DNA of 64,000 nt, from NCBI GenBank assembly GCA_021821465.1, contig JAKACM010000003.1, forward strand, positions 1 to 64,000, read 5' to 3'. The first letter of the stretch is position 1, and each line of letters opens with the position of its first letter. The notes beneath the pieces were generated by a model. It had not been told where the DNA came from. It made no database searches and saw only the letters and a list, made by a program, of their open reading frames with translations. The DNA comes from Bacillota bacterium (GTDB taxonomy: Bacteria; Bacillota; Sulfobacillia; Sulfobacillales; Sulfobacillaceae). This document shows positions 1 through 64,000 of the stretch, in pieces. The translations under genes and the position numbers were made by a program.

Positions 1-3
1 CGG

Positions 4-1271
4 TCATTCCATCCATTCGGTGCTAATCCAGCCCTTGCCAAACATGTGGTAATGATACCCATCACCACGAAAGTCCTTGACAACAGGCGGGGTGTTCAGG
101 ATCGTCCAGCTATTGGGTGCTGAACCGTTCACCGTATGCCACCGGATTTTGGTGGTCCGCCGGAGCCACTCACTGGCCACCCGCGCGTCCTCGGCGTGCG
201 GGAAGACCTGTTTAGCGAGTTTCCGGGCCGCTTTTTCCAGCGTTTCTGCTTCCCGGGTGATAGCCCGCTGTAAGGCATGTTCTTTCTTCTTGTCGAGGGC
301 ATCGGAATGATAGACAAAGGCCCGGACCGCCTGATCGTACAAGGTCGTGTCGAAGGTCTGAACTGCATAGGTGGCAGACGTTTTCTTGGTGGAGCGTGCT
401 AAGGGGCCTAGAGATTCCCAAGAGCCGCCCCCCGTCCCAGCCTGTTCTTTCAGTCGCTGACACAAGCCAAAGGTCGTCGGCAGACGACCGAGCCAATGCA
501 TCCCAGAACTCGGATTTTCTCTAGCGAGGGCTCCGCCATGAGGGCTGAATCGGCAATATAGTAGCTGCCGGTCCAAAAATCCTCCGGGAAGTCTTTTGCC
601 AGCTGGTTCAGCCACTGCGGATGCCAGGCCTTGTCCGATTGATTGCCGGACAGCATGGTGGCTCCTAACACCTGGCGCTGCTCATCCACGGTTAATCCCG
701 CCATAATTTGGCGCAAATCGGGGCGATGGTCTTTACTGTGGCCCCAGGTGAGTGCCACCGGGGCCGTCGGCCCCGTGTCGGCATTCGGATAATCTCCAAA
801 GAGGGCAAAAGCCGTCGTGTCCGAGTGCAGCATCATGGGTCCGGTTCCCTGGACGGCTTGCATCCGCGGCCCCAACGTCGTCAGCAGGGTCCGCCCGTGA
901 TCGGCCAGGTCCTCCAAGACCCGACCTAAGGCATCATCATTAAACTGATGGGCCGTGATGCCTTGACCCCAGAGCAGAGCCCAGGGCAAGGATTCGGCCC
1001 AGTATTCGACCTGATACAAGGGATTGTGTTGCGTCAACACATTGATGACGAGCATCAAGAGAATCATTCCCGGGGAGATCCGGGAACGGGCCGAATCCCA
1101 TGGCAGGACGGAGTCGACCACAGTCAACCAATTCACGCGGTCCGCCAGGATCCGCGTCACCCACGCAATGCCCGTCTGCGGAAACAGATTGGGATCGCCC
1201 GTCAAATCCACAATCGGTGGTGTCGTGTCTGATGTATTCATACCATCACTATTCGCGAGACAGGAGCCCAA
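4..1271 (-). pseudogene. IS1634/IS4-type transposase, frameshifted and incomplete
   Basis: Two minus-strand frames together read as one DDE transposase. The upstream frame (450-1271) holds an N-terminal domain and a core with QFNDDALGR, LHSDTTAF and YYIADSAL, as in IS1634-like transposases. It breaks after EKIRVLG. The protein resumes in the -1 frame at GMHWLGRLPTTF and runs to a stop at the window edge (4-6). The break lies at a GGG run near 500-510, so loss of one G would explain it. The expected C-terminal catalytic part is missing or lies beyond the window in another frame. The start is uncertain: TTG at 1271 or ATG at 1241. Family assignment rests on motif memory. The element is probably inactive, although a sequencing error in the G-run is also possible. 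Confidence 0.7.
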
Positions 1272-1612
1272 CTCCTTTGAGGAATATTCCGACTATTTAA
1301 ATCCTCAGGATTTCCCTATTTGACATGCGGAGTCTGGGGTATAAGGCCATACGGGTCCACTCCTTCGGTAAATGATAACGTGACACACTGATTTTACCAC
1401 AGAGTAGCCCGTTTTTGGTGTCATGACGCCATTTTTTGCGATCCTTACACGGTGGGGTCAATTTTCCGGAACCTGCCCCGTTCCTCCCCGGGAATCCGCA
1501 TGCGGTCGTGAAATCTTGGGGGAAATTTTTTTGCGGGGGTTCGCCAAGCCCTGTCCCTTCAGGCTTCTACAACAGCGGAAAAGGCTCAGGTAACGAGGTG
1601 AGTCTCTTTTCA
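1272..1612. other. non-coding gap beside the transposase
   Basis: About 340 bases lie between the broken transposase and rpiA. I see no convincing gene; the ORF at 1436-1726 overlaps rpiA antisense and has no ribosome binding site. The stretch should hold the outer end of the insertion element, but I could not identify a terminal inverted repeat by eye because the other end lies outside the window. Confidence 0.3.
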
Positions 1613-2311
1613 TCAGACATGCGGATTTTTGTACTCGACGCTGACATCTATGCCATCACTTTCAATCACAGCATAGACCATGTCTATAAAGAGACCACTT
1701 TCCACGACTCCCGGCAATGCTTTTAATTCGTGGTGCAATGAAGCCGGATCCAAGATCTCTTTGAAGTCGCAATCGAGAATATAATTACCATTGTCGGTGA
1801 CGAAGGGCTGTTGACGATCCCCTAGTCCTCTTAATTGCGCTCGGCATCGTTTCCTTTGAATCCGTGATTGAGTCAGCTCCCAGCCAAAAGGCACCACTTC
1901 CACAGGAAGAAGAAAACGCCCCAAGTGATGAACGCGTTTGGTCTGGTCGATGATGACAAAAAAACGGCAAGCACTCGATGCCACCAATTTTTCTCGCAAA
2001 AGGGCCCCGCCTCCCCCTTTGGTCAACGACCAATCATGAGCTAGCTCATCGGCTCCGTCAATAGCTAAATCCAATTCCTTAACCTCGGCAAACGTCACCA
2101 GAGGAATATGAGCCTTCCGAGCCAGTTCCTCTGTCTGACGAGATGTTCCGATGGCCTGAATATTCAAACCCTCCTCTTGAACTCGTTCTCCCAAGCGGCG
2201 AACGGCCCAAACGGAAGTGGATCCGGTTCCCAACCCTACAACCATGCCGTCCTCCACAAACTGTACTGCCCTTTCGCCAGCCATTTTCTTAGCTTGATCC
2301 AATTTATTCAT
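1613..2311 (-). CDS. rpiA: ribose-5-phosphate isomerase A
   Basis: Cytosolic enzyme that interconverts ribose 5-phosphate and ribulose 5-phosphate in the non-oxidative pentose phosphate pathway. The 232-residue protein has the usual family length. It shows the phosphate-binding GLGTGSTS (about 26-33), DGADE (85-89) and KGGGG (98-102) followed by the putative catalytic Glu at about 107, and later VTDNGNYILD. The ATG at 2311 follows a strong AAGGAGG. It stands alone between the transposase and the GH76-like gene, and zwf in the same window feeds the same pathway. The segment around residues 145-165 (RIQRKRCRAQLRGLGDRQ) is unusually basic for the family, but the flanking conserved blocks are intact. 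Confidence 0.93.
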   Translation of the reverse strand: MNKLDQAKKMAGERAVQFVEDGMVVGLGTGSTSVWAVRRLGERVQEEGLNIQAIGTSRQTEELARKAHIPLVTFAEVKELDLAIDGADELAHDWSLTKGGGGALLREKLVASSACRFFVIIDQTKRVHHLGRFLLPVEVVPFGWELTQSRIQRKRCRAQLRGLGDRQQPFVTDNGNYILDCDFKEILDPASLHHELKALPGVVESGLFIDMVYAVIESDGIDVSVEYKNPHV

Positions 2312-2428
2312 GGGTTTGTGGTTCCTCCTTTCTCATAATGGTCAATGATCTATGACTGCCCAATCGTGTACCAAGAGACTCTCAACCTAACAGTTTTCCG
2401 CTCGGTTTTTCTCCATACGTGCGATATA

Positions 2429-3463
2429 TCACGATGCTATTTGATGCAACAAAGCTAAGGTTTCCACTGAAGATGCGGCATCCCGCAACAAAATTCCGGG
2501 TTTGCGCTCTGATGAAGGCAGGACCAAAGGCTGATCCGTGGATTCAAATCTTTTCCATGATTGACTCATATCCCGCCGATAGGGATCTAAAAGCGGGGAA
2601 AGCATCTCTTGTGAATACCGCCTCGATGCTTTTTCCAAGGCCCGCAGAAGCACGGCATTAAACCAGGGAGTCGCGGGCAAAGAATGACCGGGCAATAATG
2701 CCGGAGCGGATGCCAAAACATCTTGCGCCATGTTATCATAGGCTTCTTTGGGCAATATTTCGGCCATGACCATCACAGCATGCAGCGGCGTCCCCGTGTT
2801 ATAGGTATAGACGGAAGAGTCAATGCGGCGGGTTATCAAATTGTAGTGATCCCGAAAAACTCCTCGGCTATCCCGCATCTGCCAGCACCACTCAATCATC
2901 TTGTCTATCGGGTCTTGTGGTACCGATTCTCCTAGCTGCATAAGCTTAGCACCCAAAAGCGCGGTAGGACCCGCCGAGCACACATGCAATGAACTTTTCG
3001 GGTGCATTCGCCAATATACCCCACCGCTACCGGGGTCATATCCTTCCTTTAAGATGAAACGGTAAATTTTCATTGCATCATCTATCCACAGATTCTGGCC
3101 ACTCATCCTAAAAATATCTATTGCGGCCAAGGCGATCCAAGCATTGTCATCAAAGTAAATATCACCTTTCCACCGTAGTGGCGTGCTCCTAAAGGCTTGA
3201 TGGCGAGAGTCAAAGTAAGTCTCATGCACTTTACGCAAAAACGGCAAGTCCTCCGCCATTTCATCTCGCAAAGAGGGTATATTTTGACATGCAGCGAAAG
3301 CACTCAATAACGCGCCGAAGCTCCAGTTAAAAGCCAAAGGTTTGGTCAACGCCCCGGACGGAACCCGTTCGCAAAATCCGGGAGGGCGCCGTTGAACAAA
3401 AAACCCTAAACAGCGCTTCCAAGCCTTGACTACATTATTGGAATCCCTCCAGGGTTCACTCAC
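2429..3463 (-). CDS. glycoside hydrolase family 76-like protein
   Basis: The 344-residue protein resembles GH76 alpha-1,6-mannanase-type (alpha/alpha)6 barrels: WSFGALLSAF, the acidic pair in FDDNAWIALA (about 105-109), then GGVYWR, and later YTYNTGTPLHA, which matches the usual YNQG/NTG block. The start is GTG at 3463 behind AAAGGAGG. I see no signal peptide or membrane segment, which is odd because characterised GH76 mannanases are mostly secreted. This one may act on an internal or imported glycan. The family call is from motif pattern only and the substrate is unknown. It ends about 115 bases before the rpiA start on the same strand. Confidence 0.7.
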   Translation of the reverse strand: MSEPWRDSNNVVKAWKRCLGFFVQRRPPGFCERVPSGALTKPLAFNWSFGALLSAFAACQNIPSLRDEMAEDLPFLRKVHETYFDSRHQAFRSTPLRWKGDIYFDDNAWIALAAIDIFRMSGQNLWIDDAMKIYRFILKEGYDPGSGGVYWRMHPKSSLHVCSAGPTALLGAKLMQLGESVPQDPIDKMIEWCWQMRDSRGVFRDHYNLITRRIDSSVYTYNTGTPLHAVMVMAEILPKEAYDNMAQDVLASAPALLPGHSLPATPWFNAVLLRALEKASRRYSQEMLSPLLDPYRRDMSQSWKRFESTDQPLVLPSSERKPGILLRDAASSVETLALLHQIAS

Positions 3464-3575
3464 GACATCCTCGCCTCCTTTTACACGATACCTCTTGAGT
3501 CCTATCGGCCTAAGAAAAGAATGTTTCTTTCACCTCTCTTAATCTCTCAATAGCCTTGTCTATCCCCCTAGGTGT

Positions 3576-3977
3576 TTACCACCGAGCTTGCCATAACTGA
3601 AGCTCGCGAGCAAGAGGAGAAAAACCGGCGCGCCGATACACCCGCAAGGCAACGGGATTGTCCGCATACAAAACGGAGAGTTTATGGGCAGATAAACACA
3701 AATGTACTAACGCCTGCACAACTTTAAGCGCATACCCCCGTCCGCGGTAGGAAGGAAGGGTAAAAATGCCGGCAATGAGGGCAGTGACACCGGTAAAGGA
3801 ATCCAAGAACCCCGCCGCCACAATCTGTCTTTGACAAAATATGGCCACGACCAATCCTTGTTCGATTTGTTGACGAAGCACATCGGGCTCGCGAGCAAAA
3901 GGTGTTTTTTCATAAAATCCCTGCACTTTGTCGTAATCCGACAGGCTCACCACTGTCACTGAGTTCGGCCATGTCAC
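3576..3977 (-). CDS. GNAT acetyltransferase domain protein, downstream half of an overlapping pair
   Basis: The 133 residues contain the C-terminal part of a GNAT fold: the acetyl-CoA pyrophosphate loop RGRGYA (about 79-84) preceded by IAGIFTLPSYR, and NPVALRVYRRAGF near the end. The substrate is unknown. The GTG start (3977) overlaps the stop of the upstream ORF in GGTGA, and AAAGGAG sits 11 bases upstream, so coupled reinitiation is possible. The same place carries CAAAAAAAAAGG, where a -1 slip would fuse the two ORFs into one protein of about 240 residues. GNAT proteins with an extra N-terminal domain of about 100 residues are known, so these may be two halves of one protein. Confidence 0.75.
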   Translation of the reverse strand: MTWPNSVTVVSLSDYDKVQGFYEKTPFAREPDVLRQQIEQGLVVAIFCQRQIVAAGFLDSFTGVTALIAGIFTLPSYRGRGYALKVVQALVHLCLSAHKLSVLYADNPVALRVYRRAGFSPLARELQLWQARW

Positions 3978-4297
3978 CTTTTTTTTTGCTCCTTTCTCTT
4001 CTCCATCCTAAACAGGATTTGAAATACCCGCACCTGAGGCTTGCCCGGAAGTGAGAACAAATACGGCTCCAGAACCTCTTGCCGTGCCATAAGGACGCGA
4101 ATTCCCGATTCCGGCCACCGGGAAATCAGTGATCTCACGACACTGGGATCCCGTCCCGCGACAATGAGACGATGATGTCCGGCGACAGTCCACTCATCCA
4201 CGATGGAAGTCGCCCCGAACCCAATAATTTTACGGGAGCGGTTCGGCTTCCATGAATAGCGCTGCACTCCGTAATTTTCCAGCCAATCCTCCAGCAC
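3974..4297 (-). CDS. N-terminal half of a split GNAT-type protein
   Basis: The 107 residues have no motif I can name. The pattern (IIGFGATSIVDEWTVAGHHRLIVAGRD, then VVRSLISRWPE) is a soluble alpha/beta fold like the N-terminal domain seen ahead of some GNAT domains. GTG start at 4297 with AAGGAGGGG four bases before it. It ends in a lysine/arginine-rich tail (MEKRKEQKKR) encoded by an A-rich run and stops within the start of the GNAT ORF. Either it is a separate partner protein or the two ORFs are joined by frameshifting at the A9 run. A single-base deletion or a sequencing error is the plain alternative. Confidence 0.6.
   Translation of the reverse strand: MLEDWLENYGVQRYSWKPNRSRKIIGFGATSIVDEWTVAGHHRLIVAGRDPSVVRSLISRWPESGIRVLMARQEVLEPYLFSLPGKPQVRVFQILFRMEKRKEQKKR
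3977..3996 (-). other. A9 slippery run with upstream SD, possible -1 frameshift site
   Basis: On the coding strand the overlap reads AAAGGAGCAAAAAAAAAGG, then TGA. In the zero frame it is CAA AAA AAA AGG TGA. A -1 slip on A AAA AAA gives AAG GTG ACA and enters the GNAT frame without a gap. An SD-like AAGGAG lies immediately before the run, the same arrangement that stimulates -1 frameshifting in dnaX. Whether slippage happens is inference. Confidence 0.45.
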
Positions 4298-4423
4298 AAC
4301 CCCCTCCTTGTCTCACGAGTTTTGCTGCTCTAAGGTTTGGCCCACTCACCCACGTCCGTGGCTCTTGGGTTTTACGATGATCAGGATATTTTTATTTTAG
4401 CTTCTATTCCGCCTAAATTAGGA

Positions 4424-4429
4424 TATAAT
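4424..4429 (+). promoter_or_regulatory. candidate -10 element for the 84-residue ORF
   Basis: TATAAT stands 48 bases upstream of the ATG at 4477. No good -35 hexamer is visible at 16-18 bases upstream (CTTCTA at 17), so this is a partial promoter match. Confidence 0.4.
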
Positions 4430-4476
4430 ACTAGCACAAGGTCATAATTATCGACTCGTAATTGAGGAGGTTCAGT

Positions 4477-4731
4477 ATGTCTCCCAAGCAAATTGAAGAG
4501 CGCAAACAGCACTTTATTGCTCAGTATGCACAAATTCGGCCCATTCAGGTACACGACGATCATGTTGAGGAAATCTACAAACGGCAATTGATTGCCTTCC
4601 ACACGGGTATATTTCATGGTCTTGTGTCTATTGCCAAAACCGAGGACGACTTCAGACAAGTTCAGCAACAATTGGATACGATTAAAAACCTATTGCCGTA
4701 CTATGACCACCGCCGTCTAGTCAACGCTTGA
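4477..4731 (+). CDS. small uncharacterised soluble protein
   Basis: An 84-residue ORF beginning MSPKQIEERK. I chose the ATG at 4477 because GAGGAGG lies six bases upstream; the ORF-track start 15 bases earlier has no such site. The sequence is charged, looks helical throughout, and has no membrane segment or cysteine. A histidine-rich stretch (VHDDHVEEIY) is notable. I do not recognise the family. It stands alone, divergent from the split GNAT pair, with a TATAAT box upstream. The strong translation signal supports a real gene. Confidence 0.7.
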   Translation: MSPKQIEERKQHFIAQYAQIRPIQVHDDHVEEIYKRQLIAFHTGIFHGLVSIAKTEDDFRQVQQQLDTIKNLLPYYDHRRLVNA

Positions 4732-4941
4732 GAATGTGAATGAGGGTGGGGAGACAAGGCATGTATCTGACACACATAGCCGCACAACTTCAAGGGTCGC
4801 CATTTTTTAAGAAACAACCACAAATTTGAGTGGTGCATCTTCCGCCTTGTTAGCCCTTTCCTTCATCTTAGATCCTCGCACCCAAAGTCAAAGCATGCCT
4901 GAAGAAGACCTCGTTGGCATAACACTGTCACACTCTTGAAT

Positions 4942-5784
4942 TTAGCCCCGGACAATCAGCTTTTGAAGATAGGGGGGCAAGGAGAAAGCCAAGCGGTGAA
5001 TTTCCGGAGTATACCACCTGCATTCACCCGGCAACTCGCGCAAGGGTTTACTGAGATCCGGTCCCATAGAACCCGCAGTAAAGGTAAAAATTCCTCCGGG
5101 ATAGCTCGGAACGCTCGCCCAATAAGTTTGACAGAGCGGAAACTTTCGATGGACATCTTCGGTGACCATGCCTAACACTTCCGGGTTAAAAAATGGTGCG
5201 CCGGTATGTTGTACGTAAACTCCTCCGTCATTTAAGGCCCGTTTGACATCCCTATGAAATTCCGAGGTATAAAGAAACCTTCCGGGACCATCTCCTTCGG
5301 GATCCGTTGAATCAACCAGGATCACGTCGAATTTGTCGGCTTCGGTCGCTTGCGATTGCAAAAAGTTTGCCCCATCGGCAAAAACAATCCTTAGTCTTTC
5401 ATCATTGAAGGCCTCGGTATGGTGTGGAAAGAAGCGACGGGCCACATCCACTACCTCCGGATCAATCTCCACCATCACCACCGATTGAACCTCCGGGAGC
5501 CGCAAAACTTCTCGGGACAGTCCTCCGTCCCCTCCGCCTATAATAAGGACCCTCTTCGGATCCGGATGGGAGAGCAAGGGGACAAGAGCCAACATTTCGT
5601 GATAGATAAACTCGTCTCCCAAGGTTGTTTGCATAATACCGTCAAGAACCAATGCCATTCCGAATTGTTCGGTTTCCAATACTTGAATGTGCTGAAAGGA
5701 TGACTCAACCGAATAGACTTCACGGGTCACTTTCCACTGCAATTTATGCGCCGCCGAAGCCGATTCAACAAACCACAAAGCCAT
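4942..5784 (-). CDS. speE: spermidine synthase (polyamine aminopropyltransferase)
   Basis: Transfers an aminopropyl group from decarboxylated S-adenosylmethionine to putrescine. The 280-residue protein has the family order: N-terminal beta domain with YSVESSFQHIQVLETEQFG, LDGIMQTTLGDEFIYHEML, the nucleotide loop IIGGGDGGLSREVL (about 81-94), VEIDPEVVDVA, FADGANFL, and the catalytic-region DSTDPEGDGPG. The ATG at 5784 has CAGGAGG eight bases upstream, better than the TTG two codons earlier. It is monocistronic here; no speA/speD neighbour is visible. Spermidine synthase versus a related polyamine specificity cannot be told from sequence alone. Confidence 0.92.
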   Translation of the reverse strand: MALWFVESASAAHKLQWKVTREVYSVESSFQHIQVLETEQFGMALVLDGIMQTTLGDEFIYHEMLALVPLLSHPDPKRVLIIGGGDGGLSREVLRLPEVQSVVMVEIDPEVVDVARRFFPHHTEAFNDERLRIVFADGANFLQSQATEADKFDVILVDSTDPEGDGPGRFLYTSEFHRDVKRALNDGGVYVQHTGAPFFNPEVLGMVTEDVHRKFPLCQTYWASVPSYPGGIFTFTAGSMGPDLSKPLRELPGECRWYTPEIHRLAFSLPPYLQKLIVRG

Positions 5785-5917
5785 AATCAAGCCCTCCTGC
5801 TCAATGAGATTAAAGACAATAAGAGTCAGAAATTTAATTATATACCTGAACCACCCTTATTTCCACGTTTGAGAACTAACGAATCCCATGATTTCTTCAA
5901 GAAAATGCTCATTCGGT

Positions 5918-6424
5918 TTAAGGATGGAGAATGCGTTCCATGCGCAGGCAGCCAATGCCATTTTCATCAAGCCATGAATTCGTGATCATAAATCCGGATT
6001 TCTTGAACAGCCTTACGCTGGGAATATTGTAAGTAAAAATTTTGTGGGCCACTAATTTTGGCCAACGCAACTCATTTTTCGCATAACGGACCAGAAGGGA
6101 CAATGTGCGAAATCCCAGCCCTCGGTTGCGATAGCGCTCCTCTCCCAATACGATCGGCAGCATATCCTTTGCCAAAGTCACATCGCCCACCGCCTCCCAT
6201 CTCCCGTCTCGATAGCACTGGACGATGTAAAGCCGGCCATGGTGATTAAGATATCTGTACATATTCTCCAGGCGTTGTCTGTCAAAGGGTTGAGTTTGTG
6301 GCCCTTCGGCGAAATACAGCACGTCACGCCTTTGATACCACGGCAAGGCAAAGTCCACGCCCATATCAAGATGCCATCGCCCAAGGCCAAGATCTTTATC
6401 CACCATATCCACTGTGCCCATCAT
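5918..6424 (-). CDS. GNAT family N-acetyltransferase
   Basis: A 168-residue protein with GNAT features: a beta-strand run YIVQCYRDGRWEAVGDVTLA, the CoA-binding loop RYRNRGLGFRTL (about 97-108), and the C-terminal TYNIPSVRLFKKSGF typical of the RimJ/RimL-like or ribosomal/antibiotic acetyltransferase type. The substrate is unknown. Two adjacent ATG codons serve as start; the upstream GATGAAGG is a weak binding site. It lies upstream of speE on the same strand, about 135 bases away, so co-transcription is possible. Confidence 0.82.
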   Translation of the reverse strand: MMGTVDMVDKDLGLGRWHLDMGVDFALPWYQRRDVLYFAEGPQTQPFDRQRLENMYRYLNHHGRLYIVQCYRDGRWEAVGDVTLAKDMLPIVLGEERYRNRGLGFRTLSLLVRYAKNELRWPKLVAHKIFTYNIPSVRLFKKSGFMITNSWLDENGIGCLRMERILHP

Positions 6425-6648
6425 CCTTCATCTTTGCCCTACTTCTTGGTCAAAGTACAGGTTCAGATCGGTGTTAAGATGTCTTACCGCTACCAGCATA
6501 ACGCACTTTCTTTTTGCTTGATGTGTTTTCTTCTTGGTACCCGTACAAAACAAAGACGACACTTGGGAAAATACCCATTTGGCTCGCATAAAGACCTTTA
6601 GAAAACCCTTCACCGTTTAAAACCGGGCCGTGCAAAAAATGAAAGTAT

Positions 6649-6677
6649 TTGACGAGGTCCGTGACCTTTCGTATAGT
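6649..6677 (+). promoter_or_regulatory. sigma-A type promoter of the methyltransferase gene
   Basis: TTGACG (6649-6654), a 17-base spacer, then TATAGT (6672-6677). The start codon follows 28 bases after the -10 box, with GAGGAGG between. This is the cleanest promoter match I found in the window. Confidence 0.75.
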
Positions 6678-6705
6678 CTAAAAGGTACACTGATGAGGAG
6701 GACTT

Positions 6706-7887
6706 ATGGTCGAAGAACGCCTGTCGCCCGGGTCTCATGATTATGTTGAGTTGTTATTCCACTGGCATCGCTATCAAATGGCCGCAGAATTGGTAAAAGG
6801 GCTTCGCGTGTTGGATCTGGGCATAGGCACTGCTTACGGGTCCAATTATTTAGCAGGCTTTGCTGAACATGTCTTAGGGATCGATATTGATTCTGAGGCT
6901 GTAGAAGCAGCACAATTGCGATACCGTCGTCCCAACTTAAGCTTTGTGGCGGGGGACTTGAACGAGCTTCACTTTGCAGAAGAGAGTTTTGATGCGATCG
7001 TACTCTTTGAAGTTATTGAACACATGCCCAAAAGTCGGCAGGAGTCGATGATCCAAGAAATCCGGCGCATTTTGAAGCCTCACGGTTTTTTCTTGTTATC
7101 GACCCCGGATCATGACCGCACCAAAAACTTCTCGGAGAAAAACCCCTACCATACCGGCGAACTTACGGAAACGGAATTGCAGGGGCTCTTACACAAAAAT
7201 TTTGCTTTTATCGAAATCTATTCCCAGGAAGTGAATGCGGCAAGCATCATTTGGTCCCCGAGCACGACCTCTTTTAACGGGTACGGAGTAAAAGTGCTGA
7301 GCCATGATTCCGTAGCGGCACCTCTTGACAACGATACGCGCCTAACATTAATTGCCCAAGCCAGCAACTCGCCTCTGAAGCATTCCTTGTCTGGCTTTTG
7401 TGTGGAGTATGAACGCCGCATTCTCACTGAATTGTGGGACCAAACGGGACATCTGCAATGGCAACTGGGGAAAAAACAGGAAGAAGAAGACAAGGACCGC
7501 ATTGAAATGGCCACAATGCGTCAAAACCTCGATGAACAGCAGAGCACAATTCGCACTCTAGAAGCCCAATTGGATCAATCCAACCGTGATGTCAGTATTA
7601 TTGCAGACACATTGCTCACAATTCATGAATCCTACCGTAAGCGTCTGGACCGCATTGAAGAATTGGAAGCCACCATTGAAGAATTGGAAGCCAGCGCTCA
7701 GGATTTTACCGGACTCGGGCAACGTGTCGCGGAATTGGAAGAAGAACTGAACGTCGTGTATCAATCCCGGTCTTGGAAACTTGTTAAACGCTACTGGCGA
7801 ACTATGGACAGCCCCGGATTGGGCACAATTCTTAAGGGTATGCGTCGTGTGTTGATAAGTCTTACACATCGCTCTTCAAATTCGTAA
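6706..7887 (+). CDS. SAM-dependent methyltransferase with coiled-coil tail (cell-surface glycan type)
   Basis: Residues about 10-165 form a class I methyltransferase: VLDLGIGTAYGSNYL (SAM loop), GIDIDSEAVEAA, and IVLFEVIEHMPKSRQ, as in UbiE/UbiG-like enzymes. Residues about 255-355 are a long glutamate-rich coiled coil. It ends in VYQSRSWKLVKRYW; an SRSWKLT-like motif often closes coiled coils in polysaccharide-assembly methyl- and glycosyltransferases. Inference: it modifies or caps a surface glycan chain and may measure chain length through the coiled coil. The substrate is unknown. ATG at 6706 behind GAGGAGG and a good promoter; it looks monocistronic. The fused glycosyltransferase at 17.9 kb is a possible functional partner. 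Confidence 0.8.
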   Translation: MVEERLSPGSHDYVELLFHWHRYQMAAELVKGLRVLDLGIGTAYGSNYLAGFAEHVLGIDIDSEAVEAAQLRYRRPNLSFVAGDLNELHFAEESFDAIVLFEVIEHMPKSRQESMIQEIRRILKPHGFFLLSTPDHDRTKNFSEKNPYHTGELTETELQGLLHKNFAFIEIYSQEVNAASIIWSPSTTSFNGYGVKVLSHDSVAAPLDNDTRLTLIAQASNSPLKHSLSGFCVEYERRILTELWDQTGHLQWQLGKKQEEEDKDRIEMATMRQNLDEQQSTIRTLEAQLDQSNRDVSIIADTLLTIHESYRKRLDRIEELEATIEELEASAQDFTGLGQRVAELEEELNVVYQSRSWKLVKRYWRTMDSPGLGTILKGMRRVLISLTHRSSNS

Positions 7888-8074
7888 ACCGATCGTGAGA
7901 TGTCTTGACTCGAGCTCCCAGTTCCGGGATTAATTGCTAATTGTCCCTGTCTGCACTAACCACGCCTCTCTTTACCACGCTGATAATACTCATGCGATAC
8001 ATGTTTTACGATATACGCATGGAATTTGGCGACTCAGGGCATAACCGCAACATCACCAAAGCCCGTTGACGAAA

Positions 8075-8098
8075 TCCAAAATCCTTCAGGATTTTGGA
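8075..8098. terminator. hairpin between the methyltransferase and the lipoprotein gene
   Basis: TCCAAAATCC and GGATTTTGGA form a perfect 10-bp stem with a TTCA loop. On the minus strand it is followed by TTTCG. It lies between two convergent genes, so it may act in both directions, but no long T-tract is present. Confidence 0.55.
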
Positions 8099-8135
8099 GA
8101 AGAAGTACGGACTGATTTAAGTCATTAATCGACAG

Positions 8136-8729
8136 TTAACTTTTCGGCGTCACGAAAGTCTCAAGCGACTGTAAAACCTTACTACCTGCAGGCAAAACTT
8201 TGGCCGCTTCGGCAGCGTAATTCTTGGCGGCCGTCATATTGCCGAATTCCGCTTCTAACTGGACCACGCGGTACCATCCCCAAGGGTATGACGGGCCGTT
8301 GGCAATAGATTTTTTGTACCAAACTAACGCTTCTTGGGGATTGTTGTAGTCTTCAAGATAAATGTTTCCGATGTATTCGTAAGGATTTCCGATGTGCGGA
8401 TCAATTTGAATGGCCTTTTCCCAGTACTGCACCGCCACATTCGGCTGGCTATTCATTCCTGCCGCTGTACCTGCATTGACTTGGGCCTGAAAGTTCGTCG
8501 GCTTGGCCTGTGCCAACGCTTCATATTTTTTCAAGTTTTTTTGCCCTTGATATTGCGCCGCTCCCACGCGCAGAACCTGTGTTCCCGCCGCCGACGAATT
8601 TTGTGTCGTCGTCTTTTTTGTTGCTACTGCGGGCTTAGGCCGGACATGACCGTGTGCTTGATCTTGTCCACATCCGGCAAGAATCCCCGCCGATACGACA
8701 GCTACCATAATACTATGCCATGCTTTCAT
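8136..8729 (-). CDS. TPR-repeat lipoprotein
   Basis: A 197-residue exported protein. Residues 1-20 are a lipoprotein signal with lipobox ILAGC, followed by a Ser/Thr/Lys-rich linker. The rest resembles two to three tetratricopeptide repeats (for example AVQYWEKAIQIDPHIGNPYEYIGNIYL and EALVWYKKSIANGPSYPWGW), which usually mediate protein contacts. It is expected on the outer face of the membrane. I start it at the ATG at 8729 (MKAWHS) because TTTGGAGG stands upstream, rather than at 8741. Its partner is unknown; it is divergent from the large S53 protease gene, with about 230 bases between them. Confidence 0.8.
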   Translation of the reverse strand: MKAWHSIMVAVVSAGILAGCGQDQAHGHVRPKPAVATKKTTTQNSSAAGTQVLRVGAAQYQGQKNLKKYEALAQAKPTNFQAQVNAGTAAGMNSQPNVAVQYWEKAIQIDPHIGNPYEYIGNIYLEDYNNPQEALVWYKKSIANGPSYPWGWYRVVQLEAEFGNMTAAKNYAAEAAKVLPAGSKVLQSLETFVTPKS

Positions 8730-8749
8730 AAATACCTCCAAAAAATTTA

Positions 8750-8778
8750 CATATACTGGGATTTAATGCATAACTCAA
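8750..8778 (-). promoter_or_regulatory. promoter of the TPR lipoprotein gene
   Basis: On the minus strand TTGAGT (8778-8773), a 17-base spacer and TATATG (8755-8750) lie just upstream of the binding site and start codon at 8729. Confidence 0.6.
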
Positions 8779-8960
8779 CTGAAATGTTAAACTAATGGCC
8801 AAACTTTGTCTACCAATTGGTAATGGTTGAAGAAAAATGTCGCATTCCGAATTCAAAAAAGTTTTCGGTGTCCGATTAAAGGACTTTTGGCCCATCGTCG
8901 CGAATGTTTTTAATATATATCTAGTCAATAAATGATCGAGAAAAAAGGAGAAAGTAGACT

Positions 8961-11900
8961 GTGAAGATAGTGGTTTCCTCAGTACTCGCTTCAGCGGCCC
9001 TGTTAACGCCATTTTTCTCTCCCTTGACCGCCAATGCCGCACCTTTGCCGACTGCCTATGCCACCATGTGGAACCGTTTACCCCAAGCTTCTTTGCCCCC
9101 CACACCCTTATATCAGAACCAGTTAGGGGCGTTAAAACAAGTACATACGCACTCGTCCCCCACGAAGTTGACAGTTATTGTGGACTCTAAACAGCGCCTG
9201 GCACAGCTGCAATCTTACGCCCAAACGGTCAACACCCCACAATCTCCGTTATTTCACCATTTCCTCACCCCTCAACAAGTAAATGCCCGATTTGGACCAA
9301 CCCAGGCGTTGATAAACCAAGCCAAAACCGCAATTCATGACGCCGGTTGGAAAATATTGTCCCAGTCCCCATTTTCCATGAAAGTCGAGACCGGCAATCC
9401 CAAAACCTTTAAAGTGCCCGTGGCCAGTTCCTTGTATGCGGTAGCCGGCCTCAACCCGGTGCGCATACAACCGACAGGGATAAAGCATGCGAGTCTGTTG
9501 TCTCAAGACACGTCCGCCGCAAACCCCTCTCATTCGGTAGCCAACATGGCTACACCCTCTTCGGTGTCGGGAACCAATTTTCTTCTTTCCTCCATCCAGA
9601 ATAGCGTCACAACCGCCGCGAACGGGGACACGGTTCACGTCATGAGCTTCAATCCCGGCATCACTCATCAACTGCCATCAGGACTGCCTTTTAATCTGAT
9701 CATTTCGGCGCAAAGTCCTTCGGGAACCCCTTTGAGTATTCAATCCATCCGCTCCATTTCGGATACTCTCAACAATATCGGAAACTACGGCCAGGGACAG
9801 CCGTTCAAGGCAAGTCAAAGATCACTGTGGCAGTTAGAATTAGTGGCATTTGGTCCCACACAGAAAACGGATACCGTGAGTGCCCAAGTGACATTGACCA
9901 ATGGTGTGAGCACCACAATCACTTTCCCTCTTCCTCCTTTTACAGGTCAGGCTACCGCCCTATTCCCACTCAATGGTGCCGAAATCAGTCAATTGCTGGG
10001 AGCTCAAACGCTTTACCAAACGGCACTAAAACAAACTCCCGCTCCCATCGCTATTTTTTCTCTGGGACAAGCCCCCAGCATTAGCGATTTATCTGCCCTT
10101 ATGAACCAAGAAGGATTGCCCATGCCCGATTTGCACATCCTATACCAGGACGGGGCCGTGCCGGGAGCAACAGATTCCTCAACGGCCTTAGAATCCAACT
10201 TGGACGTTCAAGCACTCAGTTCCGTAGCTCCCGGAACATCCATCACCGACGAAGTCTATCCACAAAATGATTCGAATGACCCCCTGTTTTCTTTCTTGAC
10301 CAGTCTTTCGCAACAAAGCACCATCAAAATTGCCACGGTCAGTTACGGGTTTTCCGGAGAGAGCAGCGCTGTACTGGGAACATTGGTCGACGCGTGCACA
10401 GCCGAAGGCATTACCTTAATATTTGCCAGTGGAGACCAGGGGGCCTATGGGGGAAGCAACGGTCAGTTAGGCGTTCCCACCACCGACATTCAGCCCGGTA
10501 TTTTAACCGTGGGAGGACTGGACATGGCGGCCACGGCCACATTCGACAATTCCGGAACAATGACCAGCCTAAATGGCCCCACCGTTTTGAAATCTTGGGG
10601 AGGCGATTACTTAAGGGCCTTGCCCTCCTCGGTATTGGAAGCTGACTTACAACAAAATGCAGCGTCGAGCGGCGGTTTTGGCGCCACTGCCATACCATCG
10701 TGGCAACAAGACCACCTGCCCTCAGGATCCTCGGGTATCGGCGTCCCGGATATTTCTTCTCTGGCGGGTATGCCGGCTATGCAAGGCATTATCCAGGGAC
10801 AAGCGGCACAATTTGGCGGAACCAGTCTTGCCGCCCCACTAACCGCAGGATGGCTGTCCGATTTGGAGTCCGTCAACCAGGTCCAGAATTCCGGCATGGG
10901 CAATATCAACCCGATGTTGTTTCAAGCGGCCAGCACCAATCCTAGCGATTTTCTTCAGGCACAATGGGGAAGCAATGGCTATTATCAAGTCACTTCGTCC
11001 CAACCCGGCTCCTGGAATCCCGTAACGGGCTTAGGAGCGCCCAATTGGGACCAATTAGCCTCATTATGGCATCCGGCGAGTGTGACAAATCTTTCATTGT
11101 CCTCGGTGGTCACTTCGGCTACGGTCGGATCAAAGGTCCCGTTTACTTTAACGGCCTTAAATAAAAATGGGAATCCCGATCCGTATTTCACGGGTCCCAT
11201 CTCTTTAACCAGTTCAGATCCCAACGCCGTGCTGCCCTCATCGTCCCAACTGCATTTTTCCAATGGGCAAGCTATTTTTAATGTCGTGTTTGAACAGACG
11301 GGAACGCAAAGCCTAACGGCAACCGATCCCCTGCAAAACCTGAAAGTCACGTCGACTACCCTGAATATCACCAATCCCCTGAGCCTTAACATTACTCCGT
11401 CGTCCATCGCTGTCGGCCAAAATGCGACGATGACTGTTAATAGCTCGGTCAGTTCTTCGGGTTTGCAGTACCAATTCTGGATAAAAGATCCGGCAACCAA
11501 CGCATGGCATGAAGAGGCTCCCTATTCCACCAACTCTTCGCTTCAATTTGCTCCCCAAGTACCGGGCCAGTATCAAGTGGAGGTTTTTGTAAAAGGGTTG
11601 AGCTCCAACCCCCAAGTTGTCAATGGGTCTTTTTCCGTTTCTGCGCCCAAAAGCACACCGATGGTTTCCTCGCTCAGCGTGTCGGCTCCTCAAATTTTCC
11701 AAAATCCCGGAGCCAATGTCACCTTTACCGCGAAGTCGACTGTTTCGGCGGGATCTCCCTTATACCAATTCTGGGTTCATGGTCCCGATAACCGGTGGAC
11801 GATGGTACAGAATTATTCATCCAATCCCCTTCTTACGTTGAAAGATCTGCACTCAGGATCCTACGTTGTCGCCGTCTATGCTCTTAGCAAAAACCAGTAC

Positions 11901-12230
11901 AATCAACATAACTTTACACAAGCCTATTACTACACCACCGTTTTAAATGTGGGCAGCCATGTCTCGTTGTCGCTTCCGGGTACCCTGACTTTGGGCCATT
12001 CGCTGACGCTTAACGCCTCCGCTCAATCCCTCACCAATCCTGTCTACCAATACTGGATAAAGTCTCCGGACGGACAATGGTCCTCAAGCGGGAATTACGG
12101 AGGATCAACCTATCAATTCACCCCATCTCAGCAGGGCACCTACACGATTGTTGTCTATGCCAAGGATCCTTATGCACCCGCAACCAGCCAATTTGCGGTC
12201 ACGGCCACTCAGAGCATCACGGTCGATTGA
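8961..12230 (+). CDS. secreted S53 (sedolisin/kumamolisin-type) acid protease with C-terminal repeat domains
   Basis: A 1089-residue exported serine-carboxyl endopeptidase active at low pH. Residues 1-27 are a signal peptide (ending TANA). A pro-kumamolisin domain follows (about 60-165, with PLFHHFLTPQQVNARFG), then an unusual insert of about 170 residues before the catalytic domain. The catalytic residues are visible: Glu411 and Asp415 (ALESNLDVQ), oxyanion Asp492 (FASGDQG) and Ser622 (GGTSLAAP); VTGLGAPNWD matches the calcium-site end. Residues about 715-1089 are Ig-like modules, three with the pattern YQFW...P...W...Y. These repeats recur in the surface protein at 19.9-21.0 kb. GTG start behind AAGGAGAAAG. 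It probably digests extracellular protein. Confidence 0.9.
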   Translation: MKIVVSSVLASAALLTPFFSPLTANAAPLPTAYATMWNRLPQASLPPTPLYQNQLGALKQVHTHSSPTKLTVIVDSKQRLAQLQSYAQTVNTPQSPLFHHFLTPQQVNARFGPTQALINQAKTAIHDAGWKILSQSPFSMKVETGNPKTFKVPVASSLYAVAGLNPVRIQPTGIKHASLLSQDTSAANPSHSVANMATPSSVSGTNFLLSSIQNSVTTAANGDTVHVMSFNPGITHQLPSGLPFNLIISAQSPSGTPLSIQSIRSISDTLNNIGNYGQGQPFKASQRSLWQLELVAFGPTQKTDTVSAQVTLTNGVSTTITFPLPPFTGQATALFPLNGAEISQLLGAQTLYQTALKQTPAPIAIFSLGQAPSISDLSALMNQEGLPMPDLHILYQDGAVPGATDSSTALESNLDVQALSSVAPGTSITDEVYPQNDSNDPLFSFLTSLSQQSTIKIATVSYGFSGESSAVLGTLVDACTAEGITLIFASGDQGAYGGSNGQLGVPTTDIQPGILTVGGLDMAATATFDNSGTMTSLNGPTVLKSWGGDYLRALPSSVLEADLQQNAASSGGFGATAIPSWQQDHLPSGSSGIGVPDISSLAGMPAMQGIIQGQAAQFGGTSLAAPLTAGWLSDLESVNQVQNSGMGNINPMLFQAASTNPSDFLQAQWGSNGYYQVTSSQPGSWNPVTGLGAPNWDQLASLWHPASVTNLSLSSVVTSATVGSKVPFTLTALNKNGNPDPYFTGPISLTSSDPNAVLPSSSQLHFSNGQAIFNVVFEQTGTQSLTATDPLQNLKVTSTTLNITNPLSLNITPSSIAVGQNATMTVNSSVSSSGLQYQFWIKDPATNAWHEEAPYSTNSSLQFAPQVPGQYQVEVFVKGLSSNPQVVNGSFSVSAPKSTPMVSSLSVSAPQIFQNPGANVTFTAKSTVSAGSPLYQFWVHGPDNRWTMVQNYSSNPLLTLKDLHSGSYVVAVYALSKNQYNQHNFTQAYYYTTVLNVGSHVSLSLPGTLTLGHSLTLNASAQSLTNPVYQYWIKSPDGQWSSSGNYGGSTYQFTPSQQGTYTIVVYAKDPYAPATSQFAVTATQSITVD

Positions 12231-12256
12231 TTTCTACTCATGTTTCAGGACGGTAA

Positions 12257-12287
12257 AGGACGTTTGGCATCCGAGGCCAAACGTCCT
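12257..12287. terminator. hairpin between convergent protease and zwf genes
   Basis: AGGACGTTTGGC and GCCAAACGTCCT make a perfect 12-bp stem with a 7-base loop, placed between the two convergent stop codons. It is flanked by short T-rich stretches on either strand, so it fits a bidirectional terminator. Confidence 0.65.
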
Positions 12288-12319
12288 CTTGCGTCTGCTC
12301 ATCGGTGAGAAAGACCTTT

Positions 12320-13756
12320 TTACGTGGGGTCTTCTAAGGACTTCCACGTTAAATTGCCCTCCATTAGCCCATCTTGAGCGGAAGGTCCGTCCGATCCCGC
12401 CCTATAGAGTGCGGGTTTTTGGGTTTTCCAAGATTTCAACACGGGGTCGACGATACGCCATGACTCCTCGACTTCATCGAAGCGAGGAAAAGCGCTTTGA
12501 TCTCCTTTAAGGACGTCCAAGAGCAATTGCTCATAAGCAGAGTAATCCCTTTCCCCGGCTTTCTTATACGGCGCCGTAAGCACCACTTCTTCCGTACTCA
12601 ATTCCATGCCCGGTTTCTTTGCCCACATGACCAAATCGATCGCTTCATCCGGTTTCATCCGGAATACCAGCCAGTTCGATAATCCGGCACCAAACAGCTT
12701 TTCCGGAACCGACTTGAGCTGAACGCCAATTTCCGCATAATCCCGCGCCATTCTCTTTCCGCTCCTTAGGTAGAAAGGCACACCGGACCAGCGCCAATTG
12801 TCGACATAAAGCTTCAACGCGGCATAAGTTTCCGTCAGGGAATCGGCTTGGATGCCTTCTTCTTCCGTGTAAGCCAAGACCTCCTTCCCCTCCACTTCTC
12901 CCGCAGTATATTGACCGGCTACAGCAAAATCATCCACGTGTTCGGAGGGTATCAAGCGCACGGCGCGCAGAACTTCGGCCTTATGGTCATGTAAGATATC
13001 CGCATCCCATTCACTGGGAGGTTCCATAGCGACCAAGGTAAAGAGTTGCATCAAATGGTTTTGCAACATGTCGCGCAGTGCTCCTGCCTGGTCGTAATAC
13101 CGCCACCGTCCCTCAAGTCCTAAGGTTTCCGCATAGGTTATTTGCACCTGAGCTATGTGCTGACTGTCCCAAATCGATGCCAAAAGGCGGTTGATAAAAC
13201 GAAACACCAACACGTTTTGAACGGTATCCTTGCCCAGAAAATGATCAATGCGGAAGACCTGATCTTCCTGCCACCATGGGCTTAAGGCCTGTCCCAAAGC
13301 TTGAGCCGATTCCAAATCCCAGCCAAAGGGCTTTTCGATGACAATCCGGCGGAAACTTCCGGAATCGGGAGGACGGTTTAAATTGGCTTCTCCCAACCCT
13401 TGCGCCGCATCGGCAAATAGCTGCGGCGGCAAACCTAAGTAGAAAATCGCTCCACCCTGGACAAAATTCCGGAGCGTTTTCAAACTATTCGCTGTCAAAT
13501 CCCCGGACTGATATTGGATAGTGTCCGCCAGTTTTTCCCACTTATTTTCGTCAAAATCCGTGACAAATGCCTTCAGATTTGTATGGAGGTGATCCAGAAA
13601 TTGACTGCGTTCCCACTTCTCCATAGCATAGCCGACAATTTGCTGCACCGGCCATTCGTTTTGCACAAACAACCGGTAAATAGCCGGAAAAAGCAAACGG
13701 CGGGTCAAATCTCCCGTGGCCCCCAGAATAACAAACGTAGGATTTTTCTCAGGCAT
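12320..13756 (-). CDS. zwf: glucose-6-phosphate 1-dehydrogenase
   Basis: First enzyme of the oxidative pentose phosphate pathway; oxidises glucose 6-phosphate with NAD(P)+. The 478-residue protein has the nucleotide loop ILGATGDLTRRLLFPA at the N-terminus, EKPFGWDLESA, the substrate/catalytic signature RIDHFLGKDTVQN (about 170-182), RYYDQAGALRDMLQNHLMQL, and VPFYLRSGKRM. Start ATG at 13756 with GAGGAG upstream. It lies about 195 bases downstream of the GH15 gene on the same strand, which could supply glucose. Length and motif order are typical. Confidence 0.95.
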   Translation of the reverse strand: MPEKNPTFVILGATGDLTRRLLFPAIYRLFVQNEWPVQQIVGYAMEKWERSQFLDHLHTNLKAFVTDFDENKWEKLADTIQYQSGDLTANSLKTLRNFVQGGAIFYLGLPPQLFADAAQGLGEANLNRPPDSGSFRRIVIEKPFGWDLESAQALGQALSPWWQEDQVFRIDHFLGKDTVQNVLVFRFINRLLASIWDSQHIAQVQITYAETLGLEGRWRYYDQAGALRDMLQNHLMQLFTLVAMEPPSEWDADILHDHKAEVLRAVRLIPSEHVDDFAVAGQYTAGEVEGKEVLAYTEEEGIQADSLTETYAALKLYVDNWRWSGVPFYLRSGKRMARDYAEIGVQLKSVPEKLFGAGLSNWLVFRMKPDEAIDLVMWAKKPGMELSTEEVVLTAPYKKAGERDYSAYEQLLLDVLKGDQSAFPRFDEVEESWRIVDPVLKSWKTQKPALYRAGSDGPSAQDGLMEGNLTWKSLEDPT

Positions 13757-13950
13757 TAAAGTACTCCTCTCTATATAGACTGACCCGATTCCGATCTAAA
13801 GGGCAATGGAACCGAGAAAAGAAATTCTCGGAACGAATTTTTTGACACACTCTTGTCCGTGCGATCTTGGATCTGAATCACATCATTCCCCATCGTTAAA
13901 GGTTCCGCCGCAAAATTACGCCTCAGGTCGGAAAAGAAGCACAAGACGAC

Positions 13951-15750
13951 CTAAGAAGACGGCAGAATTTCTTGCTTCCTCACGGAGTCATGAGTATCTT
14001 GCGCCAAAATCAACTGGCGCTCTATCAACGTCGTCACAAGCCCTGCGTGCGGAAACAATTGAGGGAAATTTCCGTGGGGCTCCAGAGTACCGGGGTCCAC
14101 GTGTTCGGCAAAAAGACCCAGGTCGGTAGCACAATCCAGTTGTCGTTCAATCAACTCGTCCGCCCTTTTGACATCACCCAAGCGAAGATAAACGCGAGCC
14201 AACCAAAATCCGGCAAGAGTAAAAGGATACCGTACGGTTCCCATATTGTCCTGCCGATAACGGTAGACAAAACCTTCATGCAACAATGCCTGTTCGATTT
14301 GCTCTAATGTCTTGGCAAAAACCGGATGTTTGACGTCCACAAAGCCGTATAACGGCAGGGTCAACAAGGCCGCATCGACTTGACGGTGCCGATGTCCCTG
14401 AGTTAAATACGGTAGACTGCTCTTTTGTTGATCTCCCCAAATATGTGCGGCAATAACATCCCCGACTTGTTTCCAGGACTGAGCCAACACATCCAAGTGC
14501 ATGACTTTTTCGGCCAACACCGAACCAACGTAAAGTGAAACCCAGCACATGAGCTGAGAATGCGTGTAGATGTCGTCGTCATCCCGAAATTCCCATAAGG
14601 AAGCATCGGTGGTATTCCAGTTGGCCGACACCCATGATACCAGAGTATCAATAGCCCACCAGTATTCTTTTATAAATGTATCATCATGTGTCTGGCGCCA
14701 ATAGGCCAAGACCACCCATAATAAATCTCCTTCAATATCCATTTGCGTTTGATCCGTGGCGGCATTGCCCACGCGAACGGGACGAGAGTTTTTGTATCCC
14801 GCCAGCCATAACAATTCCTTTTCGCCGTGACTTCTGGTGCCATCGACATTATAAAAAGGTGCGGCGTAAGGTTTCCCCGCTAAATCGACCGTATTGAGCA
14901 TAAACTCCACAAAACGCCGGCAAGCGACGGGATCTCCCGCCGCCAGCAGTGCTTCGGCAGCATAAGACGCGTCTCGAATCCAGACGAAACGATAGTCCCA
15001 TTGCCGGCTTTCGCCCACGGCTTCGGGCAAGGACGTCGTCGCCGCCGCCAAAAGAGCTCCGTTGGTTCTGTAACTGAGTCCTCTGATTGCCAACAAGCTG
15101 CGGTTAAATGCCTCACGGTAGGGACCCTCATAAGGCAAAAGACTGCGCTGCCAAAACTCCCGGGTCCCTTTATCCAAAGCGATGGGATTGGTCAGGGGTT
15201 CTTCAAACATGGCCTGTTCGCGGTCGTAATCGCCGGCGTAGCGCAGAACCACAACCACCTCGCCGGGACCGACGCGCCAGTGATCACGCTGTTCCAATTT
15301 CTCCATAGGTCCTTGGATCACAAGCTTGACGGCTTCGGTATGCTCGGGACGCGAAAATACGGCCCCGTCCTCAGTAATTTCGTATGCCGCCCCCGTTGCC
15401 CCAAACGAAAAAGTCGGGCGGCAGATCAATTCCAGCTCAATGTCCGTTTTTACCCGTCTCCAGATGGCTGCCCGTCCAATCGGCAAAAAATCACGAATCT
15501 GAGCCGTGCCGTTCTCCGTCCGAAAAGTCGTCACTAAAATATTTGTATCGTCGTCATAAGTTTGGTCGCTTTCAAATGCTTTGGTCGGTTGAATACTAAA
15601 AAATCCTCCCCGTGCCTTGTCGAGGAGACGACAAAATATGGCATCACTGTCAAAACGGGGACAAGGGAACCATTCAATCACACCATCGGCCGACACCAAA
15701 GCTGAAGTATAACTGTTCGTCAAAAACCCGTAAAACTGAGGATGGCTCAT
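13951..15750 (-). CDS. GH15 family glucoamylase or trehalase
   Basis: A 599-residue inverting glycosidase that releases glucose from alpha-glucans or trehalose. The N-terminal beta-sandwich contains NSYTSALVSADGVIEWFPCPRFDS. The (alpha/alpha)6 barrel has WDYRFVWIRDASY, the general acid region SLWEFRDDDD and the general base region GLFAEHVDPGT followed by GNFPQLFPHAGLV. There is no signal peptide, so it is probably cytosolic, as for the prokaryotic GH15 trehalases and glucoamylases acting on storage sugars. Trehalase and glucoamylase activities cannot be told apart from this sequence. ATG at 15750 behind AAGGAG. zwf lies just downstream. Confidence 0.88.
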   Translation of the reverse strand: MSHPQFYGFLTNSYTSALVSADGVIEWFPCPRFDSDAIFCRLLDKARGGFFSIQPTKAFESDQTYDDDTNILVTTFRTENGTAQIRDFLPIGRAAIWRRVKTDIELELICRPTFSFGATGAAYEITEDGAVFSRPEHTEAVKLVIQGPMEKLEQRDHWRVGPGEVVVVLRYAGDYDREQAMFEEPLTNPIALDKGTREFWQRSLLPYEGPYREAFNRSLLAIRGLSYRTNGALLAAATTSLPEAVGESRQWDYRFVWIRDASYAAEALLAAGDPVACRRFVEFMLNTVDLAGKPYAAPFYNVDGTRSHGEKELLWLAGYKNSRPVRVGNAATDQTQMDIEGDLLWVVLAYWRQTHDDTFIKEYWWAIDTLVSWVSANWNTTDASLWEFRDDDDIYTHSQLMCWVSLYVGSVLAEKVMHLDVLAQSWKQVGDVIAAHIWGDQQKSSLPYLTQGHRHRQVDAALLTLPLYGFVDVKHPVFAKTLEQIEQALLHEGFVYRYRQDNMGTVRYPFTLAGFWLARVYLRLGDVKRADELIERQLDCATDLGLFAEHVDPGTLEPHGNFPQLFPHAGLVTTLIERQLILAQDTHDSVRKQEILPSS

Positions 15751-16382
15751 CGATCAATCTCCTTCCCAGGCGGCATTGACTGAAATGCCCATGGAATTTT
15801 GGAAATATCTCTTTAACCTTAACGCATTCGGTGCCTCGAAGTAACCCACATGTCCTAAACCCGAATAAATTAACCCCAAAGTTAGAATATATTTCGACAC
15901 AAAAAGGAGCCATACTGCCAATCTTGCGCTATATCTTCATCGTGGCCTATGAAATACCGGAACGTTTGCCACGCGCACTATTTTCGTTATAATCCAAATT
16001 CTCGACATGATTCACCAAAATTGTGTTGCACTCTTAATCCAAGGACTGCGGGACAGTTAACCATAAAAAGAAGTCCACGAATGTTTCATCTTGATTGTCT
16101 CTGCAATCGCCGGCAATATCAGATCACGACCCATATAGCCGGATGTGCCCAACTAACCCTTTGCGACTCCCCACCATGCACACCTTCAATCAGAGTCTAT
16201 CCATCCAGGTTAAAATGAAGAAACTTCCCCATACGCTGCAATCGGAAATTTAGGTAGCCAAAGAAATTATCGTGAAATATAGCCCCCGACACCATTCCTT
16301 AAAGAGATCTATTCCAAGTCCCTAATATCACAAATATTTTTTCGTTATTCACTTGCATCGTTCTTCTTTTCATGATATTTTG
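15751..16382. other. non-coding region between GH15 and the metal transporter
   Basis: About 630 bases with frequent stops. The ORF at 15949-16218 has no ribosome binding site and a composition unlike the neighbours, so I leave it out. The right end leads into the Nur-box-like operator. I see no RNA gene. Confidence 0.4.
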
Positions 16383-16385
16383 TTG

Positions 16386-16402
16386 TTGCAAGATAATCGC
16401 AA
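16386..16402 (+). promoter_or_regulatory. Nur-box-like operator (TTGCAA-N5-TCGCAA)
   Basis: TTGCAAGATAATCGCAA lies 24 bases upstream of the transporter start, embedded in a wider inverted repeat TTGTTGC-N9-GCAATAA (16383-16405). The Streptomyces nickel regulator Nur recognises tTGCaa-N5-ttGCAA; this site differs at one position. The gene two ORFs downstream encodes a Fur-family protein. Binding is inferred. Confidence 0.6.
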
Positions 16403-16426
16403 TAATGAAAGGTGGTGTAAAAGTAC

Positions 16427-17314
16427 ATGCTTAATCTCTGGGATCCTCATGTCGGAATTATTTGGACTACGGCGCTTGTCACTGCATTCCTATTGGGCAT
16501 GGTTCACGGCATTACGCCGGATGAACACACTTGGCCCATAACTTTTAGCTACGCAATCGGCAGTTATTCGACGAAAAAAGGATTAATGGCCGGCCTGACT
16601 TTTTCCTTGGCCTTTACCCTCCAACGAGCCATTGCCAGTGAACTGGCTTATTTGGCCTTGGATAAATGGTTTACCTTGGGGAGCACGGTCGATTATGTCG
16701 TCTATCTCATTGTAGGGGTTGCGATGGTATGGGCGGGTCGTTATATACTGCAAGGGAAACACTGGCACTTGTCCTTGCGGCGTTCTCACAAAATGGGACC
16801 GAACCGCAGTGCAGGGGTCAATGCACCGAAAGCTTGGATGCCCTTAATGCACGGCTTTATCGCCGGATGGGGTTTCGGCGCCTTTGCCATAATTATCTAC
16901 ACCGTATTGGCGCCGACCATGCCTTCAGCATGGTGGGGGTGGGTGCCGGGTGCCTTATTCGGTCTAGGCACTACCGTTATGCAAGCGTTGGCAGGCGCTC
17001 TCTTTGGCTGGATTAGCCATCGTCTGGGGTTGCCCCCTGAAGCCACACAACAAGTGGCTTTGGTTACTGCGGGACGTACTCTGGCCTGGGGCGGCATCGC
17101 TTTTGTTGTGGGTGGTTTGATAGGCATCGTGTTGCCTCAAGTTGCTGCCGTTAGCATATCAACGGGGATTCACGTCCACAATTTAGACAGACTGGGCATT
17201 GCCTTTGTTCTGGTCGTGGTCTCGGTGATGGGTATTGGACTGACTACACTTATTCAGCAGACCCGTTACTGGACAAGACAGGTCAAATCAACTCACCAGT
17301 CACTGCAACATTAG
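16427..17314 (+). CDS. NicO/HoxN-like metal (nickel/cobalt) transporter, membrane protein
   Basis: The 295-residue protein has about six to seven hydrophobic segments. The first carries LLGMVHGITPDEHTW, resembling the His/Asp motif (HAxDADH type) that binds metal in nickel/cobalt transporters; here it reads H-x4-DEH. A second histidine-containing segment (LMHGFIAGWGFGAF) follows a cytosolic loop with several histidines. I infer Ni2+ or Co2+ transport: the motif, the Nur-box-like operator upstream, and the Fur-family gene six codons downstream agree, and the window holds a nickel-dependent urease. Import versus export is not decided by sequence. Start ATG at 16427 behind AAAGGTGG. Confidence 0.7.
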   Translation: MLNLWDPHVGIIWTTALVTAFLLGMVHGITPDEHTWPITFSYAIGSYSTKKGLMAGLTFSLAFTLQRAIASELAYLALDKWFTLGSTVDYVVYLIVGVAMVWAGRYILQGKHWHLSLRRSHKMGPNRSAGVNAPKAWMPLMHGFIAGWGFGAFAIIIYTVLAPTMPSAWWGWVPGALFGLGTTVMQALAGALFGWISHRLGLPPEATQQVALVTAGRTLAWGGIAFVVGGLIGIVLPQVAAVSISTGIHVHNLDRLGIAFVLVVVSVMGIGLTTLIQQTRYWTRQVKSTHQSLQH

Positions 17315-17329
17315 AAAGGGATGTATGAC

Positions 17330-17767
17330 ATGGAACGCACGTTGGAAGACCGTCTGAAAATCTTGTTGCGCGCCCAAGGATTACGGTTTACTCCCGACCG
17401 TCTGCGCATATTTCGCGCTCTGGCGGATAAACACAAGCCCATCTCCGTTCCCAGGCTCATTGCCATAGTGGAACAAGATGGGGTAAACCAAGCGACGGTT
17501 TACCGAACATTGGAGCAGTTTTTGGCTGTGGGGGTCGTGCAAACCGTGCTGCTCCATGACGGAGTGGTGGGTTATGAATTGGTTCCCCCTTTTTCCTCCC
17601 ACCACCATCACTTTATTTGCTTGGACTGCGGATCCGTGCAAGATCTCGCCGCAGAACGGGTGGACTCGGCTCTTGACAAGAGTCTGGAAGGCACAGGCCT
17701 TCGCGTCATCACTCATAAGGTTGATATTTATGGACAGTGTGAAAAATGCCATGCAGCTTCTTTATGA
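17330..17767 (+). CDS. Fur-family metalloregulator, possibly nickel-responsive (Nur-like)
   Basis: A 145-residue DNA-binding repressor. The N-terminal winged helix contains GLRFTPDRLRIFRAL and NQATVYRTLEQF; the dimerisation/metal part has HHHHFICLDCG (about 92-102) and a second CxxC (CEKC) at the end, the structural zinc pair. I place the start at ATG 17330, nine bases after AAAGGG, rather than at 17321, which touches the binding site. It follows the NicO-like transporter by 15 bases, so they form one operon. A Nur-like operator upstream suggests autoregulation. Fur, Zur or PerR roles remain possible; metal choice is inferred from context. Confidence 0.88.
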   Translation: MERTLEDRLKILLRAQGLRFTPDRLRIFRALADKHKPISVPRLIAIVEQDGVNQATVYRTLEQFLAVGVVQTVLLHDGVVGYELVPPFSSHHHHFICLDCGSVQDLAAERVDSALDKSLEGTGLRVITHKVDIYGQCEKCHAASL

Positions 17768-17867
17768 TTCGAGAATAACAATTAGCCCTACTAGCATTGT
17801 TGAGTTGAAACCGTGTTTGGTAGTATTCTGGTCGTATTGTTACAAATCTGCAAAATGAGGATGTCCA

Positions 17868-19931
17868 ATGAAAATCTGGTTGCTCACCACGGAATTTCCT
17901 CCCCATTTTGGGGGAGGTATTGCAACATACAGCGATATTACCTCTCGGATATGGACGAAACACGGTCATGAAGTGACCGTTTTTGTCGTTGATGATACCT
18001 TGGAGCAAATCCACCTCACCACTGAAAACCTCCTGCGCATTTTCCGCTTTCCCAACCATAGCACACCGCAACTTGAGACTTTGGGTTACGGGGCGCGTTT
18101 GAGTTATCATTATGCCCAGTGGGTTCGATACTTTATCGAACAAGAAGGTCCTCCGGACATTATAGAGTCACAGGAATTCTCAGGCATTGCCTCTCATTTG
18201 TTGCAACGAAAGCACACATTAGACCCGATTTTTCGCGACCTTACCGTCGTTATTACCGCTCATAGTCCCAAATTTGTCTTAGATCCGATTGACCGAGCCC
18301 CGAGCTACACCTTTCCGAATTATTGGCTGGGGGAAATGGAAAGGTATTCTCTCAGAGCGGCTTGCGGTACCATTTGTCCCAGCAATTACCTAAAAGATGT
18401 GTTAAGACGGGAATTGAACGATTTTGACGCCACAGTCATTCCCAATCCTTACATGATTTCCAACCCCAATTCCCCGGATCCCGGAGACCACTTATTATAC
18501 GTAGGCAGAATTCAATATCTCAAGGGTATTCTTTTGCTGTTGGAAGCTTTGTCAAAACTGTGGCACAGACATTATCCTTTGTCTCTTGATGTCGTCGGGG
18601 GCGACAGTTTCTATCATCCCCGTGGCATGTCGATGCGAAGTTTCATTGAAGGACGCTATCATACACAAATTCAAGAAGGCAAACTCATTCTCCACGGTCC
18701 GGTGAAACCTCAAGAATTGAAGGGTTTTTACGACCGTGCCAAAGCCGTGGTTCTGCCCTCGCTCTTTGAAAATTTCCCTTATGTAGCCGTCGAATCCATG
18801 GCCCATGGTCGCGTGGTTCTGGCGTCGGACAAAGGGGGGCAGTCTGATTTGATTCATCATGGGATAAACGGCTGGCTATTTACCCAAGAATCTCTCCCCC
18901 AACAACTGGAGGCATTGGCGCAGACTTCTCATGCCCAGATTAAAGCCATGGGCGAACAAGCTCGGCGAGATATACGGGACGAAGTCGATCCGGAACTGGT
19001 GTACGGTAAAAAAATGACCTATTTCGAACACATTCTCGAATCATCCACAAATTCTCACCACTTTCCCTTTATTCGTCCGCAAATGCCCCAATTAAGCGTC
19101 CACAATCCCAAGAACTCCTTCACATCTCCTCGGTTGACGATTGTCATTCCCTACCACAATCTCGGAACATATTTAATGGACACACTTGATTCCCTTGAAG
19201 CCGTGCGTGAACTTTGTCCGGAAATCATCGTAGTGGACGACGGCTCGACGGATGGCCTCAGCATTGCCACCTTGTCTCGAGTCCGGCGGCTCTATCCCCA
19301 CATCCATGTCTATAGAAAAGCTAACGAGGGGCTGGCCGCCACCCGGAATTATGGAGCAAAAATCGCATCCAGTCCCTATTTAGCGTTTTTGGATGCGGAT
19401 GATATGGTCGACTCCCGCTATTATGCGCGATCCTTGGAAATCTTGGATCAATACGACAATGTGAGTTTTGTCGGAGCCTGGTCTCAGTATTTTGAAGACA
19501 GCCAGGCCCTCTGGCCAGCATGGAATCCAGAACCGCCCTATGCTCTCTATCACAACCCCTTAAACACTAGCGCGCTGGTGTTTAAGACTGAGCATTTTTT
19601 GCAATATGGTCTGAACGATCCGCAAATGGAATATGGCATGGAGGATTACGAAAGCATGATCCGTCTGCTTGCCCACGGATGTTCGGGGGTTGTTATTCCC
19701 GAACCGTATTTTTTATACCGCGTACGCAAGGACTCGATGTCACGGGGATTTAATATGGTTAACCTGATGCTTTTATACCAGTGGGTCATAGAAAAAAATC
19801 CTGAATTTTATGCCCGCTATCACAAGGATTTGCTTCTTTTGCTCAACGCCAATGGCCCGCAATATCTCATGGATAATCCGACATGGCCTACAAGGGTTCA
19901 TGACATGGCCCGCGGTCAAGAGCCGATTTAG
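17868..19931 (+). CDS. fused GT4-GT2 glycosyltransferase
   Basis: A 687-residue protein with two glycosyltransferase units. Residues about 1-395 are GT-B family 4: TEFPPHFGGGIATY at the N-terminus, LLYVGRIQYLKGILLLLEA, and the donor-binding VLPSLFENFPYVAVESMAHG (E-x7-E type). Residues about 420-680 are GT-A family 2: LTIVIPYHNLGTYLMDTLDS, EIIVVDDGSTDG, and LAFLDADDM (DxD). Such fusions build surface polysaccharides by adding two sugars. It is soluble, with no membrane segment. ATG at 17868 with GAGGATG upstream, 100 bases after the Fur gene. Its stop codon overlaps that of the convergent surface-protein gene. Sugars are unknown. Confidence 0.85.
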   Translation: MKIWLLTTEFPPHFGGGIATYSDITSRIWTKHGHEVTVFVVDDTLEQIHLTTENLLRIFRFPNHSTPQLETLGYGARLSYHYAQWVRYFIEQEGPPDIIESQEFSGIASHLLQRKHTLDPIFRDLTVVITAHSPKFVLDPIDRAPSYTFPNYWLGEMERYSLRAACGTICPSNYLKDVLRRELNDFDATVIPNPYMISNPNSPDPGDHLLYVGRIQYLKGILLLLEALSKLWHRHYPLSLDVVGGDSFYHPRGMSMRSFIEGRYHTQIQEGKLILHGPVKPQELKGFYDRAKAVVLPSLFENFPYVAVESMAHGRVVLASDKGGQSDLIHHGINGWLFTQESLPQQLEALAQTSHAQIKAMGEQARRDIRDEVDPELVYGKKMTYFEHILESSTNSHHFPFIRPQMPQLSVHNPKNSFTSPRLTIVIPYHNLGTYLMDTLDSLEAVRELCPEIIVVDDGSTDGLSIATLSRVRRLYPHIHVYRKANEGLAATRNYGAKIASSPYLAFLDADDMVDSRYYARSLEILDQYDNVSFVGAWSQYFEDSQALWPAWNPEPPYALYHNPLNTSALVFKTEHFLQYGLNDPQMEYGMEDYESMIRLLAHGCSGVVIPEPYFLYRVRKDSMSRGFNMVNLMLLYQWVIEKNPEFYARYHKDLLLLLNANGPQYLMDNPTWPTRVHDMARGQEPI

Positions 19932-20962
19932 GGACTGACGACCGTCACAAAGTGGGTGTTTGACTTGGCCTCATAAACCGCCTGCTGTGCCGGAATCTCA
20001 TGAGCGGGGGCCGACTGGGACCGAGCATAGACCATCACTTGCCAGTTCCCTGGTAATGACGGCGTAAAAGTGAAAGTGGAGGAAGACTGATAGGTGCCGC
20101 TCGACTCATAGGATCCGTTAGGAGGAAGAAACCAGAACTGATAAACAGGATGCTGAAATCCATGAGCAATCGCATTTAGAGTCACGGGAGTGCCTACCGT
20201 CACTTGACCGGGATATGCGATCGAGACGGTCTGCCCGGCCTGGTTAGCATGACCTTGATTGGTTCCGATTGGCTCGGTCGACCAGTCAATCGTCAGAGGT
20301 TCGGACTGCATCAGAGGAGTCGTTGTGGCGCTTGTGGAATTCACCACCTCGGCCACAAATTGCTGGGCTTGAGTGCTGAATGTCTGACGGTAAGAAAAAC
20401 TGTCCACATCGTTAGTGCGGTACACCACCTGGCCGGTAGTAATGTCTTTCAGTTCAAAAAAATCTCCAAGAGGAGTGGGATTCGCCATGGATGCCGTGAG
20501 GGTAATAGCCTGACCGCTTCGCACCAACGGCTCGTTTGCGGTCAACTGAATGGGATATTGAGCGGAAGGGACGACGTCGACGGGAATGCTGCTCGAAACC
20601 ACTTCGTAGAGCTGACGTTGGGAAAGACTTTCATTGGCGGGAGCATTCGCTTCCCGAGCGAAGACTTTCACGTGAAATGTGCCGGTATCGGTTGCCGTGA
20701 ATGTGAAGTGACTGTGGGCACTGTATGGTCCGCTGGATTCGTATTGACCATTGGGCAATTCAATCCAGTACTGAAATACCGGATTCAGAAAATGCACCGG
20801 ATCGGCACTCACGGAAATCAACTGACCTTCATTGACCGACATCGGTCCCACAATATTGACAGCATGCGCCCTTTGCAAATACGTGAGCGAATTTTCATGA
20901 AAATCGGGGCGAACCGTAGAAACATAATGCGATAGCGCCATAGCCAAAAACATTACCGACAT
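19928..20962 (-). CDS. membrane-anchored surface protein with YxFW repeats
   Basis: A 344-residue protein. An N-terminal hydrophobic stretch (MSVMFLAMALSHYV) could be a signal anchor; the rest is extracellular. Two modules with FQYWIELPNGQYESSGPY and YQFWFLPPNGSYESSGTY frame a middle Ig-like domain (about 140-235). The same YxFW...P.G..xSSG.Y pattern occurs three times at the end of the S53 protease at 9.0-12.2 kb. I start at ATG 20962 because CAGGGGGAT stands about ten bases upstream; the ORF-track start would place that site inside the gene. Its function is unknown; a cell-surface adhesion or scaffold role fits. It converges on the glycosyltransferase gene with overlapping stops. Confidence 0.7.
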   Translation of the reverse strand: MSVMFLAMALSHYVSTVRPDFHENSLTYLQRAHAVNIVGPMSVNEGQLISVSADPVHFLNPVFQYWIELPNGQYESSGPYSAHSHFTFTATDTGTFHVKVFAREANAPANESLSQRQLYEVVSSSIPVDVVPSAQYPIQLTANEPLVRSGQAITLTASMANPTPLGDFFELKDITTGQVVYRTNDVDSFSYRQTFSTQAQQFVAEVVNSTSATTTPLMQSEPLTIDWSTEPIGTNQGHANQAGQTVSIAYPGQVTVGTPVTLNAIAHGFQHPVYQFWFLPPNGSYESSGTYQSSSTFTFTPSLPGNWQVMVYARSQSAPAHEIPAQQAVYEAKSNTHFVTVVSP

Positions 20963-21020
20963 GATGAAGAAATCCCCCTGCACCAGACCCATGTCATTGA
21001 TCGCTGGCTTATTTTATTAA

Positions 21021-21029
21021 ATTATAGCA
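21021..21029 (-). promoter_or_regulatory. extended -10 promoter of the surface-protein gene
   Basis: On the minus strand TGCTATAAT is a perfect extended -10 element about 60 bases upstream of the start at 20962. The -35 position (GGGATG) is poor, as is usual for extended -10 promoters. Confidence 0.5.
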
Positions 21030-21227
21030 ATTTCTGGACTCAACATCCCAGAATTCAAAGAAGATCCGAGAAAAACTGTGAAATATAGGACCCTACTGTC
21101 ACATAAAGCCGGCTTCCCTGTTCTCATGCCGCTTTAAGAGTAGGGATGGCCAAGAAAGTTTCCTTAGTCTCTTTCCTTTTTGCCTTTCCTATAGTTATGG
21201 AAGAAAAACAACCTGTTTCTGGACCCT

Positions 21228-22280
21228 CTAATTCTCCTCTTCCGTGGTAAGGTGAATCATCTCTCGGCCCGTTAAATGTCCCCCTTCCGTCTCTTGTCTC
21301 ATCATCATCACTTGGCTGACAATGCTGAGAGCCACCTCTTCCGGTGTCTCCGCACCCAAATCAAGACCGACCGGAGCAAATAACGGAATTCCTGTCAACG
21401 AATTTACCCCTAACTTTGTTAGCATGTCCCGAGTTCGCGATAAGGGGCCTAAAACCCCGACATATCGGGGTTGGGAATGCAAAGCCAAGGCCAGCGCCTT
21501 TTCGTCACGCGCCTGATGATGATTCATAATCAGCCAAAATGCCCCATGGTGGTCGTCACTTTCCCCAAGTGCCTTGTCATCGATCATCCACTTCGATGCT
21601 CCCGGGAACTCGCGGGGATTATTAAATAGCTGGCGAGAATCCAATACATAAACCTCAAACCCTACACGGTGTGCCAGTTCTACGACAGGCTTGGCATCTT
21701 GTCCTGCGCCCGCCACAATAAGCTTGGCAGGGGGCACAAGATAGTCCCAAATCGCGGTGTCATGGTGCACCGTTTTCCCATGCATGGGAAAAGATTGTTC
21801 CGATAAATCACCGGACAATTTCCCGCCAAGACTCACTCTTTCTCGGGAAACCTCCTGATAAAAGCGTTCGCCGTCCGGCAATTCCAGAGCCAATAAGATT
21901 CCGCTTTGAGATTGCAAGGTTTCGGAAAAACCCAGCCAAAAAGAGCGATGACGGGTTATGGGCTCGATCAGGACATCAATTTCGCCTTTGCAGCCAATGC
22001 CTAAACCCCACATCTCGTCTTCAACTAAATTATAATGGCGTATCTCGGGTCTTTGAGTCTTCATCACTTCTTCTGCCCAGTGATAAAGATCGCCTTCCAA
22101 GCATCCCCCGCTTAATGTGCCCACCATTCGTCCGTCTTGCGCCATCATCATTTTGGCTCCGGGGCGCCGGTAAGCCGATCCCTTCACGGTCGTAATCATC
22201 AAAAGACAACTTGGATGGCCACTTAATTCCGCATCCCGGATGGCCTGAAAAATTTTTTGGGCCTCCTCGACAGAAGACAT
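21228..22280 (-). CDS. xdhC: XdhC/CoxI family molybdenum hydroxylase maturation factor
   Basis: Helps insert the sulfurated molybdenum cofactor into xanthine dehydrogenase/CO dehydrogenase-type enzymes. The roughly 350-residue protein has the N-terminal XdhC block (TTVKGSAYRRPGAKMM, GTLSGGCLEGD) and a C-terminal Rossmann domain (KLIVAGAGQDAKPVVELA, YVGVLGPLSRT). I prefer ATG 22280 (MSSVEE), preceded by AAAGGAG, over 22304. It is the last gene of the cox-like operon, 80 bases after coxG, as in other such clusters. Confidence 0.88.
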   Translation of the reverse strand: MSSVEEAQKIFQAIRDAELSGHPSCLLMITTVKGSAYRRPGAKMMMAQDGRMVGTLSGGCLEGDLYHWAEEVMKTQRPEIRHYNLVEDEMWGLGIGCKGEIDVLIEPITRHRSFWLGFSETLQSQSGILLALELPDGERFYQEVSRERVSLGGKLSGDLSEQSFPMHGKTVHHDTAIWDYLVPPAKLIVAGAGQDAKPVVELAHRVGFEVYVLDSRQLFNNPREFPGASKWMIDDKALGESDDHHGAFWLIMNHHQARDEKALALALHSQPRYVGVLGPLSRTRDMLTKLGVNSLTGIPLFAPVGLDLGAETPEEVALSIVSQVMMMRQETEGGHLTGREMIHLTTEEEN

Positions 22281-22359
22281 CACAAAGACTCCTTTCCTGC
22301 CCATATTTTCACTACTTCTCCAGAATCATGCCAAACCTCGTCCGCTCGTTTTTCACGGA

Positions 22360-22806
22360 TTACGGGCTTGAATGTAAAGCTTCCTTGGCGAGAGCTTGGA
22401 AGAATTGATTCATCAAATAATTGGCCACGCCCGAAATCATGCGTTGGCCTACGGAAGCAATCGTTCCTCCAACCTCGGCCTGACCCTCATAATTCACCAT
22501 CGTCCCATCATCGCTGGAAGTGAAGTTCACAGCCATATTGACCGAAACGAATCCTCCCGTGCCTTGTCCCTCAAGGACTAACCGGTAAAACTGCGGAGGA
22601 TCCGCGTCTTGGATCCGCATCGTTCCGCGATATTTTCCCTTAATGGCCGCCACTCCGACTTCAAGATCGGCTGCATATTCCCCCTGAGAAATCGGTGTTA
22701 ACTGTTTTAGGCCCGGCATGGTGCGGGTCAATATCTCCGGATCTGTCATTAACCCGTATGCCTTGTCGACGGACGCAGGAATCGGTTTGTTTCCGGACAA
22801 CTGCAT
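22360..22806 (-). CDS. coxG: CoxG-like SRPBCC protein
   Basis: A 148-residue protein of the CO dehydrogenase subunit G family (SRPBCC fold): MQLSGNKPIPAS near the start, DPEILTRTMPGLKQL, and the conserved YRGTMRIQDADPP and EVGGTIASVGQRM blocks. In Oligotropha CoxG is thought to help recruit the enzyme to the membrane. ATG at 22806 behind AAAGGAG. It lies between coxE and xdhC, the usual place. Confidence 0.88.
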   Translation of the reverse strand: MQLSGNKPIPASVDKAYGLMTDPEILTRTMPGLKQLTPISQGEYAADLEVGVAAIKGKYRGTMRIQDADPPQFYRLVLEGQGTGGFVSVNMAVNFTSSDDGTMVNYEGQAEVGGTIASVGQRMISGVANYLMNQFFQALAKEALHSSP

Positions 22807-22851
22807 AAAACGCCACTCCTTTCCGGAATTTCGAGTCGAGTTGTGTCTTTC

Positions 22852-23946
22852 TCACGCCAATTTTGCCCATGAATCAAGACAGGCCTCCATTGTTCCTGCC
22901 TTCTCTACCGCGCAGTAATCGCGAAGAATGTTTCCGGCCTGACTGACAATTTGATATTGCGGCGTCAAATACCATGGATTCCACCAACTCAAGCCATGAC
23001 ACCGCCGCTTAAGTCTGGCCAGTACTCCCTCAAGTCCAGCGCATTCTCCACTCTCGTATCCATCGGTAATCAACACAATATCGCTCGCATGCTTGAGGCG
23101 GGATCTGGACCGCGAACTAAAAGTCGACAGGGCGTCTTCCAAACGGGTCCCCCCTCCCAAGTCACCGACTTGGCGAAAGAGCTCTCGGTAGGCCAGAGCC
23201 GGTTTACGCTGATCCCAAATAGGGTTGAGATGAGTCAATTGTGTACTGAATGCCCAAATGTCTCGTTGGTTCCCCGCTTGGAACAAACCATAAAGGAAGC
23301 CGAAGAACATGGGAATAAACGGGGCCATGGACTGGCTGACATCCCACAAAAAAACCGTCGCCCGCCTTTTGGGCCGCTGGTCCTGATAGCGCGGCTTGAT
23401 CAGTTCACCCGAACTCAAACTCTTTCTAAGGGTTTTGGGCACATCCCATATCCTGCCTTTTTTAGCCGGTTGCTTTCGATATCCCCGGCGATAATGATAC
23501 GGACTTGGCAAGACAAAACTTTCCGGTACTCCCCAAGCCCTTTGGTTTGATAATACCTCCTCTTTGCTGGCCGTGCGCGTGCTGGTCCATAAGGTTTCAT
23601 TGGCTAAGCGAGTCATTTCTCCCCTCTGTTCTTTCGCCATCCACACCACTCGCCTCGGTCCCTCGGCCTTTTTGGGCAATTGTGAAAACCACGAAGGAGG
23701 TCGACTCACTAAAGGCCGTCCCATCAATTCCAGAGCCCAAACGGCGAACGCGTAATCGAATATCCGCTTCTGATCGTAAGAACGAACCCAGAGCCCTTGC
23801 ACGACATCATGAATCCCCTGAAGAGAAAAATCCTTAGTAATCCCTAACGCATTTTGTGCATCTTTCAAATCCGCAACACTTAAGCTAAAACCCCAGTTTC
23901 GCAATGATCGTGCCAAGACCCATAAGTTACGGGAGATTTCTGTCAT
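22852..23946 (-). CDS. coxE: CoxE-like von Willebrand factor A protein
   Basis: A 364-residue VWA-domain protein. The metal-ion-dependent adhesion site DVSQSM is seen near residue 205 with GGGTRLEDAL and ITDGYESG farther on. In characterised cox operons CoxE works with the MoxR-type ATPase CoxD in maturing the Mo-Cu site. The start overlaps the 3' end of coxD by 20 bases; I use ATG at 23946 with AAGGGAGC upstream. The pairing with coxD is typical and supports the call. Confidence 0.85.
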   Translation of the reverse strand: MTEISRNLWVLARSLRNWGFSLSVADLKDAQNALGITKDFSLQGIHDVVQGLWVRSYDQKRIFDYAFAVWALELMGRPLVSRPPSWFSQLPKKAEGPRRVVWMAKEQRGEMTRLANETLWTSTRTASKEEVLSNQRAWGVPESFVLPSPYHYRRGYRKQPAKKGRIWDVPKTLRKSLSSGELIKPRYQDQRPKRRATVFLWDVSQSMAPFIPMFFGFLYGLFQAGNQRDIWAFSTQLTHLNPIWDQRKPALAYRELFRQVGDLGGGTRLEDALSTFSSRSRSRLKHASDIVLITDGYESGECAGLEGVLARLKRRCHGLSWWNPWYLTPQYQIVSQAGNILRDYCAVEKAGTMEACLDSWAKLA

Positions 23947-24838
23947 CACCGTTTAGCTCCCTTAAAATGCGTGCCATGACATCACCTTCCTGAACAAGTT
24001 TGATATCCTCCCGGTCCTTTAAAAGCACCCCTAAGGTATCCGCGAAGATCTCCGGGGACAAGCGCTTCGTCATAAGCCATTCCAGAGCGTTGGCCCAATC
24101 CAAAGCCTCTGCCACTCCCGGTTTCTTCTCCAACGGCTCTTGTCGCAAGCGCTGCATGACACTGACGATGTCGCGCTGCAAGAGTTGATCCAATCCGGGA
24201 ACTTTCAAGGCCACAATGGCAAGTTCCCGTTCAAAGGACGGATAGTCGAGCCAATGATAAATACACCGCCGCTTTAAGGCATCGTGAACGTCACGCGTCC
24301 GGTTCGAGGTCAGCACAATAAACGGTTTTTCTTTGGCTCGAATCGTGCCGAGTTCGGGAATGCTAATCTGGAACTCTGACAAAATTTCCAGCAAAAAAGC
24401 CTCAAATTCATCATCACTGCGATCAATTTCGTCAATTAACAGCACCGGTGCAGGCCCTTCGGGCACTAAGGCCTCAAAAAGCGGACGTTTCAGCAAAAAA
24501 TCGGCCTGATAAAGAGAATTTTGATTTAGCGCCGGACGATGTTCCCGTGAACTTTCATATAGACGAATGGCAAGCAGCTGCTTAGGATAATTCCATTCGT
24601 ATAACGCGCTCTCCCGGTCGATGCCTTCATAACATTGCAGACGAATTAGAGGCACCTGCAAAACTTCGGCCATGGCCTGAGCCACGGCCGTCTTGCCTAC
24701 TCCCGGTTCCCCTTCCAGAAAAAGAGGCCGCTTCAATTTGAGACACAAGAAGATCGCTGTGGCCAAGGACCTGTCAGCCAGATAATGTTGCTTGGACAAC
24801 CCGTCTATCACGTCTTCGATTTGATCAAGAGTCGCCAT
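23927..24838 (-). CDS. coxD: MoxR/CoxD family AAA+ ATPase
   Basis: A 303-residue AAA+ ATPase. Walker A is GEPGVGKTAVAQ (about 40-51), Walker B LLIDEIDRSDDEFEAF (about 131-146), and sensor 1 VLTSNRTRDVHDALKRRC, with the MoxR-style insertion. CoxD of Oligotropha acts as a chaperone in building the active-site cluster. It overlaps coxM by 14 bases and coxE by 20 bases, so translation is probably coupled. Confidence 0.88.
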   Translation of the reverse strand: MATLDQIEDVIDGLSKQHYLADRSLATAIFLCLKLKRPLFLEGEPGVGKTAVAQAMAEVLQVPLIRLQCYEGIDRESALYEWNYPKQLLAIRLYESSREHRPALNQNSLYQADFLLKRPLFEALVPEGPAPVLLIDEIDRSDDEFEAFLLEILSEFQISIPELGTIRAKEKPFIVLTSNRTRDVHDALKRRCIYHWLDYPSFERELAIVALKVPGLDQLLQRDIVSVMQRLRQEPLEKKPGVAEALDWANALEWLMTKRLSPEIFADTLGVLLKDREDIKLVQEGDVMARILRELNGDDRNLP

Positions 24839-25703
24839 TTGGTCCCTTTGCTACGGTGGATTCTCCTAATTGAGACAGGGCCCTTGTGATATAGACGTTC
24901 AACAACTGTTTTTTGTATTCATCGCCATCCCAGTCGGCCTCGTCCCCCGCAAGGGAAGCCGCCTGAATAATGGTCTCTTCCTTTAGAGAGCTTCCCTTCA
25001 GAAAATCTTCCAGATGGCGGGGCCGATATGGCAAATCGGCAATACCGGTAATGCCAACATGACAATCATTGATCGCCCCGCCGGTGAAGCTCATCCATAT
25101 GCCGACTCCTATCAAAGGGTAGCCCGAGGCCGGATGTGGACGTTTCACATACACACTCGCAGCTCCCGGTGGCAATTTCGGAATCCGCACTGCCGTCAAA
25201 ATATCTCCGGGTCCCAAGTTCGTAATAAAAGGCGCTTGAACAAATCCCCCATATTTCTCCGTGCGCTTCCCGTCCGGCCCTTCAATGACCAGTTCTGCGT
25301 CCAAAGCCAGCATCGCCGCAGGTATATCCGCCTGGGGATCGGCGTGACACAAGCTGCCTCCAATGGTCCCGCGATTGCGGACTTGCACATCCCCGACACT
25401 TTTGGCGCTTAGAGCCAATAGCCGGCAGAATTCACCGATCTCGGGACTTTCAACAAGTTCTCTGTAGGTGGTGTAAGCTCCGATTTGCACATGATCCGTC
25501 TCGGTCCGAATTCCGTGCAAAGCCTCGATTCTCCCGATATCGATGAGTACTTGCGGCTGTGCCAAAACCAGTTTCATTAGTGGCAACAAGCTGTGTCCTC
25601 CCGCCAAGATCTTGCTGTTTTCAAGATCAGCCGCAAGCCATCCTAAGGCCTGATCCACCGTGTCCGCCTTGCGGTATTCAAATGGTGCCGTGTACACATT
25701 CAC
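24825..25703 (-). CDS. coxM: FAD-binding medium subunit of a molybdenum hydroxylase (CoxM)
   Basis: A 292-residue flavoprotein subunit that passes electrons from the iron-sulfur subunit to the acceptor. FAD-binding motifs of the family are present: ILAGGHSLLPLMK (about 34-46), the second loop VRNRGTIGGSLCHADPQAD (about 106-124), and ASVYVKRPHPASGYPLIGVG. The start is GTG at 25703 with GGGAGG upstream. It is placed between the large subunit and coxD, as in coxLMD-type clusters with the order S-L-M here. Confidence 0.9.
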   Translation of the reverse strand: MNVYTAPFEYRKADTVDQALGWLAADLENSKILAGGHSLLPLMKLVLAQPQVLIDIGRIEALHGIRTETDHVQIGAYTTYRELVESPEIGEFCRLLALSAKSVGDVQVRNRGTIGGSLCHADPQADIPAAMLALDAELVIEGPDGKRTEKYGGFVQAPFITNLGPGDILTAVRIPKLPPGAASVYVKRPHPASGYPLIGVGIWMSFTGGAINDCHVGITGIADLPYRPRHLEDFLKGSSLKEETIIQAASLAGDEADWDGDEYKKQLLNVYITRALSQLGESTVAKGPNGDS

Positions 25704-25737
25704 AACCTCCCATCTGCCAGTATGTGATTGTAAGTCT

Positions 25738-28098
25738 TCAAACGCGGTTGGCCTTCGAACCCTCTGCCTGCCGGATAGCTTGCCATACCTTTCGTGGAGT
25801 TAAAGGCATGGACAGATCCTGAATGCCGAACGGCTTCAGTGCGTCCATTACCGCATTGACAATACAAGGTGTGGAGGCAATAGCGCCGGTTTCCCCGACC
25901 CCTTTAACTCCCAAGGGATTATGCGGCGAAGGGGTTTCAGTGTGAGCCGTTTCAAACTTCGGAAAGAACCGAGCCTTAGGCAAAGCGTAATCCAAAAACG
26001 ATCCGGTAATCAATTGACCCTGATCATCAAATTCGGCCCCTTCCCACAAAGCCTGACCTATACCCTGCACCAAGCCTCCATGAATTTGCCCTTCGACGAT
26101 CATCGGATTGATAATTCTGCCAATATCATCTACCGCCACATAGCGCAAGAGGCTGACATCGCCTGTTTCGGGATCCACCGACACCACAGCGATATGGGCA
26201 CCAAATGGGTAGGTAAAATTCTTGGGATTATAAAAGGCGGTGCCTTCCAGTGCCGGTTCGATCCCCGGAGGCAGATTCCAAGCCAGGTATGCCTCCAAGG
26301 CAACCTCCTGAAAGGTAATCCGCTTGGCCGGCAGACCGTGCACCGAAAATGCGCCACTGTCAAAACTGACGTCTTCTTCGTTGACTTCAAGCTTGTGCGC
26401 CGCAATTTTTCGTGCTTTTTCCAGAACTTTTTCATTAGCCATGTGAATGGCTGACCCTCCGACGGCGGTAGTCCGTGACCCATAGGTCCCCCATCCCATT
26501 GCGATTTGCTGGGTATCCCCGTGAATCACCTCGATATCATCCACGGAAATGCCCAGTTCCTGTGACACAATCTGAGCAAAAGTGGTTTCTTCGCCCTGGC
26601 CATGGGGTGATGCTCCGGTATATACGCTGACTTTGCCGGTAGGATGCACCCGAATCGTCGCACTTTCCCATAATCCTCCTTGGAAACCAACGGCTCCGGC
26701 CACTTCCGACGGACCCAAACCGCACATCTCCACATACGTACTAAAACCCACTCCGATATATTTGCCTTGCTTGCGCAGGTGTTCCTGTTCTTGGCGAAAC
26801 GCGGGATAATCAAATATTTGCAAGGCTTTGGCCAAAGTCTCTTGGTAATTGCCGCTGTCATATTCAAGACCGAAAGGATTGGTATAGGGAAAGTCTTCAT
26901 GACGGATCAGATTCTTTTTGCGCAGGTCCAAGGGATCCATTTGGACGGCATCGGCATAAAGATCAACCATTCTTTCCACCAAAAAGGTCGCTTCCGGTCG
27001 GCCGGCACCGCGATATGCATCAACCGGAGTGGTATGAGTGAGCATGCCAAAGACCTCGGAGGACGCATGAGGAATCTTGTAGGCTCCGTTGACGATCAAA
27101 CCAAACAAAATGGTCGGAACTCCCGGGCCCGCCGTGGACAAGTAAGCTCCCATATTGGCGTAAGTTTTCACACGGATGGCCTGAATTTGACCACTCCTGG
27201 TGCCGGCCAATTCCACTTCTTGAACATGATCGCGCCCGTGGGTCGTCACCTGAAAATTTTCCTGACGGGTTTCGGTCCACTTAACAGGGCGATTGAGTTT
27301 TTTACTGGCCCAGGAAACGATTACCTCGTCCGGATAACAGGCAATCTTGCTGCCAAAGGCGCCGCCCACATCGATGGCAATGACCCGTAGTTTATGTTCC
27401 GGAATTCCCAAGAGACCAGACATCAACAGACGATGAATGTGGGGATTTTGGGTGGTAGCCCATAATGTCAGATCCCTTGTGGCCGCATGATACTGAGCCA
27501 GCGCCGAACGAGGTTCCATAGCGCTCGGAATAAGGCGCTGCTGCCGAAAATGCCGTTTTACAACCACTTCGGCGCCCGAAAAAATTTCATCAAGATTGTC
27601 CCCTGCCTGCCAATGAAAAGCCACGTTGTCCGGAATATCGGCATGCACCCGAGGCGCATTCTCTTGCCTGGCGGCAAAAGGATCGACCACAACTTTTAAG
27701 GGCTCATATTTGACATCAATAGCCAAAGCTGCGTCCTGGGCTAAATACGGTGTTTCGGCAATCACCACCGCCACCCCGTCACCTTGGTAACGCACTTCAT
27801 CGTACGCTAAAGCCGGGTGCGGGGTCATTTTCATGTCGGCATCCGGAGGAATCCATGCGGTGGGGATCAATCCCACTTCATCTTTTAAATCCTTTCCGGT
27901 AAAGACGGCCACGATTCCCGCCATCTTTTCCGCTTTGGAGATGTCAATGGCAACAATTTTGGCATGGGCATAAGGACTGCGCACAATATAGGCATAAGCC
28001 ATATTGGGCAATTTCATGTCGTCCGTATACCGTCCCTGTCCTCTGATTAACCGGATGTCCTCCTGACGCTGTAGGGCCTGTCCAATAACCTGGCTCAT
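25738..28098 (-). CDS. coxL: form-II CoxL-like molybdopterin large subunit
   Basis: The 786-residue catalytic subunit of a xanthine oxidase-family molybdenum hydroxylase. Conserved blocks are GQGRYTDDMKLPNMAYAYIVRSP at the start, GGAFGSK (about 245-251), the active-site loop AYRGAGR (361-367) and the late VKGVGETGAI with its catalytic-type Glu. True aerobic CO dehydrogenases (form I) carry AYxCSFR with the copper-binding Cys; this loop is the form-II/BMS type, whose substrate is generally not known. I therefore do not call it CO dehydrogenase. ATG at 28098 after AAAGAGGTG. It forms the core of the operon with coxS, M, D, E, G and xdhC. Confidence 0.9.
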   Translation of the reverse strand: MSQVIGQALQRQEDIRLIRGQGRYTDDMKLPNMAYAYIVRSPYAHAKIVAIDISKAEKMAGIVAVFTGKDLKDEVGLIPTAWIPPDADMKMTPHPALAYDEVRYQGDGVAVVIAETPYLAQDAALAIDVKYEPLKVVVDPFAARQENAPRVHADIPDNVAFHWQAGDNLDEIFSGAEVVVKRHFRQQRLIPSAMEPRSALAQYHAATRDLTLWATTQNPHIHRLLMSGLLGIPEHKLRVIAIDVGGAFGSKIACYPDEVIVSWASKKLNRPVKWTETRQENFQVTTHGRDHVQEVELAGTRSGQIQAIRVKTYANMGAYLSTAGPGVPTILFGLIVNGAYKIPHASSEVFGMLTHTTPVDAYRGAGRPEATFLVERMVDLYADAVQMDPLDLRKKNLIRHEDFPYTNPFGLEYDSGNYQETLAKALQIFDYPAFRQEQEHLRKQGKYIGVGFSTYVEMCGLGPSEVAGAVGFQGGLWESATIRVHPTGKVSVYTGASPHGQGEETTFAQIVSQELGISVDDIEVIHGDTQQIAMGWGTYGSRTTAVGGSAIHMANEKVLEKARKIAAHKLEVNEEDVSFDSGAFSVHGLPAKRITFQEVALEAYLAWNLPPGIEPALEGTAFYNPKNFTYPFGAHIAVVSVDPETGDVSLLRYVAVDDIGRIINPMIVEGQIHGGLVQGIGQALWEGAEFDDQGQLITGSFLDYALPKARFFPKFETAHTETPSPHNPLGVKGVGETGAIASTPCIVNAVMDALKPFGIQDLSMPLTPRKVWQAIRQAEGSKANRV

Positions 28099-28178
28099 AT
28101 GAGTTCACCTCTTTTTACTCTTTTCCTTCTCTGCTATGTCAGCCCCAAATCCACCAACGTTCACAATTCATGCCAAAG

Positions 28179-28694
28179 CTAGCCGACTCCTGTCACCGGC
28201 CTCGATTGAAGTGTTTGCCGTTCAATCATGATCTCCTGAGCACGTTGAATAGACCGAACAATATTCTCGTAGCCCGTACACCGGCACAATAACCCATCAA
28301 GGTGCTCACGCACAATTTCTTCGGTTAAGGGTTCATGCCGATTCAAGAGATAGGCCCCCAGCATCATGGCTCCGGGAGTGCAAAATCCGCATTGCAGACC
28401 ATGTTTTTCCCGGAAGGCTTCCTGAATCGGATGCAAATGTTCCCCTTCCAGTCCTTCGACCGTAAGAATCTCCGAACCGTCCGCTTGGACCGCCAGTATC
28501 GTACAGGACTTCACGGCTTGATTGTCAAGCAAGACGGTGCAAGCACCACATTGCGATGTGTCGCATCCCACATGCGTGCCTGTTAAATTCATCTCATCTC
28601 GCAAAAAATGAACCAAAAGAGTTCGGGATTCCACATCTCGCACGATCTTTTGGCCATTTATTGTGAGAGTCACCGGAATGCGTTCAGATGCCAT
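28179..28694 (-). CDS. coxS: [2Fe-2S] small subunit of a molybdenum hydroxylase (CoxS)
   Basis: The roughly 171-residue electron-transfer subunit with two [2Fe-2S] clusters. The plant-type ferredoxin site is CDTSQCGACTVLL (about 44-56) with a fourth Cys in VKSC; the second cluster uses CGFC and CRC (LQCGFCTPGAMM, LCRCTGYENIV). I start at ATG 28694 (MASERIP) with CAGGAGAG six bases upstream, instead of 28718. It is the first gene of the operon coxS-L-M-D-E-G-xdhC. Confidence 0.92.
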   Translation of the reverse strand: MASERIPVTLTINGQKIVRDVESRTLLVHFLRDEMNLTGTHVGCDTSQCGACTVLLDNQAVKSCTILAVQADGSEILTVEGLEGEHLHPIQEAFREKHGLQCGFCTPGAMMLGAYLLNRHEPLTEEIVREHLDGLLCRCTGYENIVRSIQRAQEIMIERQTLQSRPVTGVG

Positions 28695-28718
28695 AGGACT
28701 CTCCTGCCTTTCTAACAT

Positions 28719-29229
28719 GGGTCAACATGTTTAAATTCCTGAATTTCGGCTGGGCACATCCTCCACGTGGGGCAGAGCCATAACCGGATCTACGAAACCA
28801 TTCTTCTAGAATTTAGATATAGCCCCTTCACGGCAGATTTTTCCGCCGGTTATAAAGGTACAACAGAGACAGGTTCTTAACGGTTGCCTGTAATAGCCAA
28901 ATTCTCATTCCTCTGCTTCGGGCTGTTGCTAAGTTATTGACCTTCGACGCGGATATTTAAAGCGGCCCAATGTTGTGGCAATAAATCAAACAGATCATAT
29001 CACGAAGCGAATTTTGTGACAATTATTTCTTGTGTGACAACAGAAGAATTTTCACCGGAGGGATACCAACCCTCATGATTAAAGTTGCGATCCGGGGCCT
29101 CTTTAAGGCTTCAAAAAGAAAAGCTCATGACCCGAAAGTTTAGGATCAAGTTCTCCGCATCCTATGTTCCTTACTATAGGGGACTTTTTCGGGTTTGTTA
29201 AGTCCCGGAACCCAGTTCTCTTGTTCGTA
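28719..29229. other. intergenic region holding the cox operon leader
   Basis: About 500 bases upstream of coxS. An imperfect repeat AACATG-TTGACCC-ATGTT lies just before the coxS binding site on the minus strand and could be an operator, but it overlaps the leader and I see no convincing promoter. No other gene is visible. Confidence 0.3.
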
Positions 29230-30054
29230 TTACGAAGAAATGCGCGCATATCGGTTGTCGTCCCCGAGGGTAATTTCCTTGTCTTCCAAAAGATACTGCA
29301 AGTGAGAGATGATCATGCGTTCTCCTATGGCACGCTGAGCCTCGGGATATATCATCTTGGCAATTTCGTTCGCGGATAATGGTTTTCGGTTCAAGACGTC
29401 ACGAATTTGGGCGAGCCGTTCGAAACGATGTCGGCGATATAGGGTAATATATCTTGTGGGATCTGTAATAACATCGCCATGAGCAGGGAGCGCCAGCCTC
29501 GCATTCAAACTTTGGAGTCGGTCTAAGGTTTTCAAATAGGTGCGCAGATGGCCGTGAGGAGGCGTAATCACACTGGTCGTATTGCCCAGAAGGTTATCCC
29601 CCGCAATGAGAATGCCAGAAGTCGGCAAAAATAGGTTGATTTGTCCTTCGGTATGTCCGGGCGCCGAAATCAGCTCCACACAAGAAAACATGTCAGCATT
29701 CTCTTCCCCAATATTTCTCCAACCGGGAAGAATCAGTAAGTCCCGTTCCAATAAATCTTGATCCTTGAAATCAAGACACAGCGGCACATGCCATTTCTCC
29801 CAGACCAATGCTGCTCCTCCCACGTGATCCCTGTGAGCATGGGTCATAATTACCGCCTTTAAACGGGGTTCTCCCAATTCGTGATAAGCCTGAAAGAGAT
29901 AACGCACATAATCTCCGTCCCCGGTGTCCACCAACACCAATCCTTGCGGCGTGTCAATCCAATAACAGTGTGTATGATGATAAGGGGGAAGTGTTGCACA
30001 GGGTACGGAAGTTTTCCAAACCCCTTCGGCTACTCGCTCCAACATTTGGCTCAT
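29230..30054 (-). CDS. metallo-beta-lactamase fold hydrolase
   Basis: A 274-residue MBL-fold protein. The zinc ligands are visible: THAHRDHVGG (about 71-80), the third His in SAPGHTEGQINLF, the bridging Asp in IAGDNLLG and a final His in PAHGD. The C-terminal part (RHRFERLAQI and a winged-helix-like end with HLQYLLEDKEI) resembles LACTB2/glyoxalase II-like hydrolases. The substrate is unknown. ATG at 30054 behind AAGGAG. It stands upstream of no obvious partner and ends the ordinary chromosomal stretch before the decayed patch. Confidence 0.85.
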   Translation of the reverse strand: MSQMLERVAEGVWKTSVPCATLPPYHHTHCYWIDTPQGLVLVDTGDGDYVRYLFQAYHELGEPRLKAVIMTHAHRDHVGGAALVWEKWHVPLCLDFKDQDLLERDLLILPGWRNIGEENADMFSCVELISAPGHTEGQINLFLPTSGILIAGDNLLGNTTSVITPPHGHLRTYLKTLDRLQSLNARLALPAHGDVITDPTRYITLYRRHRFERLAQIRDVLNRKPLSANEIAKMIYPEAQRAIGERMIISHLQYLLEDKEITLGDDNRYARISS

Positions 30055-30260
30055 GACTCAAATCGCTCCTTGTTCTCCGAATCGGCATGACCAGCGAAAC
30101 TTTATATCCCACGACTTGCGGCACGCCGGCTTCAAAAAGCGGTTCTGCTCTACAGGTGCTTGAGTGAAAAACCTCATAGCCGTCTTGATGACCATCATGA
30201 AAAAATCATAGTAAGATCCAGCCTATAGATCTCCTGTGGAACTTGCTTGAGTGACATATT

Positions 30261-30700
30261 TCACCTTTGCCTCTTAACGATCGACCGTTGTGCCGAAATC
30301 AGACCCTGCGCCCGTTCGCCTTGCGGGAAACGTCCAGGGTTGAAATTTCTGCCCGGCAGCCCTCTTTTCCAGCACAGGAATGTGCGGTTCCGACACGCTC
30401 TCTGTTCTCTCCAGCTAGGACTCATCTTATCGCATTCTCCAGCGCTGATCAGCTTTTCGGGATCGGCTACAATCGCAATTTTGCCCCTGACAGGCGCTTG
30501 TTGGCTCATGCGATGCGCCTCGGCAATATCGGTCAAGGAAAATGTGTGTTCTACTGTGGCTCGCACCTTTTTCTCGGAAAACAACCGCCCCAAATCCGGC
30601 AGTTTTTGTCCGTCGGGTTCGAGAAAAAACCACTTGCCTGTACGTTGTGCTTTTCAGCAGCGGCTGTTAACGATTCCTGCCCTATGCCGTATTATCTCAA
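30261..30700 (-). pseudogene. C-terminal remnant of a zinc-type alcohol dehydrogenase/quinone oxidoreductase
   Basis: Reading 30700 to about 30450 on the minus strand gives the tail of an MDR-family reductase: SLTAAAEKHNVQA, then after a frame change FFLEPDGQKLPDLGRLF, TVEHTFSLTDIAEAHRM and VRGKIAIV. Stop codons bound it upstream and the frame shifts near 30640. After GKIAIV the ORF runs on into unrelated sequence. A Rossmann-domain piece of the same kind of protein lies on the same strand 2.3 kb away (33038-33222). It is a non-functional remnant. Confidence 0.65.
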
Positions 30701-30888
30701 TTGACGGGACGAACGGAACGGATTGAGGCCGTACCAAGGAATTGGTTGAGGGATCGGATTTCAGACACCGCCGCGACGGGCGTAGGCTCGGTCGGGGCAG
30801 TCTTATATGTTGCATGGCGGGTTATCCAGCCTTCCGAACCTTCCCCAAGCCCTCATCTTTTGGCATAATATCATCATGACGAACAGCG

Positions 30889-31168
30889 ATGAAGCCGCCT
30901 CAAAAGCGCAATCGGCCGCCGATTGTTCGGACTGCTCCTCCCACAACGTATTCTCGTTTCGCATTCTGGGCTACCGTTCAATACCGGATTCATCAGTGGC
31001 CCCCCGGGGAGCTCGTGACGGTCGATATCTTAATCGCCACCTTCGAAGTCGGACGAGAAACGGCTTGGCACTAACTACAACAGTTAACCCAAGTCGGATT
31101 GCCGGCTGTGAGCTATGGATCCGCCCAATGTCCGAGGCACACGCAAACGGCAATGGTGGGTTAGTGCC
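30889..31168 (+). pseudogene. remnant of a winged-helix (antitoxin-like) protein
   Basis: One frame reads through an in-frame TAA as PPGELVTVDILIATFEVGRETAWH*LQQLTQVGLPAV, which looks like a winged-helix DNA-binding motif (paired helices followed by a wing). The stop and the lack of a ribosome binding site make it a probable remnant. Its place before a nucleotidyltransferase suggests an AbiE-like antitoxin-toxin pair, but this is inference from a short match. Confidence 0.35.
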
Positions 31169-31283
31169 CATGATTAAAACTTTTGCTATGGATTTCATGG
31201 TCAGTTGGCTAGTTTGGAAAAGTGAATTGTCGCATTCCGTATGAGTACGTAGATTGAACTCCGAAGAAAAGGCGGGGATCGCG

Positions 31284-32105
31284 ATGGATTTTGGGCCAAA
31301 TTTTCGCATCGAATCGGGATCGTGGATTGCCATGGATAATCCTCGGCTAACCATGCCCGTATCGCGCATTACGGCATTACGGGATATTCCATCCTTAATT
31401 ACCGATCATCCGACATGGATTCGGCATACGGACCAATGGATTATTACGTGGCCAACATTAAATCTCTCGCTTTCTGAACAACGCTTACGCACTTTAATGA
31501 TTCGATGGATACTGATCCAAATGAGTCTGCGGCGAACCAAGCCCGGATTTGGATCGCAACCTTTTACGAAGGGAGAAGGCATTCCAATGGCATCTTCATG
31601 GCTCAGTGTCCTCCAATCACCGCCTGCACCGTTTGCAGTATGTGGCGGAATGGCGGTCAACTACTATGCACGTCCTCGGCAAACGGATGATTTAGATATT
31701 GTCGTCCTGGTTGAAGATGCGACGAGATGGGAGACTTTTTTTCATAATCAGGGTTGGAGTCGCAAAGGGGCATTAAGCATTGGCGGGTGGACCTATACTA
31801 ATGGAGAAGCCGAAATTGATGTTCTCATGGCCGAAGAAAATTGGAGCGAACGAGCCATCAGGGAAGCGCAAAACAACCTCTATGACAACTTACCGATTAT
31901 GCCATTGGTGTGGCTTGTGTGGATGAAACTGAATGCAGGGCGAACAGGAGATCAAGCCGATGTTAGTCATATGTTGGGAACGTTGTCTGACGACGAATTT
32001 CAGGAAATCGTGACAATATTAAACCCATGGCTTTCTCCCGAGGACCGCGAAGACTTAGAGAGTTTGCATGCACTCGGCCGTTGGGAACAGGGCGAAAATT
32101 CGTAG
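31284..32105 (+). CDS. nucleotidyltransferase-fold protein (AbiEii/DUF6036-like)
   Basis: The C-terminal 172 residues carry a nucleotidyltransferase signature: CGGMAVNYYARPRQTDDLDIVV, then EAEIDVLMAEENW and KLNAGRTGDQADVSHM. This resembles AbiEii toxins and related DUF6036 proteins, which are toxin or resistance-type nucleotidyltransferases. The reading frame extends about 100 codons farther upstream; ATG 31284 has AAGGCGGGG before it, whereas ATG 31587 (MASSWL) has GAAGG. I cannot tell which start is used; the upstream part has no motif I recognise and may be a fused or decayed antitoxin. The surroundings (broken wHTH gene, Phd/PIN pair) suit an accessory toxin-antitoxin patch. Confidence 0.6.
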   Translation: MDFGPNFRIESGSWIAMDNPRLTMPVSRITALRDIPSLITDHPTWIRHTDQWIITWPTLNLSLSEQRLRTLMIRWILIQMSLRRTKPGFGSQPFTKGEGIPMASSWLSVLQSPPAPFAVCGGMAVNYYARPRQTDDLDIVVLVEDATRWETFFHNQGWSRKGALSIGGWTYTNGEAEIDVLMAEENWSERAIREAQNNLYDNLPIMPLVWLVWMKLNAGRTGDQADVSHMLGTLSDDEFQEIVTILNPWLSPEDREDLESLHALGRWEQGENS

Positions 32106-32204
32106 ATCCGGCATACTATGAGGAAGGTAGATCAAATAGAAGAACTCTGAACCCCCACGGATAAACCTGAGTAGCTTCAAAAATCTGTACTCCTAACTGC
32201 TGAC

Positions 32205-32227
32205 TATAATAATTGTATCGTACAATT
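32205..32227 (+). promoter_or_regulatory. -10 box and palindromic operator of the Phd/PIN module
   Basis: TATAAT (32205-32210) is followed directly by AATTGTA-TCG-TACAATT (32211-32227), a perfect 7-3-7 palindrome ending 16 bases before the antitoxin start. Phd/YefM antitoxins repress their own operons through such palindromes, so autoregulation is likely. Confidence 0.65.
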
Positions 32228-32243
32228 TTGTGCAAGTGGGGAA

Positions 32244-32558
32244 ATGCCCGTGAGTCGTTACAAAGTGCTGACAGCATCCGATGTCCGTGAACGCTCAAGG
32301 GAAATCGTAAACGAAGTTGCTCGCAACCAAACCCGTGTCATCGTGGAAGAGAGCGGTGTTCCGATCGCTAAGGTAGTGAGTGAGTCCAGAGATCTAGAGT
32401 GGCTGCAAGAACGGGATCGGGACCTGGCAGAATTGCGGGAGACGATGGATGAGATGCGGCAGGTGTTTCGCGATGTGCCTCTGAAGGAGTTCAACCACGA
32501 GGTGGAACGTGCGATACAAGACAGTCGGGCTCATTCAGATGGTCGCCCTCCTGCATGA
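32244..32558 (+). CDS. Phd/YefM-family antitoxin
   Basis: A 104-residue protein with the Phd/YefM N-terminal DNA-binding fold: KVLTASDVRERSREIVNEVARNQTRVIVEESGVPIAKVVS. The C-terminal part is a charged helix (LRETMDEMRQVFRDV) of the type that covers the toxin. The start is ATG 32244, although GTG 32250 is also possible. Its last four bases overlap the start of the PIN gene. It appears intact although the toxin gene is broken. Confidence 0.8.
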   Translation: MPVSRYKVLTASDVRERSREIVNEVARNQTRVIVEESGVPIAKVVSESRDLEWLQERDRDLAELRETMDEMRQVFRDVPLKEFNHEVERAIQDSRAHSDGRPPA

Positions 32559-32979
32559 TCCGAGTCGTGCTGGACCCCAATGTGCTTGTGTCGGCTGTGC
32601 GTGCAGGCCGAGGTCCATTGGCGGTAATTCGCGAAGGCTGGCTGAGTGGCCGATTTCAGGTGTACGTGTCCGAGTCTTTATTGACTGAAGTCGAGCACAC
32701 TCTCACCAAACCATACTTTGCTGAACGCCTGGGGCAAGAGAGGATACACCGTTTTCTGACTCCCCTCAAACGGACTGCCGTATTGCAACCAATTATTGAT
32801 CCGCTTTGGGGGGCAAGCACGCCGAAGACGATTGGATTTTAACCACAGGCAAAAGTGCTCATGCCCAGTCTTTGGTGACAAATGACAAGGCGTTGCGAGC
32901 CTTGGGATCTTTTGGAGATATCCGCCCGATCAATCCAGCGAGTTTCTCCGATTTCCTGGAGAGCAGCGGAGATCTCTGA
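32555..32979 (+). pseudogene. PIN-domain toxin gene broken at a G6 run
   Basis: The first frame (32555-32842) begins VVLDPNVLVSAVRAGRGP, a PIN N-terminus with the first catalytic Asp. The protein then continues in another frame from 32814: GKHAEDDWILTTGKSAHAQSLVTNDKALRALG, with the later acidic residues, up to TGA at 32977-32979. The break coincides with GGGGGG at 32808-32813, and one added G would restore a PIN protein of about 141 residues. It could be a pseudogene, a phase-variable toxin, or a homopolymer sequencing error. Confidence 0.7.
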
Positions 32980-33037
32980 TTCGCTAATGAGTCGGCGTTT
33001 GTGTCGTTAGCAAACACAGGCATAGATTGCACCGTCT

Positions 33038-33222
33038 GACCGTATCTGGCACGACATCGCCATCATGGACTTCAGTCCAAAAGTCTCGAGTCTGATAATC
33101 GATCACTTCGTCAGCCCCTAAAGCCCGTACATATTCGCGATTCATGCCACGTGTTGTTGTGATAACATGACAACCGACCGCCTTGATGAGCCGAATCGCA
33201 TAACTCCCAACCCCACCGGACC
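33038..33222 (-). pseudogene. Rossmann-domain remnant of an MDR alcohol dehydrogenase/quinone oxidoreductase
   Basis: The minus strand translates without stops as SGGVGSYAIRLIKAVGCHVI, then NREYVRALGADEVIDYQTRDF, ending near DTV. This is the NAD(P)-binding core of zinc-type reductases. There is no N-terminal catalytic domain upstream; the C-terminal domain of the same protein type lies at 30261-30700. It was not in the ORF track. It is a remnant of a gene broken by the intervening accessory segment. Confidence 0.65.
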
Positions 33223-33240
33223 TCCATGAATTTAATTTAT

Positions 33241-33639
33241 TCCCTTCACCAATCCCCTTGTACTGTCAAGGCTTCCCACTTCCGGTTTTAGAGCAAGCAG
33301 CAACTCGTCAACCACCCTGAAAACCCCTATCAAATGCCTGGCACAGATTTTTATTGCGAGAGGAAGTCGGATGCAAGCCCCGGCCCTTATGCTGAAAGAG
33401 TTTACTTGATATGATAGGAACGCAAGTGTCGTCGGAGGTAACGTGATAGCCGCGCGGAGAACGGTTTGACATTCCGACGAGACAACGGTAAATTGAGAGC
33501 CGGAAAACCCGTGGAGGCGGCAAGCCAAGACGATTAATGGAGAAACTTGACGACTTCGGCAGGAACACGAAACGAAAGGAGAAAGACACAAGGACTCCCA
33601 GCCTAAAAGGCCTCGGAGTTTTTGCTGTGTCGACAGGCG
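33241..33639. other. unexplained region with complementary arms
   Basis: About 400 bases between the oxidoreductase remnant and a small membrane protein gene. The overlapping ORFs on both strands have no family I recognise and no good binding site. TCGTCGGA (about 33430) and TCCGACGA (about 33475) can pair, and the segment is rich in GGA/CGG blocks, so a structured RNA or the end of a mobile element is possible. I cannot assign it. Confidence 0.25.
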
Positions 33640-33858
33640 ATGAGACGATGGATGGCAACCCTTCGGTTTACTTTGGGCAGTGTCTTGGGCATTGTCGGGT
33701 TTGGGGTGATCTCCATGTCCCTCTTTCCGTTTCAATCCCAAAAAGTTTTAATTGGCGTCGTGATCTTGATCATCGGAACTTTCATCACTTTGGGCACTTT
33801 ATCCCCTTTGCGCAAACCGCCCGATACGCCCAAAACCAAGAATCCCAAAGACAACTAA
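33640..33858 (+). CDS. small membrane protein
   Basis: A 72-residue protein with two hydrophobic segments (FTLGSVLGIVGFGVISMSLFPF and VLIGVVILIIGTFITLGTL) and a proline/lysine-rich cytosolic tail (RKPPDTPKTKNPKDN). No family is recognised. The start is uncertain: ATG 33640 (MRRWM), ATG 33652 or the upstream TTG 33622; none has a strong binding site. The clean two-helix topology supports a real gene. Confidence 0.5.
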   Translation: MRRWMATLRFTLGSVLGIVGFGVISMSLFPFQSQKVLIGVVILIIGTFITLGTLSPLRKPPDTPKTKNPKDN

Positions 33859-34471
33859 TATTTGTCTGATCATCTGATAAGGCTTGGACTTTGGGATTCT
33901 ACTCTTCACAAAAGAGGTTTGAACACTTCTTTTTTAGTAACCGAGCACAGAATTTACGATTGAAGAGACTTTTCACCAGAAGGTCTCGATTTTTAGCGAT
34001 GTCCACATCGTCGTCGTTAACCTTCATTATTCCGTTGAGCCTTTTAATGCAGCGCTGGTTAATAAAAAGGTGCCTTTCTCCACGCGAAGACTCACACACA
34101 GAAATCCCATAGATTATGGCGGGCGACACTCACTTGAGCAAACTTTGAACGGATGCTCGCCTAAAAATCCAGAAATAACTCAAAAATTAACCCCGGAGAT
34201 GAGGCATGAACATCGGCGTGAACTACAGCCCTTCATCCGCGCAACAAATTTCTATTATCCCTGTGTCTTATGGGAAAAATCGAATAAAGGTGATAAATGT
34301 CGACTAATCCAAAGCTCTGTGTCGGAAATTTATTTCCTCACAATAAAGGACTTTATGGGGATAGTGCGAATTTGTTTAGATGTCTAGGTAGCGGGGTTTA
34401 ATTGTCAACCGCACTGGCTTATAAGCATACCTTAACAATCCCATTTTACAAATATCTAGGAGGATGATATT
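33859..34471. other. gene-poor stretch before the second S53 protease
   Basis: About 610 bases. ORFs on both strands here lack binding sites and recognisable motifs. A plausible leader for the protease lies at the right end, where AGGAGGATG precedes the GTG start. I found no promoter with good -35/-10 spacing and no RNA gene. Confidence 0.35.
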
Positions 34472-36286
34472 GTGAGCAAACCCATGATGCTAGTTCTTTC
34501 GTCGACCGCCGTGGCCAGCGTTTTTCTGTTCGGCTCACAGGCACTGGCAGCATCTCCCTCAACTTCCATGTCGGTGTTACATCATAACGTCGCTCATAAC
34601 CTCCTAAGCCATTCGACCATGATGGGATCCGCTCCCTCGTCGAGCGCGACAACCTTTGAGGTGAGCTTAAACTGGCAGCACACGAACCAATTGCAAAGTG
34701 AAATTCGGCAATTATATACGCCGACTTCACCCCAATACCATCATTTTCTCACTGTTTCTCAATTTGTCCGAAAATTTGCTCCGACCACCAATCAAGTTCA
34801 GTCCGTAGCACAGTATTTTTCTCATTACGGAATCTCCTTAATCCAAACCTCCCGTAATCGTAACATGCTCGAGTTTTCTGGAACGAACGCCCAAATCGAA
34901 CAGGCTCTTCATGTACAGATGGGGCGCTATTCGCATCATAACCAGTCCTTTATCGCTAACAACCAAGATCCTTCACTTCCGTCCAATATTGCCACCCTTA
35001 TTTCAAGTTTTATCAACCTAACGACCTATCACGGCTTTCATCCGTCCCTGGTGAATGCCCGGTCCTTGAATCACAACCATCCTGCCCAAGGGTCGACGAC
35101 TCAGCCACAAGGCTACAGTCCCCAACAAATTGCCAGCGCCTATCAAATTAACCCACTGTATAAAAAGGGTGCTCTCGGGCAAAATCAGACCATTGCTATT
35201 GCGACTCTGGCCACCTTTAAACCCTCCGACGCACAGCATTTTTGGAAGTATTATCACATCAACCGGGGATCGGCATCACTGAATATTGTCCCCGTCGACG
35301 GAGGCTATCCTTCCGGCAATAGCGGGGCCGGTTCCGGGCGAATTGAAACGTCACTGGACGTCGAACGCTCCGGATCTTTAGCTCCGCGTGCCAACATTTT
35401 GGTTTACGAGGCTCCCAATACTTCCCAAGGTTTTTATGACCTGTTCAATTCCGTGGTGAGCCAGGACCGCGCCCAAACGATGTCTTGCAGTTGGGGTGAG
35501 GACGAATTATTGGCAACCCCGGCGTATGACATGGCCATCAACAATATCTTTATGGAAGGTGCCGCCCAGGGACAATCCCTGTTCAGTGCCTCGGGGGACT
35601 CGGGAGCCTATGACGGTTATCCGGTGATAACGGCTCCTTCGGTAGATTTTCCGGCTTCATCTCCCTATATCACAGCGGCCGGAGGAACCACTTTGCCAAT
35701 CAACGGGCAAGTCCCCATTCCCGGTGGTTCCATTCCCATGCGGACAGAACATGGATGGGGCTGGTCCTATTTGCTGCCGTATTACAAGAACTTCGGTTAC
35801 AGCACTGAAGCGCAGTTTTATGCCGCGATCTTTCCCGTAGGTTCCGGAGGGGGGACCTCTTCAGTATTTCCCCGGCCATTCTACCAATTTGGCCCCGCTT
35901 TTCCCCAGAGTACGGGACGCAACGTGCCCGATGTGGCGCTGAATGCCGATCCCTTCACCGGCTATTCCATATATGACACCAACTCCGGAACAGCTTACGG
36001 ACAAGGTTGGATAAATGGCTTCGGCGGCACTTCTTTTGCCTCTCCTCAATGGGCGGGAATTACGGCAACCATGGATAGTGCTTTGGGTGCACAAATCGGA
36101 TTTGCCAATCCTTTGTTTTATGCAGTTTTTCAAAGTCCTCAAAACAGCTTGTACCCGGCTTTTCACACCATCACAAAGGGCAACAACTGGTTCTATTATG
36201 ACCATGTGGGTTACAACCGGGTAACCGGTTTGGGCAGTCCGAATGTTTACAACTTGACCCGGGATATTCAATCCTTAACCCATTAA
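34472..36286 (+). CDS. secreted S53 (sedolisin/kumamolisin-type) acid protease
   Basis: A 604-residue exported serine-carboxyl protease. Signal peptide about 1-27 (ending ALA-A). The prodomain (about 60-190) has SPQYHHFLTVSQFVRKFAPT; a linker leads to the catalytic domain with YSPQQIASAYQINPLY. The catalytic set is complete: Glu292 and Asp296 (ETSLDVE), Asp376 (SASGDSG) and Ser521 (GGTSFASP), followed by RVTGLGSPN at the calcium-site end. This is the normal kumamolisin layout, without the insert and repeats of the larger S53 protein at 9.0 kb. GTG start with AGGAGG upstream. It is expected to work outside the cell at acid pH. Confidence 0.93.
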   Translation: MSKPMMLVLSSTAVASVFLFGSQALAASPSTSMSVLHHNVAHNLLSHSTMMGSAPSSSATTFEVSLNWQHTNQLQSEIRQLYTPTSPQYHHFLTVSQFVRKFAPTTNQVQSVAQYFSHYGISLIQTSRNRNMLEFSGTNAQIEQALHVQMGRYSHHNQSFIANNQDPSLPSNIATLISSFINLTTYHGFHPSLVNARSLNHNHPAQGSTTQPQGYSPQQIASAYQINPLYKKGALGQNQTIAIATLATFKPSDAQHFWKYYHINRGSASLNIVPVDGGYPSGNSGAGSGRIETSLDVERSGSLAPRANILVYEAPNTSQGFYDLFNSVVSQDRAQTMSCSWGEDELLATPAYDMAINNIFMEGAAQGQSLFSASGDSGAYDGYPVITAPSVDFPASSPYITAAGGTTLPINGQVPIPGGSIPMRTEHGWGWSYLLPYYKNFGYSTEAQFYAAIFPVGSGGGTSSVFPRPFYQFGPAFPQSTGRNVPDVALNADPFTGYSIYDTNSGTAYGQGWINGFGGTSFASPQWAGITATMDSALGAQIGFANPLFYAVFQSPQNSLYPAFHTITKGNNWFYYDHVGYNRVTGLGSPNVYNLTRDIQSLTH

Positions 36287-36309
36287 ATTTGCCGGGCAAC
36301 TCTCCATCC

Positions 36310-36373
36310 GGGACTGTTCCAAAAGACATCCGGCTATGTCACGATCATCGGCCTCTTCTTTCGGAACAGTCCC
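36310..36373. terminator. long-arm inverted repeat after the S53 gene
   Basis: GGGACTGTTCC (36310-36320) and GGAACAGTCCC (36363-36373) are perfect 11-base arms separated by 42 bases, just after the protease stop codon. The second arm runs into CTTTC. It may serve as a terminator, but the large loop is unusual. Confidence 0.4.
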
Positions 36374-36651
36374 CTTTCATAAACCGTCTTGTCACTGGCT
36401 AAAATCACCCCAGATCTCCTCTCTTTTCTTTTTCATAAAGATTTTGATGATGATCCGCAATATCTTTAAGCGATACACACTCATCTCTTGGATCAGACCG
36501 ATCCTCTGCGATCTCCGGAAGATCGATTTTTCGAGTGGCCATGGGCGAGCACGGTGTGAAAAAATGAGCCATGAGATCGACTTCGTGGTATACTGAAAGA
36601 TATTTCGCTTTTGACCCCTGCGTCACCTGAGAGGATCTGCGCGGATCTGTT
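36374..36651. other. gene-free stretch upstream of the ABC exporter
   Basis: ORFs on both strands here (for example 36405-36626) lack motifs and binding sites. The right part leads into the exporter promoter. I see nothing else. Confidence 0.3.
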
Positions 36652-36680
36652 TTGGCAGTCTCTTCGGGATATCGTATCCT
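36652..36680 (+). promoter_or_regulatory. promoter of the ABC exporter operon
   Basis: TTGGCA (36652-36657), a 17-base spacer, TATCCT (36675-36680). It lies upstream of the GTGTGACAT palindrome and the start codon at 36773. Confidence 0.5.
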
Positions 36681-36705
36681 AAAGTCAAGTTTTCCTCTCC
36701 TAGCC

Positions 36706-36737
36706 GTGTGACATCACTCGTCTGGCAAATGTCACAC
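36706..36737 (+). promoter_or_regulatory. operator-like palindrome GTGTGACAT-N14-ATGTCACAC
   Basis: Perfect 9-base arms separated by 14 bases between the promoter and the exporter start (36 bases before it). The position downstream of the -10 box fits a repressor site or a hairpin in the leader. No adjacent regulator gene is present. Confidence 0.5.
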
Positions 36738-36772
36738 GCCCCAGGTGAACCAAAAAGAAAGGGCAATGGGCC

Positions 36773-38533
36773 GTGCGCGTATTTTTGGATCTCATGTGGT
36801 TTTTCCGCCAGCACAAAACACGCTATATTACAGGAATAGTCCTATTAATCATGGTGGCGTTATTGTCCTTGATTCCACCCCGTATCGTAGGACTTGTCAT
36901 TAACGCTCTGACCCACCACCAATTGACCCATGCCAAGCTCTACCGCGATCTGTTGATCATTCTGGTTACAGCACTTCTCACCTACGGAATTCGGTATCTT
37001 TGGCGAATAATGTTGTTTGGCGGGGCCATCCAGCTAGCCACGGAGCTTCGCACCAAACTATATCATCATTTCACTGTCATGGCCCCGGAATTTTATCATC
37101 ACAAACGAACCGGGGATTTAATGGCACACTCCACAAATGACGTCCAAGCCATTCAGGAAACGGCTTCCGAGGGTGTTCTCACCCTGGTCGACTCTATTGT
37201 CACGGGCAGTGTCGTCATCACGACAATGGCCTTTCTGAACTGGAAACTGACGATTGTCTCGTTATTGCCCATGCCCTTAATGGCATATGCCGTCACGCGT
37301 TATGGCAAGATGTTGCATGACCGTTTCTATCTCGCTCAAGCAGCATTTTCCGACATTAATGACCGTGTTCAGGAATACGTATCCGGTATCCGCGTGATAC
37401 GGGCATTCGGCCAGGAAGACTGGGAAAGGCAGAACTTTGTCGCACTGTCTCGGGATGTCGTCAACAAAAGTGTGGCGGTGGCCCGTATCGACTCTCTTTT
37501 TGATCCGACCATTTCAGTTATCGTAGGGCTGTCATACTTCCTATCCATTGCCGTAGGCGCCATGTTTGTCGTTCATGGCACCCTGAATCTTGGAAATTTA
37601 ACGACATTTACCCTTTACCTCGGTCAATTGATCTGGCCGATGCTTGCTTTCGGTTTTTTGTTCAACATTGTCGAACGCGGCCGGGCATCTTATGAACGGG
37701 TAGAGAATCTTCTCGCCGTCTCTGCCACCATTACAAACAAACCCGGAGCCAAGGACCAAATGCCGTCCGGATCGGTTGCATATGCCATACGCCAATTTTC
37801 GTATCCGGGCAGCACTCACTTAGTGTTGCGCAACATCTCTCTCGACATTGAACAAGGCCACACTTTGGGGATTGTGGGCCGAACCGGATCAGGCAAAACC
37901 ACATTATTGCGCCTCTTGCTCCGCGAGTTTGATCTCAAGCCCGAGGAGGGCCAAATTACCATAGGAGGTGTATCGATTCAAGATGTGACGCTAAATGCTC
38001 TGCGCGCCAACATCGCTTACGCGCCTCAAGATGCCTTTATTTTCTCACAAAGCGTTGCCGACAACATTGCCTTTTCCTGCCCTCAAGCATCGCGAGAGGA
38101 GATCATGCACGCAGCTTATCAAGCAGGTGTATTAGAAGATATCGAACAATTTCCAGATGGCTTCGACACCATTGTGGGGGAACGAGGAACGAATCTGTCG
38201 GGAGGGCAAAAACAACGGATATCAATTGCCCGCTCCATCTTGCCCAATACCGAGATCCTGCTTTTGGATGATACCTTGTCTGCGGTAGATGCCCGTACCG
38301 AGACACACATTTTGGAACAAATCAAAAATGTCCGCCTGGGCAGAACCACGATTATTGCCACCCACCGGTTGAAAACTATCGAACATGCCGATCAAATCAT
38401 CGTACTCGAAAATGGCGTCATTGCCGAAGTCGGTACGCATGAATATTTATTGTCTCTGGGAGGACGTTACTGGGATATGTATCAACGCCAGCAACTGGAA
38501 ACACAAGTGGAACGAGGAGGGGTCGAGGTATGA
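36773..38533 (+). CDS. ABC exporter subunit with degenerate ATP site (heterodimeric, MdlA/YheI type)
   Basis: A 586-residue half-transporter: six transmembrane helices (about 1-310) and a nucleotide-binding domain. Walker A is GRTGSGKTT, signature LSGGQKQR, Walker B ILLLDDTLSAVD. The residue after the Walker B Asp is Asp rather than the catalytic Glu, so this subunit forms a non-hydrolytic site. Its partner overlaps it by four bases (ATGA) and has the intact Glu but a changed signature (LSTGQ), the complementary pattern of heterodimeric exporters such as TM287/288 and BmrCD. Probably exports drugs or lipids. GTG start with AAAGGG upstream. Confidence 0.9.
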   Translation: MRVFLDLMWFFRQHKTRYITGIVLLIMVALLSLIPPRIVGLVINALTHHQLTHAKLYRDLLIILVTALLTYGIRYLWRIMLFGGAIQLATELRTKLYHHFTVMAPEFYHHKRTGDLMAHSTNDVQAIQETASEGVLTLVDSIVTGSVVITTMAFLNWKLTIVSLLPMPLMAYAVTRYGKMLHDRFYLAQAAFSDINDRVQEYVSGIRVIRAFGQEDWERQNFVALSRDVVNKSVAVARIDSLFDPTISVIVGLSYFLSIAVGAMFVVHGTLNLGNLTTFTLYLGQLIWPMLAFGFLFNIVERGRASYERVENLLAVSATITNKPGAKDQMPSGSVAYAIRQFSYPGSTHLVLRNISLDIEQGHTLGIVGRTGSGKTTLLRLLLREFDLKPEEGQITIGGVSIQDVTLNALRANIAYAPQDAFIFSQSVADNIAFSCPQASREEIMHAAYQAGVLEDIEQFPDGFDTIVGERGTNLSGGQKQRISIARSILPNTEILLLDDTLSAVDARTETHILEQIKNVRLGRTTIIATHRLKTIEHADQIIVLENGVIAEVGTHEYLLSLGGRYWDMYQRQQLETQVERGGVEV

Positions 38534-40308
38534 TTCTCGAACAAGACGAGACCAGAACCCCATCCAATTCCCAACACACGTTTAGGCGATTGTTGGGCTA
38601 TCTCAAACCTTACCGGTCCAAATTGATCTTGGCATTTTTCATTCTGCTGGCTGCCACGGCCACTGACGTGGTTCAACCTCTTCTGATCAAGGTTTTTATT
38701 GATCGGTATCTGATTCCCCGCCATTTCCCTCGCGTTATTTTGAGTGAATTGGCAATCCTCTATCTCGGGCTGGTGATTTTCACCGCCGTATTGAACGTCA
38801 TCCAATTGCTCCTTTTTGAGGTTTTGGCTTTAAATATTATCCAGCAACTTCGTATTGAGTTGTTTGATAAAGCCCAAGAAATCGCTTTGTCTTTTTTCGA
38901 TAAGACCCCGGTCGGAGTAGTCGTTTCACGAATTACCAACGACACTCAATCTATTCTGGAAATGTTTATGACAGTGCTGTCTACATTTGTGCAAAATATC
39001 ACGGTACTCGCGGGCATTCTCATCGCCATGTTCGCCTTAAACGCCCATTTAGCACTGGACTGTCTGTTTCTCATTCCCGTGATTGTGGCCGTCATGTCCT
39101 TATACCGAAAAGTGAGCGCGCCAATTTTTCATGTCGCCAGACAACAACTGGCCCTTTTGAACGCAAAACTCAATGAGTCGTTGCAAGGCATGGCAATTAT
39201 CCAGGCCATGCGACAAGAAAAACGATTGCGCCGGGAATTTGGGCAAATTAACGACGCCTACCGCAAAGCCCGGTTTCGGAACATGCAATTAAATGGGATA
39301 TTGTTAAGGCCCCTGAATGACGTCATTTACTCACTGACCTTGATCTTTGTGCTGTGGTATTTCGGCCTAAGTTCATTTGCCCACGCCGTCAATATTGGTG
39401 TCTTATATGCATTTGTGACGTATCTCAGCCGATTCTTCGAACCCGTAAACAACATGATGCAACGCCTTAATTTCTTTCAGCAGGCCATGGTGTCGGCCGA
39501 GCGAGTCTTTCAGATTCTGGATCACAAAGAGATGGCACCCGAGACGATGGGTAACTCCCGGGCACAAATTACACGGGGCGAAGTGGTATTCGATGATGTC
39601 TCCTTCTCCTACGACGGACAAAACGATATTCTCAAGCACATCAGCTTCACCGCTCATCCGGGTCAAACCGTGGCCATCGTGGGACACACAGGAAGCGGCA
39701 AGAGTTCGATTATCAATCTTCTCATGCGGTTTTATGCCGTAGAACGGGGAAAAATTCTCATTGACGGAACCGAACTGCCAAGGATTGGCGCTCATGAACT
39801 GCGGCGCAAAATAGGTCTTGTTTTGCAAGAACCGTTTTTGTTTTATGGAGATATCACCTCTAACATTCGCCTGGGCAATCACTTTGTGAAGGATGATGAC
39901 GTCATCCGAGCGGCACAATTTGTTCAGGCTGATCCTTTTATCCGTCGACTCTCGGGAGACTATCATGCGCCCATAGGAGAAAGAGGGGCCACCTTATCGA
40001 CCGGGCAGCGTCAATTGGTGTCATTTGCCAGAACCATGGCAATCGACCCGGTCATTTTGGCCTTAGATGAAGCCACTGCCAGCGTGGATACCGAAACGGA
40101 AAACTCTATTCAGAAAGCCTTATCCCAAATGCGGCATGGCCGTACAACCATCGCTATCGCCCACCGATTGTCCACGATCCAAGATGCCGATTTGATTCTG
40201 GTTTTACATCACGGTGAAATTGTGGAACGGGGGACTCACCAAGAACTTTTGCTGCGCGAAGGGCTTTACTATAAAATGTATTTACTGCAACAAGGGCAAT
40301 TGGCTTAA
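38530..40308 (+). CDS. ABC exporter subunit with catalytic ATP site (heterodimeric, MdlB/YheH type)
   Basis: A 592-residue half-transporter: six membrane helices (about 20-320), coupling-helix region and an ATPase domain with GHTGSGKSS, LSTGQRQL and ILALDEATASVD. The Walker B Glu is present but the signature motif is non-canonical (LSTGQ for LSGGQ). Paired with the previous gene, the active ATP site uses this subunit's Walker motifs and the partner's LSGGQ. The start overlaps the partner's stop by four bases, so translation is coupled and equal amounts are expected. The substrate is unknown. Confidence 0.9.
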   Translation: MILEQDETRTPSNSQHTFRRLLGYLKPYRSKLILAFFILLAATATDVVQPLLIKVFIDRYLIPRHFPRVILSELAILYLGLVIFTAVLNVIQLLLFEVLALNIIQQLRIELFDKAQEIALSFFDKTPVGVVVSRITNDTQSILEMFMTVLSTFVQNITVLAGILIAMFALNAHLALDCLFLIPVIVAVMSLYRKVSAPIFHVARQQLALLNAKLNESLQGMAIIQAMRQEKRLRREFGQINDAYRKARFRNMQLNGILLRPLNDVIYSLTLIFVLWYFGLSSFAHAVNIGVLYAFVTYLSRFFEPVNNMMQRLNFFQQAMVSAERVFQILDHKEMAPETMGNSRAQITRGEVVFDDVSFSYDGQNDILKHISFTAHPGQTVAIVGHTGSGKSSIINLLMRFYAVERGKILIDGTELPRIGAHELRRKIGLVLQEPFLFYGDITSNIRLGNHFVKDDDVIRAAQFVQADPFIRRLSGDYHAPIGERGATLSTGQRQLVSFARTMAIDPVILALDEATASVDTETENSIQKALSQMRHGRTTIAIAHRLSTIQDADLILVLHHGEIVERGTHQELLLREGLYYKMYLLQQGQLA

Positions 40309-40628
40309 GTTCCTCTTTGGCCGCTTGCCACTCACTCAAAGTTGACCCCGGGGGGCGAGAATCCTGTAAATCCTAAACTGAGATGGCCTGCCATATTCAC
40401 GATTCGCCAAGGCTCTTTTATGCCAAATATCCGGTGTTTTAGAGTCCGTGACAATTTAAAGTGGAACCTGTATCGACAAAAAGGACTTATCCCGACACAT
40501 CACGATCGGTTATCATAGAATATCTAAGAACGCAACGTATTTCTCGCATGGCCACTATCTTCGCATTCTACCCGTGTCGACCGTATCGTAGACGATTTCA
40601 TGCTGAGATGAAGAGATAGGATGATCAC
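40309..40628. other. intergenic region upstream of darA
   Basis: About 320 bases with no gene I can support. The right end supplies the binding site (GATAGGATGATC) of the next gene; no strong promoter or terminator is evident. Confidence 0.3.
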
Positions 40629-40973
40629 ATGGTTGTAAACCGCCTACTGATAATTATTGTCCAGTACCGTGATGCCTCCAATGTGGCTTTGGCTCTCGGT
40701 CAAGCACAAGTGAGGTTCACTCAGTTTACCAGTCGGGGAACATTTCTTAATGTCGGCAACACCACGTTTATGATTGGAACGGACAACTCGAAAATCGATG
40801 AAATCCTGAACCTGATTGAAAAGCATTCTCAGGAACGGGCAACTCTGATACAGGGATTTCCCACACTGCATCCGGATATGTATGCCTACCCCGTCAGTGT
40901 CCAAATCGGTGGCGCTATTGTCTTTTCTCTGCCGGTAGAGATCTATGTGCCAGGTGGAAACGAGCCGGAATGA
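40629..40973 (+). CDS. darA: cyclic di-AMP receptor, DarA/PstA family
   Basis: A 114-residue PII-like cytosolic protein that binds cyclic di-AMP. The family blocks are visible: LIIIVQYRDASNVALALGQA, TQFTSRGTFLNVGNTTFMIGTDNSKIDEILNLIE, and the C-terminal IQVGGA-like VQIGGAIVFSLPVEIYV. The two loops characteristic of DarA (after GxFLxxGNTT and before GGAxVFxLPV) are present. ATG at 40629 behind GATAGGATG. It is followed by a gene for a secreted protein of unknown role, 85 bases away. Confidence 0.88.
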   Translation: MVVNRLLIIIVQYRDASNVALALGQAQVRFTQFTSRGTFLNVGNTTFMIGTDNSKIDEILNLIEKHSQERATLIQGFPTLHPDMYAYPVSVQIGGAIVFSLPVEIYVPGGNEPE

Positions 40974-41057
40974 ATGGCCTTGCACTTCTTCGCCAATTTT
41001 TATCGAGATGACCACACAAAGATCGTAGCCGATCACGGTTTGAGAGGACGAGACGTC

Positions 41058-41783
41058 ATGACGAATTCATTCAAGGGAACAATGAGACCAATTCTTCATG
41101 TTTTTCTCGTACTCTTCTTGTCCGCCGGACTTCTCGCCTTGCAAACCCACAGCGGAACAATTGCCCCCTCCTCCTTCGAGGGCAAAGGAACCGTTTCTAT
41201 CGACAAGAATCGACCGTGGACACTCAAGTGGGTGAAGATGGGGATTCCCGGTGCTTTAAAAAATCAGGGACAGGGAAGGTGGACACCATGGATCGCTGTT
41301 AATCCCGAGAATATCCGTCAAACGTGGTGGGTGTGGCCTGTGCCGGTGCATAACACTATGTATTTCGGTCGCGGTTTCGGATCTTTTATCCGTTGGCAAC
41401 CGGTCAAGATCACCTCGTCCGAAGGATTGCCCGTCCCTTGGCAAGAGATGATGGTGTGGACCCAAAATTTTGTTAAACGCCGCCAACCGCCGCCCGTGGC
41501 CATTTCTCCCTCTTTAAAGGCCTGGGATATGGGAAAGGCCAATGAACAAGTTGCCGGATTCATGATGGCCATGCAAAGTCGCCCGAACACCTTGGCTCTC
41601 GGCGTTTTACTGAGAGTTCCCGGGCGGGGATGGATACAACTCGTGGGACTTTGGCAATGGCAACATCAATGGACTGCCCATTACCTCATTATCAATCCTC
41701 AGCCGGCCATTTTAAACCGCGCTACTCTTTTAATGCCTCCCGGACAAGGCTTGCCTTTGCCTCTGCCGTCCTGGGCCATTTGA
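41058..41783 (+). CDS. exported or membrane-anchored protein of unknown function
   Basis: A 241-residue protein starting MTNSFKG at ATG 41058, chosen over 40974 because GAGAGGACG precedes it and the hydrophobic signal segment (ILHVFLVLFLSAGLLALQ) then sits near the N-terminus. The remainder is rich in tryptophan (RWTPWIAVNP, TWWVWPVPVHN, GLWQWQHQWTAHYL) and looks like an extracellular beta-rich domain. I do not recognise the family. It may be co-transcribed with darA. Confidence 0.6.
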   Translation: MTNSFKGTMRPILHVFLVLFLSAGLLALQTHSGTIAPSSFEGKGTVSIDKNRPWTLKWVKMGIPGALKNQGQGRWTPWIAVNPENIRQTWWVWPVPVHNTMYFGRGFGSFIRWQPVKITSSEGLPVPWQEMMVWTQNFVKRRQPPPVAISPSLKAWDMGKANEQVAGFMMAMQSRPNTLALGVLLRVPGRGWIQLVGLWQWQHQWTAHYLIINPQPAILNRATLLMPPGQGLPLPLPSWAI

Positions 41784-41794
41784 TCTCATCTGTG

Positions 41795-42034
41795 TTAAAC
41801 GGTATCGCGCATTTTTTTGCCTTCCATTTGAGGTGCCGGCGCCTTTTTCGAAGGCCGTACAAACCAGGCGACTCTCCGCCTCCAACCATTCGGCAAAATA
41901 ATTACCGGCCGGGTGGGACGGATTAGGACTGTCCACAACACTTGCCTGACGAGAGACCAGAGGCTTGGGCCAAATAACGCAATGAGTACAGGCGCAAACG
42001 CGGCGGTAAGAATGAATATCACAATGACCATCAT
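41795..42034 (-). CDS. small single-span membrane protein
   Basis: A 79-residue protein starting at ATG 42034 (MMVIVIF) with GGGGGAGATC upstream. It has an N-terminal membrane segment (VIVIFILTAAFAPVLIALFG), a second hydrophobic part and a basic C-terminal half (NGWRRRVAWFVRPSKKAPAP). No family is recognised. It converges with the previous gene, with only 11 bases between stops. Confidence 0.55.
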   Translation of the reverse strand: MMVIVIFILTAAFAPVLIALFGPSLWSLVRQVLWTVLIRPTRPVIILPNGWRRRVAWFVRPSKKAPAPQMEGKKMRDTV

Positions 42035-42207
42035 GATCTCCCCCCATATCACGAATTCATGGACGTGACCCCAATCTTGCAGGGCATAGAACTGATGATC
42101 ATTTTATAATATTCCCGCACTTTTTCCTAGTGCTTTGTAACCATTTCATATAATAATTTTTGTTCGTTACCCTCCGATCCAACAGATGAAATAACTAGCT
42201 CGAACGA

Positions 42208-42717
42208 TTAGTTTTCTGCATGAGTGTCTATCTCCAGCCATTTTTCGAGTTCGATTTCGTCGTGAATCGGAATACCTTGCTCTCCATACAAAGCTATGGC
42301 CGGTTTCTCAAGACGGGCTGTGTCGATAGCCCCCGGATACAATGCACACAGACGAAACCCGCGTTTTTGATAAAAGCGCAAAGCATTGAGATTATCGTTG
42401 GAAGTGATCAGCCACAAACGCTGAATCCCTTGATACCGCGCCCAATTCTCCCAGGCGTTTACCAAGGCCGTGCCCACACCGCGTCCCAAAGTAAGGGCGT
42501 TTAAGCTCACGCATTCCGAGTGCAGGGGGCTTATAGTGAAGCTCAAAGCTCCACAATTTTGTCCTTGCTCGGTGGCGACCAAGGCTTTAAGCTCCCCCAC
42601 TTCGAAACGCTGTCCATGCGAAACCATTGTTTTTGCACCCCATTTTGCTATCCACAAATTCTCGAGCCATATATAGTCCTCGGCTGAAGATGCCCATTTA
42701 ACCGATATATTTGTCAT
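42208..42717 (-). CDS. GNAT family N-acetyltransferase
   Basis: A 169-residue acetyltransferase. The CoA loop is LGRGVGTALVNAWENWA (about 84-100) followed by LWLITSNDNLNALRFYQKRGFRLC, a standard GNAT C-terminus. I start it at ATG 42717 (MTNISVKW) with GGAGGGC upstream. The substrate is unknown. Two palindromic sequences lie upstream in its promoter region (42772-42815). Confidence 0.85.
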   Translation of the reverse strand: MTNISVKWASSAEDYIWLENLWIAKWGAKTMVSHGQRFEVGELKALVATEQGQNCGALSFTISPLHSECVSLNALTLGRGVGTALVNAWENWARYQGIQRLWLITSNDNLNALRFYQKRGFRLCALYPGAIDTARLEKPAIALYGEQGIPIHDEIELEKWLEIDTHAEN

Positions 42718-42735
42718 GTAACACATGCCCTCCAC

Positions 42736-43218
42736 TCACCAAGAGAGAACGACCCTCCGAGGAATTTATGCCGACTGTTTGACAGTCGTTAGCAATGGTG
42801 GTGACAAAGCTGTCAAGGACGGCCTTATGCCGACACACCTCTTCCTTAAATATTTGTAGCATTCAAAATACGAAAAATCCGCGAAAGCATTAATATGTCG
42901 AATATGTCATAGTAACCATTTTATCCATAGGAGATGGTGCCTTTAGCCCGTCATCCCGCTATCGATCCTCTCTCCATCTTGATATTTTCGGAAGCGAGCA
43001 AGGAGGACACGTATCCGCTCATGCAAGGTAACTCCTGCCAGTGCGCACAATATCCGAAGAATGACGCGTCGATTGTCCGCTTGGGGGTTATTCTGTGGCG
43101 AAACCCGAGTACCGGGTAATTTCTGAACAGCCATCGCAGAAGACTCACACATGAACCCAACAAATCAAGCCCCCGGTCGCAGTGATCTCAGGGACTGGGA
43201 TTCTAATTCTCTCTATGA
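42736..43218. other. intergenic region with palindromes
   Basis: About 480 bases. The ORFs at 42934-43163 on both strands are not supported by binding sites or motifs. The left part holds the two palindromes listed separately. Confidence 0.35.
42772..42815. promoter_or_regulatory. tandem palindromes upstream of the GNAT gene
   Basis: CGACTGT-TTG-ACAGTCG (42772-42788) is a perfect 7-3-7 palindrome and TGACA-AAGC-TGTCA (42802-42815) a perfect 5-4-5 palindrome, 13 bases apart. Both lie upstream of the minus-strand acetyltransferase gene, where operators are expected. The regulator is unknown. Confidence 0.45.
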
Positions 43219-43746
43219 TTACCGCTCTCCGATTCCCGTTGTCCACGCTAAACCCAAACCCGTGCCAAAAGCTCCCGCCATGCCTAAAAGACTTGCGGGC
43301 TGAAATCCCGACAACACAACATTGATCAGCAACAAAAACAGTGCCCATTGCACCGCCGCCCCATAATTATAACGCGACATGGCATAAACATAGCCTCCGG
43401 CCAGTCCAAACGCCGCCAAAGCCCCGCCTGCACCACCCATAATGATCATCACTGTGGATCCCACAATTCCGGATCCAAAGAACACCAGAAGGTATTGCCA
43501 CCATTTCGCGACAATTTCCAGCTGTGAACCGACAATCCAAATGAAAAACCCCGCAAAAATTAATCCCAAGAGACCTCCAGGCATTATCGTGGTCAGCAAA
43601 ATGGCTTCCACTCGCGTTAAATGTACCAAAAGTCCGGGAAAGTTTCCCAATAGCCACCCGATAATTTCCAGGGCAATTAAGGCAAGGGTAACACGGTTAT
43701 TGCCGTTCCAGCCTCTCGATCCGCGCGACCGATTATTGGACATCAT
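43219..43746 (-). CDS. rhomboid-like membrane protein lacking catalytic residues
   Basis: A roughly 175-residue protein with about five to six membrane helices in rhomboid order: NRVTLALIALEIIGWLLG, a segment GLLGLIFAGFFIWIVGSQLE followed by W, then FFGSGIVGSTVMII. Where active rhomboids have GxSG, this protein has GGAGGAL, and the last helix (GMAGAFGTGLGLAW) lacks the catalytic His. I therefore read it as an inactive rhomboid fold, which elsewhere acts in protein binding or quality control. Start ATG 43746 or 43743 (MMSNNRSRG) after AAAGAGG. Confidence 0.65.
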   Translation of the reverse strand: MMSNNRSRGSRGWNGNNRVTLALIALEIIGWLLGNFPGLLVHLTRVEAILLTTIMPGGLLGLIFAGFFIWIVGSQLEIVAKWWQYLLVFFGSGIVGSTVMIIMGGAGGALAAFGLAGGYVYAMSRYNYGAAVQWALFLLLINVVLSGFQPASLLGMAGAFGTGLGLAWTTGIGER

Positions 43747-43818
43747 CTGCCTCTTTTTCCCCTGCCAAAAGTCGTTGGTATCCTGGTCCACAAAAAGTCC
43801 TCCTCTCCCGCCTATCAC

Positions 43819-44310
43819 TTAAGCTGCCAATACAATTACCACCCTATCAGATTTTAATCTGACCTGCATTAATTATGTTCCCCGGTCAAAAGTCAACTAT
43901 CTTGGGAAAAATCCCAGAGATAGCGATTCTCATTTAACAAAAGTCCATTCGATCTCAAAATTGGCCTAGACTTTTACGACTCAATCAGTTCTATCATCTC
44001 GCATAACCTTATGGTTGTCTTGTCTCTTCTACCCACACAAAAGGGACAATCGAGGCGTTGCCTTGGTGACGGATGAAGTAACCTTCCCCAAAGGCAAGTC
44101 TCGACACGCTTTGGTTCAGGCACACAAGTCTTAAGAGGCGAACCCCCCAATTTAAAGGGAGCACCTTCCACACTTTTTTATCGGATTTCAAGATACGCCA
44201 TTCCCATGTGCCAGAGTTGAGTTATATTTGCTATAGATGGATACATCGCCACTTGCTTGAATCATCCCGGAAGATTATGGTACGATTGCAGCCACAATAA
44301 CTGATAAAAG
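43819..44310. other. intergenic region with a palindrome
   Basis: About 490 bases. TCAGATT-TT-AATCTGA (43847-43862) is a perfect palindrome upstream of the rhomboid-like gene, and TGGGA-AAAA-TCCCA follows at about 43899-43912. Minus-strand ORFs at 43974-44191 have no binding site; I do not call them. Confidence 0.35.
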
Positions 44311-44322
44311 GTGATGACCACG

Positions 44323-44745
44323 ATGCGCTGGACGTTTCAATTTCTTTTATGGGGCAGCGTTACCGGGGCCTTCACCATAGCCACGGCGCTGGCACTGGGT
44401 GATACCGTGTGGCTTTGGGTTTCTCATATCAACAACTTGTTGCCGGCCTTGCACGACAGTATCGATCCCCTCATGCTTGCCTTCTTGTTCGGTGAACTGG
44501 CTCACACCGCCCGGGTTATGCAATCCGCCCATGAGATTCGCCCGGAACTGATTGCAGCGATAGCGGCTTTGGCGTCAGTCCGACATCTTTTGGTCGTTCT
44601 GACGATAAATAAAACGCCGACTCTTGATCAGATTCTGGGAAGCGGATCACTAACGGTAGGATTTGTGGCCATCTGGATGGGTGTTGTTTATATCAGGAGG
44701 CATTTAAATTCTTCTTACCCCACCGATAAGCGCGACGAGGCATAA
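44323..44745 (+). CDS. PsiE-like small membrane protein
   Basis: A 140-residue protein with four predicted membrane helices (FLLWGSVTGAFTIATALAL, then a hydrophobic HDSIDPLMLAFLFGELAHTARVM, the ELIAAIAALASVRHLLVVL helix and GFVAIWMGVVYI). The arrangement and the RPELIAAIAALASVRHLLVV block resemble PsiE-family proteins, known from phosphate-starvation-induced genes. The match is weak and the role unknown. Start ATG 44323 with AAAAGGTGAT upstream; ATG 44314 is also possible. Confidence 0.5.
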   Translation: MRWTFQFLLWGSVTGAFTIATALALGDTVWLWVSHINNLLPALHDSIDPLMLAFLFGELAHTARVMQSAHEIRPELIAAIAALASVRHLLVVLTINKTPTLDQILGSGSLTVGFVAIWMGVVYIRRHLNSSYPTDKRDEA

Positions 44746-45036
44746 GACACTTAAAATTCCCGGTGCCAAGTTGAGATGTTAAAGGACAACACAAGATTTC
44801 CGGCAGAAAATACCCCGCCCCTCTCTCCGCTTTACCCGTCTCCCATGTGATCGCCTTCCCTTTTGTGCCGAGCGACACCCTCCCCTAACTGACGTTACCC
44901 GGCAAAATCAGACGAAAAGACGTTTCACAAGTTCAGGGACTAAGAGTGAACTTCATGGGGAACCCTCAGCCGGAACATGACCGGTGATAGTGGGGAGAAA
45001 GGGCCACACCAATAACACAAAACACGGGAATGAAGA
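44746..45036. other. gap between the PsiE-like gene and the urease operon
   Basis: About 290 bases between convergent genes. I see no clear terminator hairpin and no gene. Confidence 0.3.
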
Positions 45037-45930
45037 TCAATTCACTGCGTTTAGAGATTTCTTGCCATTTTCTTCTGGTTCCGTCACCCGAGACTCCGAC
45101 CAAGAGCTCGCCTGGTTTTCGGCAAAAGTAGCCATGATCTGGAGTTGGTGCTGAATAACTTGAGCCTCAAAGGCCATTATCCGCCACAGAAAACCTCCGG
45201 GGAGAGAAGACAATCCTTGATAGTGACCCAATCTCGCATCCTCTTCCGAAGAATTGTCCTTTTCACCGCCAGAGGTGTAGGCACGAGAACGGAGAGTTGA
45301 AGCGTATTCCAGGGTCGGTGGGGACAATCCGGCACAACTCTTCTCATTACGAATAGCCACCAATGATCCCCAGGCCCGAAACCCACCCCAGATGTCGAGA
45401 CCATCGGACTGACCGGAGGCGGGCCTCAGGCACAGGTTTTCATGATATAAAGGAGTGGAGGACTCCCATTCGATAACACTTATTCGGCTATGGTAATGAC
45501 GAAATTGAAACCATTCGCTGCGAGCCAGTCGGCCCGCCACCGCCACCTCTCCCCAGATAAAAGTGGCGGATGATTTCATCTCACAAACAACACTTTGGGT
45601 AAAATCACTTTGCGCAAACGGAATGACTTCATTAGGCAAAAATGTCAACTGAGAATTTGGTTGCAGCACAATGTGCCAGTCGTGCCGGGCATTTCCCGAG
45701 GGCATCGCCATGAGTTTGGCCGCTTCCTGCGTACTTAAGCTCAGAGATGCCCCAGACTCCACAACAATTTCGGTTTCAAAATGATCGCCTTCCAAAATAC
45801 CGGCGAATTCCGCACTCACCACGTGAAAAGGCGGTGTGTTTTTCAGCACAAAAAGATAAAGCGGCGGCTCGCAATAGGTTTCAATGCGGTTGGGATAGAC
45901 ATGTATATATTGTCGGCTTAAGGTATTCAT
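45037..45930 (-). CDS. ureD: urease accessory protein UreD (UreH)
   Basis: A 297-residue urease maturation protein that forms a complex with UreF and UreG to load nickel. The order [39 protein letters not shown], then [22 protein letters not shown] and [18 protein letters not shown] matches UreD. The start overlaps the UreG stop by four bases (ATGA). It is the last gene of the ureABCEFGD operon. The C-terminal tail from about residue 225 onward is divergent. Confidence 0.85.
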
Positions 45931-46559
45931 TCCGTTTTTTCCCCTGAATCCCCCGAGCCTTCTTCAAACAAGGCATAGGAGCGCACCACGGCCAATAATT
46001 CGGACATTCCCTCCCCCGTCTTTAGGTTCGTCAGCACATAGGGATTGGACCGCATTGCCCGGGTGTCGCGTTCCATTACCGCCAAATCCGCCCCCACATA
46101 GGGAGCCAAATCCACTTTATTTATGACTAAGACATCGGATTTGACAATACCTGGCCCGCCCTTTCGCGGCAATTTTTCCCCTCCTGCCACATCAATCACA
46201 TAAATGACAAAATCCGCTAAATCGGGGCTAAAGGTCGCGGCCAAATTGTCGCCGCCGCTTTCGATTAGTACCACATCCAGATCGGGAAAAACGCTCAATA
46301 ACTCATCCAACGCATCCAAATTCACCGAAGCATCTTCCCTAATCGCCGTATGGGGACATCCTCCGGTTTCAACTCCGCGTATTCGTTCCGCAGGCAATAC
46401 TCCACTATGCACCAAAATCCGTTCATCTTCCCGGGTATAAATGTCGTTGGTAATGACCGCTATGCTGTACTCTTCTTTTAAGGATTCGGCCAACCACTGC
46501 ACAACGGTCGTTTTCCCCGCACCGACAGGTCCTGCAACTCCGATTCTGACCGGTTTCAC
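45927..46559 (-). CDS. ureG: urease accessory GTPase UreG
   Basis: A 210-residue GTPase that supplies energy for nickel insertion into urease. P-loop [12 protein letters not shown] at the N-terminus, the metal-binding CPH in [14 protein letters not shown], the switch [39 protein letters not shown] and [11 protein letters not shown] are all present. Overlaps ureD by four bases. ATG at 46559; the upstream GAAAGGAGG lies about ten bases away. Confidence 0.95.
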
Positions 46560-46606
46560 GGAAAAACCCCTCCTTTCGTATTCTTGTGGCCCTTCATAAC
46601 CACAGT

Positions 46607-47299
46607 TTACGAGCGAAACAATCGCGAATATAAATCGCGGTGGCGCATTTGGGCCACCTCATAAAGAGGCATACCAGAGCCGATATCCTCCACCTGCAAA
46701 TCCTTGATTTCCGTCAATACTTCCATAGTCCAACCATGCAGATCAAACAGCATTTTTTGAGACGATCTCTGCCCTAAAGGGACTAAGCGCACCAGCACCT
46801 GAACCATCGCAGAGAGGGCCATGTAGGCCTGAGCTTGCATGCCCAGACCTTCCCCCCATTTCCGAATCACACCGATTACAGCCAACACTACCGCCTGATT
46901 TCCGAGATGGGGAGCATGGCGGACGGCCTCTTGATATTTAGGCAGATCCGAATCCTGGAATAGCTCCGAGGCCGTGAGCAAAATACGCCGACCGATATTC
47001 AAAGAACCCTGGCGACTTTCTTCGGACGCACGGCTCGCCGTCAAGTACCCGTCAATTTTCCGGACCTGAGTCCAAAAACTGACATCATGGGAAGCTCTAT
47101 AAACCAGTTGGGCGGCCAAAGCGTCGGATCTCACCCAACTATGACGAACAATCGCGCGAATCCACTCCCGTGACGACAATTCATCCGTAATCCACTGTTC
47201 TTGAACGAGAGTTTCCAACCCGAACGAGTGAGTAAAAGCCCCTGAAGGAAACAAGCCGTCCACAAACTGAAATACTTCACCGTCCTGGGAATTGGCCAC
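46607..47299 (-). CDS. ureF: urease accessory protein UreF
   Basis: A roughly 230-residue all-helical protein that regulates UreG and channels nickel. It contains the family hallmark [17 protein letters not shown] at the N-terminus and the late [12 protein letters not shown] and [15 protein letters not shown] start at GTG 47299 (VANSQDG), three bases after the UreE stop; the ORF track's TTG at 47356 would overlap UreE by 55 bases and add a non-conserved leader, but cannot be ruled out. It sits between ureE and ureG. Confidence 0.88.
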
Positions 47300-47301
47300 A
47301 A

Positions 47302-47760
47302 TCAAGAAGCCCTGTGAGGACGGTTTCTGGTGGCAAACCCCTGAGGTAACACGCAATATTCTTCAACAACCAAGATGCCCAAGGATTGGGCGAGGTCCTT
47401 GAGAAAGGTTTCATTGGGGGTGAACACCTGTCCTTCCTTAACCCAGCAAGGTTGGTGCAAATTCCCGATATGATAACATAAGGTTCCCATCTCTTCGGGC
47501 GTCTTGGGCTGCATCACCAAAACTTTCTGGGCCTTCATCCGAGCTACAATGAAAATCTCTTGATCGGCATAGAGGATGTCTTGGTCAGCAAGTCCCGTAT
47601 GGCGGGGCAAGTCTATCAGCACGACACGACCTTTGTCACTGAGAGTTTTCCACCGAGATCTCTGGCATTGATCACTATCCATATCCACCCATTCGACGGC
47701 TTTGCCAAGGCTATCGCTTCCGAACGATCCCAAGACTCGATTCACTCTCACTGTATCCAT
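47302..47760 (-). CDS. ureE: urease accessory protein UreE
   Basis: A roughly 152-residue nickel metallochaperone. The N-terminal peptide-binding part has DMDSDQCQRSRWKTLSDKGRVVLIDL; the metal-binding domain contains LCYHIGNLHQPCWV with the conserved dimer-interface His. The C-terminal tail is short (NRPHRAS) and lacks the His-rich extension of some UreE proteins. I start at ATG 47760 (MDTVRV); the ORF-track start lies inside ureC and adds 56 non-conserved residues. Confidence 0.85.
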   Translation of the reverse strand: MDTVRVNRVLGSFGSDSLGKAVEWVDMDSDQCQRSRWKTLSDKGRVVLIDLPRHTGLADQDILYADQEIFIVARMKAQKVLVMQPKTPEEMGTLCYHIGNLHQPCWVKEGQVFTPNETFLKDLAQSLGILVVEEYCVLPQGFATRNRPHRAS

Positions 47761-47806
47761 TACTTTCTCTCTGACTCCCTTCCCTGTCCTTCCCCCTAGG
47801 TCCTCT

Positions 47807-49522
47807 TCAGAATAAGAAGTACCGTTGGGCCATAGGCAAAACATCGGCCGGAACTGAGGTAATCCACTCGTCATTGGCGTATACCCGGTAAGTTTCGGGA
47901 TCCACAACAATCTTTGGGGTCTGATCATTCAACATCATCGATTGTTTATTCACATTTCTGCAATTCTTGACGGCATAAAATTGCCGGTCAAGGCGTGAAT
48001 CTATTGTTCCGGCATGATAGGCTTTCTGGGACACAAATGTCCAGGACGAATTCCTGGGTCCATGTCCTTGGGATGCGAACATTTTTCGCATCAGACGGGG
48101 TTCTACGGTAGGAATCGAGGCATTTCCGTCACCCATCAAAGCCGCCGCGATCATCCCTCCTTTGATGACGACAGACGGTTTAACCCCGAAAAAGGCCGGC
48201 TTCCACAATACCAAATCGGCCCATTTTCCTTCCTCTACGGACCCAACCAATTCATTAATCCCATGCGTAATAGCGGGATTAATGGTATATTTCGCGATAT
48301 AGCGTTTGATCCGGAAATTGTCGCATGTAGAGTCGTCTTCTTTTAAAGCTCCCCGCTCCTTTTTCATTTTGTGTGCGGTCTGCCATGTTCTGGTAATTAC
48401 CTCGCCTATGCGGCCCATAGCCATGGAGTCCGAGGACATCATGGACAAGACTCCCATGTCATGGAGCACATCTTCGGCTCCGATAGTCTCACCCCGGATT
48501 CGGGAATCGGCAAATGCAACATCTTCGGCCAGCTTAGGATCCAGGTGATGGCACACCATCAGCATATCCATGTGTTCCGCTAAGGTATTCACGGTATAAG
48601 GTCTGGTCGGGTTGGTTGAAGACGGCAAAACATGATTAAAAGACGCGACACGCAAAATATCGGGAGCGTGTCCTCCCCCTGCGCCTTCCGTGTGATAAGT
48701 ATGAATAATTCGCCCATCAATAGCCCGGATCGTTTCTTCCACAAATCCTGCCTCGTTGAGGGTATCCGTATGAATAGTAACCTGCACATCTTCTTCATCG
48801 GCCACTTGAAGGCAGGTGTCAATGGCCCTAGGAGTGGTTCCCCAATCCTCGTGCAGTTTGAGTCCGATTGCCCCGGCTAAAATCTGCTCCCGCAATGGCT
48901 CTTTAAACGAAGCGTTGCCTTTTCCGGTCAAACCGACATTAACCGGCATTTCACTCATGGCGTCAAGCATTCGGGCAATATACCAAGGTCCCGGAGTCGC
49001 CGTCGTCGCATTCGTGCCGGTACTCGGTCCTGTGCCTCCCCCTATCAAAGTCGTCATACCGGCTGCGAGCGCATGAAACGCCAAATCGGGAGTAATCCAG
49101 TGGACGTGGGTGTCAATGCCTCCCGCTGTCAAGATCATCCCTTCTCCGGAAATCATCTCCGTTGTGGGAGCAATAACCAAACGGGGTTCCACCCCGTCCA
49201 TAATGTCAGGATTTCCGGCCTTGCCGATAGCGGAAATGCGTCCGTTCCTGATACCGACATCGGCCTTGACAATTCCCCAGTAGTCAATAATGACAACATT
49301 GCTAATGACCAAATCCGGGGCACCTTGGGCCCTTGTGTGCCAACCGGCCTGACCCATGCCCTCACGAACAACTTTTCCTCCTCCAAATTTCGCGCAATCT
49401 CTGTCAACAGTCCGATCTTCCTCCACCATGGCCCATAATTCCGTGTCGGCGAGCCGTATCCTGTCGCCGAGTCCGGGGCCAAAGAGTTGCTGACGTTGGA
49501 GGCGGCTTATCCCAGAACTCAT
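47807..49522 (-). CDS. ureC: urease alpha (catalytic) subunit
   Basis: The 571-residue nickel subunit that hydrolyses urea to ammonia and carbamate. The dinickel ligands are visible: HVHWI (about 144-148 of the long ORF), [11 protein letters not shown] with the carbamylated Lys (about 227), the His in [12 protein letters not shown] and [12 protein letters not shown], the catalytic-flap VCHHLD, and SSDSMAMGR with the Asp ligand (about 370). I start at ATG 49522 (MSSGIS): it overlaps the ureB stop as ATGA and has GGAGAG upstream. In an acidophile the ammonia may serve nitrogen supply and pH homeostasis. Confidence 0.96.
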
Positions 49523-49890
49523 AACTCGTCTCTCCAAAATCCCCGTTCCCGCGCTTTTCTCAAGGCTTGCTCTTTAATCGCCTCATCGTCGAGTGCTCCC
49601 TCGGTTAAACCGTTCAATCCGTATATTCGCCTGCTTCCTTGTAGAGGAGTTAACCTCACCGTTTTGCTCACACCCGGCTCAAAACGCACGGCAGCGCCCG
49701 CCAAAATATCCAAACGCATTCCATAGGCCCGATCGCGGGTAAAGTAAAGAGCTTTATTGACCTCAAAAAAATGGAAATGTGAGCCTACCTGAATGGGACG
49801 ATCTCCCGTATTTTTCACTTCCAAAACAACACCGCAAACAGAATCCACAATAAGAGGTGCATCCTTGACCTTAATTTCTCCCGGTATCAT
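49519..49890 (-). CDS. ureB: urease beta subunit
   Basis: A 123-residue structural subunit with the family pattern MIPGEIKV at the start, [38 protein letters not shown] and [30 protein letters not shown]. Both ends overlap its neighbours by four bases (ureA and ureC), implying coupled translation. As in Bacillus-type clusters, gamma, beta and alpha subunits are separate genes. Confidence 0.95.
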
Positions 49891-50228
49891 CCTGAACTCA
49901 CCACAAAGGTACTCCTCTCGGCCTTGGGTCGAATGGGATTGTGCACTGTCACCAATTTAGTTCCGTCCGGAAAGGTCGCCTCGATTTGAACGACGTCAAC
50001 CATTTCACTCACTCCTTCCATCACATCGTCCATGGTTAGGAGCGTGACCCCTTCCGTCATTAATAACGCCACAGTTTTCCCCTCACGGGCTCCTTCCATG
50101 AGATGCGCCGCAATATAGGCCACTGACTCGGGATAATTGAGTTTAATCCCTCGTTCCAGCCGACTTCGCGCCAGATTGGCGGCCACTACTATCAATAATT
50201 TTTCCTGTTCCCTGGGAGAAAGAAACAT
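49887..50228 (-). CDS. ureA: urease gamma subunit
   Basis: The 113-residue smallest urease subunit: [39 protein letters not shown] and [20 protein letters not shown] are characteristic. I use ATG 50228, with GGGAGGGG upstream, rather than the GTG two codons earlier. First gene of the urease operon; no adjacent urea transporter is visible. I found no Nur-box-like sequence or strong promoter in the leader. Confidence 0.95.
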
Positions 50229-50392
50229 ATTCACCCCTCCCTCTCATTTCCATGCTAACGACCAGGCAAAAACAATTCTTGTGCCGTCGACTGAAAAATC
50301 GTTTGTTTTGTCCGATCACTGAACATGATCTGTCAGGCAAAACCCGAACCGATCCCAAAATGATCAAATCCTTGGGGACAGGTTATGTTTGA

Positions 50393-50695
50393 ATGAAGAT
50401 TAGGCTATTGACGAACTTCACAGCAAAGAGCAATGTGGGAGTAAAGAGGTGGAAAGATTTCGTGTTAACGGCCTTCGGTGCAATCGTCGTGAGTCTTATG
50501 ATGATCTTTTACGCTTTGGAACAACATTCTTCTTGGTACACTTTCGCGTTTGCCGTTGCTTGCGGTGCTTCATCTGTCTACGGATGGCTGGCAGGCACTT
50601 GGCCTTTTGGTGTTGTGGAGGGAGTATGGGCCATCATTGCCTTCCGCAAATGGTGGCGACTTCGCCGAGGAGCCATAACCCGTACCCCGGCCTAA
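50393..50695 (+). CDS. small two-helix membrane protein (CBU_0592-like pattern)
   Basis: A 100-residue protein with two to three hydrophobic segments (VLTAFGAIVVSLMMIFYAL, WYTFAFAVACGASSVYGWLAG, FGVVEGVWAIIAF) and a basic tail. The GWLAGTWPFGVVEGVWAIIAFRKW block resembles the WPF-VVEGVWA pattern of small uncharacterised membrane proteins. The start is uncertain: ATG 50393 has a weak site; GTG 50462 has AGAGGTGG upstream. It is divergent from the urease operon. Confidence 0.55.
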   Translation: MKIRLLTNFTAKSNVGVKRWKDFVLTAFGAIVVSLMMIFYALEQHSSWYTFAFAVACGASSVYGWLAGTWPFGVVEGVWAIIAFRKWWRLRRGAITRTPA

Positions 50696-51048
50696 TGAGG
50701 ATTTCCCTCAAACCCTTCTTGTTGATAAAGGTCTTCGATTACCGGTGGATTTAACATAAATCTCAGCCTGCCCGGTGTTATGCACCCTCGGGTTTCTCAT
50801 CGGCCCATTTAAACCCAGATCCTCCAATGGCTGTTCAGGTTGTTGAAAGAATACGGCACTTATCTCCACACAATAGGAAATGCGTCGGATCTTTATGATC
50901 GTAATTCATCATCAAAGTTCGGCGCATTCATAGACGCAAATATTCCTAGGGACGAAAAGAAATGTGCCGGGCGTACGGCGCCATTGGACAACTGCAGTTG
51001 TTTGGCACTTAAATCCTGTCTTGGTCCGTCATTTCTATCTCCCAGATA
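50696..51048. other. gene-free stretch
   Basis: About 350 bases with no binding site or motif in any frame that I can support. Confidence 0.3.
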
Positions 51049-51309
51049 TTAATGATCTTCCGGAAACAGCCCATAAGAGCGCGGTTCATCTCGGAAGATG
51101 GGATAGCTATGGGTCGGCATGGTTCGGCCGCTAATTACGGAAAAAGGCCGAGAAGGAAAAATCAAGGAGAGATCCCTGATTCCCATTATCTCCGCCAACG
51201 GAAATGACCATAAATCACGCTTGTTGGGATCAACAATTTTACTCAACTCACCCCAACCGAGCCATTGGCGAACGGGGTGTCGCACCTCCTTGATTTTCGT
51301 CTTAGGCAT
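51049..51309 (-). CDS. possible small protein of unknown function
   Basis: An 86-codon ORF (MPKTKIKEVRHPVRQWLGWGELSKIV...). Composition is protein-like, with an AAGGAGG-like string inside its own 5' end (codons about 6-9) but no site before the ATG. No family is recognised. It could be a remnant or a chance ORF; I list it with low confidence because it is the only candidate in 1.2 kb. Confidence 0.25.
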   Translation of the reverse strand: MPKTKIKEVRHPVRQWLGWGELSKIVDPNKRDLWSFPLAEIMGIRDLSLIFPSRPFSVISGRTMPTHSYPIFRDEPRSYGLFPEDH

Positions 51310-51934
51310 GAAGTTTGTTTAGAGTTTGACATTTTCCCAGTTTTGTTTACAGCGAATTTCGATTTGTCTCTTCATCGCGGAACATCTGCTTGATTGGATC
51401 AGGGATTTCGTTAAAGTTCGCAGAACGACTCATGGCATTTGTGAAACTTTGAACAAACTTACCTGTAAGTTCGCTGTCGTTTTCACTACCTGTCAAGTTA
51501 TAAATCCACCTATTTTGCTACTTCTTATCCTCTATAAATCAAGTCCAAACTTCTTCCCTTCTCCGTTGTAAGTGGCGGTGTATAATGGTTCTGCACGTTT
51601 TTTAGAAATTTCTTCAAAGTTTCGTCCTACGCAAATGATGTTTATCACAAGAGAAAATTCTAGTTAAGTAAGAATCATCTCGTAATCAATATCGATCACT
51701 CCGAATCGAATTTTCGTGTCATTTGTTCTTAACTTATTGATCTTTTTATTAAACTGCAATATACTCAAAACGTCTTACCAACCAATTAAGTTAATTGCAT
51801 TTACATAAGGGTTTCGCCGAAATTACCGTAACCCTTAGTGAGTTGTTTATTTTCTTATATTTCCAATTATCACAATTCGCTATTGATTTCTTGCTTTAGT
51901 GGAAAATCTTCGTTATTAAAGAGGTGATTCCTGC
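51310..51934. other. AT-rich leader region of the quinol oxidase operon
   Basis: About 625 AT-rich bases, clearly richer in A+T than the neighbours by eye. No coding signal. It includes the inverted repeat at 51807-51838 and should hold the oxidase promoter, though I found no match with correct spacing. Confidence 0.4.
51807..51838 (+). promoter_or_regulatory. inverted repeat in the oxidase leader
   Basis: TAAGGGTT (51807-51814) and AACCCTTA (51831-51838) are perfect 8-base arms 16 bases apart, 96 bases before the start of the first oxidase gene. It may be an operator or a leader hairpin. Confidence 0.4.
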
Positions 51935-52837
51935 GTGACTCCCAAACGTCCAAAACACTCCTATCGTTACCGTCTTTTGATTCTTCTGGGCATCGGACTT
52001 CTCGCAACAGGGTGTGGCAAACAATATGTTCTTCTGCATCCGGCGGGCCCCGTGGCCAAAAGCGAACTGGGGTTGATTTACCTCTCGGGTGGCGCGATGA
52101 TCTTCGTGATTTTATTGGTGCTGGTACTCTTCACCATTGTGTTGGTGCGCTTTCGCGACAAACCCGGAAACAAGGCACCCTACCACCCTTTATGGGATCA
52201 CAACCGTAAGTTGGAACTCTTTTGGGTCGGTCTGTCGCTGGTTATTGTGATTGTTATCAGCATTCCTACCGTACAAAAGACATACGCGCTCGATAAACTG
52301 CCTCCCGCCAAAGATCCCGTAATCATCGACGTCACGGCCATTCAATATAAATGGCTCTTTGAATATCCTCAACAACATATCGCGACTGTCAACTATATCA
52401 ACATCCCGTCCGGTGTGCCCGTTTTGTTTAAACTTACCGCGGAGGCTCCCATGAATACCTTTTGGGTGCCTAGGTTGGGGGGTATGGAATACACCATGCC
52501 GGGTGAGGTTCTGCCATTATGGCTTGAAGCTCGCAAACCCGGTATTTACCCGGGACGCAGCGGACAATTTTCGGGCCGGGGATTTGTCCATATGACGTTC
52601 AACGTTCGGGCTATTCCCATGAACCGATTCCACAGTTGGGCCAACCAAGTCCAAAAAGAGAATCACCCTCTCACCATCTCCGATTATAACCGCCTGGTTG
52701 ATCGGCACATCTGGGTGAGTTCTGCCACTTATTCCGGTTTTCCTGTCTCAACTTTCCCCACGACCGATCACGGTTTTACGTTACACGGGAACATGTTCAT
52801 TCAAATGAAACACATGTTCATGAACATGCCTTCCTAA
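51935..52837 (+). CDS. cyoA: quinol oxidase subunit II
   Basis: A 300-residue lipoprotein-type subunit II: lipobox LLATGCGK (Cys about 27), two membrane helices (about 45-68 and 88-110) and a cupredoxin domain with WLFEYPQQHIATVNYINIP and NTFWVPRLGGMEY. The CuA ligands of cytochrome c oxidases (CxxxC and the later His/Met set) are absent; the loop reads GQFSGRGFVHM, so it should use quinol. GTG start behind AAAGAGGTG. It leads the operon II-I-III-IV. Gene symbols follow the cyo/qox convention; the aa3 or bo3 heme type is not determined. Confidence 0.92.
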   Translation: MTPKRPKHSYRYRLLILLGIGLLATGCGKQYVLLHPAGPVAKSELGLIYLSGGAMIFVILLVLVLFTIVLVRFRDKPGNKAPYHPLWDHNRKLELFWVGLSLVIVIVISIPTVQKTYALDKLPPAKDPVIIDVTAIQYKWLFEYPQQHIATVNYINIPSGVPVLFKLTAEAPMNTFWVPRLGGMEYTMPGEVLPLWLEARKPGIYPGRSGQFSGRGFVHMTFNVRAIPMNRFHSWANQVQKENHPLTISDYNRLVDRHIWVSSATYSGFPVSTFPTTDHGFTLHGNMFIQMKHMFMNMPS

Positions 52838-52862
52838 ATTTAGACGAAAGGCGGAAAATTCC

Positions 52863-53099
52863 ATGTCCCTGAAGTCGTCAATCCCTTCTTCTTTGGATGA
52901 TGCACAAGAGGAAACTTGCAATCTGCTTCTTTGTGTTCCGAGAGGATTCAAGATGTGGGAACAAGAATTTCGTAAACGGTGTCTCTATTTAGATCAGCGG
53001 AAAATGGGTAGGGTCAGAACTTCAAAAAATTCGTACCTGACCCTCTTCCCAAGACTCATATCGGAAGACAAAGCACATGGCGTAATGACAATGAAATGA
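52863..53099 (+). CDS. possible small ORF between oxidase subunits II and I
   Basis: A 78-codon ORF in the 277-base gap with AAAGGCGG eight bases before its ATG. The product (MSLKSSIPSSLDDAQEETCNL...) is hydrophilic and matches nothing I know. It contains the inverted repeat AGGGTCAG/CTGACCCT. It may be a real accessory peptide or just leader sequence. Confidence 0.3.
   Translation: MSLKSSIPSSLDDAQEETCNLLLCVPRGFKMWEQEFRKRCLYLDQRKMGRVRTSKNSYLTLFPRLISEDKAHGVMTMK
53010..53044 (+). other. hairpin in the gap between oxidase subunits II and I
   Basis: AGGGTCAG (53010-53017) and CTGACCCT (53037-53044) can pair around a 19-base loop. It may set the ratio of subunit transcripts by processing or attenuation. 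Confidence 0.4.
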
Positions 53100-53114
53100 A
53101 AGGAGGCTTTCTTT

Positions 53115-55082
53115 GTGAGTAATATTATCGCTAAACTCTTTCCGCCGAAGACACGACGCCCGGACGAGATAGCCATTGAGATTGGCATTATTTTGGCCAT
53201 GATCTTTTTAGTTTACATTCTCACCCGCCGCAAAAAGTGGGGATGGTTGTGGCAAGAGTGGTTGACATCCGTCGATCACAAGAGAATCGGGATTATGTAT
53301 CTCATATCCGCCATTCTCATGTTGTTTCGCGGCGGGGTTGACGCGCTCATGATCCGATCCCAACTGATGGTGCCCAATAACCATGTTCTTCCGGTCGGAC
53401 AATATGATGAGCTTTTCACCACGCATGGCACGATTATGATTTTTTTCATGGCCATGCCCCTCATTTTCGCCATGTTTAATTTGGCAATACCCTTCATGAT
53501 CGGTGCTCGCGATGTCGCCTTTCCGCGCTTAAACGCGATGAGTTTTTGGCTGTTTGCTTGTGGTGCCGCTCTGTTTAACATGTCGTTTTTGGTAGGGGGT
53601 TCGCCCAATGCCGGTTGGACCTCCTATCCACCTTTGACAGAACTGGCCTTTAACCCCGGAGTCGGCCAAAATTACTATCTGCTGGCGATTCAGATTGCCG
53701 GAATCGGAAGTATCGCCACCGGCGTCAATTTTCTCATCACGATCTTAAAAATGCGGGCACCTGGCATGACCCTTATGCGCATGCCCATGTTTGTTTGGAC
53801 TTCGCTGGTCACCTCGGCCCTCATCCTCTTTGCCTTTCCTCCCTTGACGGTCGGTTTGGCGATGACAATGTTTGACCGGTTGTTCGGTTCCAACTTCTTT
53901 ACCATCACTCACGGCGGCATGCCCATGATGTATGTGAATCTCTTTTGGCTTTTTGGGCATCCTGAAGTATATATCTTGGTTCTGCCCTCGTTTGGTATTT
54001 TTTCCGAGGTCGTGGCCACATTTTCGCACAAGCGTTTGTTTGGGTACACTGCTATGGTCTGGTCAGTGCTTACCATCACTTTTCTCAGTTACGGCACCTG
54101 GGTCCATCACTTCTTCACAATGGGCGCGGGACCGGGAGTCAACGCATTCTTCGGCGTCTCGACCATGCTGATTGCTATACCCACCGGAATTAAGATCTTC
54201 AACTGGATCTTCACCATGTGGTATGGACGGGTAAAAACACCTGTGGCCATGCTCTGGGCACTGGCCTTCATCCCCACTTTTGTCGTGGGTGGCGCAAGTG
54301 GTGTCATGTTAGGTGCCGTGGTCGGCGATTACCAGTTCCATAACAGCTACTTCCTCATCGCTCATTTCCACAACGTGATTATCGGCGGAACAGTGTTTGG
54401 GCTCTTAGCGGGGGTGTACTACTGGTGGCCCAAGACCTTTGGATACAAGCTGGACGAACATCAGGGTCGCTGGTTTTTTTGGCTCTTCTTCATCGGATTT
54501 TGGATCACCTTTATGCCCCAATATGCCTTAGGCTTCATGGGCATGACTCGCCGGCTTTACACCTATCCGCCGGGGCTGGGATGGAGCGTTCCCAATCTCA
54601 TCTCCACACTGGGTGCTTTCACTATGGGCGCAGGATTTCTCGTCTTCGTCTACAGTGTTATGTACAGCTACAAACACGGTGAAAGAGATCTCACCGGCGA
54701 TCCATGGGATGGGCGAACCCTCGAATGGTCGCTTCCGTCCCCACCGCCCGAATATAACTTTGCCCGTATTCCCGTCGTGTCCGACCGTGATGCCTGGTGG
54801 GAAATGAAACAACAAGACCAAACCCACGTCATCAGGATCAATCCCCAAGACGTTCAAGACTTGGAGATGCCCAAATCGTCCAGCATCCCGTTTCTGATGT
54901 TTGTCGCCTTCTTTGTCTTCGGCTTCGGAATGGTTTTTGAATGGTGGTGGATAGCCATCCTGGGAGCTTTAGGAGTTGTGGCGCTTTTGATTGCCGGCAC
55001 CTTCGACTATGACGATCACCAACCCATTCACGCGGACACCATTCGCCATATTGAAGGATCCTTAGGGAGGTTAGAAGGATGA
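53115..55082 (+). CDS. cyoB: quinol oxidase subunit I (heme-copper)
   Basis: The 655-residue catalytic subunit, with about 13 to 15 membrane helices. Key ligands are visible: the low-spin heme His in FTTHGTIMIFF, the CuB His and cross-linked Tyr in HPEVYILVLPSFG, the CuB pair in WVHHFFTMG, and the two hemes' His in IAHFHNVIIGG. It reduces O2 to water while pumping protons. GTG start at 53115 with AAAGGAGG upstream. Its end overlaps subunit III by four bases. The motif layout is of the A-type family. Confidence 0.96.
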   Translation: MSNIIAKLFPPKTRRPDEIAIEIGIILAMIFLVYILTRRKKWGWLWQEWLTSVDHKRIGIMYLISAILMLFRGGVDALMIRSQLMVPNNHVLPVGQYDELFTTHGTIMIFFMAMPLIFAMFNLAIPFMIGARDVAFPRLNAMSFWLFACGAALFNMSFLVGGSPNAGWTSYPPLTELAFNPGVGQNYYLLAIQIAGIGSIATGVNFLITILKMRAPGMTLMRMPMFVWTSLVTSALILFAFPPLTVGLAMTMFDRLFGSNFFTITHGGMPMMYVNLFWLFGHPEVYILVLPSFGIFSEVVATFSHKRLFGYTAMVWSVLTITFLSYGTWVHHFFTMGAGPGVNAFFGVSTMLIAIPTGIKIFNWIFTMWYGRVKTPVAMLWALAFIPTFVVGGASGVMLGAVVGDYQFHNSYFLIAHFHNVIIGGTVFGLLAGVYYWWPKTFGYKLDEHQGRWFFWLFFIGFWITFMPQYALGFMGMTRRLYTYPPGLGWSVPNLISTLGAFTMGAGFLVFVYSVMYSYKHGERDLTGDPWDGRTLEWSLPSPPPEYNFARIPVVSDRDAWWEMKQQDQTHVIRINPQDVQDLEMPKSSSIPFLMFVAFFVFGFGMVFEWWWIAILGALGVVALLIAGTFDYDDHQPIHADTIRHIEGSLGRLEG

Positions 55083-55702
55083 ACGTACCCATAGAACCGG
55101 AATCGGAAATGACCCAAAGGCCACTGGAATTTACCAGTGAACACGAAAGTCTCAAAATCCTAGGATTCTGGGCCTTCTTGGCCACAGATTTTCTCCTCTT
55201 TTCCTCGTTGTTCGCCGTTTATGCCGTATACCAATTCCGGGATGGGATGACAGGCCCCACCCCGGGCCAACTCTTTCATTTAGGTCCCGTCATCTTCGAA
55301 ACGGTGGCCCTTTTGACCAGCAGTTTCACGTGCGGACTCGCTGTCTACGAAATGCGTCATCATCGTCTCAAAGGCACTATGATCTGGCTGGCTGTGACGA
55401 TTGTGCTGGGAGCCCTTTTCGTCGCCACGGAAATTAATGAATTTCTCGGCGATATCGCACTCCATGATACCTGGCATCGCAGTGCCTTTCTTTCGTCCTT
55501 TTTCACATTGGTAGGAACCCATGGTTCCCACGTCACCTTCGGCATTATCTGGGCCATAACTTTATTGATTCAGTTGGCCGGGAGGGGACTGACGGTCGTA
55601 ACCAGTCGGAAATTGTATATGTTCGCCTTGTATTGGCACTTTCTGGACATTATCTGGGTTTTCATTTTCACCGTGGTGTATTTGAGCGGCAAAGTTTTTT
55701 AG
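55079..55702 (+). CDS. cyoC: quinol oxidase subunit III
   Basis: A 207-residue membrane protein with five helices: ILGFWAFLATDFLLFSSLFAVYAVY, LTSSFTCGLAVYEMRHH, the AVTIVLGALFVATEINEF helix, THGSHVTFGIIWAITLLIQ and YWHFLDIIWVFIFTVVYLSG. The conserved Glu in ATEINEF and the YWHFLDIIWVFIF block are standard. ATG overlaps the subunit I stop (ATGA). Confidence 0.95.
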   Translation: MNVPIEPESEMTQRPLEFTSEHESLKILGFWAFLATDFLLFSSLFAVYAVYQFRDGMTGPTPGQLFHLGPVIFETVALLTSSFTCGLAVYEMRHHRLKGTMIWLAVTIVLGALFVATEINEFLGDIALHDTWHRSAFLSSFFTLVGTHGSHVTFGIIWAITLLIQLAGRGLTVVTSRKLYMFALYWHFLDIIWVFIFTVVYLSGKVF

Positions 55703-55744
55703 TTCCTCATCAACAACTTTATTCCCGCGAAAGGACTGATGATC

Positions 55745-56146
55745 ATGGCAACATCACGCCAACAAAAGCATTCCCATATCGTTGGGATTTCTCCCAACGG
55801 CCCGACAGGATATGGTGATGAGGTGGAATCCGTCTATCTTTCCCCGCGTTTTGAGGAAGAAGTCTTTCCTTGGAAGCAAATCTTAGGATATATTGCGTCT
55901 TTGGTCCTCACTGCACTGGCCTTCGGTGCCGTCGTCAGGCATATTCTGCCCCCGGCCTTCTTGATAGGATTCATTCTTTTTTTGGCGGTTTTGCAGGCCG
56001 CTTTGCAACTGGGGGTCTTCATGCATCTGCGCGAGGGGCGCGGTTCTACCTGGCAGATTGTCACGTTGACATTAGCTATTCTGATGGGTATCGGTCTCGT
56101 CATTTGCACAATTTGGATTATGACATTTAAGTCCGGCGTATCTTAA
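55745..56146 (+). CDS. cyoD: quinol oxidase subunit IV
   Basis: A 133-residue subunit with a hydrophilic N-terminus and three helices (ILGYIASLVLTALAFGAVV, AFLIGFILFLAVLQAALQLGVFMHL, IVTLTLAILMGIGLVICTIWIM). FLAVLQAALQLGVFMHL is the hallmark of CyoD/QoxD. I start at ATG 55745 (MATSRQ), nine bases after AAAGGA, rather than two codons upstream. Probably aids assembly of the oxidase. Confidence 0.9.
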   Translation: MATSRQQKHSHIVGISPNGPTGYGDEVESVYLSPRFEEEVFPWKQILGYIASLVLTALAFGAVVRHILPPAFLIGFILFLAVLQAALQLGVFMHLREGRGSTWQIVTLTLAILMGIGLVICTIWIMTFKSGVS

Positions 56147-56207
56147 ACCGTAACTTAGCAACTAGGCCAAAAAGCTCCGGACAATTTGCCGGAAAGGATG
56201 TCCTGCC

Positions 56208-56639
56208 ATGCTTCCCCATAACCGTCTCGACAATTTTGCCGAGCATCTGGCTGAGCACCGTCTGGTCGCCGCCGATTTGGATGCCGGAATGCGGCTACTG
56301 CGCACCTCTCTTAAAAATGGCGACACACAAAGAGCCAATGAAGTGGCTTGGGCCCTTTTGGATATCTGGACCGAGCGGGAATTGGCGCACGCTCAAGCCG
56401 AACAACTATGGCTCTATGAAAGGCTGACGGTCCTTAAGACCTTGCAACGCGACCATGATTTGATGTTCCTCTGGGTCGATGAGGTGCGTCACACCCTCGA
56501 CCAAGAAGGTGTCTCACCATCCGTGGTGATGCGATTAGAAGCTCTAATGACATTACTGGGGACCCATCACGATCACGAAATGCAATATCTCCAATATTAT
56601 CGCCAGTCGGATATTGCTATCCCCCGCTCCTCCCTGTGA
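56208..56639 (+). CDS. hemerythrin-like HHE protein
   Basis: A 143-residue helical protein with histidine/acidic repeats spaced as in hemerythrin domains: ERELAHAQAEQLWLYERL, LQRDHDLMFLWVDEVRHTL and LMTLLGTHHDHEMQYLQYY. These could hold a di-iron site that binds O2 or NO, but the exact ligand pattern departs from the HHE consensus and the assignment is tentative. It lies 61 bases downstream of the oxidase operon, with its own AAAGGATG site, and could be co-transcribed, which fits an oxygen-related role. Confidence 0.5.
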   Translation: MLPHNRLDNFAEHLAEHRLVAADLDAGMRLLRTSLKNGDTQRANEVAWALLDIWTERELAHAQAEQLWLYERLTVLKTLQRDHDLMFLWVDEVRHTLDQEGVSPSVVMRLEALMTLLGTHHDHEMQYLQYYRQSDIAIPRSSL

Positions 56640-56676
56640 AGATCCCGTCATTTTACGTTAGGTCTCTCGAATCTAG

Positions 56677-56715
56677 GTCAAAAAGTCCACCCGATTTTTT
56701 TGTGGACTTTTTGAC
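56677..56715. terminator. strong hairpin after the oxidase-hemerythrin operon
   Basis: GTCAAAAAGTCCAC and GTGGACTTTTTGAC form a perfect 14-bp stem with an 11-base loop (CCGATTTTTTT), between convergent genes. It fits a bidirectional terminator. Confidence 0.75.
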
Positions 56716-56769
56716 ACCCGAATAGGAAAACAATCGGTACAAGAACATCTTTCTTTAAAGCGGAAAGAT

Positions 56770-57051
56770 TCAGGAAGCCTTTGGCCCTTGGGATAAATGT
56801 CGGGATTTGGTCAAGGGAATGACGTTATTTCGTGTCTTAACCTGGTAAGGCTTCAATTCATAATTACTCCATGCCCAATAGAGACCGGTAATAATGAAGC
56901 TAGTCGTCCACACAATATAACCCATTGTTAAGACAATGCCTGCTCCCTGCCACAGGTTCCAATGCATCGGCGGGTCAAAGAGGATAATTAATCCCCAAAC
57001 TCCCAAACTCGCCAGCAAAGATGCCGCCACACGCAATATCCAGCGCATCAT
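56770..57051 (-). CDS. small membrane protein
   Basis: A 93-residue protein with two helices (RVAASLLASLGVWGLIILF and GAGIVLTMGYIVWTTSFIITGLYWAW) and a basic tail (YQVKTRNNVIPLTKSRH). I start at ATG 57051 (MMRWIL) with AAGGAGGGG upstream, not at 57117. No family is recognised. It lies between two terminator hairpins, so it is monocistronic. Confidence 0.6.
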   Translation of the reverse strand: MMRWILRVAASLLASLGVWGLIILFDPPMHWNLWQGAGIVLTMGYIVWTTSFIITGLYWAWSNYELKPYQVKTRNNVIPLTKSRHLSQGPKAS

Positions 57052-57153
57052 TGACCCCTCCTTGATGCTTTCAGTGTAATATCGGCGTCTTAAATTTTCT
57101 GGGGTCAAATGGTCCACTTAGGCCGGTTCAAATGTTCTTCTTTCTCACCGTAC

Positions 57154-57182
57154 AAAAGGGCCCCACCTTTAGGGGCCCTTTT
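57154..57182. terminator. bidirectional intrinsic terminator
   Basis: AAAAGGGCCCC and GGGGCCCTTTT make a perfect 11-bp stem with a 7-base loop and T-rich ends on both strands. It ends the lipoate operon on the minus strand, 14 bases after its last stop codon. Confidence 0.85.
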
Positions 57183-57195
57183 CGTGTCATCATCA

Positions 57196-58152
57196 TCACG
57201 CCGGCAACGAACAGCATTTCTCATGGTAGCAGATGTCATAACCCTGTTCCTCGGCATAGCGTATCGTATCCGGCAGGGGATAAGCCATGTTCTGCACCCC
57301 GACATCGATTGCATAGAATTCCATGCCCTTCTTCTCTTTGGAGGCAGGTTTGGCGCATCCCAAAGACATCGGAGTAAAGGGCATCATAATTCGGGCGCTG
57401 GCCAAGACTCTTCCCACGTCGTCCGCCGATGTGGCCGGAACCTTGGCCATCTTTGTTCCCGCAAGGGGCATCAATGCCACAATTACCAACTGTTGGCACC
57501 CTTCATCGCGAATCATCTCCAAGGCATGAAATTCACCCCGCAATTGCCCAAAATGCAACCCGCAGATCACATGAGGCACAGATGGCAATCCCTCTTCGCG
57601 AAGAATAGCTAAGGATTCACGGTAGGATTCAGTAGTCTTATTTAAATGATAGACTTGGCGGATAGTTTCGTCGTCACCAATAATGTCAAGCAGGATTTGG
57701 TCTACACCCGCCTCCTTCAAGGCCCGGGCCACATGTCGTTTGACCAACCCGGTATGGACCAATACGGTGAGTCCCCGGGCCTTCATACCGGCAATATCCG
57801 CCACAAAACGTTCAAGGGGGACCGAACCGTCATCAAGGCATCCTCCGCTGACCAGCACCCCTTCGGCTCCCGACTCCACCAAATTGTCGGCAACCGTATG
57901 AAAGCGTGAAGAACTGTTCGCCACGGCCATGCCTTCCAAAACCTTTGTTCCGCAATGATCGCACATCAAAGCACAGTGAGATCCGGTAACGCTCATCGTC
58001 ATAAAACTCTTGCGCCGGTTTTGATAAATCTGAGTATCGTAATGCTTCTGACTGGGAGCTGACACGGTCAGACGCATTGGAAAATTACTCCGCGATAAAC
58101 TTTGAGCTTCTTCCACCAGCACCTTTAGCGGTTCATTTTCCCAGTTCAGCAA
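57196..58152 (-). CDS. radical SAM protein, LipS2-type lipoyl synthase component
   Basis: A 318-residue radical SAM enzyme: CALMCDHC (C-x3-C-x2-C) binds the [4Fe-4S]-SAM cluster, followed by GVLVSGGCLDDGSVPLERF; cysteines at the C-terminus (SLGCAKP, EKCCSLP) may hold an auxiliary cluster. With the adjacent radical SAM gene it matches the two-protein lipoyl synthase LipS1/LipS2 first shown in Thermococcus, which inserts two sulfurs into octanoyl groups. It overlaps the upstream gene by 20 bases. The call depends on the operon context (lipoyl carrier and two ligases); the motif alone shows only a radical SAM protein. Confidence 0.8.
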   Translation of the reverse strand: MLNWENEPLKVLVEEAQSLSRSNFPMRLTVSAPSQKHYDTQIYQNRRKSFMTMSVTGSHCALMCDHCGTKVLEGMAVANSSSRFHTVADNLVESGAEGVLVSGGCLDDGSVPLERFVADIAGMKARGLTVLVHTGLVKRHVARALKEAGVDQILLDIIGDDETIRQVYHLNKTTESYRESLAILREEGLPSVPHVICGLHFGQLRGEFHALEMIRDEGCQQLVIVALMPLAGTKMAKVPATSADDVGRVLASARIMMPFTPMSLGCAKPASKEKKGMEFYAIDVGVQNMAYPLPDTIRYAEEQGYDICYHEKCCSLPA

Positions 58153-59314
58153 AATTCCCTCCTTTGCTCGCTATGAGTGTGTTTTCGTCCGGGCCATCGA
58201 ATCGTGTGTCCACATCTTGGGTCAAATCAGCAAAGAGTTGAGTGTGAATGTCTTCAACGTCCCTGACGGTGGGGGCGAAGGCAAAGTTTCGAATTTTCTC
58301 GCTGGGCCTCCCGTTCCCATACGGCCGGTTGCAAGCCGTTTCCCCTTGTTCGTCCGGGCAACCGGAGGTCATAAAGGGTCGGCCGGATTCCACGATCTTG
58401 TCAAATGTCTTGGGGTCCAAGCCAAAGTCCACCACCTGTCCGGCCGTATTAAAACGAAAATGGTGGAGGTGAATACCCAGTTCATTGATAAGGTAGCGTC
58501 CCAACTGGCAGCGACGATAGTGGCCCATGGAAGGTTGGGAATAATCCCCCAATAGAGTGGACGGTTCCGGATTAAAGGAAAATAAGTGGGTTACCACATT
58601 CATATCCTGAGCTTTCTGGCAAGCCGCCAGCAATTCCTCTTCACTTTCCCCTAATCCCGCCACCAAATGAATCCCGACAGTCCCCGGTTCAAAAACTTTG
58701 GTCGCCTCTTCTGTCACCCACCAGAAATGATCCCAACGGTGCGGACCTTTTACCGGACGTCCGCGGTGTTTGTCAAATAATTCGGGGGTGGCTGCATCGA
58801 TGGCAATGTCCACACGATCGGCGCCCGCATCCCTAATCATCTCCAGATCTTCGCGCTTTTTTATGAGAGATGCCGTAATGAGACCGGAAATCAGCAAGGG
58901 TGTCTTTTCATGAAATTGCTGAATGATTTGAAGCGAATGGTCAAATGATTGCCGGTTCGCCAACATTCCCACACATAACCGACGCATTTGATGGGAAACT
59001 TGCACACTTTTTTCTATCAATTCGTCCACGGGTACAATCGGCCACTTGACACGGATAAACGTCGATTCTTCGCGAGGGACACGCCGTTCCCGAGACATTC
59101 CGCAATATGAACAATTGGCCACGCAATTTTCGGGATATGTCGTTAAAATATTCAGACCGCGCAAGACCGTTTCTTCCCGGGCAAACTTTCCCTTTTCGAA
59201 TCCTAAGGTGATGGCCCCCGCCAATGATGTCATCACATAATCCGGGCTCTGCCGAAAGTCGTCCTGGACGGGACGCAGTTCAATGGTATCGGACTGAGTG
59301 TTCTTTTGACTCAC
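58133..59314 (-). CDS. radical SAM protein, LipS1-type lipoyl synthase component
   Basis: A 393-residue radical SAM/biotin synthase-like protein: CVANCSYCG (C-x3-C-x2-C, about 60-67), GADRVDIAIDAATPELFDKHRG, HLVAGLGESEEELL, and a cysteine-bearing C-terminal block MTSGCPDEQGETACNRPYG that may bind a second cluster. It is the natural partner of the next gene as LipS1 of a LipS1/LipS2 pair. It overlaps the upstream ligase gene by four bases and the downstream radical SAM gene by 20. Alternatives such as BioB-like sulfur insertion are possible but less consistent with the neighbours. Confidence 0.8.
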   Translation of the reverse strand: MSQKNTQSDTIELRPVQDDFRQSPDYVMTSLAGAITLGFEKGKFAREETVLRGLNILTTYPENCVANCSYCGMSRERRVPREESTFIRVKWPIVPVDELIEKSVQVSHQMRRLCVGMLANRQSFDHSLQIIQQFHEKTPLLISGLITASLIKKREDLEMIRDAGADRVDIAIDAATPELFDKHRGRPVKGPHRWDHFWWVTEEATKVFEPGTVGIHLVAGLGESEEELLAACQKAQDMNVVTHLFSFNPEPSTLLGDYSQPSMGHYRRCQLGRYLINELGIHLHHFRFNTAGQVVDFGLDPKTFDKIVESGRPFMTSGCPDEQGETACNRPYGNGRPSEKIRNFAFAPTVRDVEDIHTQLFADLTQDVDTRFDGPDENTLIASKGGNFAELGK

Positions 59315-60393
59315 AACGATCCCTCCTGATTTTGGTCACACACAGGGGCCATGGCCTGAAGCCAGTCCCCGATATCAACACCAATATAGTCATAACCTCG
59401 CCGGTAATGCGCTCTCAAAATGGTAGATAATTCTTCGAGTCTTAGGGGAGCATCTTTGAGAGCCGCCTCCAAATCGAGTACGGCTCTCTCGGGATAAACA
59501 AAAAAGTCTCCGGTAATAAAGATCTTCTTGATATGTTTTTGATCCATATCGGTCTGAAGAATAATCCGCAACAACCCCCCCTTGGCCTTGTAGGTTAAGG
59601 AATGTGTGGGATAGTTCCGGTGCAGGGGAGGGAGTTTGCGCAAGTCAATCCACGGTGTCGCGCGGTAGGAGGGTAAAATGGTTTCCCATTCACGCTCTTC
59701 ATGGGATGTTAACTCCGCCGGGGTCAAATTTACGGCGAAAACACGCGTAAGAGCCTGTGTAACGCTTCGTTTCACGTCTTGCATGGCGGGAACATAACCC
59801 AAGATCTCTCGCATGGTAATCAAACGCTTTTGAAAAGAGTCAACCACCTTATCCGTAAGCTTTTCAATGGGCAGCTTGAGTACTTGCAGCATGATTTCGG
59901 CGTTAAAGTCCAATAAGAGCGTTCCTTGGTAAATTACCGCACCGTGATAATCCGATCCTCCGGTTCCCGAAATCTTTCGTCCCTCAATTTCCACATCATT
60001 CACCGGACGAAATTGAGCCTTAATACCCCATGATCTTAAGGATTCAATGACGACTTGCGCCAATTTGGGATACAACTCCTCCGGCCGGATCCGCTTGTTG
60101 TCGTCAAACTTTACACACAATTCCCAGCCCAATTGCTGCTCATCCATGTAAATGGCGCCGCCTCCGGTAATCCGGCGGTTAATTTCCACCCCAAGATCTT
60201 GAGCCTGGCTGCGGTCAATTTCCAGATCAACCGCCTGATGATAACCCACCAGCGCCGTGTGCGGTGAAAATTCCATGAATCGCAGCGTATTGGGCACTTC
60301 ATCAAGAGCTCGGGATTCGATTACCACTTTATCCAATGCCATCTGTTTCCAAGCCGGCAAGGGACCGGGGTCCAATAAACGCCACTCTTCCAT
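59311..60393 (-). CDS. lipoate-protein ligase family protein
   Basis: A 360-residue biotin/lipoate protein ligase-fold enzyme. The family loop appears as RRITGGGAIYMDEQQLGWEL (about 92-111) and the catalytic Lys in EIEGRKISGTGGSDYHGAVIYQGTLLLD. A C-terminal part of about 120 residues follows. It would attach octanoyl or lipoyl groups to the GcvH-like carrier encoded upstream, whose stop it overlaps by one base (TGATG). It may be the ligase specialised for this carrier (sLpl-like); whether it or the first gene of the operon is the main ligase is not clear. Confidence 0.82.
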   Translation of the reverse strand: MEEWRLLDPGPLPAWKQMALDKVVIESRALDEVPNTLRFMEFSPHTALVGYHQAVDLEIDRSQAQDLGVEINRRITGGGAIYMDEQQLGWELCVKFDDNKRIRPEELYPKLAQVVIESLRSWGIKAQFRPVNDVEIEGRKISGTGGSDYHGAVIYQGTLLLDFNAEIMLQVLKLPIEKLTDKVVDSFQKRLITMREILGYVPAMQDVKRSVTQALTRVFAVNLTPAELTSHEEREWETILPSYRATPWIDLRKLPPLHRNYPTHSLTYKAKGGLLRIILQTDMDQKHIKKIFITGDFFVYPERAVLDLEAALKDAPLRLEELSTILRAHYRRGYDYIGVDIGDWLQAMAPVCDQNQEGSL

Positions 60394-60809
60394 CAGCGTT
60401 CGTCCAGGCTGTCCAGCAAACGAATGTATTCGGCATCGGTCAAAAGAGACTCTCGAAGATTATCGGTGGACGGCCGAACCTTAATAAGCCAGCCTCGTCC
60501 ATAGGGATCCTGATTCAATAACTCGGGATTCTCCGAAACCTGTTCGTTGGCGGCAATCACCACTCCGTCAAACGGCGCATAAAGTTGGCCAACCCACTTC
60601 CCCGACTCTATGCTGCCAAATGGTTGTCCCTTTTCCAATGCCGTGCCTGGAGCGGGTAAGGAAGCATATAAGATATCTCCGGCACTATCCTGGGTATAGT
60701 CGGTAATTCCCAAGGTCAGCAACACACCATCCTCCAAAACCCATTGGTGCCGAGCGTCATAGAAACGATCTGCCAAAACCCGCCAACGGTGAATGGGTTC
60801 AGTAGCCAT
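60393..60809 (-). CDS. GcvH-like lipoyl carrier protein (LbpA-type candidate)
   Basis: A 138-residue lipoyl-domain protein. The lipoylation site is SIESGKWVGQLYAP (Lys about 71), with GITDYTQDSAGDILYASLPAPG before it and NPELLNQDPYGRGWLIKV after, as in GcvH. It differs from glycine-cleavage H proteins in the ESGKWVG context and in its operon: it sits between lipoate ligases and lipoyl synthases, with no gcvT/P nearby. Lipoate-binding proteins LbpA of the sHdr sulfur-oxidation pathway are found in just such cassettes, so this is the likelier role. ATG at 60809, 77 bases after the first ligase gene. Confidence 0.82.
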   Translation of the reverse strand: MATEPIHRWRVLADRFYDARHQWVLEDGVLLTLGITDYTQDSAGDILYASLPAPGTALEKGQPFGSIESGKWVGQLYAPFDGVVIAANEQVSENPELLNQDPYGRGWLIKVRPSTDNLRESLLTDAEYIRLLDSLDER

Positions 60810-60886
60810 AAGTCCATATCCCCTTTCTTGTCGATCGAAAGATTCTTTTTTGAGTCTCGTAATAAAGCCGCCATCTCAAATTCGAT

Positions 60887-61870
60887 TCAAGACAGCGTAA
60901 GATCCTTGCTACGAACGTCCATCAATTCATAAAGAATCATGCGAAGAAAAGAATCCGAGACTTCTTCTCTAACACCTGCCGCGTCTATGGGCAGAGAAAC
61001 GGAAATGGGACTGTTCCATAATGCCGTGATCGTACGACTCTCCGTATTTATCTCGGCAATGATCTCGGGAGATATCTCCCGCCGGGTTTGCCGCAGATAA
61101 ACGCCTTCTCGCACCTTAACCTGGTGATAAGGAGGACGATATCCCGCAACATGCAGCCAATCGGGATTCAAAAGCCTTTCGTTCACTTGATTCAGTGCGT
61201 CAAGCCACCGATCCCAAGGCACGGAGGACTGAATTTCCGCTCCCATTTCCTGATGAAAAAACCGGGCTAAAAGTTCCATGACTTCTTCACGGGTCCATTT
61301 CCCTCGGCCCACAGTCAACGTATCGAGGGTTACCAAGTGCTGAGTCATGGCCTCGGCAAAGGCGCGTTTTAACATGTCGGATCCCGCACGCACTTGAGCC
61401 ATATGTTCCGGAGAAAATTGAAGCAAAATATTCCCCACAATGACTGCACTGTCCTCGATCTGGCCACCCGCGTTCCCAGAAATCTTTCGGTCGTGAATCA
61501 ATATATCGGCAGGCTGTTTGAACCACGCCTCGAATCCGAGGTGATTTAATGCAGCAATTACCGGGTCCAGAGCGAAATGATACCAATGCGCCGGGGTTTT
61601 TAGTCTGGGATGATTTGACGGATTTGCAATGATCTGAAAGAAAACTTGCTGGTCATCCAAATACACCAGTGATCCGCCCACCTGTCGACGTACGACAGAA
61701 ACTCCGGACGTTTCGTCAAATTCCTCCCAATCCTGATGACATCCCAAAGATACATAAGGCTCTTTAGGCCAGCATAAAATCACGCCTTCTTCCTGCATTA
61801 CCGGCAAGCCGTGATAGAGTGCCTGGCTAGTCAGCCAGTTGACTTCTCCCACCGTGTATAATGGCAGCAT
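60887..61870 (-). CDS. lipoate-protein ligase family protein, first gene of the cassette
   Basis: A 327-residue biotin/lipoate ligase-fold protein: the loop VVRRQVGGSLVYLDDQQVFFQII (about 59-81) and the catalytic Lys in ILIHDRKISGNAGGQIEDSAVIVGNILLQF match LplA-like enzymes; a C-terminal accessory region follows. It would activate and transfer lipoate or octanoate. ATG at 61870; the binding site is weak. The operon continues through the carrier, a second ligase and two radical SAM proteins, with overlaps from the carrier on. Confidence 0.82.
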   Translation of the reverse strand: MLPLYTVGEVNWLTSQALYHGLPVMQEEGVILCWPKEPYVSLGCHQDWEEFDETSGVSVVRRQVGGSLVYLDDQQVFFQIIANPSNHPRLKTPAHWYHFALDPVIAALNHLGFEAWFKQPADILIHDRKISGNAGGQIEDSAVIVGNILLQFSPEHMAQVRAGSDMLKRAFAEAMTQHLVTLDTLTVGRGKWTREEVMELLARFFHQEMGAEIQSSVPWDRWLDALNQVNERLLNPDWLHVAGYRPPYHQVKVREGVYLRQTRREISPEIIAEINTESRTITALWNSPISVSLPIDAAGVREEVSDSFLRMILYELMDVRSKDLTLS

Positions 61871-62027
61871 TCGCTCACCCCGTTAATTGTCAATCAATTT
61901 ATTGTATTCAAGTTCAAATTATATCACGAACATTATAAAAATACTTTTTAGCCGGTGAATTTTTTTCATCATTGGGCCTAGTTCTATCGACTTCTCATAA
62001 TACGTTTGGCTAAGTTAAATTTTTCAC
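61871..62027. other. leader of the lipoate operon
   Basis: About 160 AT-rich bases between the 41-codon ORF and the first ligase gene. No clear promoter or hairpin; no riboswitch that I recognise. Confidence 0.3.
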
Positions 62028-62153
62028 TTAGCTATCCCTTAAGTGAATGATATTCAAGTCTGACAAAACCCTGGGGATTGCATTTACTCGGACCACGGCT
62101 TGTCCCCGGGGCAAGCTCTTGCCGGCATTGAACGAAAGGTAATCGGCACCCAT
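62028..62153 (-). CDS. 41-residue small protein with strong ribosome binding site
   Basis: The frame MGADYLSFNAGKSLPRGQAVVRVNAIPRVLSDLNIIHLRDS has ATG 62153 preceded by AAGAGGAGGAG, one of the strongest binding sites in the window. The ORF track lists it inside a longer frame. No family is recognised. It points towards the lipoate operon, 158 bases upstream of its first start, so it may be a small regulator, a leader peptide, or an unrelated gene. Confidence 0.45.
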   Translation of the reverse strand: MGADYLSFNAGKSLPRGQAVVRVNAIPRVLSDLNIIHLRDS

Positions 62154-62349
62154 GACTCCTCCTCTTGAAAAATACCCTTGACAGACCTTCAGAGGATATC
62201 GAAGGTTGTCGGCACAAAATATGCCGCGGATTCTTCTGGCAGGTTGCGTAAACCCATTTGTTCCAGAAAAACAGATTAGAATAGAGATTGTGCCGCCAGT
62301 GCTTGAAAAACTGCCTCCCATGAATTTCGTCCGGGATAGGAGTAGAAAC

Positions 62350-62811
62350 TTACGAATGCGATGATGGGGAGTCTCTTTTACAGGAAATCAAGTTCACACT
62401 CTGATAGATCATCACCGTCTCATCATTCTGATTGGTCAGAGTATGAGAGAATGTCACCCGACCATGGTCCGAAGCCGATGACAGCGACTTGTCGACAACC
62501 TCGACCAGAAGAAAGAGGGTATCGCCGGGCCTTAGTGGACGCCGCCATCGTAAGACATTGAGGCCCACACCGACCCACATGGACTCTTGCACCAAACCCA
62601 ACCGCAAAAAGAGCCACCAAGCCAAACACAGCGTATGAAAACCTGACGCGATGAGCCCGTGAAACGGGCCCTCCTCGGCATGCACGCGATCCAGATGCAT
62701 GCTTTGAGGATCGTACATGTGCGCAAATTGAATTATTTCGGCTTCCGGAATCGTTCTCCCTCCGCCAGCAAAAGTTTGACCGACTGTGAAATCTTCATAG
62801 AACAAAGACAT
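62350..62811 (-). CDS. MaoC-like hotdog-fold dehydratase
   Basis: A 153-residue hotdog-fold protein: FYEDFTVGQTFAGGGRTIPEAEIIQFAHMYDPQSMHLD contains the hydratase-2 Asp/His pair in the MYDPQSMH block, followed by GLIASGFHTLCLAWWLF and LRWRRPLRPGDTLFLLVEV. It probably hydrates an enoyl-CoA; the substrate is unknown. I start at ATG 62811 (MSLFYE) with AAAGGAG upstream, not 62841. The neighbours are an EamA transporter and the lipoate region, with no fatty-acid operon. Confidence 0.82.
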   Translation of the reverse strand: MSLFYEDFTVGQTFAGGGRTIPEAEIIQFAHMYDPQSMHLDRVHAEEGPFHGLIASGFHTLCLAWWLFLRLGLVQESMWVGVGLNVLRWRRPLRPGDTLFLLVEVVDKSLSSASDHGRVTFSHTLTNQNDETVMIYQSVNLISCKRDSPSSHS

Positions 62812-62880
62812 CTTTCTACTCCTTTCGTAAAGTGATGGCATGAGCCAACACAGGATAGAACATTGAAATTTCCCTCACAC

Positions 62881-63777
62881 TCAGAAACTTTCTGTTCGTC
62901 TAACCTCCGAAACAGCTTTCCGCTTGACGGTGCCCCAATTGACCAAAAAGATCCCGGCGAAAATACAAAGACCTCCCCACACCATTTGTAGGGTTATGGG
63001 TTCTCGCAAGAGAAGCCACCCGAACAGCACGCCAAACAAAGGGGCTAAAAACAGAAAAGCGCTGATTTTTCCGGGATCGCCGTGTTGCAGAAGCCAAAAC
63101 CATATCACAAACTGCACGATGGATCCCATGATGGCCAGCCAGGCGATGACGAAGATCACCGTCGCATTCAAGGTAAAGTGGGGACGTTCCCACAAGGCGC
63201 CGACACCCAAGAGCAGCACGCCCCCGAATAACATCTGATAGGCCGTCAGCACCCATAGATCAAAATGATCTCGCCACCGGTGAATCAACAAGGTCGCCAC
63301 GGCCCAGGATGCGGCACCGGCCAGGGCAATGCCCATGCCTGTTTGGATCCGAAGGTCAAATCCCAAGCTCATCGCCACGCCAAGAAACCCGATCACAACA
63401 CCCAACCACTGCATTCTTCGATAGCGGGCTTTGAGAAATACCGTGGCGAAGATTACGACCAACAGAGGATTCACAAAAGTAAGAATTGAAGATTCCCCCG
63501 CGCTAATGGTGCCAAGACTCAAGAATATACACCCCATGACACCAGCCGTTTGAAAGACGCCGACGGCCATAAGACGCAGCCAATCGGCAATTTTGTGAGG
63601 ATGCGGTCGCTTAGCCAGTATTATGACGCTAACCATTAAGATCCCAGCCAAAACAAAACGCACACCGACTAGCCACAACGGTGAAAGATCCGTCAACCCG
63701 ATTTTGCCGATGGCAAAAGATGACCCCATGAGTGCGGTGGTTGCGATCACCCCGGCAATAAACGTCCGACGCTTCAA
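62881..63777 (-). CDS. EamA/DMT-family transporter
   Basis: A 298-residue membrane protein with ten helices in two EamA repeats (SSFAIGKIGLTDLSPLWLVGVRFVLAG and the second beginning MGIALAGAASWAVATLLIHRW, ending EPITLQMVWGGLCIFAGIFLVNWG). Such proteins export metabolites or drugs; the substrate is not inferable. TTG start at 63777 with GGAGG ten bases upstream. It is divergent from the ArsR gene at the window's right edge, which could regulate it. Confidence 0.87.
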   Translation of the reverse strand: MKRRTFIAGVIATTALMGSSFAIGKIGLTDLSPLWLVGVRFVLAGILMVSVIILAKRPHPHKIADWLRLMAVGVFQTAGVMGCIFLSLGTISAGESSILTFVNPLLVVIFATVFLKARYRRMQWLGVVIGFLGVAMSLGFDLRIQTGMGIALAGAASWAVATLLIHRWRDHFDLWVLTAYQMLFGGVLLLGVGALWERPHFTLNATVIFVIAWLAIMGSIVQFVIWFWLLQHGDPGKISAFLFLAPLFGVLFGWLLLREPITLQMVWGGLCIFAGIFLVNWGTVKRKAVSEVRRTESF

Positions 63778-63897
63778 CCCGAGCCGCCTCCTTCCTACGA
63801 TGAATTCGAAGGATTCTTCGCATGTGAATTTCCAAGGGGGTGAAAATGCTCCTTCCAGGGTATTGTACGATGGTAATGATTCACGTAGGATGGAACT

Positions 63898-64000
63898 ATG
63901 GATGCATACCCGGATATTCTCACGATAGGAAAATTGATTGGAGATCCCGCACGCGCGGCCATGTTAGTCGCCTTATTGGATGGGCGGATGCGGCCTGCCA
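63898..64000 (+). CDS. ArsR-family regulator, 5' part only
   Basis: An ORF not in the track: MDAYPDILTIGKLIGDPARAAMLVALLDGRMRPA, cut by the window end. DPARAAMLVALLDGR is the first recognition-domain helix pair of ArsR/SmtB-type winged-helix repressors (compare DPTRLRILxLLxxG). ATG at 63898 with AGGATGGA upstream. It is divergent from the EamA transporter gene, the usual layout of a regulator and its target. The inducer is unknown. Confidence 0.7.
   Translation, partial: MDAYPDILTIGKLIGDPARAAMLVALLDGRMRPA

Follow-up and report, generated by a model that had tools for sequence, protein, structure and literature searches.

The window analysed here, the whole stretch of 64,000 nucleotides, lies on contig C199 of a draft genome of 4.96 Mb and appears to carry a self-regulated metal-uptake operon of a Sulfobacillus-group acidophile, with zinc as the most likely metal; on sequence evidence, this reading is given a probability of about 0.6. 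Sulfobacillus benefaciens AMDSBA1 is among the nearest named relatives of the genome. In the proposed mechanism, a metal-loaded FUR-subfamily protein would bind a WTGCRA-N5-TYGCAW palindrome directly after the -10 element. Bound there, it would block transcription of its own operon and also of the gene of an APC-type amino-acid permease at another locus; under metal shortage, the repressor would come off the box, the membrane protein TR would be made and the ion imported. The regulator would act in the role of Zur and TR in place of ZnuABC, the ion being most probably zinc.

The operator and its regulon

Table 1. Features of the TR-FUR locus (positions in the window)
Feature	Position	Strand	Remarks
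Operator TTGCAAGATAATCGCAA	16386-16402	.	core GCRA-N5-TYGC; kept before TR, APC, SQR and ZnuABC genes
TR, 295-aa polytopic membrane protein	16427-17314	+	DsbD_2 match; probable divalent-metal importer, from sequence
FUR-family regulator, 148 aa	17321-17767	+	PF01475, E 6.6e-21
Putative promoter	16353..16381	+	-35 TTGCAT (16353-16358), 17-nt spacer, -10 TATTTT (16376-16381); as read from the sequence
Possible extra half-site TTGTTG	16380..16385	+	directly 5' of the box; weak in the window; from promoter alignment

With at most one mismatch, WTGCRA-N5-TYGCAW has a single match in the window, TTGCAAGATAATCGCAA, which is also the sole site in the 64 kb within one mismatch of the Nur-box consensus, tTGCaa-N5-ttGCAA (PMC3919588). 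The original prediction had described a 17-base box one base off this consensus upstream of the transporter, an operon ending with a Fur-family regulator, and urease elsewhere in the window, and these observations hold: the box has one mismatch and ends 24 nt upstream of the TR ATG, the last gene matches the FUR family (Table 1), and urease genes are found at 45.0-50.2 kb. TR and the FUR gene are likely to form one operon, because the gap between them is only 6 nt. A consensus promoter scan did not pick up the putative promoter of Table 1. The counterpart of the TTGTTG half-site is TTGYAA in the aligned TR, APC and SQR promoters of many relatives.

TR is present in 32 of the 42 genomes of the order, and a box with at most one mismatch is found 28-49 nt before the matched start in 31 of their 44 TR loci, compared with 11 of 599 other upstream regions, a background that is inflated by the many loci fetched for holding the box pattern; these counts treat related genomes, mostly MAGs, as independent. 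Twelve TR copies, mostly of a second TR subfamily, are devoid of any such box. One example of this subfamily is the second TR paralogue of the own genome (L071, G000:C49), about 55% identical, which has no box. In homologous promoters the box comes after a -10-like AT-rich element, where a repressor site would be expected. At the sequence level, the WTGCRA-N5-TYGCAW box is the operator of a small regulon, beyond what chance would give. The comparative data agree with the original prediction in joining the Nur-box-like operator, the probable metal transporter and the Fur regulator into one unit; its assignment of this unit to nickel is not supported.

Regulon members were sought by scanning the order with the exact pattern, followed by inspection of the surroundings of the matches. 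The gene of an APC amino-acid permease has the box upstream in 15 loci, and in G021 and G038-G040 it is divergent from TR, each gene with its own box. In the own genome, the search for the box that the original prediction had proposed showed a permease box at C179 (ATACAAATTAATTGCAT, 1 mismatch); the other exact matches of this genome fall inside ORFs and are probably due to chance. A PDB search with the permease gave no match. A precedent for an amino-acid transporter linked to zinc shortage comes from Acinetobacter, where the histidine transporter HutT is raised when zinc is lacking (PMC10903455); the permease described here may differ from it in cargo. The box also precedes the gene of a type III SQR-like FAD oxidoreductase in seven loci, and a protein search did not find this gene in the own genome. 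The boxed SQR-like loci include L176, L177, L181, L183, L198 and L202.

Zinc or manganese

Among 80 further TR loci from several phyla, roughly half have a FUR gene next to TR, and clustering of the neighbours revealed no TR partner as common as FUR. The window-type box is found before TR also in small genomes (e.g. L239, L247, L257, L264, L280 and L282). In eight loci (L218, L224, L225, L229, L248, L251, L273 and L281) the regulator adjoining TR is Zur-like, with the Y-x-x-C motif, and some of these loci have TGAGAATGATTATCA or AGAAAATGATTTTCT upstream. From record titles, the impression is that TR is confined to acidophiles; a literature query that paired Fur-family regulators with acid-mine-drainage Saccharibacteria found nothing.

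Other promoters and neighbours were observed along with these. FUR-TR operons of Actinomycetes/Dormibacterota (L253, L235, L242, L249, L260, L271, L284 and L285), with a different Fur subfamily, carry TTGYGCAA-like units at 5-nt spacing, often in tandem, that is, as overlapping GCAA-N5-TTGC operators. Acidimicrobiaceae TR promoters (L259 and L265) show TTAGAA-N5-TTCTAA, which has the geometry of the window box and another sequence; in Dormibacterota-like loci (L227, L230, L233, L263 and L266) TR lies near a cluster with a putative ferric-reductase-like membrane protein.

The box also occurs before ZnuABC-type importers of three genomes: in the 1.1 Mb genome G042, TTGCAAATTTGTCGCAG precedes znuABC, which is divergent from a FUR of the regulator's group, and znuABC is preceded by CTGCAAATAAATCGCAT in G006 and by ATGTAACAAAATCGCAT in G036. 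The SBPs of G006, G024 and G036 have homologs, 49-54% identical, in the TR-less G014, G017/G018 and G032/G033; there the importers lie in operons with Y-T-L-C Zur-like regulators, and the promoters in G014, G032 and G033 contain TTGATA-N5-TATCAA, with the same 6-5-6 geometry as the window box. A ZnuA match is present in 6 of the 10 genomes that lack TR and in 3 of the 32 that have it (Fisher p 0.0025, related genomes being counted as independent), so that the two tend to exclude each other. Both TR and ZnuA are present in G001, G006 and G036. The complete genome G027 has the regulator, a boxed APC gene and a boxed SQR gene, and neither a TR nor a ZnuA match.

Zinc is our best guess because of the boxed ZnuABC, the linkage of TR and of the homologous importers to Y-x-x-C regulators, the tendency of TR and ZnuA to exclude each other, and the lack of a canonical Zur in the own genome. 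The system resembles Zur/ZnuABC as a presumably autoregulated uptake regulon, in the linkage of TR to Zur-type regulators in other phyla, and in a regulator that has no Fur H33 ligand and, in most members, a His at the position of E. coli Zur H77 (Gln in the window's own clade). It differs in that the regulator lacks the Y-x-x-C cysteine, the operator is TTGCAA-N5-TTGCAA and not one of the known Zur boxes, and TR is not an ABC transporter. Against zinc stand the Glu (E86) kept by the regulator, near which Zur has a Cys, the H-H-E-D ligand pattern of the SBPs, and the patterns of G027, G001, G006 and G036; a zinc regulon also does not account for an SQR-like oxidoreductase among its members.

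The same operon and regulon might instead serve manganese, with the regulator in a Mur- or MntR-like role, which we consider unlikely. Manganese is suggested by the linked or co-regulated SBPs, whose H, H, E, D ligands we take to be more like those of the Mn-binding PsaA/MntC, and by the all His/carboxylate site kept in the regulator. The NCBIfam models do not separate the two metals, since AztC (Zn) and MntC (Mn) score about equally on the SBPs, both below cut-off, and the Mn model is slightly above the Zn model for the L331 SBP. However, Y-x-x-C regulators of the Zur type accompany the homologous SBP operons and, in the eight loci listed above, TR as well; zinc is thus preferred.

The transporter

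TR belongs to a family of at least 562 relatives without a specific family model, and it was not found in the plasmid collection. Its only Pfam match is DsbD_2 (PF13386; 31.3 bits, cut-off 24.9), which is matched also by 20 of 43 TR relatives. The original prediction named the transporter NicO-like, and only a distant resemblance is left of this: Pfam gave no match to NicO (PF03824), the TR motif has the spacing H-x4-D-E-H instead of the NicO H-x4-D-H, and alignment with E. coli RcnA covers 18 residues around HGITPDE with 4.7% probability. Judged from its sequence, TR may at best be a remote cousin of NicO. It shares with the NicO/RcnA and DsbD/CcdA (LysE) superfamily the polytopic architecture, a first-helix motif resembling H-x4-D/E-H, and the weak RcnA and DsbD_2 matches, while it differs in the lack of a PF03824 match, of cysteines and of a significant PDB fold match, and in the motif spacing.

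The conserved TR motif reads H-G-[IV]-T-P-D-E-H-T-W-P-I-T-F-S-Y. H27, D32, E33, H34 and H142 are invariant and E72 and H251 near-invariant; these seven residues are candidate metal ligands. The predicted structure is a helical bundle (mean pLDDT 85); a PDB sequence search with TR gave no match, and Foldseek gave none below E 0.001, CcdA being the best plausible fold match and not significant.

The DsbD_2 and CcdA matches, together with the fact that RcnA is an exporter, would fit a TR acting as a DsbD/CcdA-type electron carrier or as a metal exporter and not as an importer, a reading to which we give little credence. TR has no cysteine at all, including the redox pair of DsbD/CcdA, and cysteines are needed for electron transfer; moreover, the genes switched by Fur-type boxes placed over the start region are usually those of uptake systems, and TR and ZnuABC tend toward mutual exclusion. 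Import, as in the zinc-uptake reading, is the direction that we infer.

The regulator and its metal site

The window regulator has a winged-helix FUR domain, a Cys4 site (C-x2-C...C-x2-C) and an HHxH motif. In an alignment of 28 sequences of the subfamily, E86, H94, H95, H97 and H132 are invariant, as are C100, C103 and C140, and C143 is near-invariant. Comparison with the structural residues of Nur, Zur and Fur, suggested in the original prediction, showed these differences: the positions of the Nur nickel-site histidines H70, H72 and H126, presumably in 3EYY numbering, are occupied by T/L/K in the window regulator and by P/L/Q or similar in its relatives, Y-E-L-V stands in place of the Zur Y-x-x-C, and the Fur H33 position is Pro here and in nearly all subfamily members.

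In a tree of 70 proteins the regulator falls in a group of 44 (support 95/85), which joins window-type, Acidimicrobiaceae and Saccharibacteria-like FURs apart from the reference Nur, Zur, Fur, Mur and PerR proteins, several of which have long branches, that of Nur 3EYY being of unsure placement. The clustering with Zur or PerR that the original prediction had named as evidence against itself was not seen. By sequence, the regulator represents a Fur subfamily of its own. Five genes of the own genome belong to the Fur family, namely a classical Fur (L001), the PerR-like C118, the PerR-like L004 and L005, and the window gene; the Y-x-x-C motif of canonical Zur is in none of them. L004 and L005 (G000:C131 and G000:C16) are near-identical, and a Dps-like gene lies near L004.

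Many boxed-TR genomes carry their FUR of the regulator's group at another locus, which could mean that the box is bound by another of the cell's Fur-family proteins and that the linked FUR gene is a passenger. We hold this very improbable, as TR is found linked to this FUR group time and again, in Sulfobacillales, in Acidimicrobiaceae and in small genomes; in G009 and G028 the FUR genes are preceded by a box of their own, and most box-carrying genomes have a member of the group. Binding of the box by the linked regulator would fit these data.

Similarity to Streptomyces Nur includes a Fur-family regulator, an operator of near-identical sequence and spacing, and its overlap with the promoter. 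However, the regulator here is without H70/H72/H126, has Pro at the H33 position and belongs to a separate subfamily, and Streptomyces Nur controls nikABCDE and sodF/sodN, whereas the targets here are TR, the APC permease and, in places, ZnuABC. Urease alpha is above the cut-off in 10 of 46 genomes and absent from most boxed-TR genomes; clear NiFe hydrogenases occur in few genomes, and many boxed-TR genomes have neither enzyme. Among these are genomes of 0.7-1.1 Mb, with no urease alpha or NiFe-hydrogenase match. Weak PF00374 matches, about 67 residues long, were assigned to relatives of complex I rather than to hydrogenases. No box was found before the urease genes of the window. The nickel-homeostasis unit of the original prediction, with a Nur-type regulator and TR as a nickel importer serving urease, is therefore highly improbable in spite of the operator one base from a Nur box, the urease in the window and the short motif resemblance to RcnA, since the Nur histidines are missing, the regulator does not group with Nur 3EYY, most boxed-TR genomes lack both urease and a clear NiFe hydrogenase, the urease genes are unboxed and ZnuABC-type importers are boxed.

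In the wider picture, which we put forward tentatively, at somewhat less than even odds, a new Fur subfamily (E-L-x3-F-x2-H-H-[HD]-H, without H33) with a Nur-type operator would control new acid-adapted zinc importers of the TR family, which take the place of ZnuABC in acidophiles from several phyla, among them Saccharibacteria-like ones with reduced genomes. If true, a Nur-like box alone would not be proof of nickel, the TR family would gain a function, and it would be explained how extreme acidophiles take up zinc under conditions that should protonate histidine-based binding proteins.
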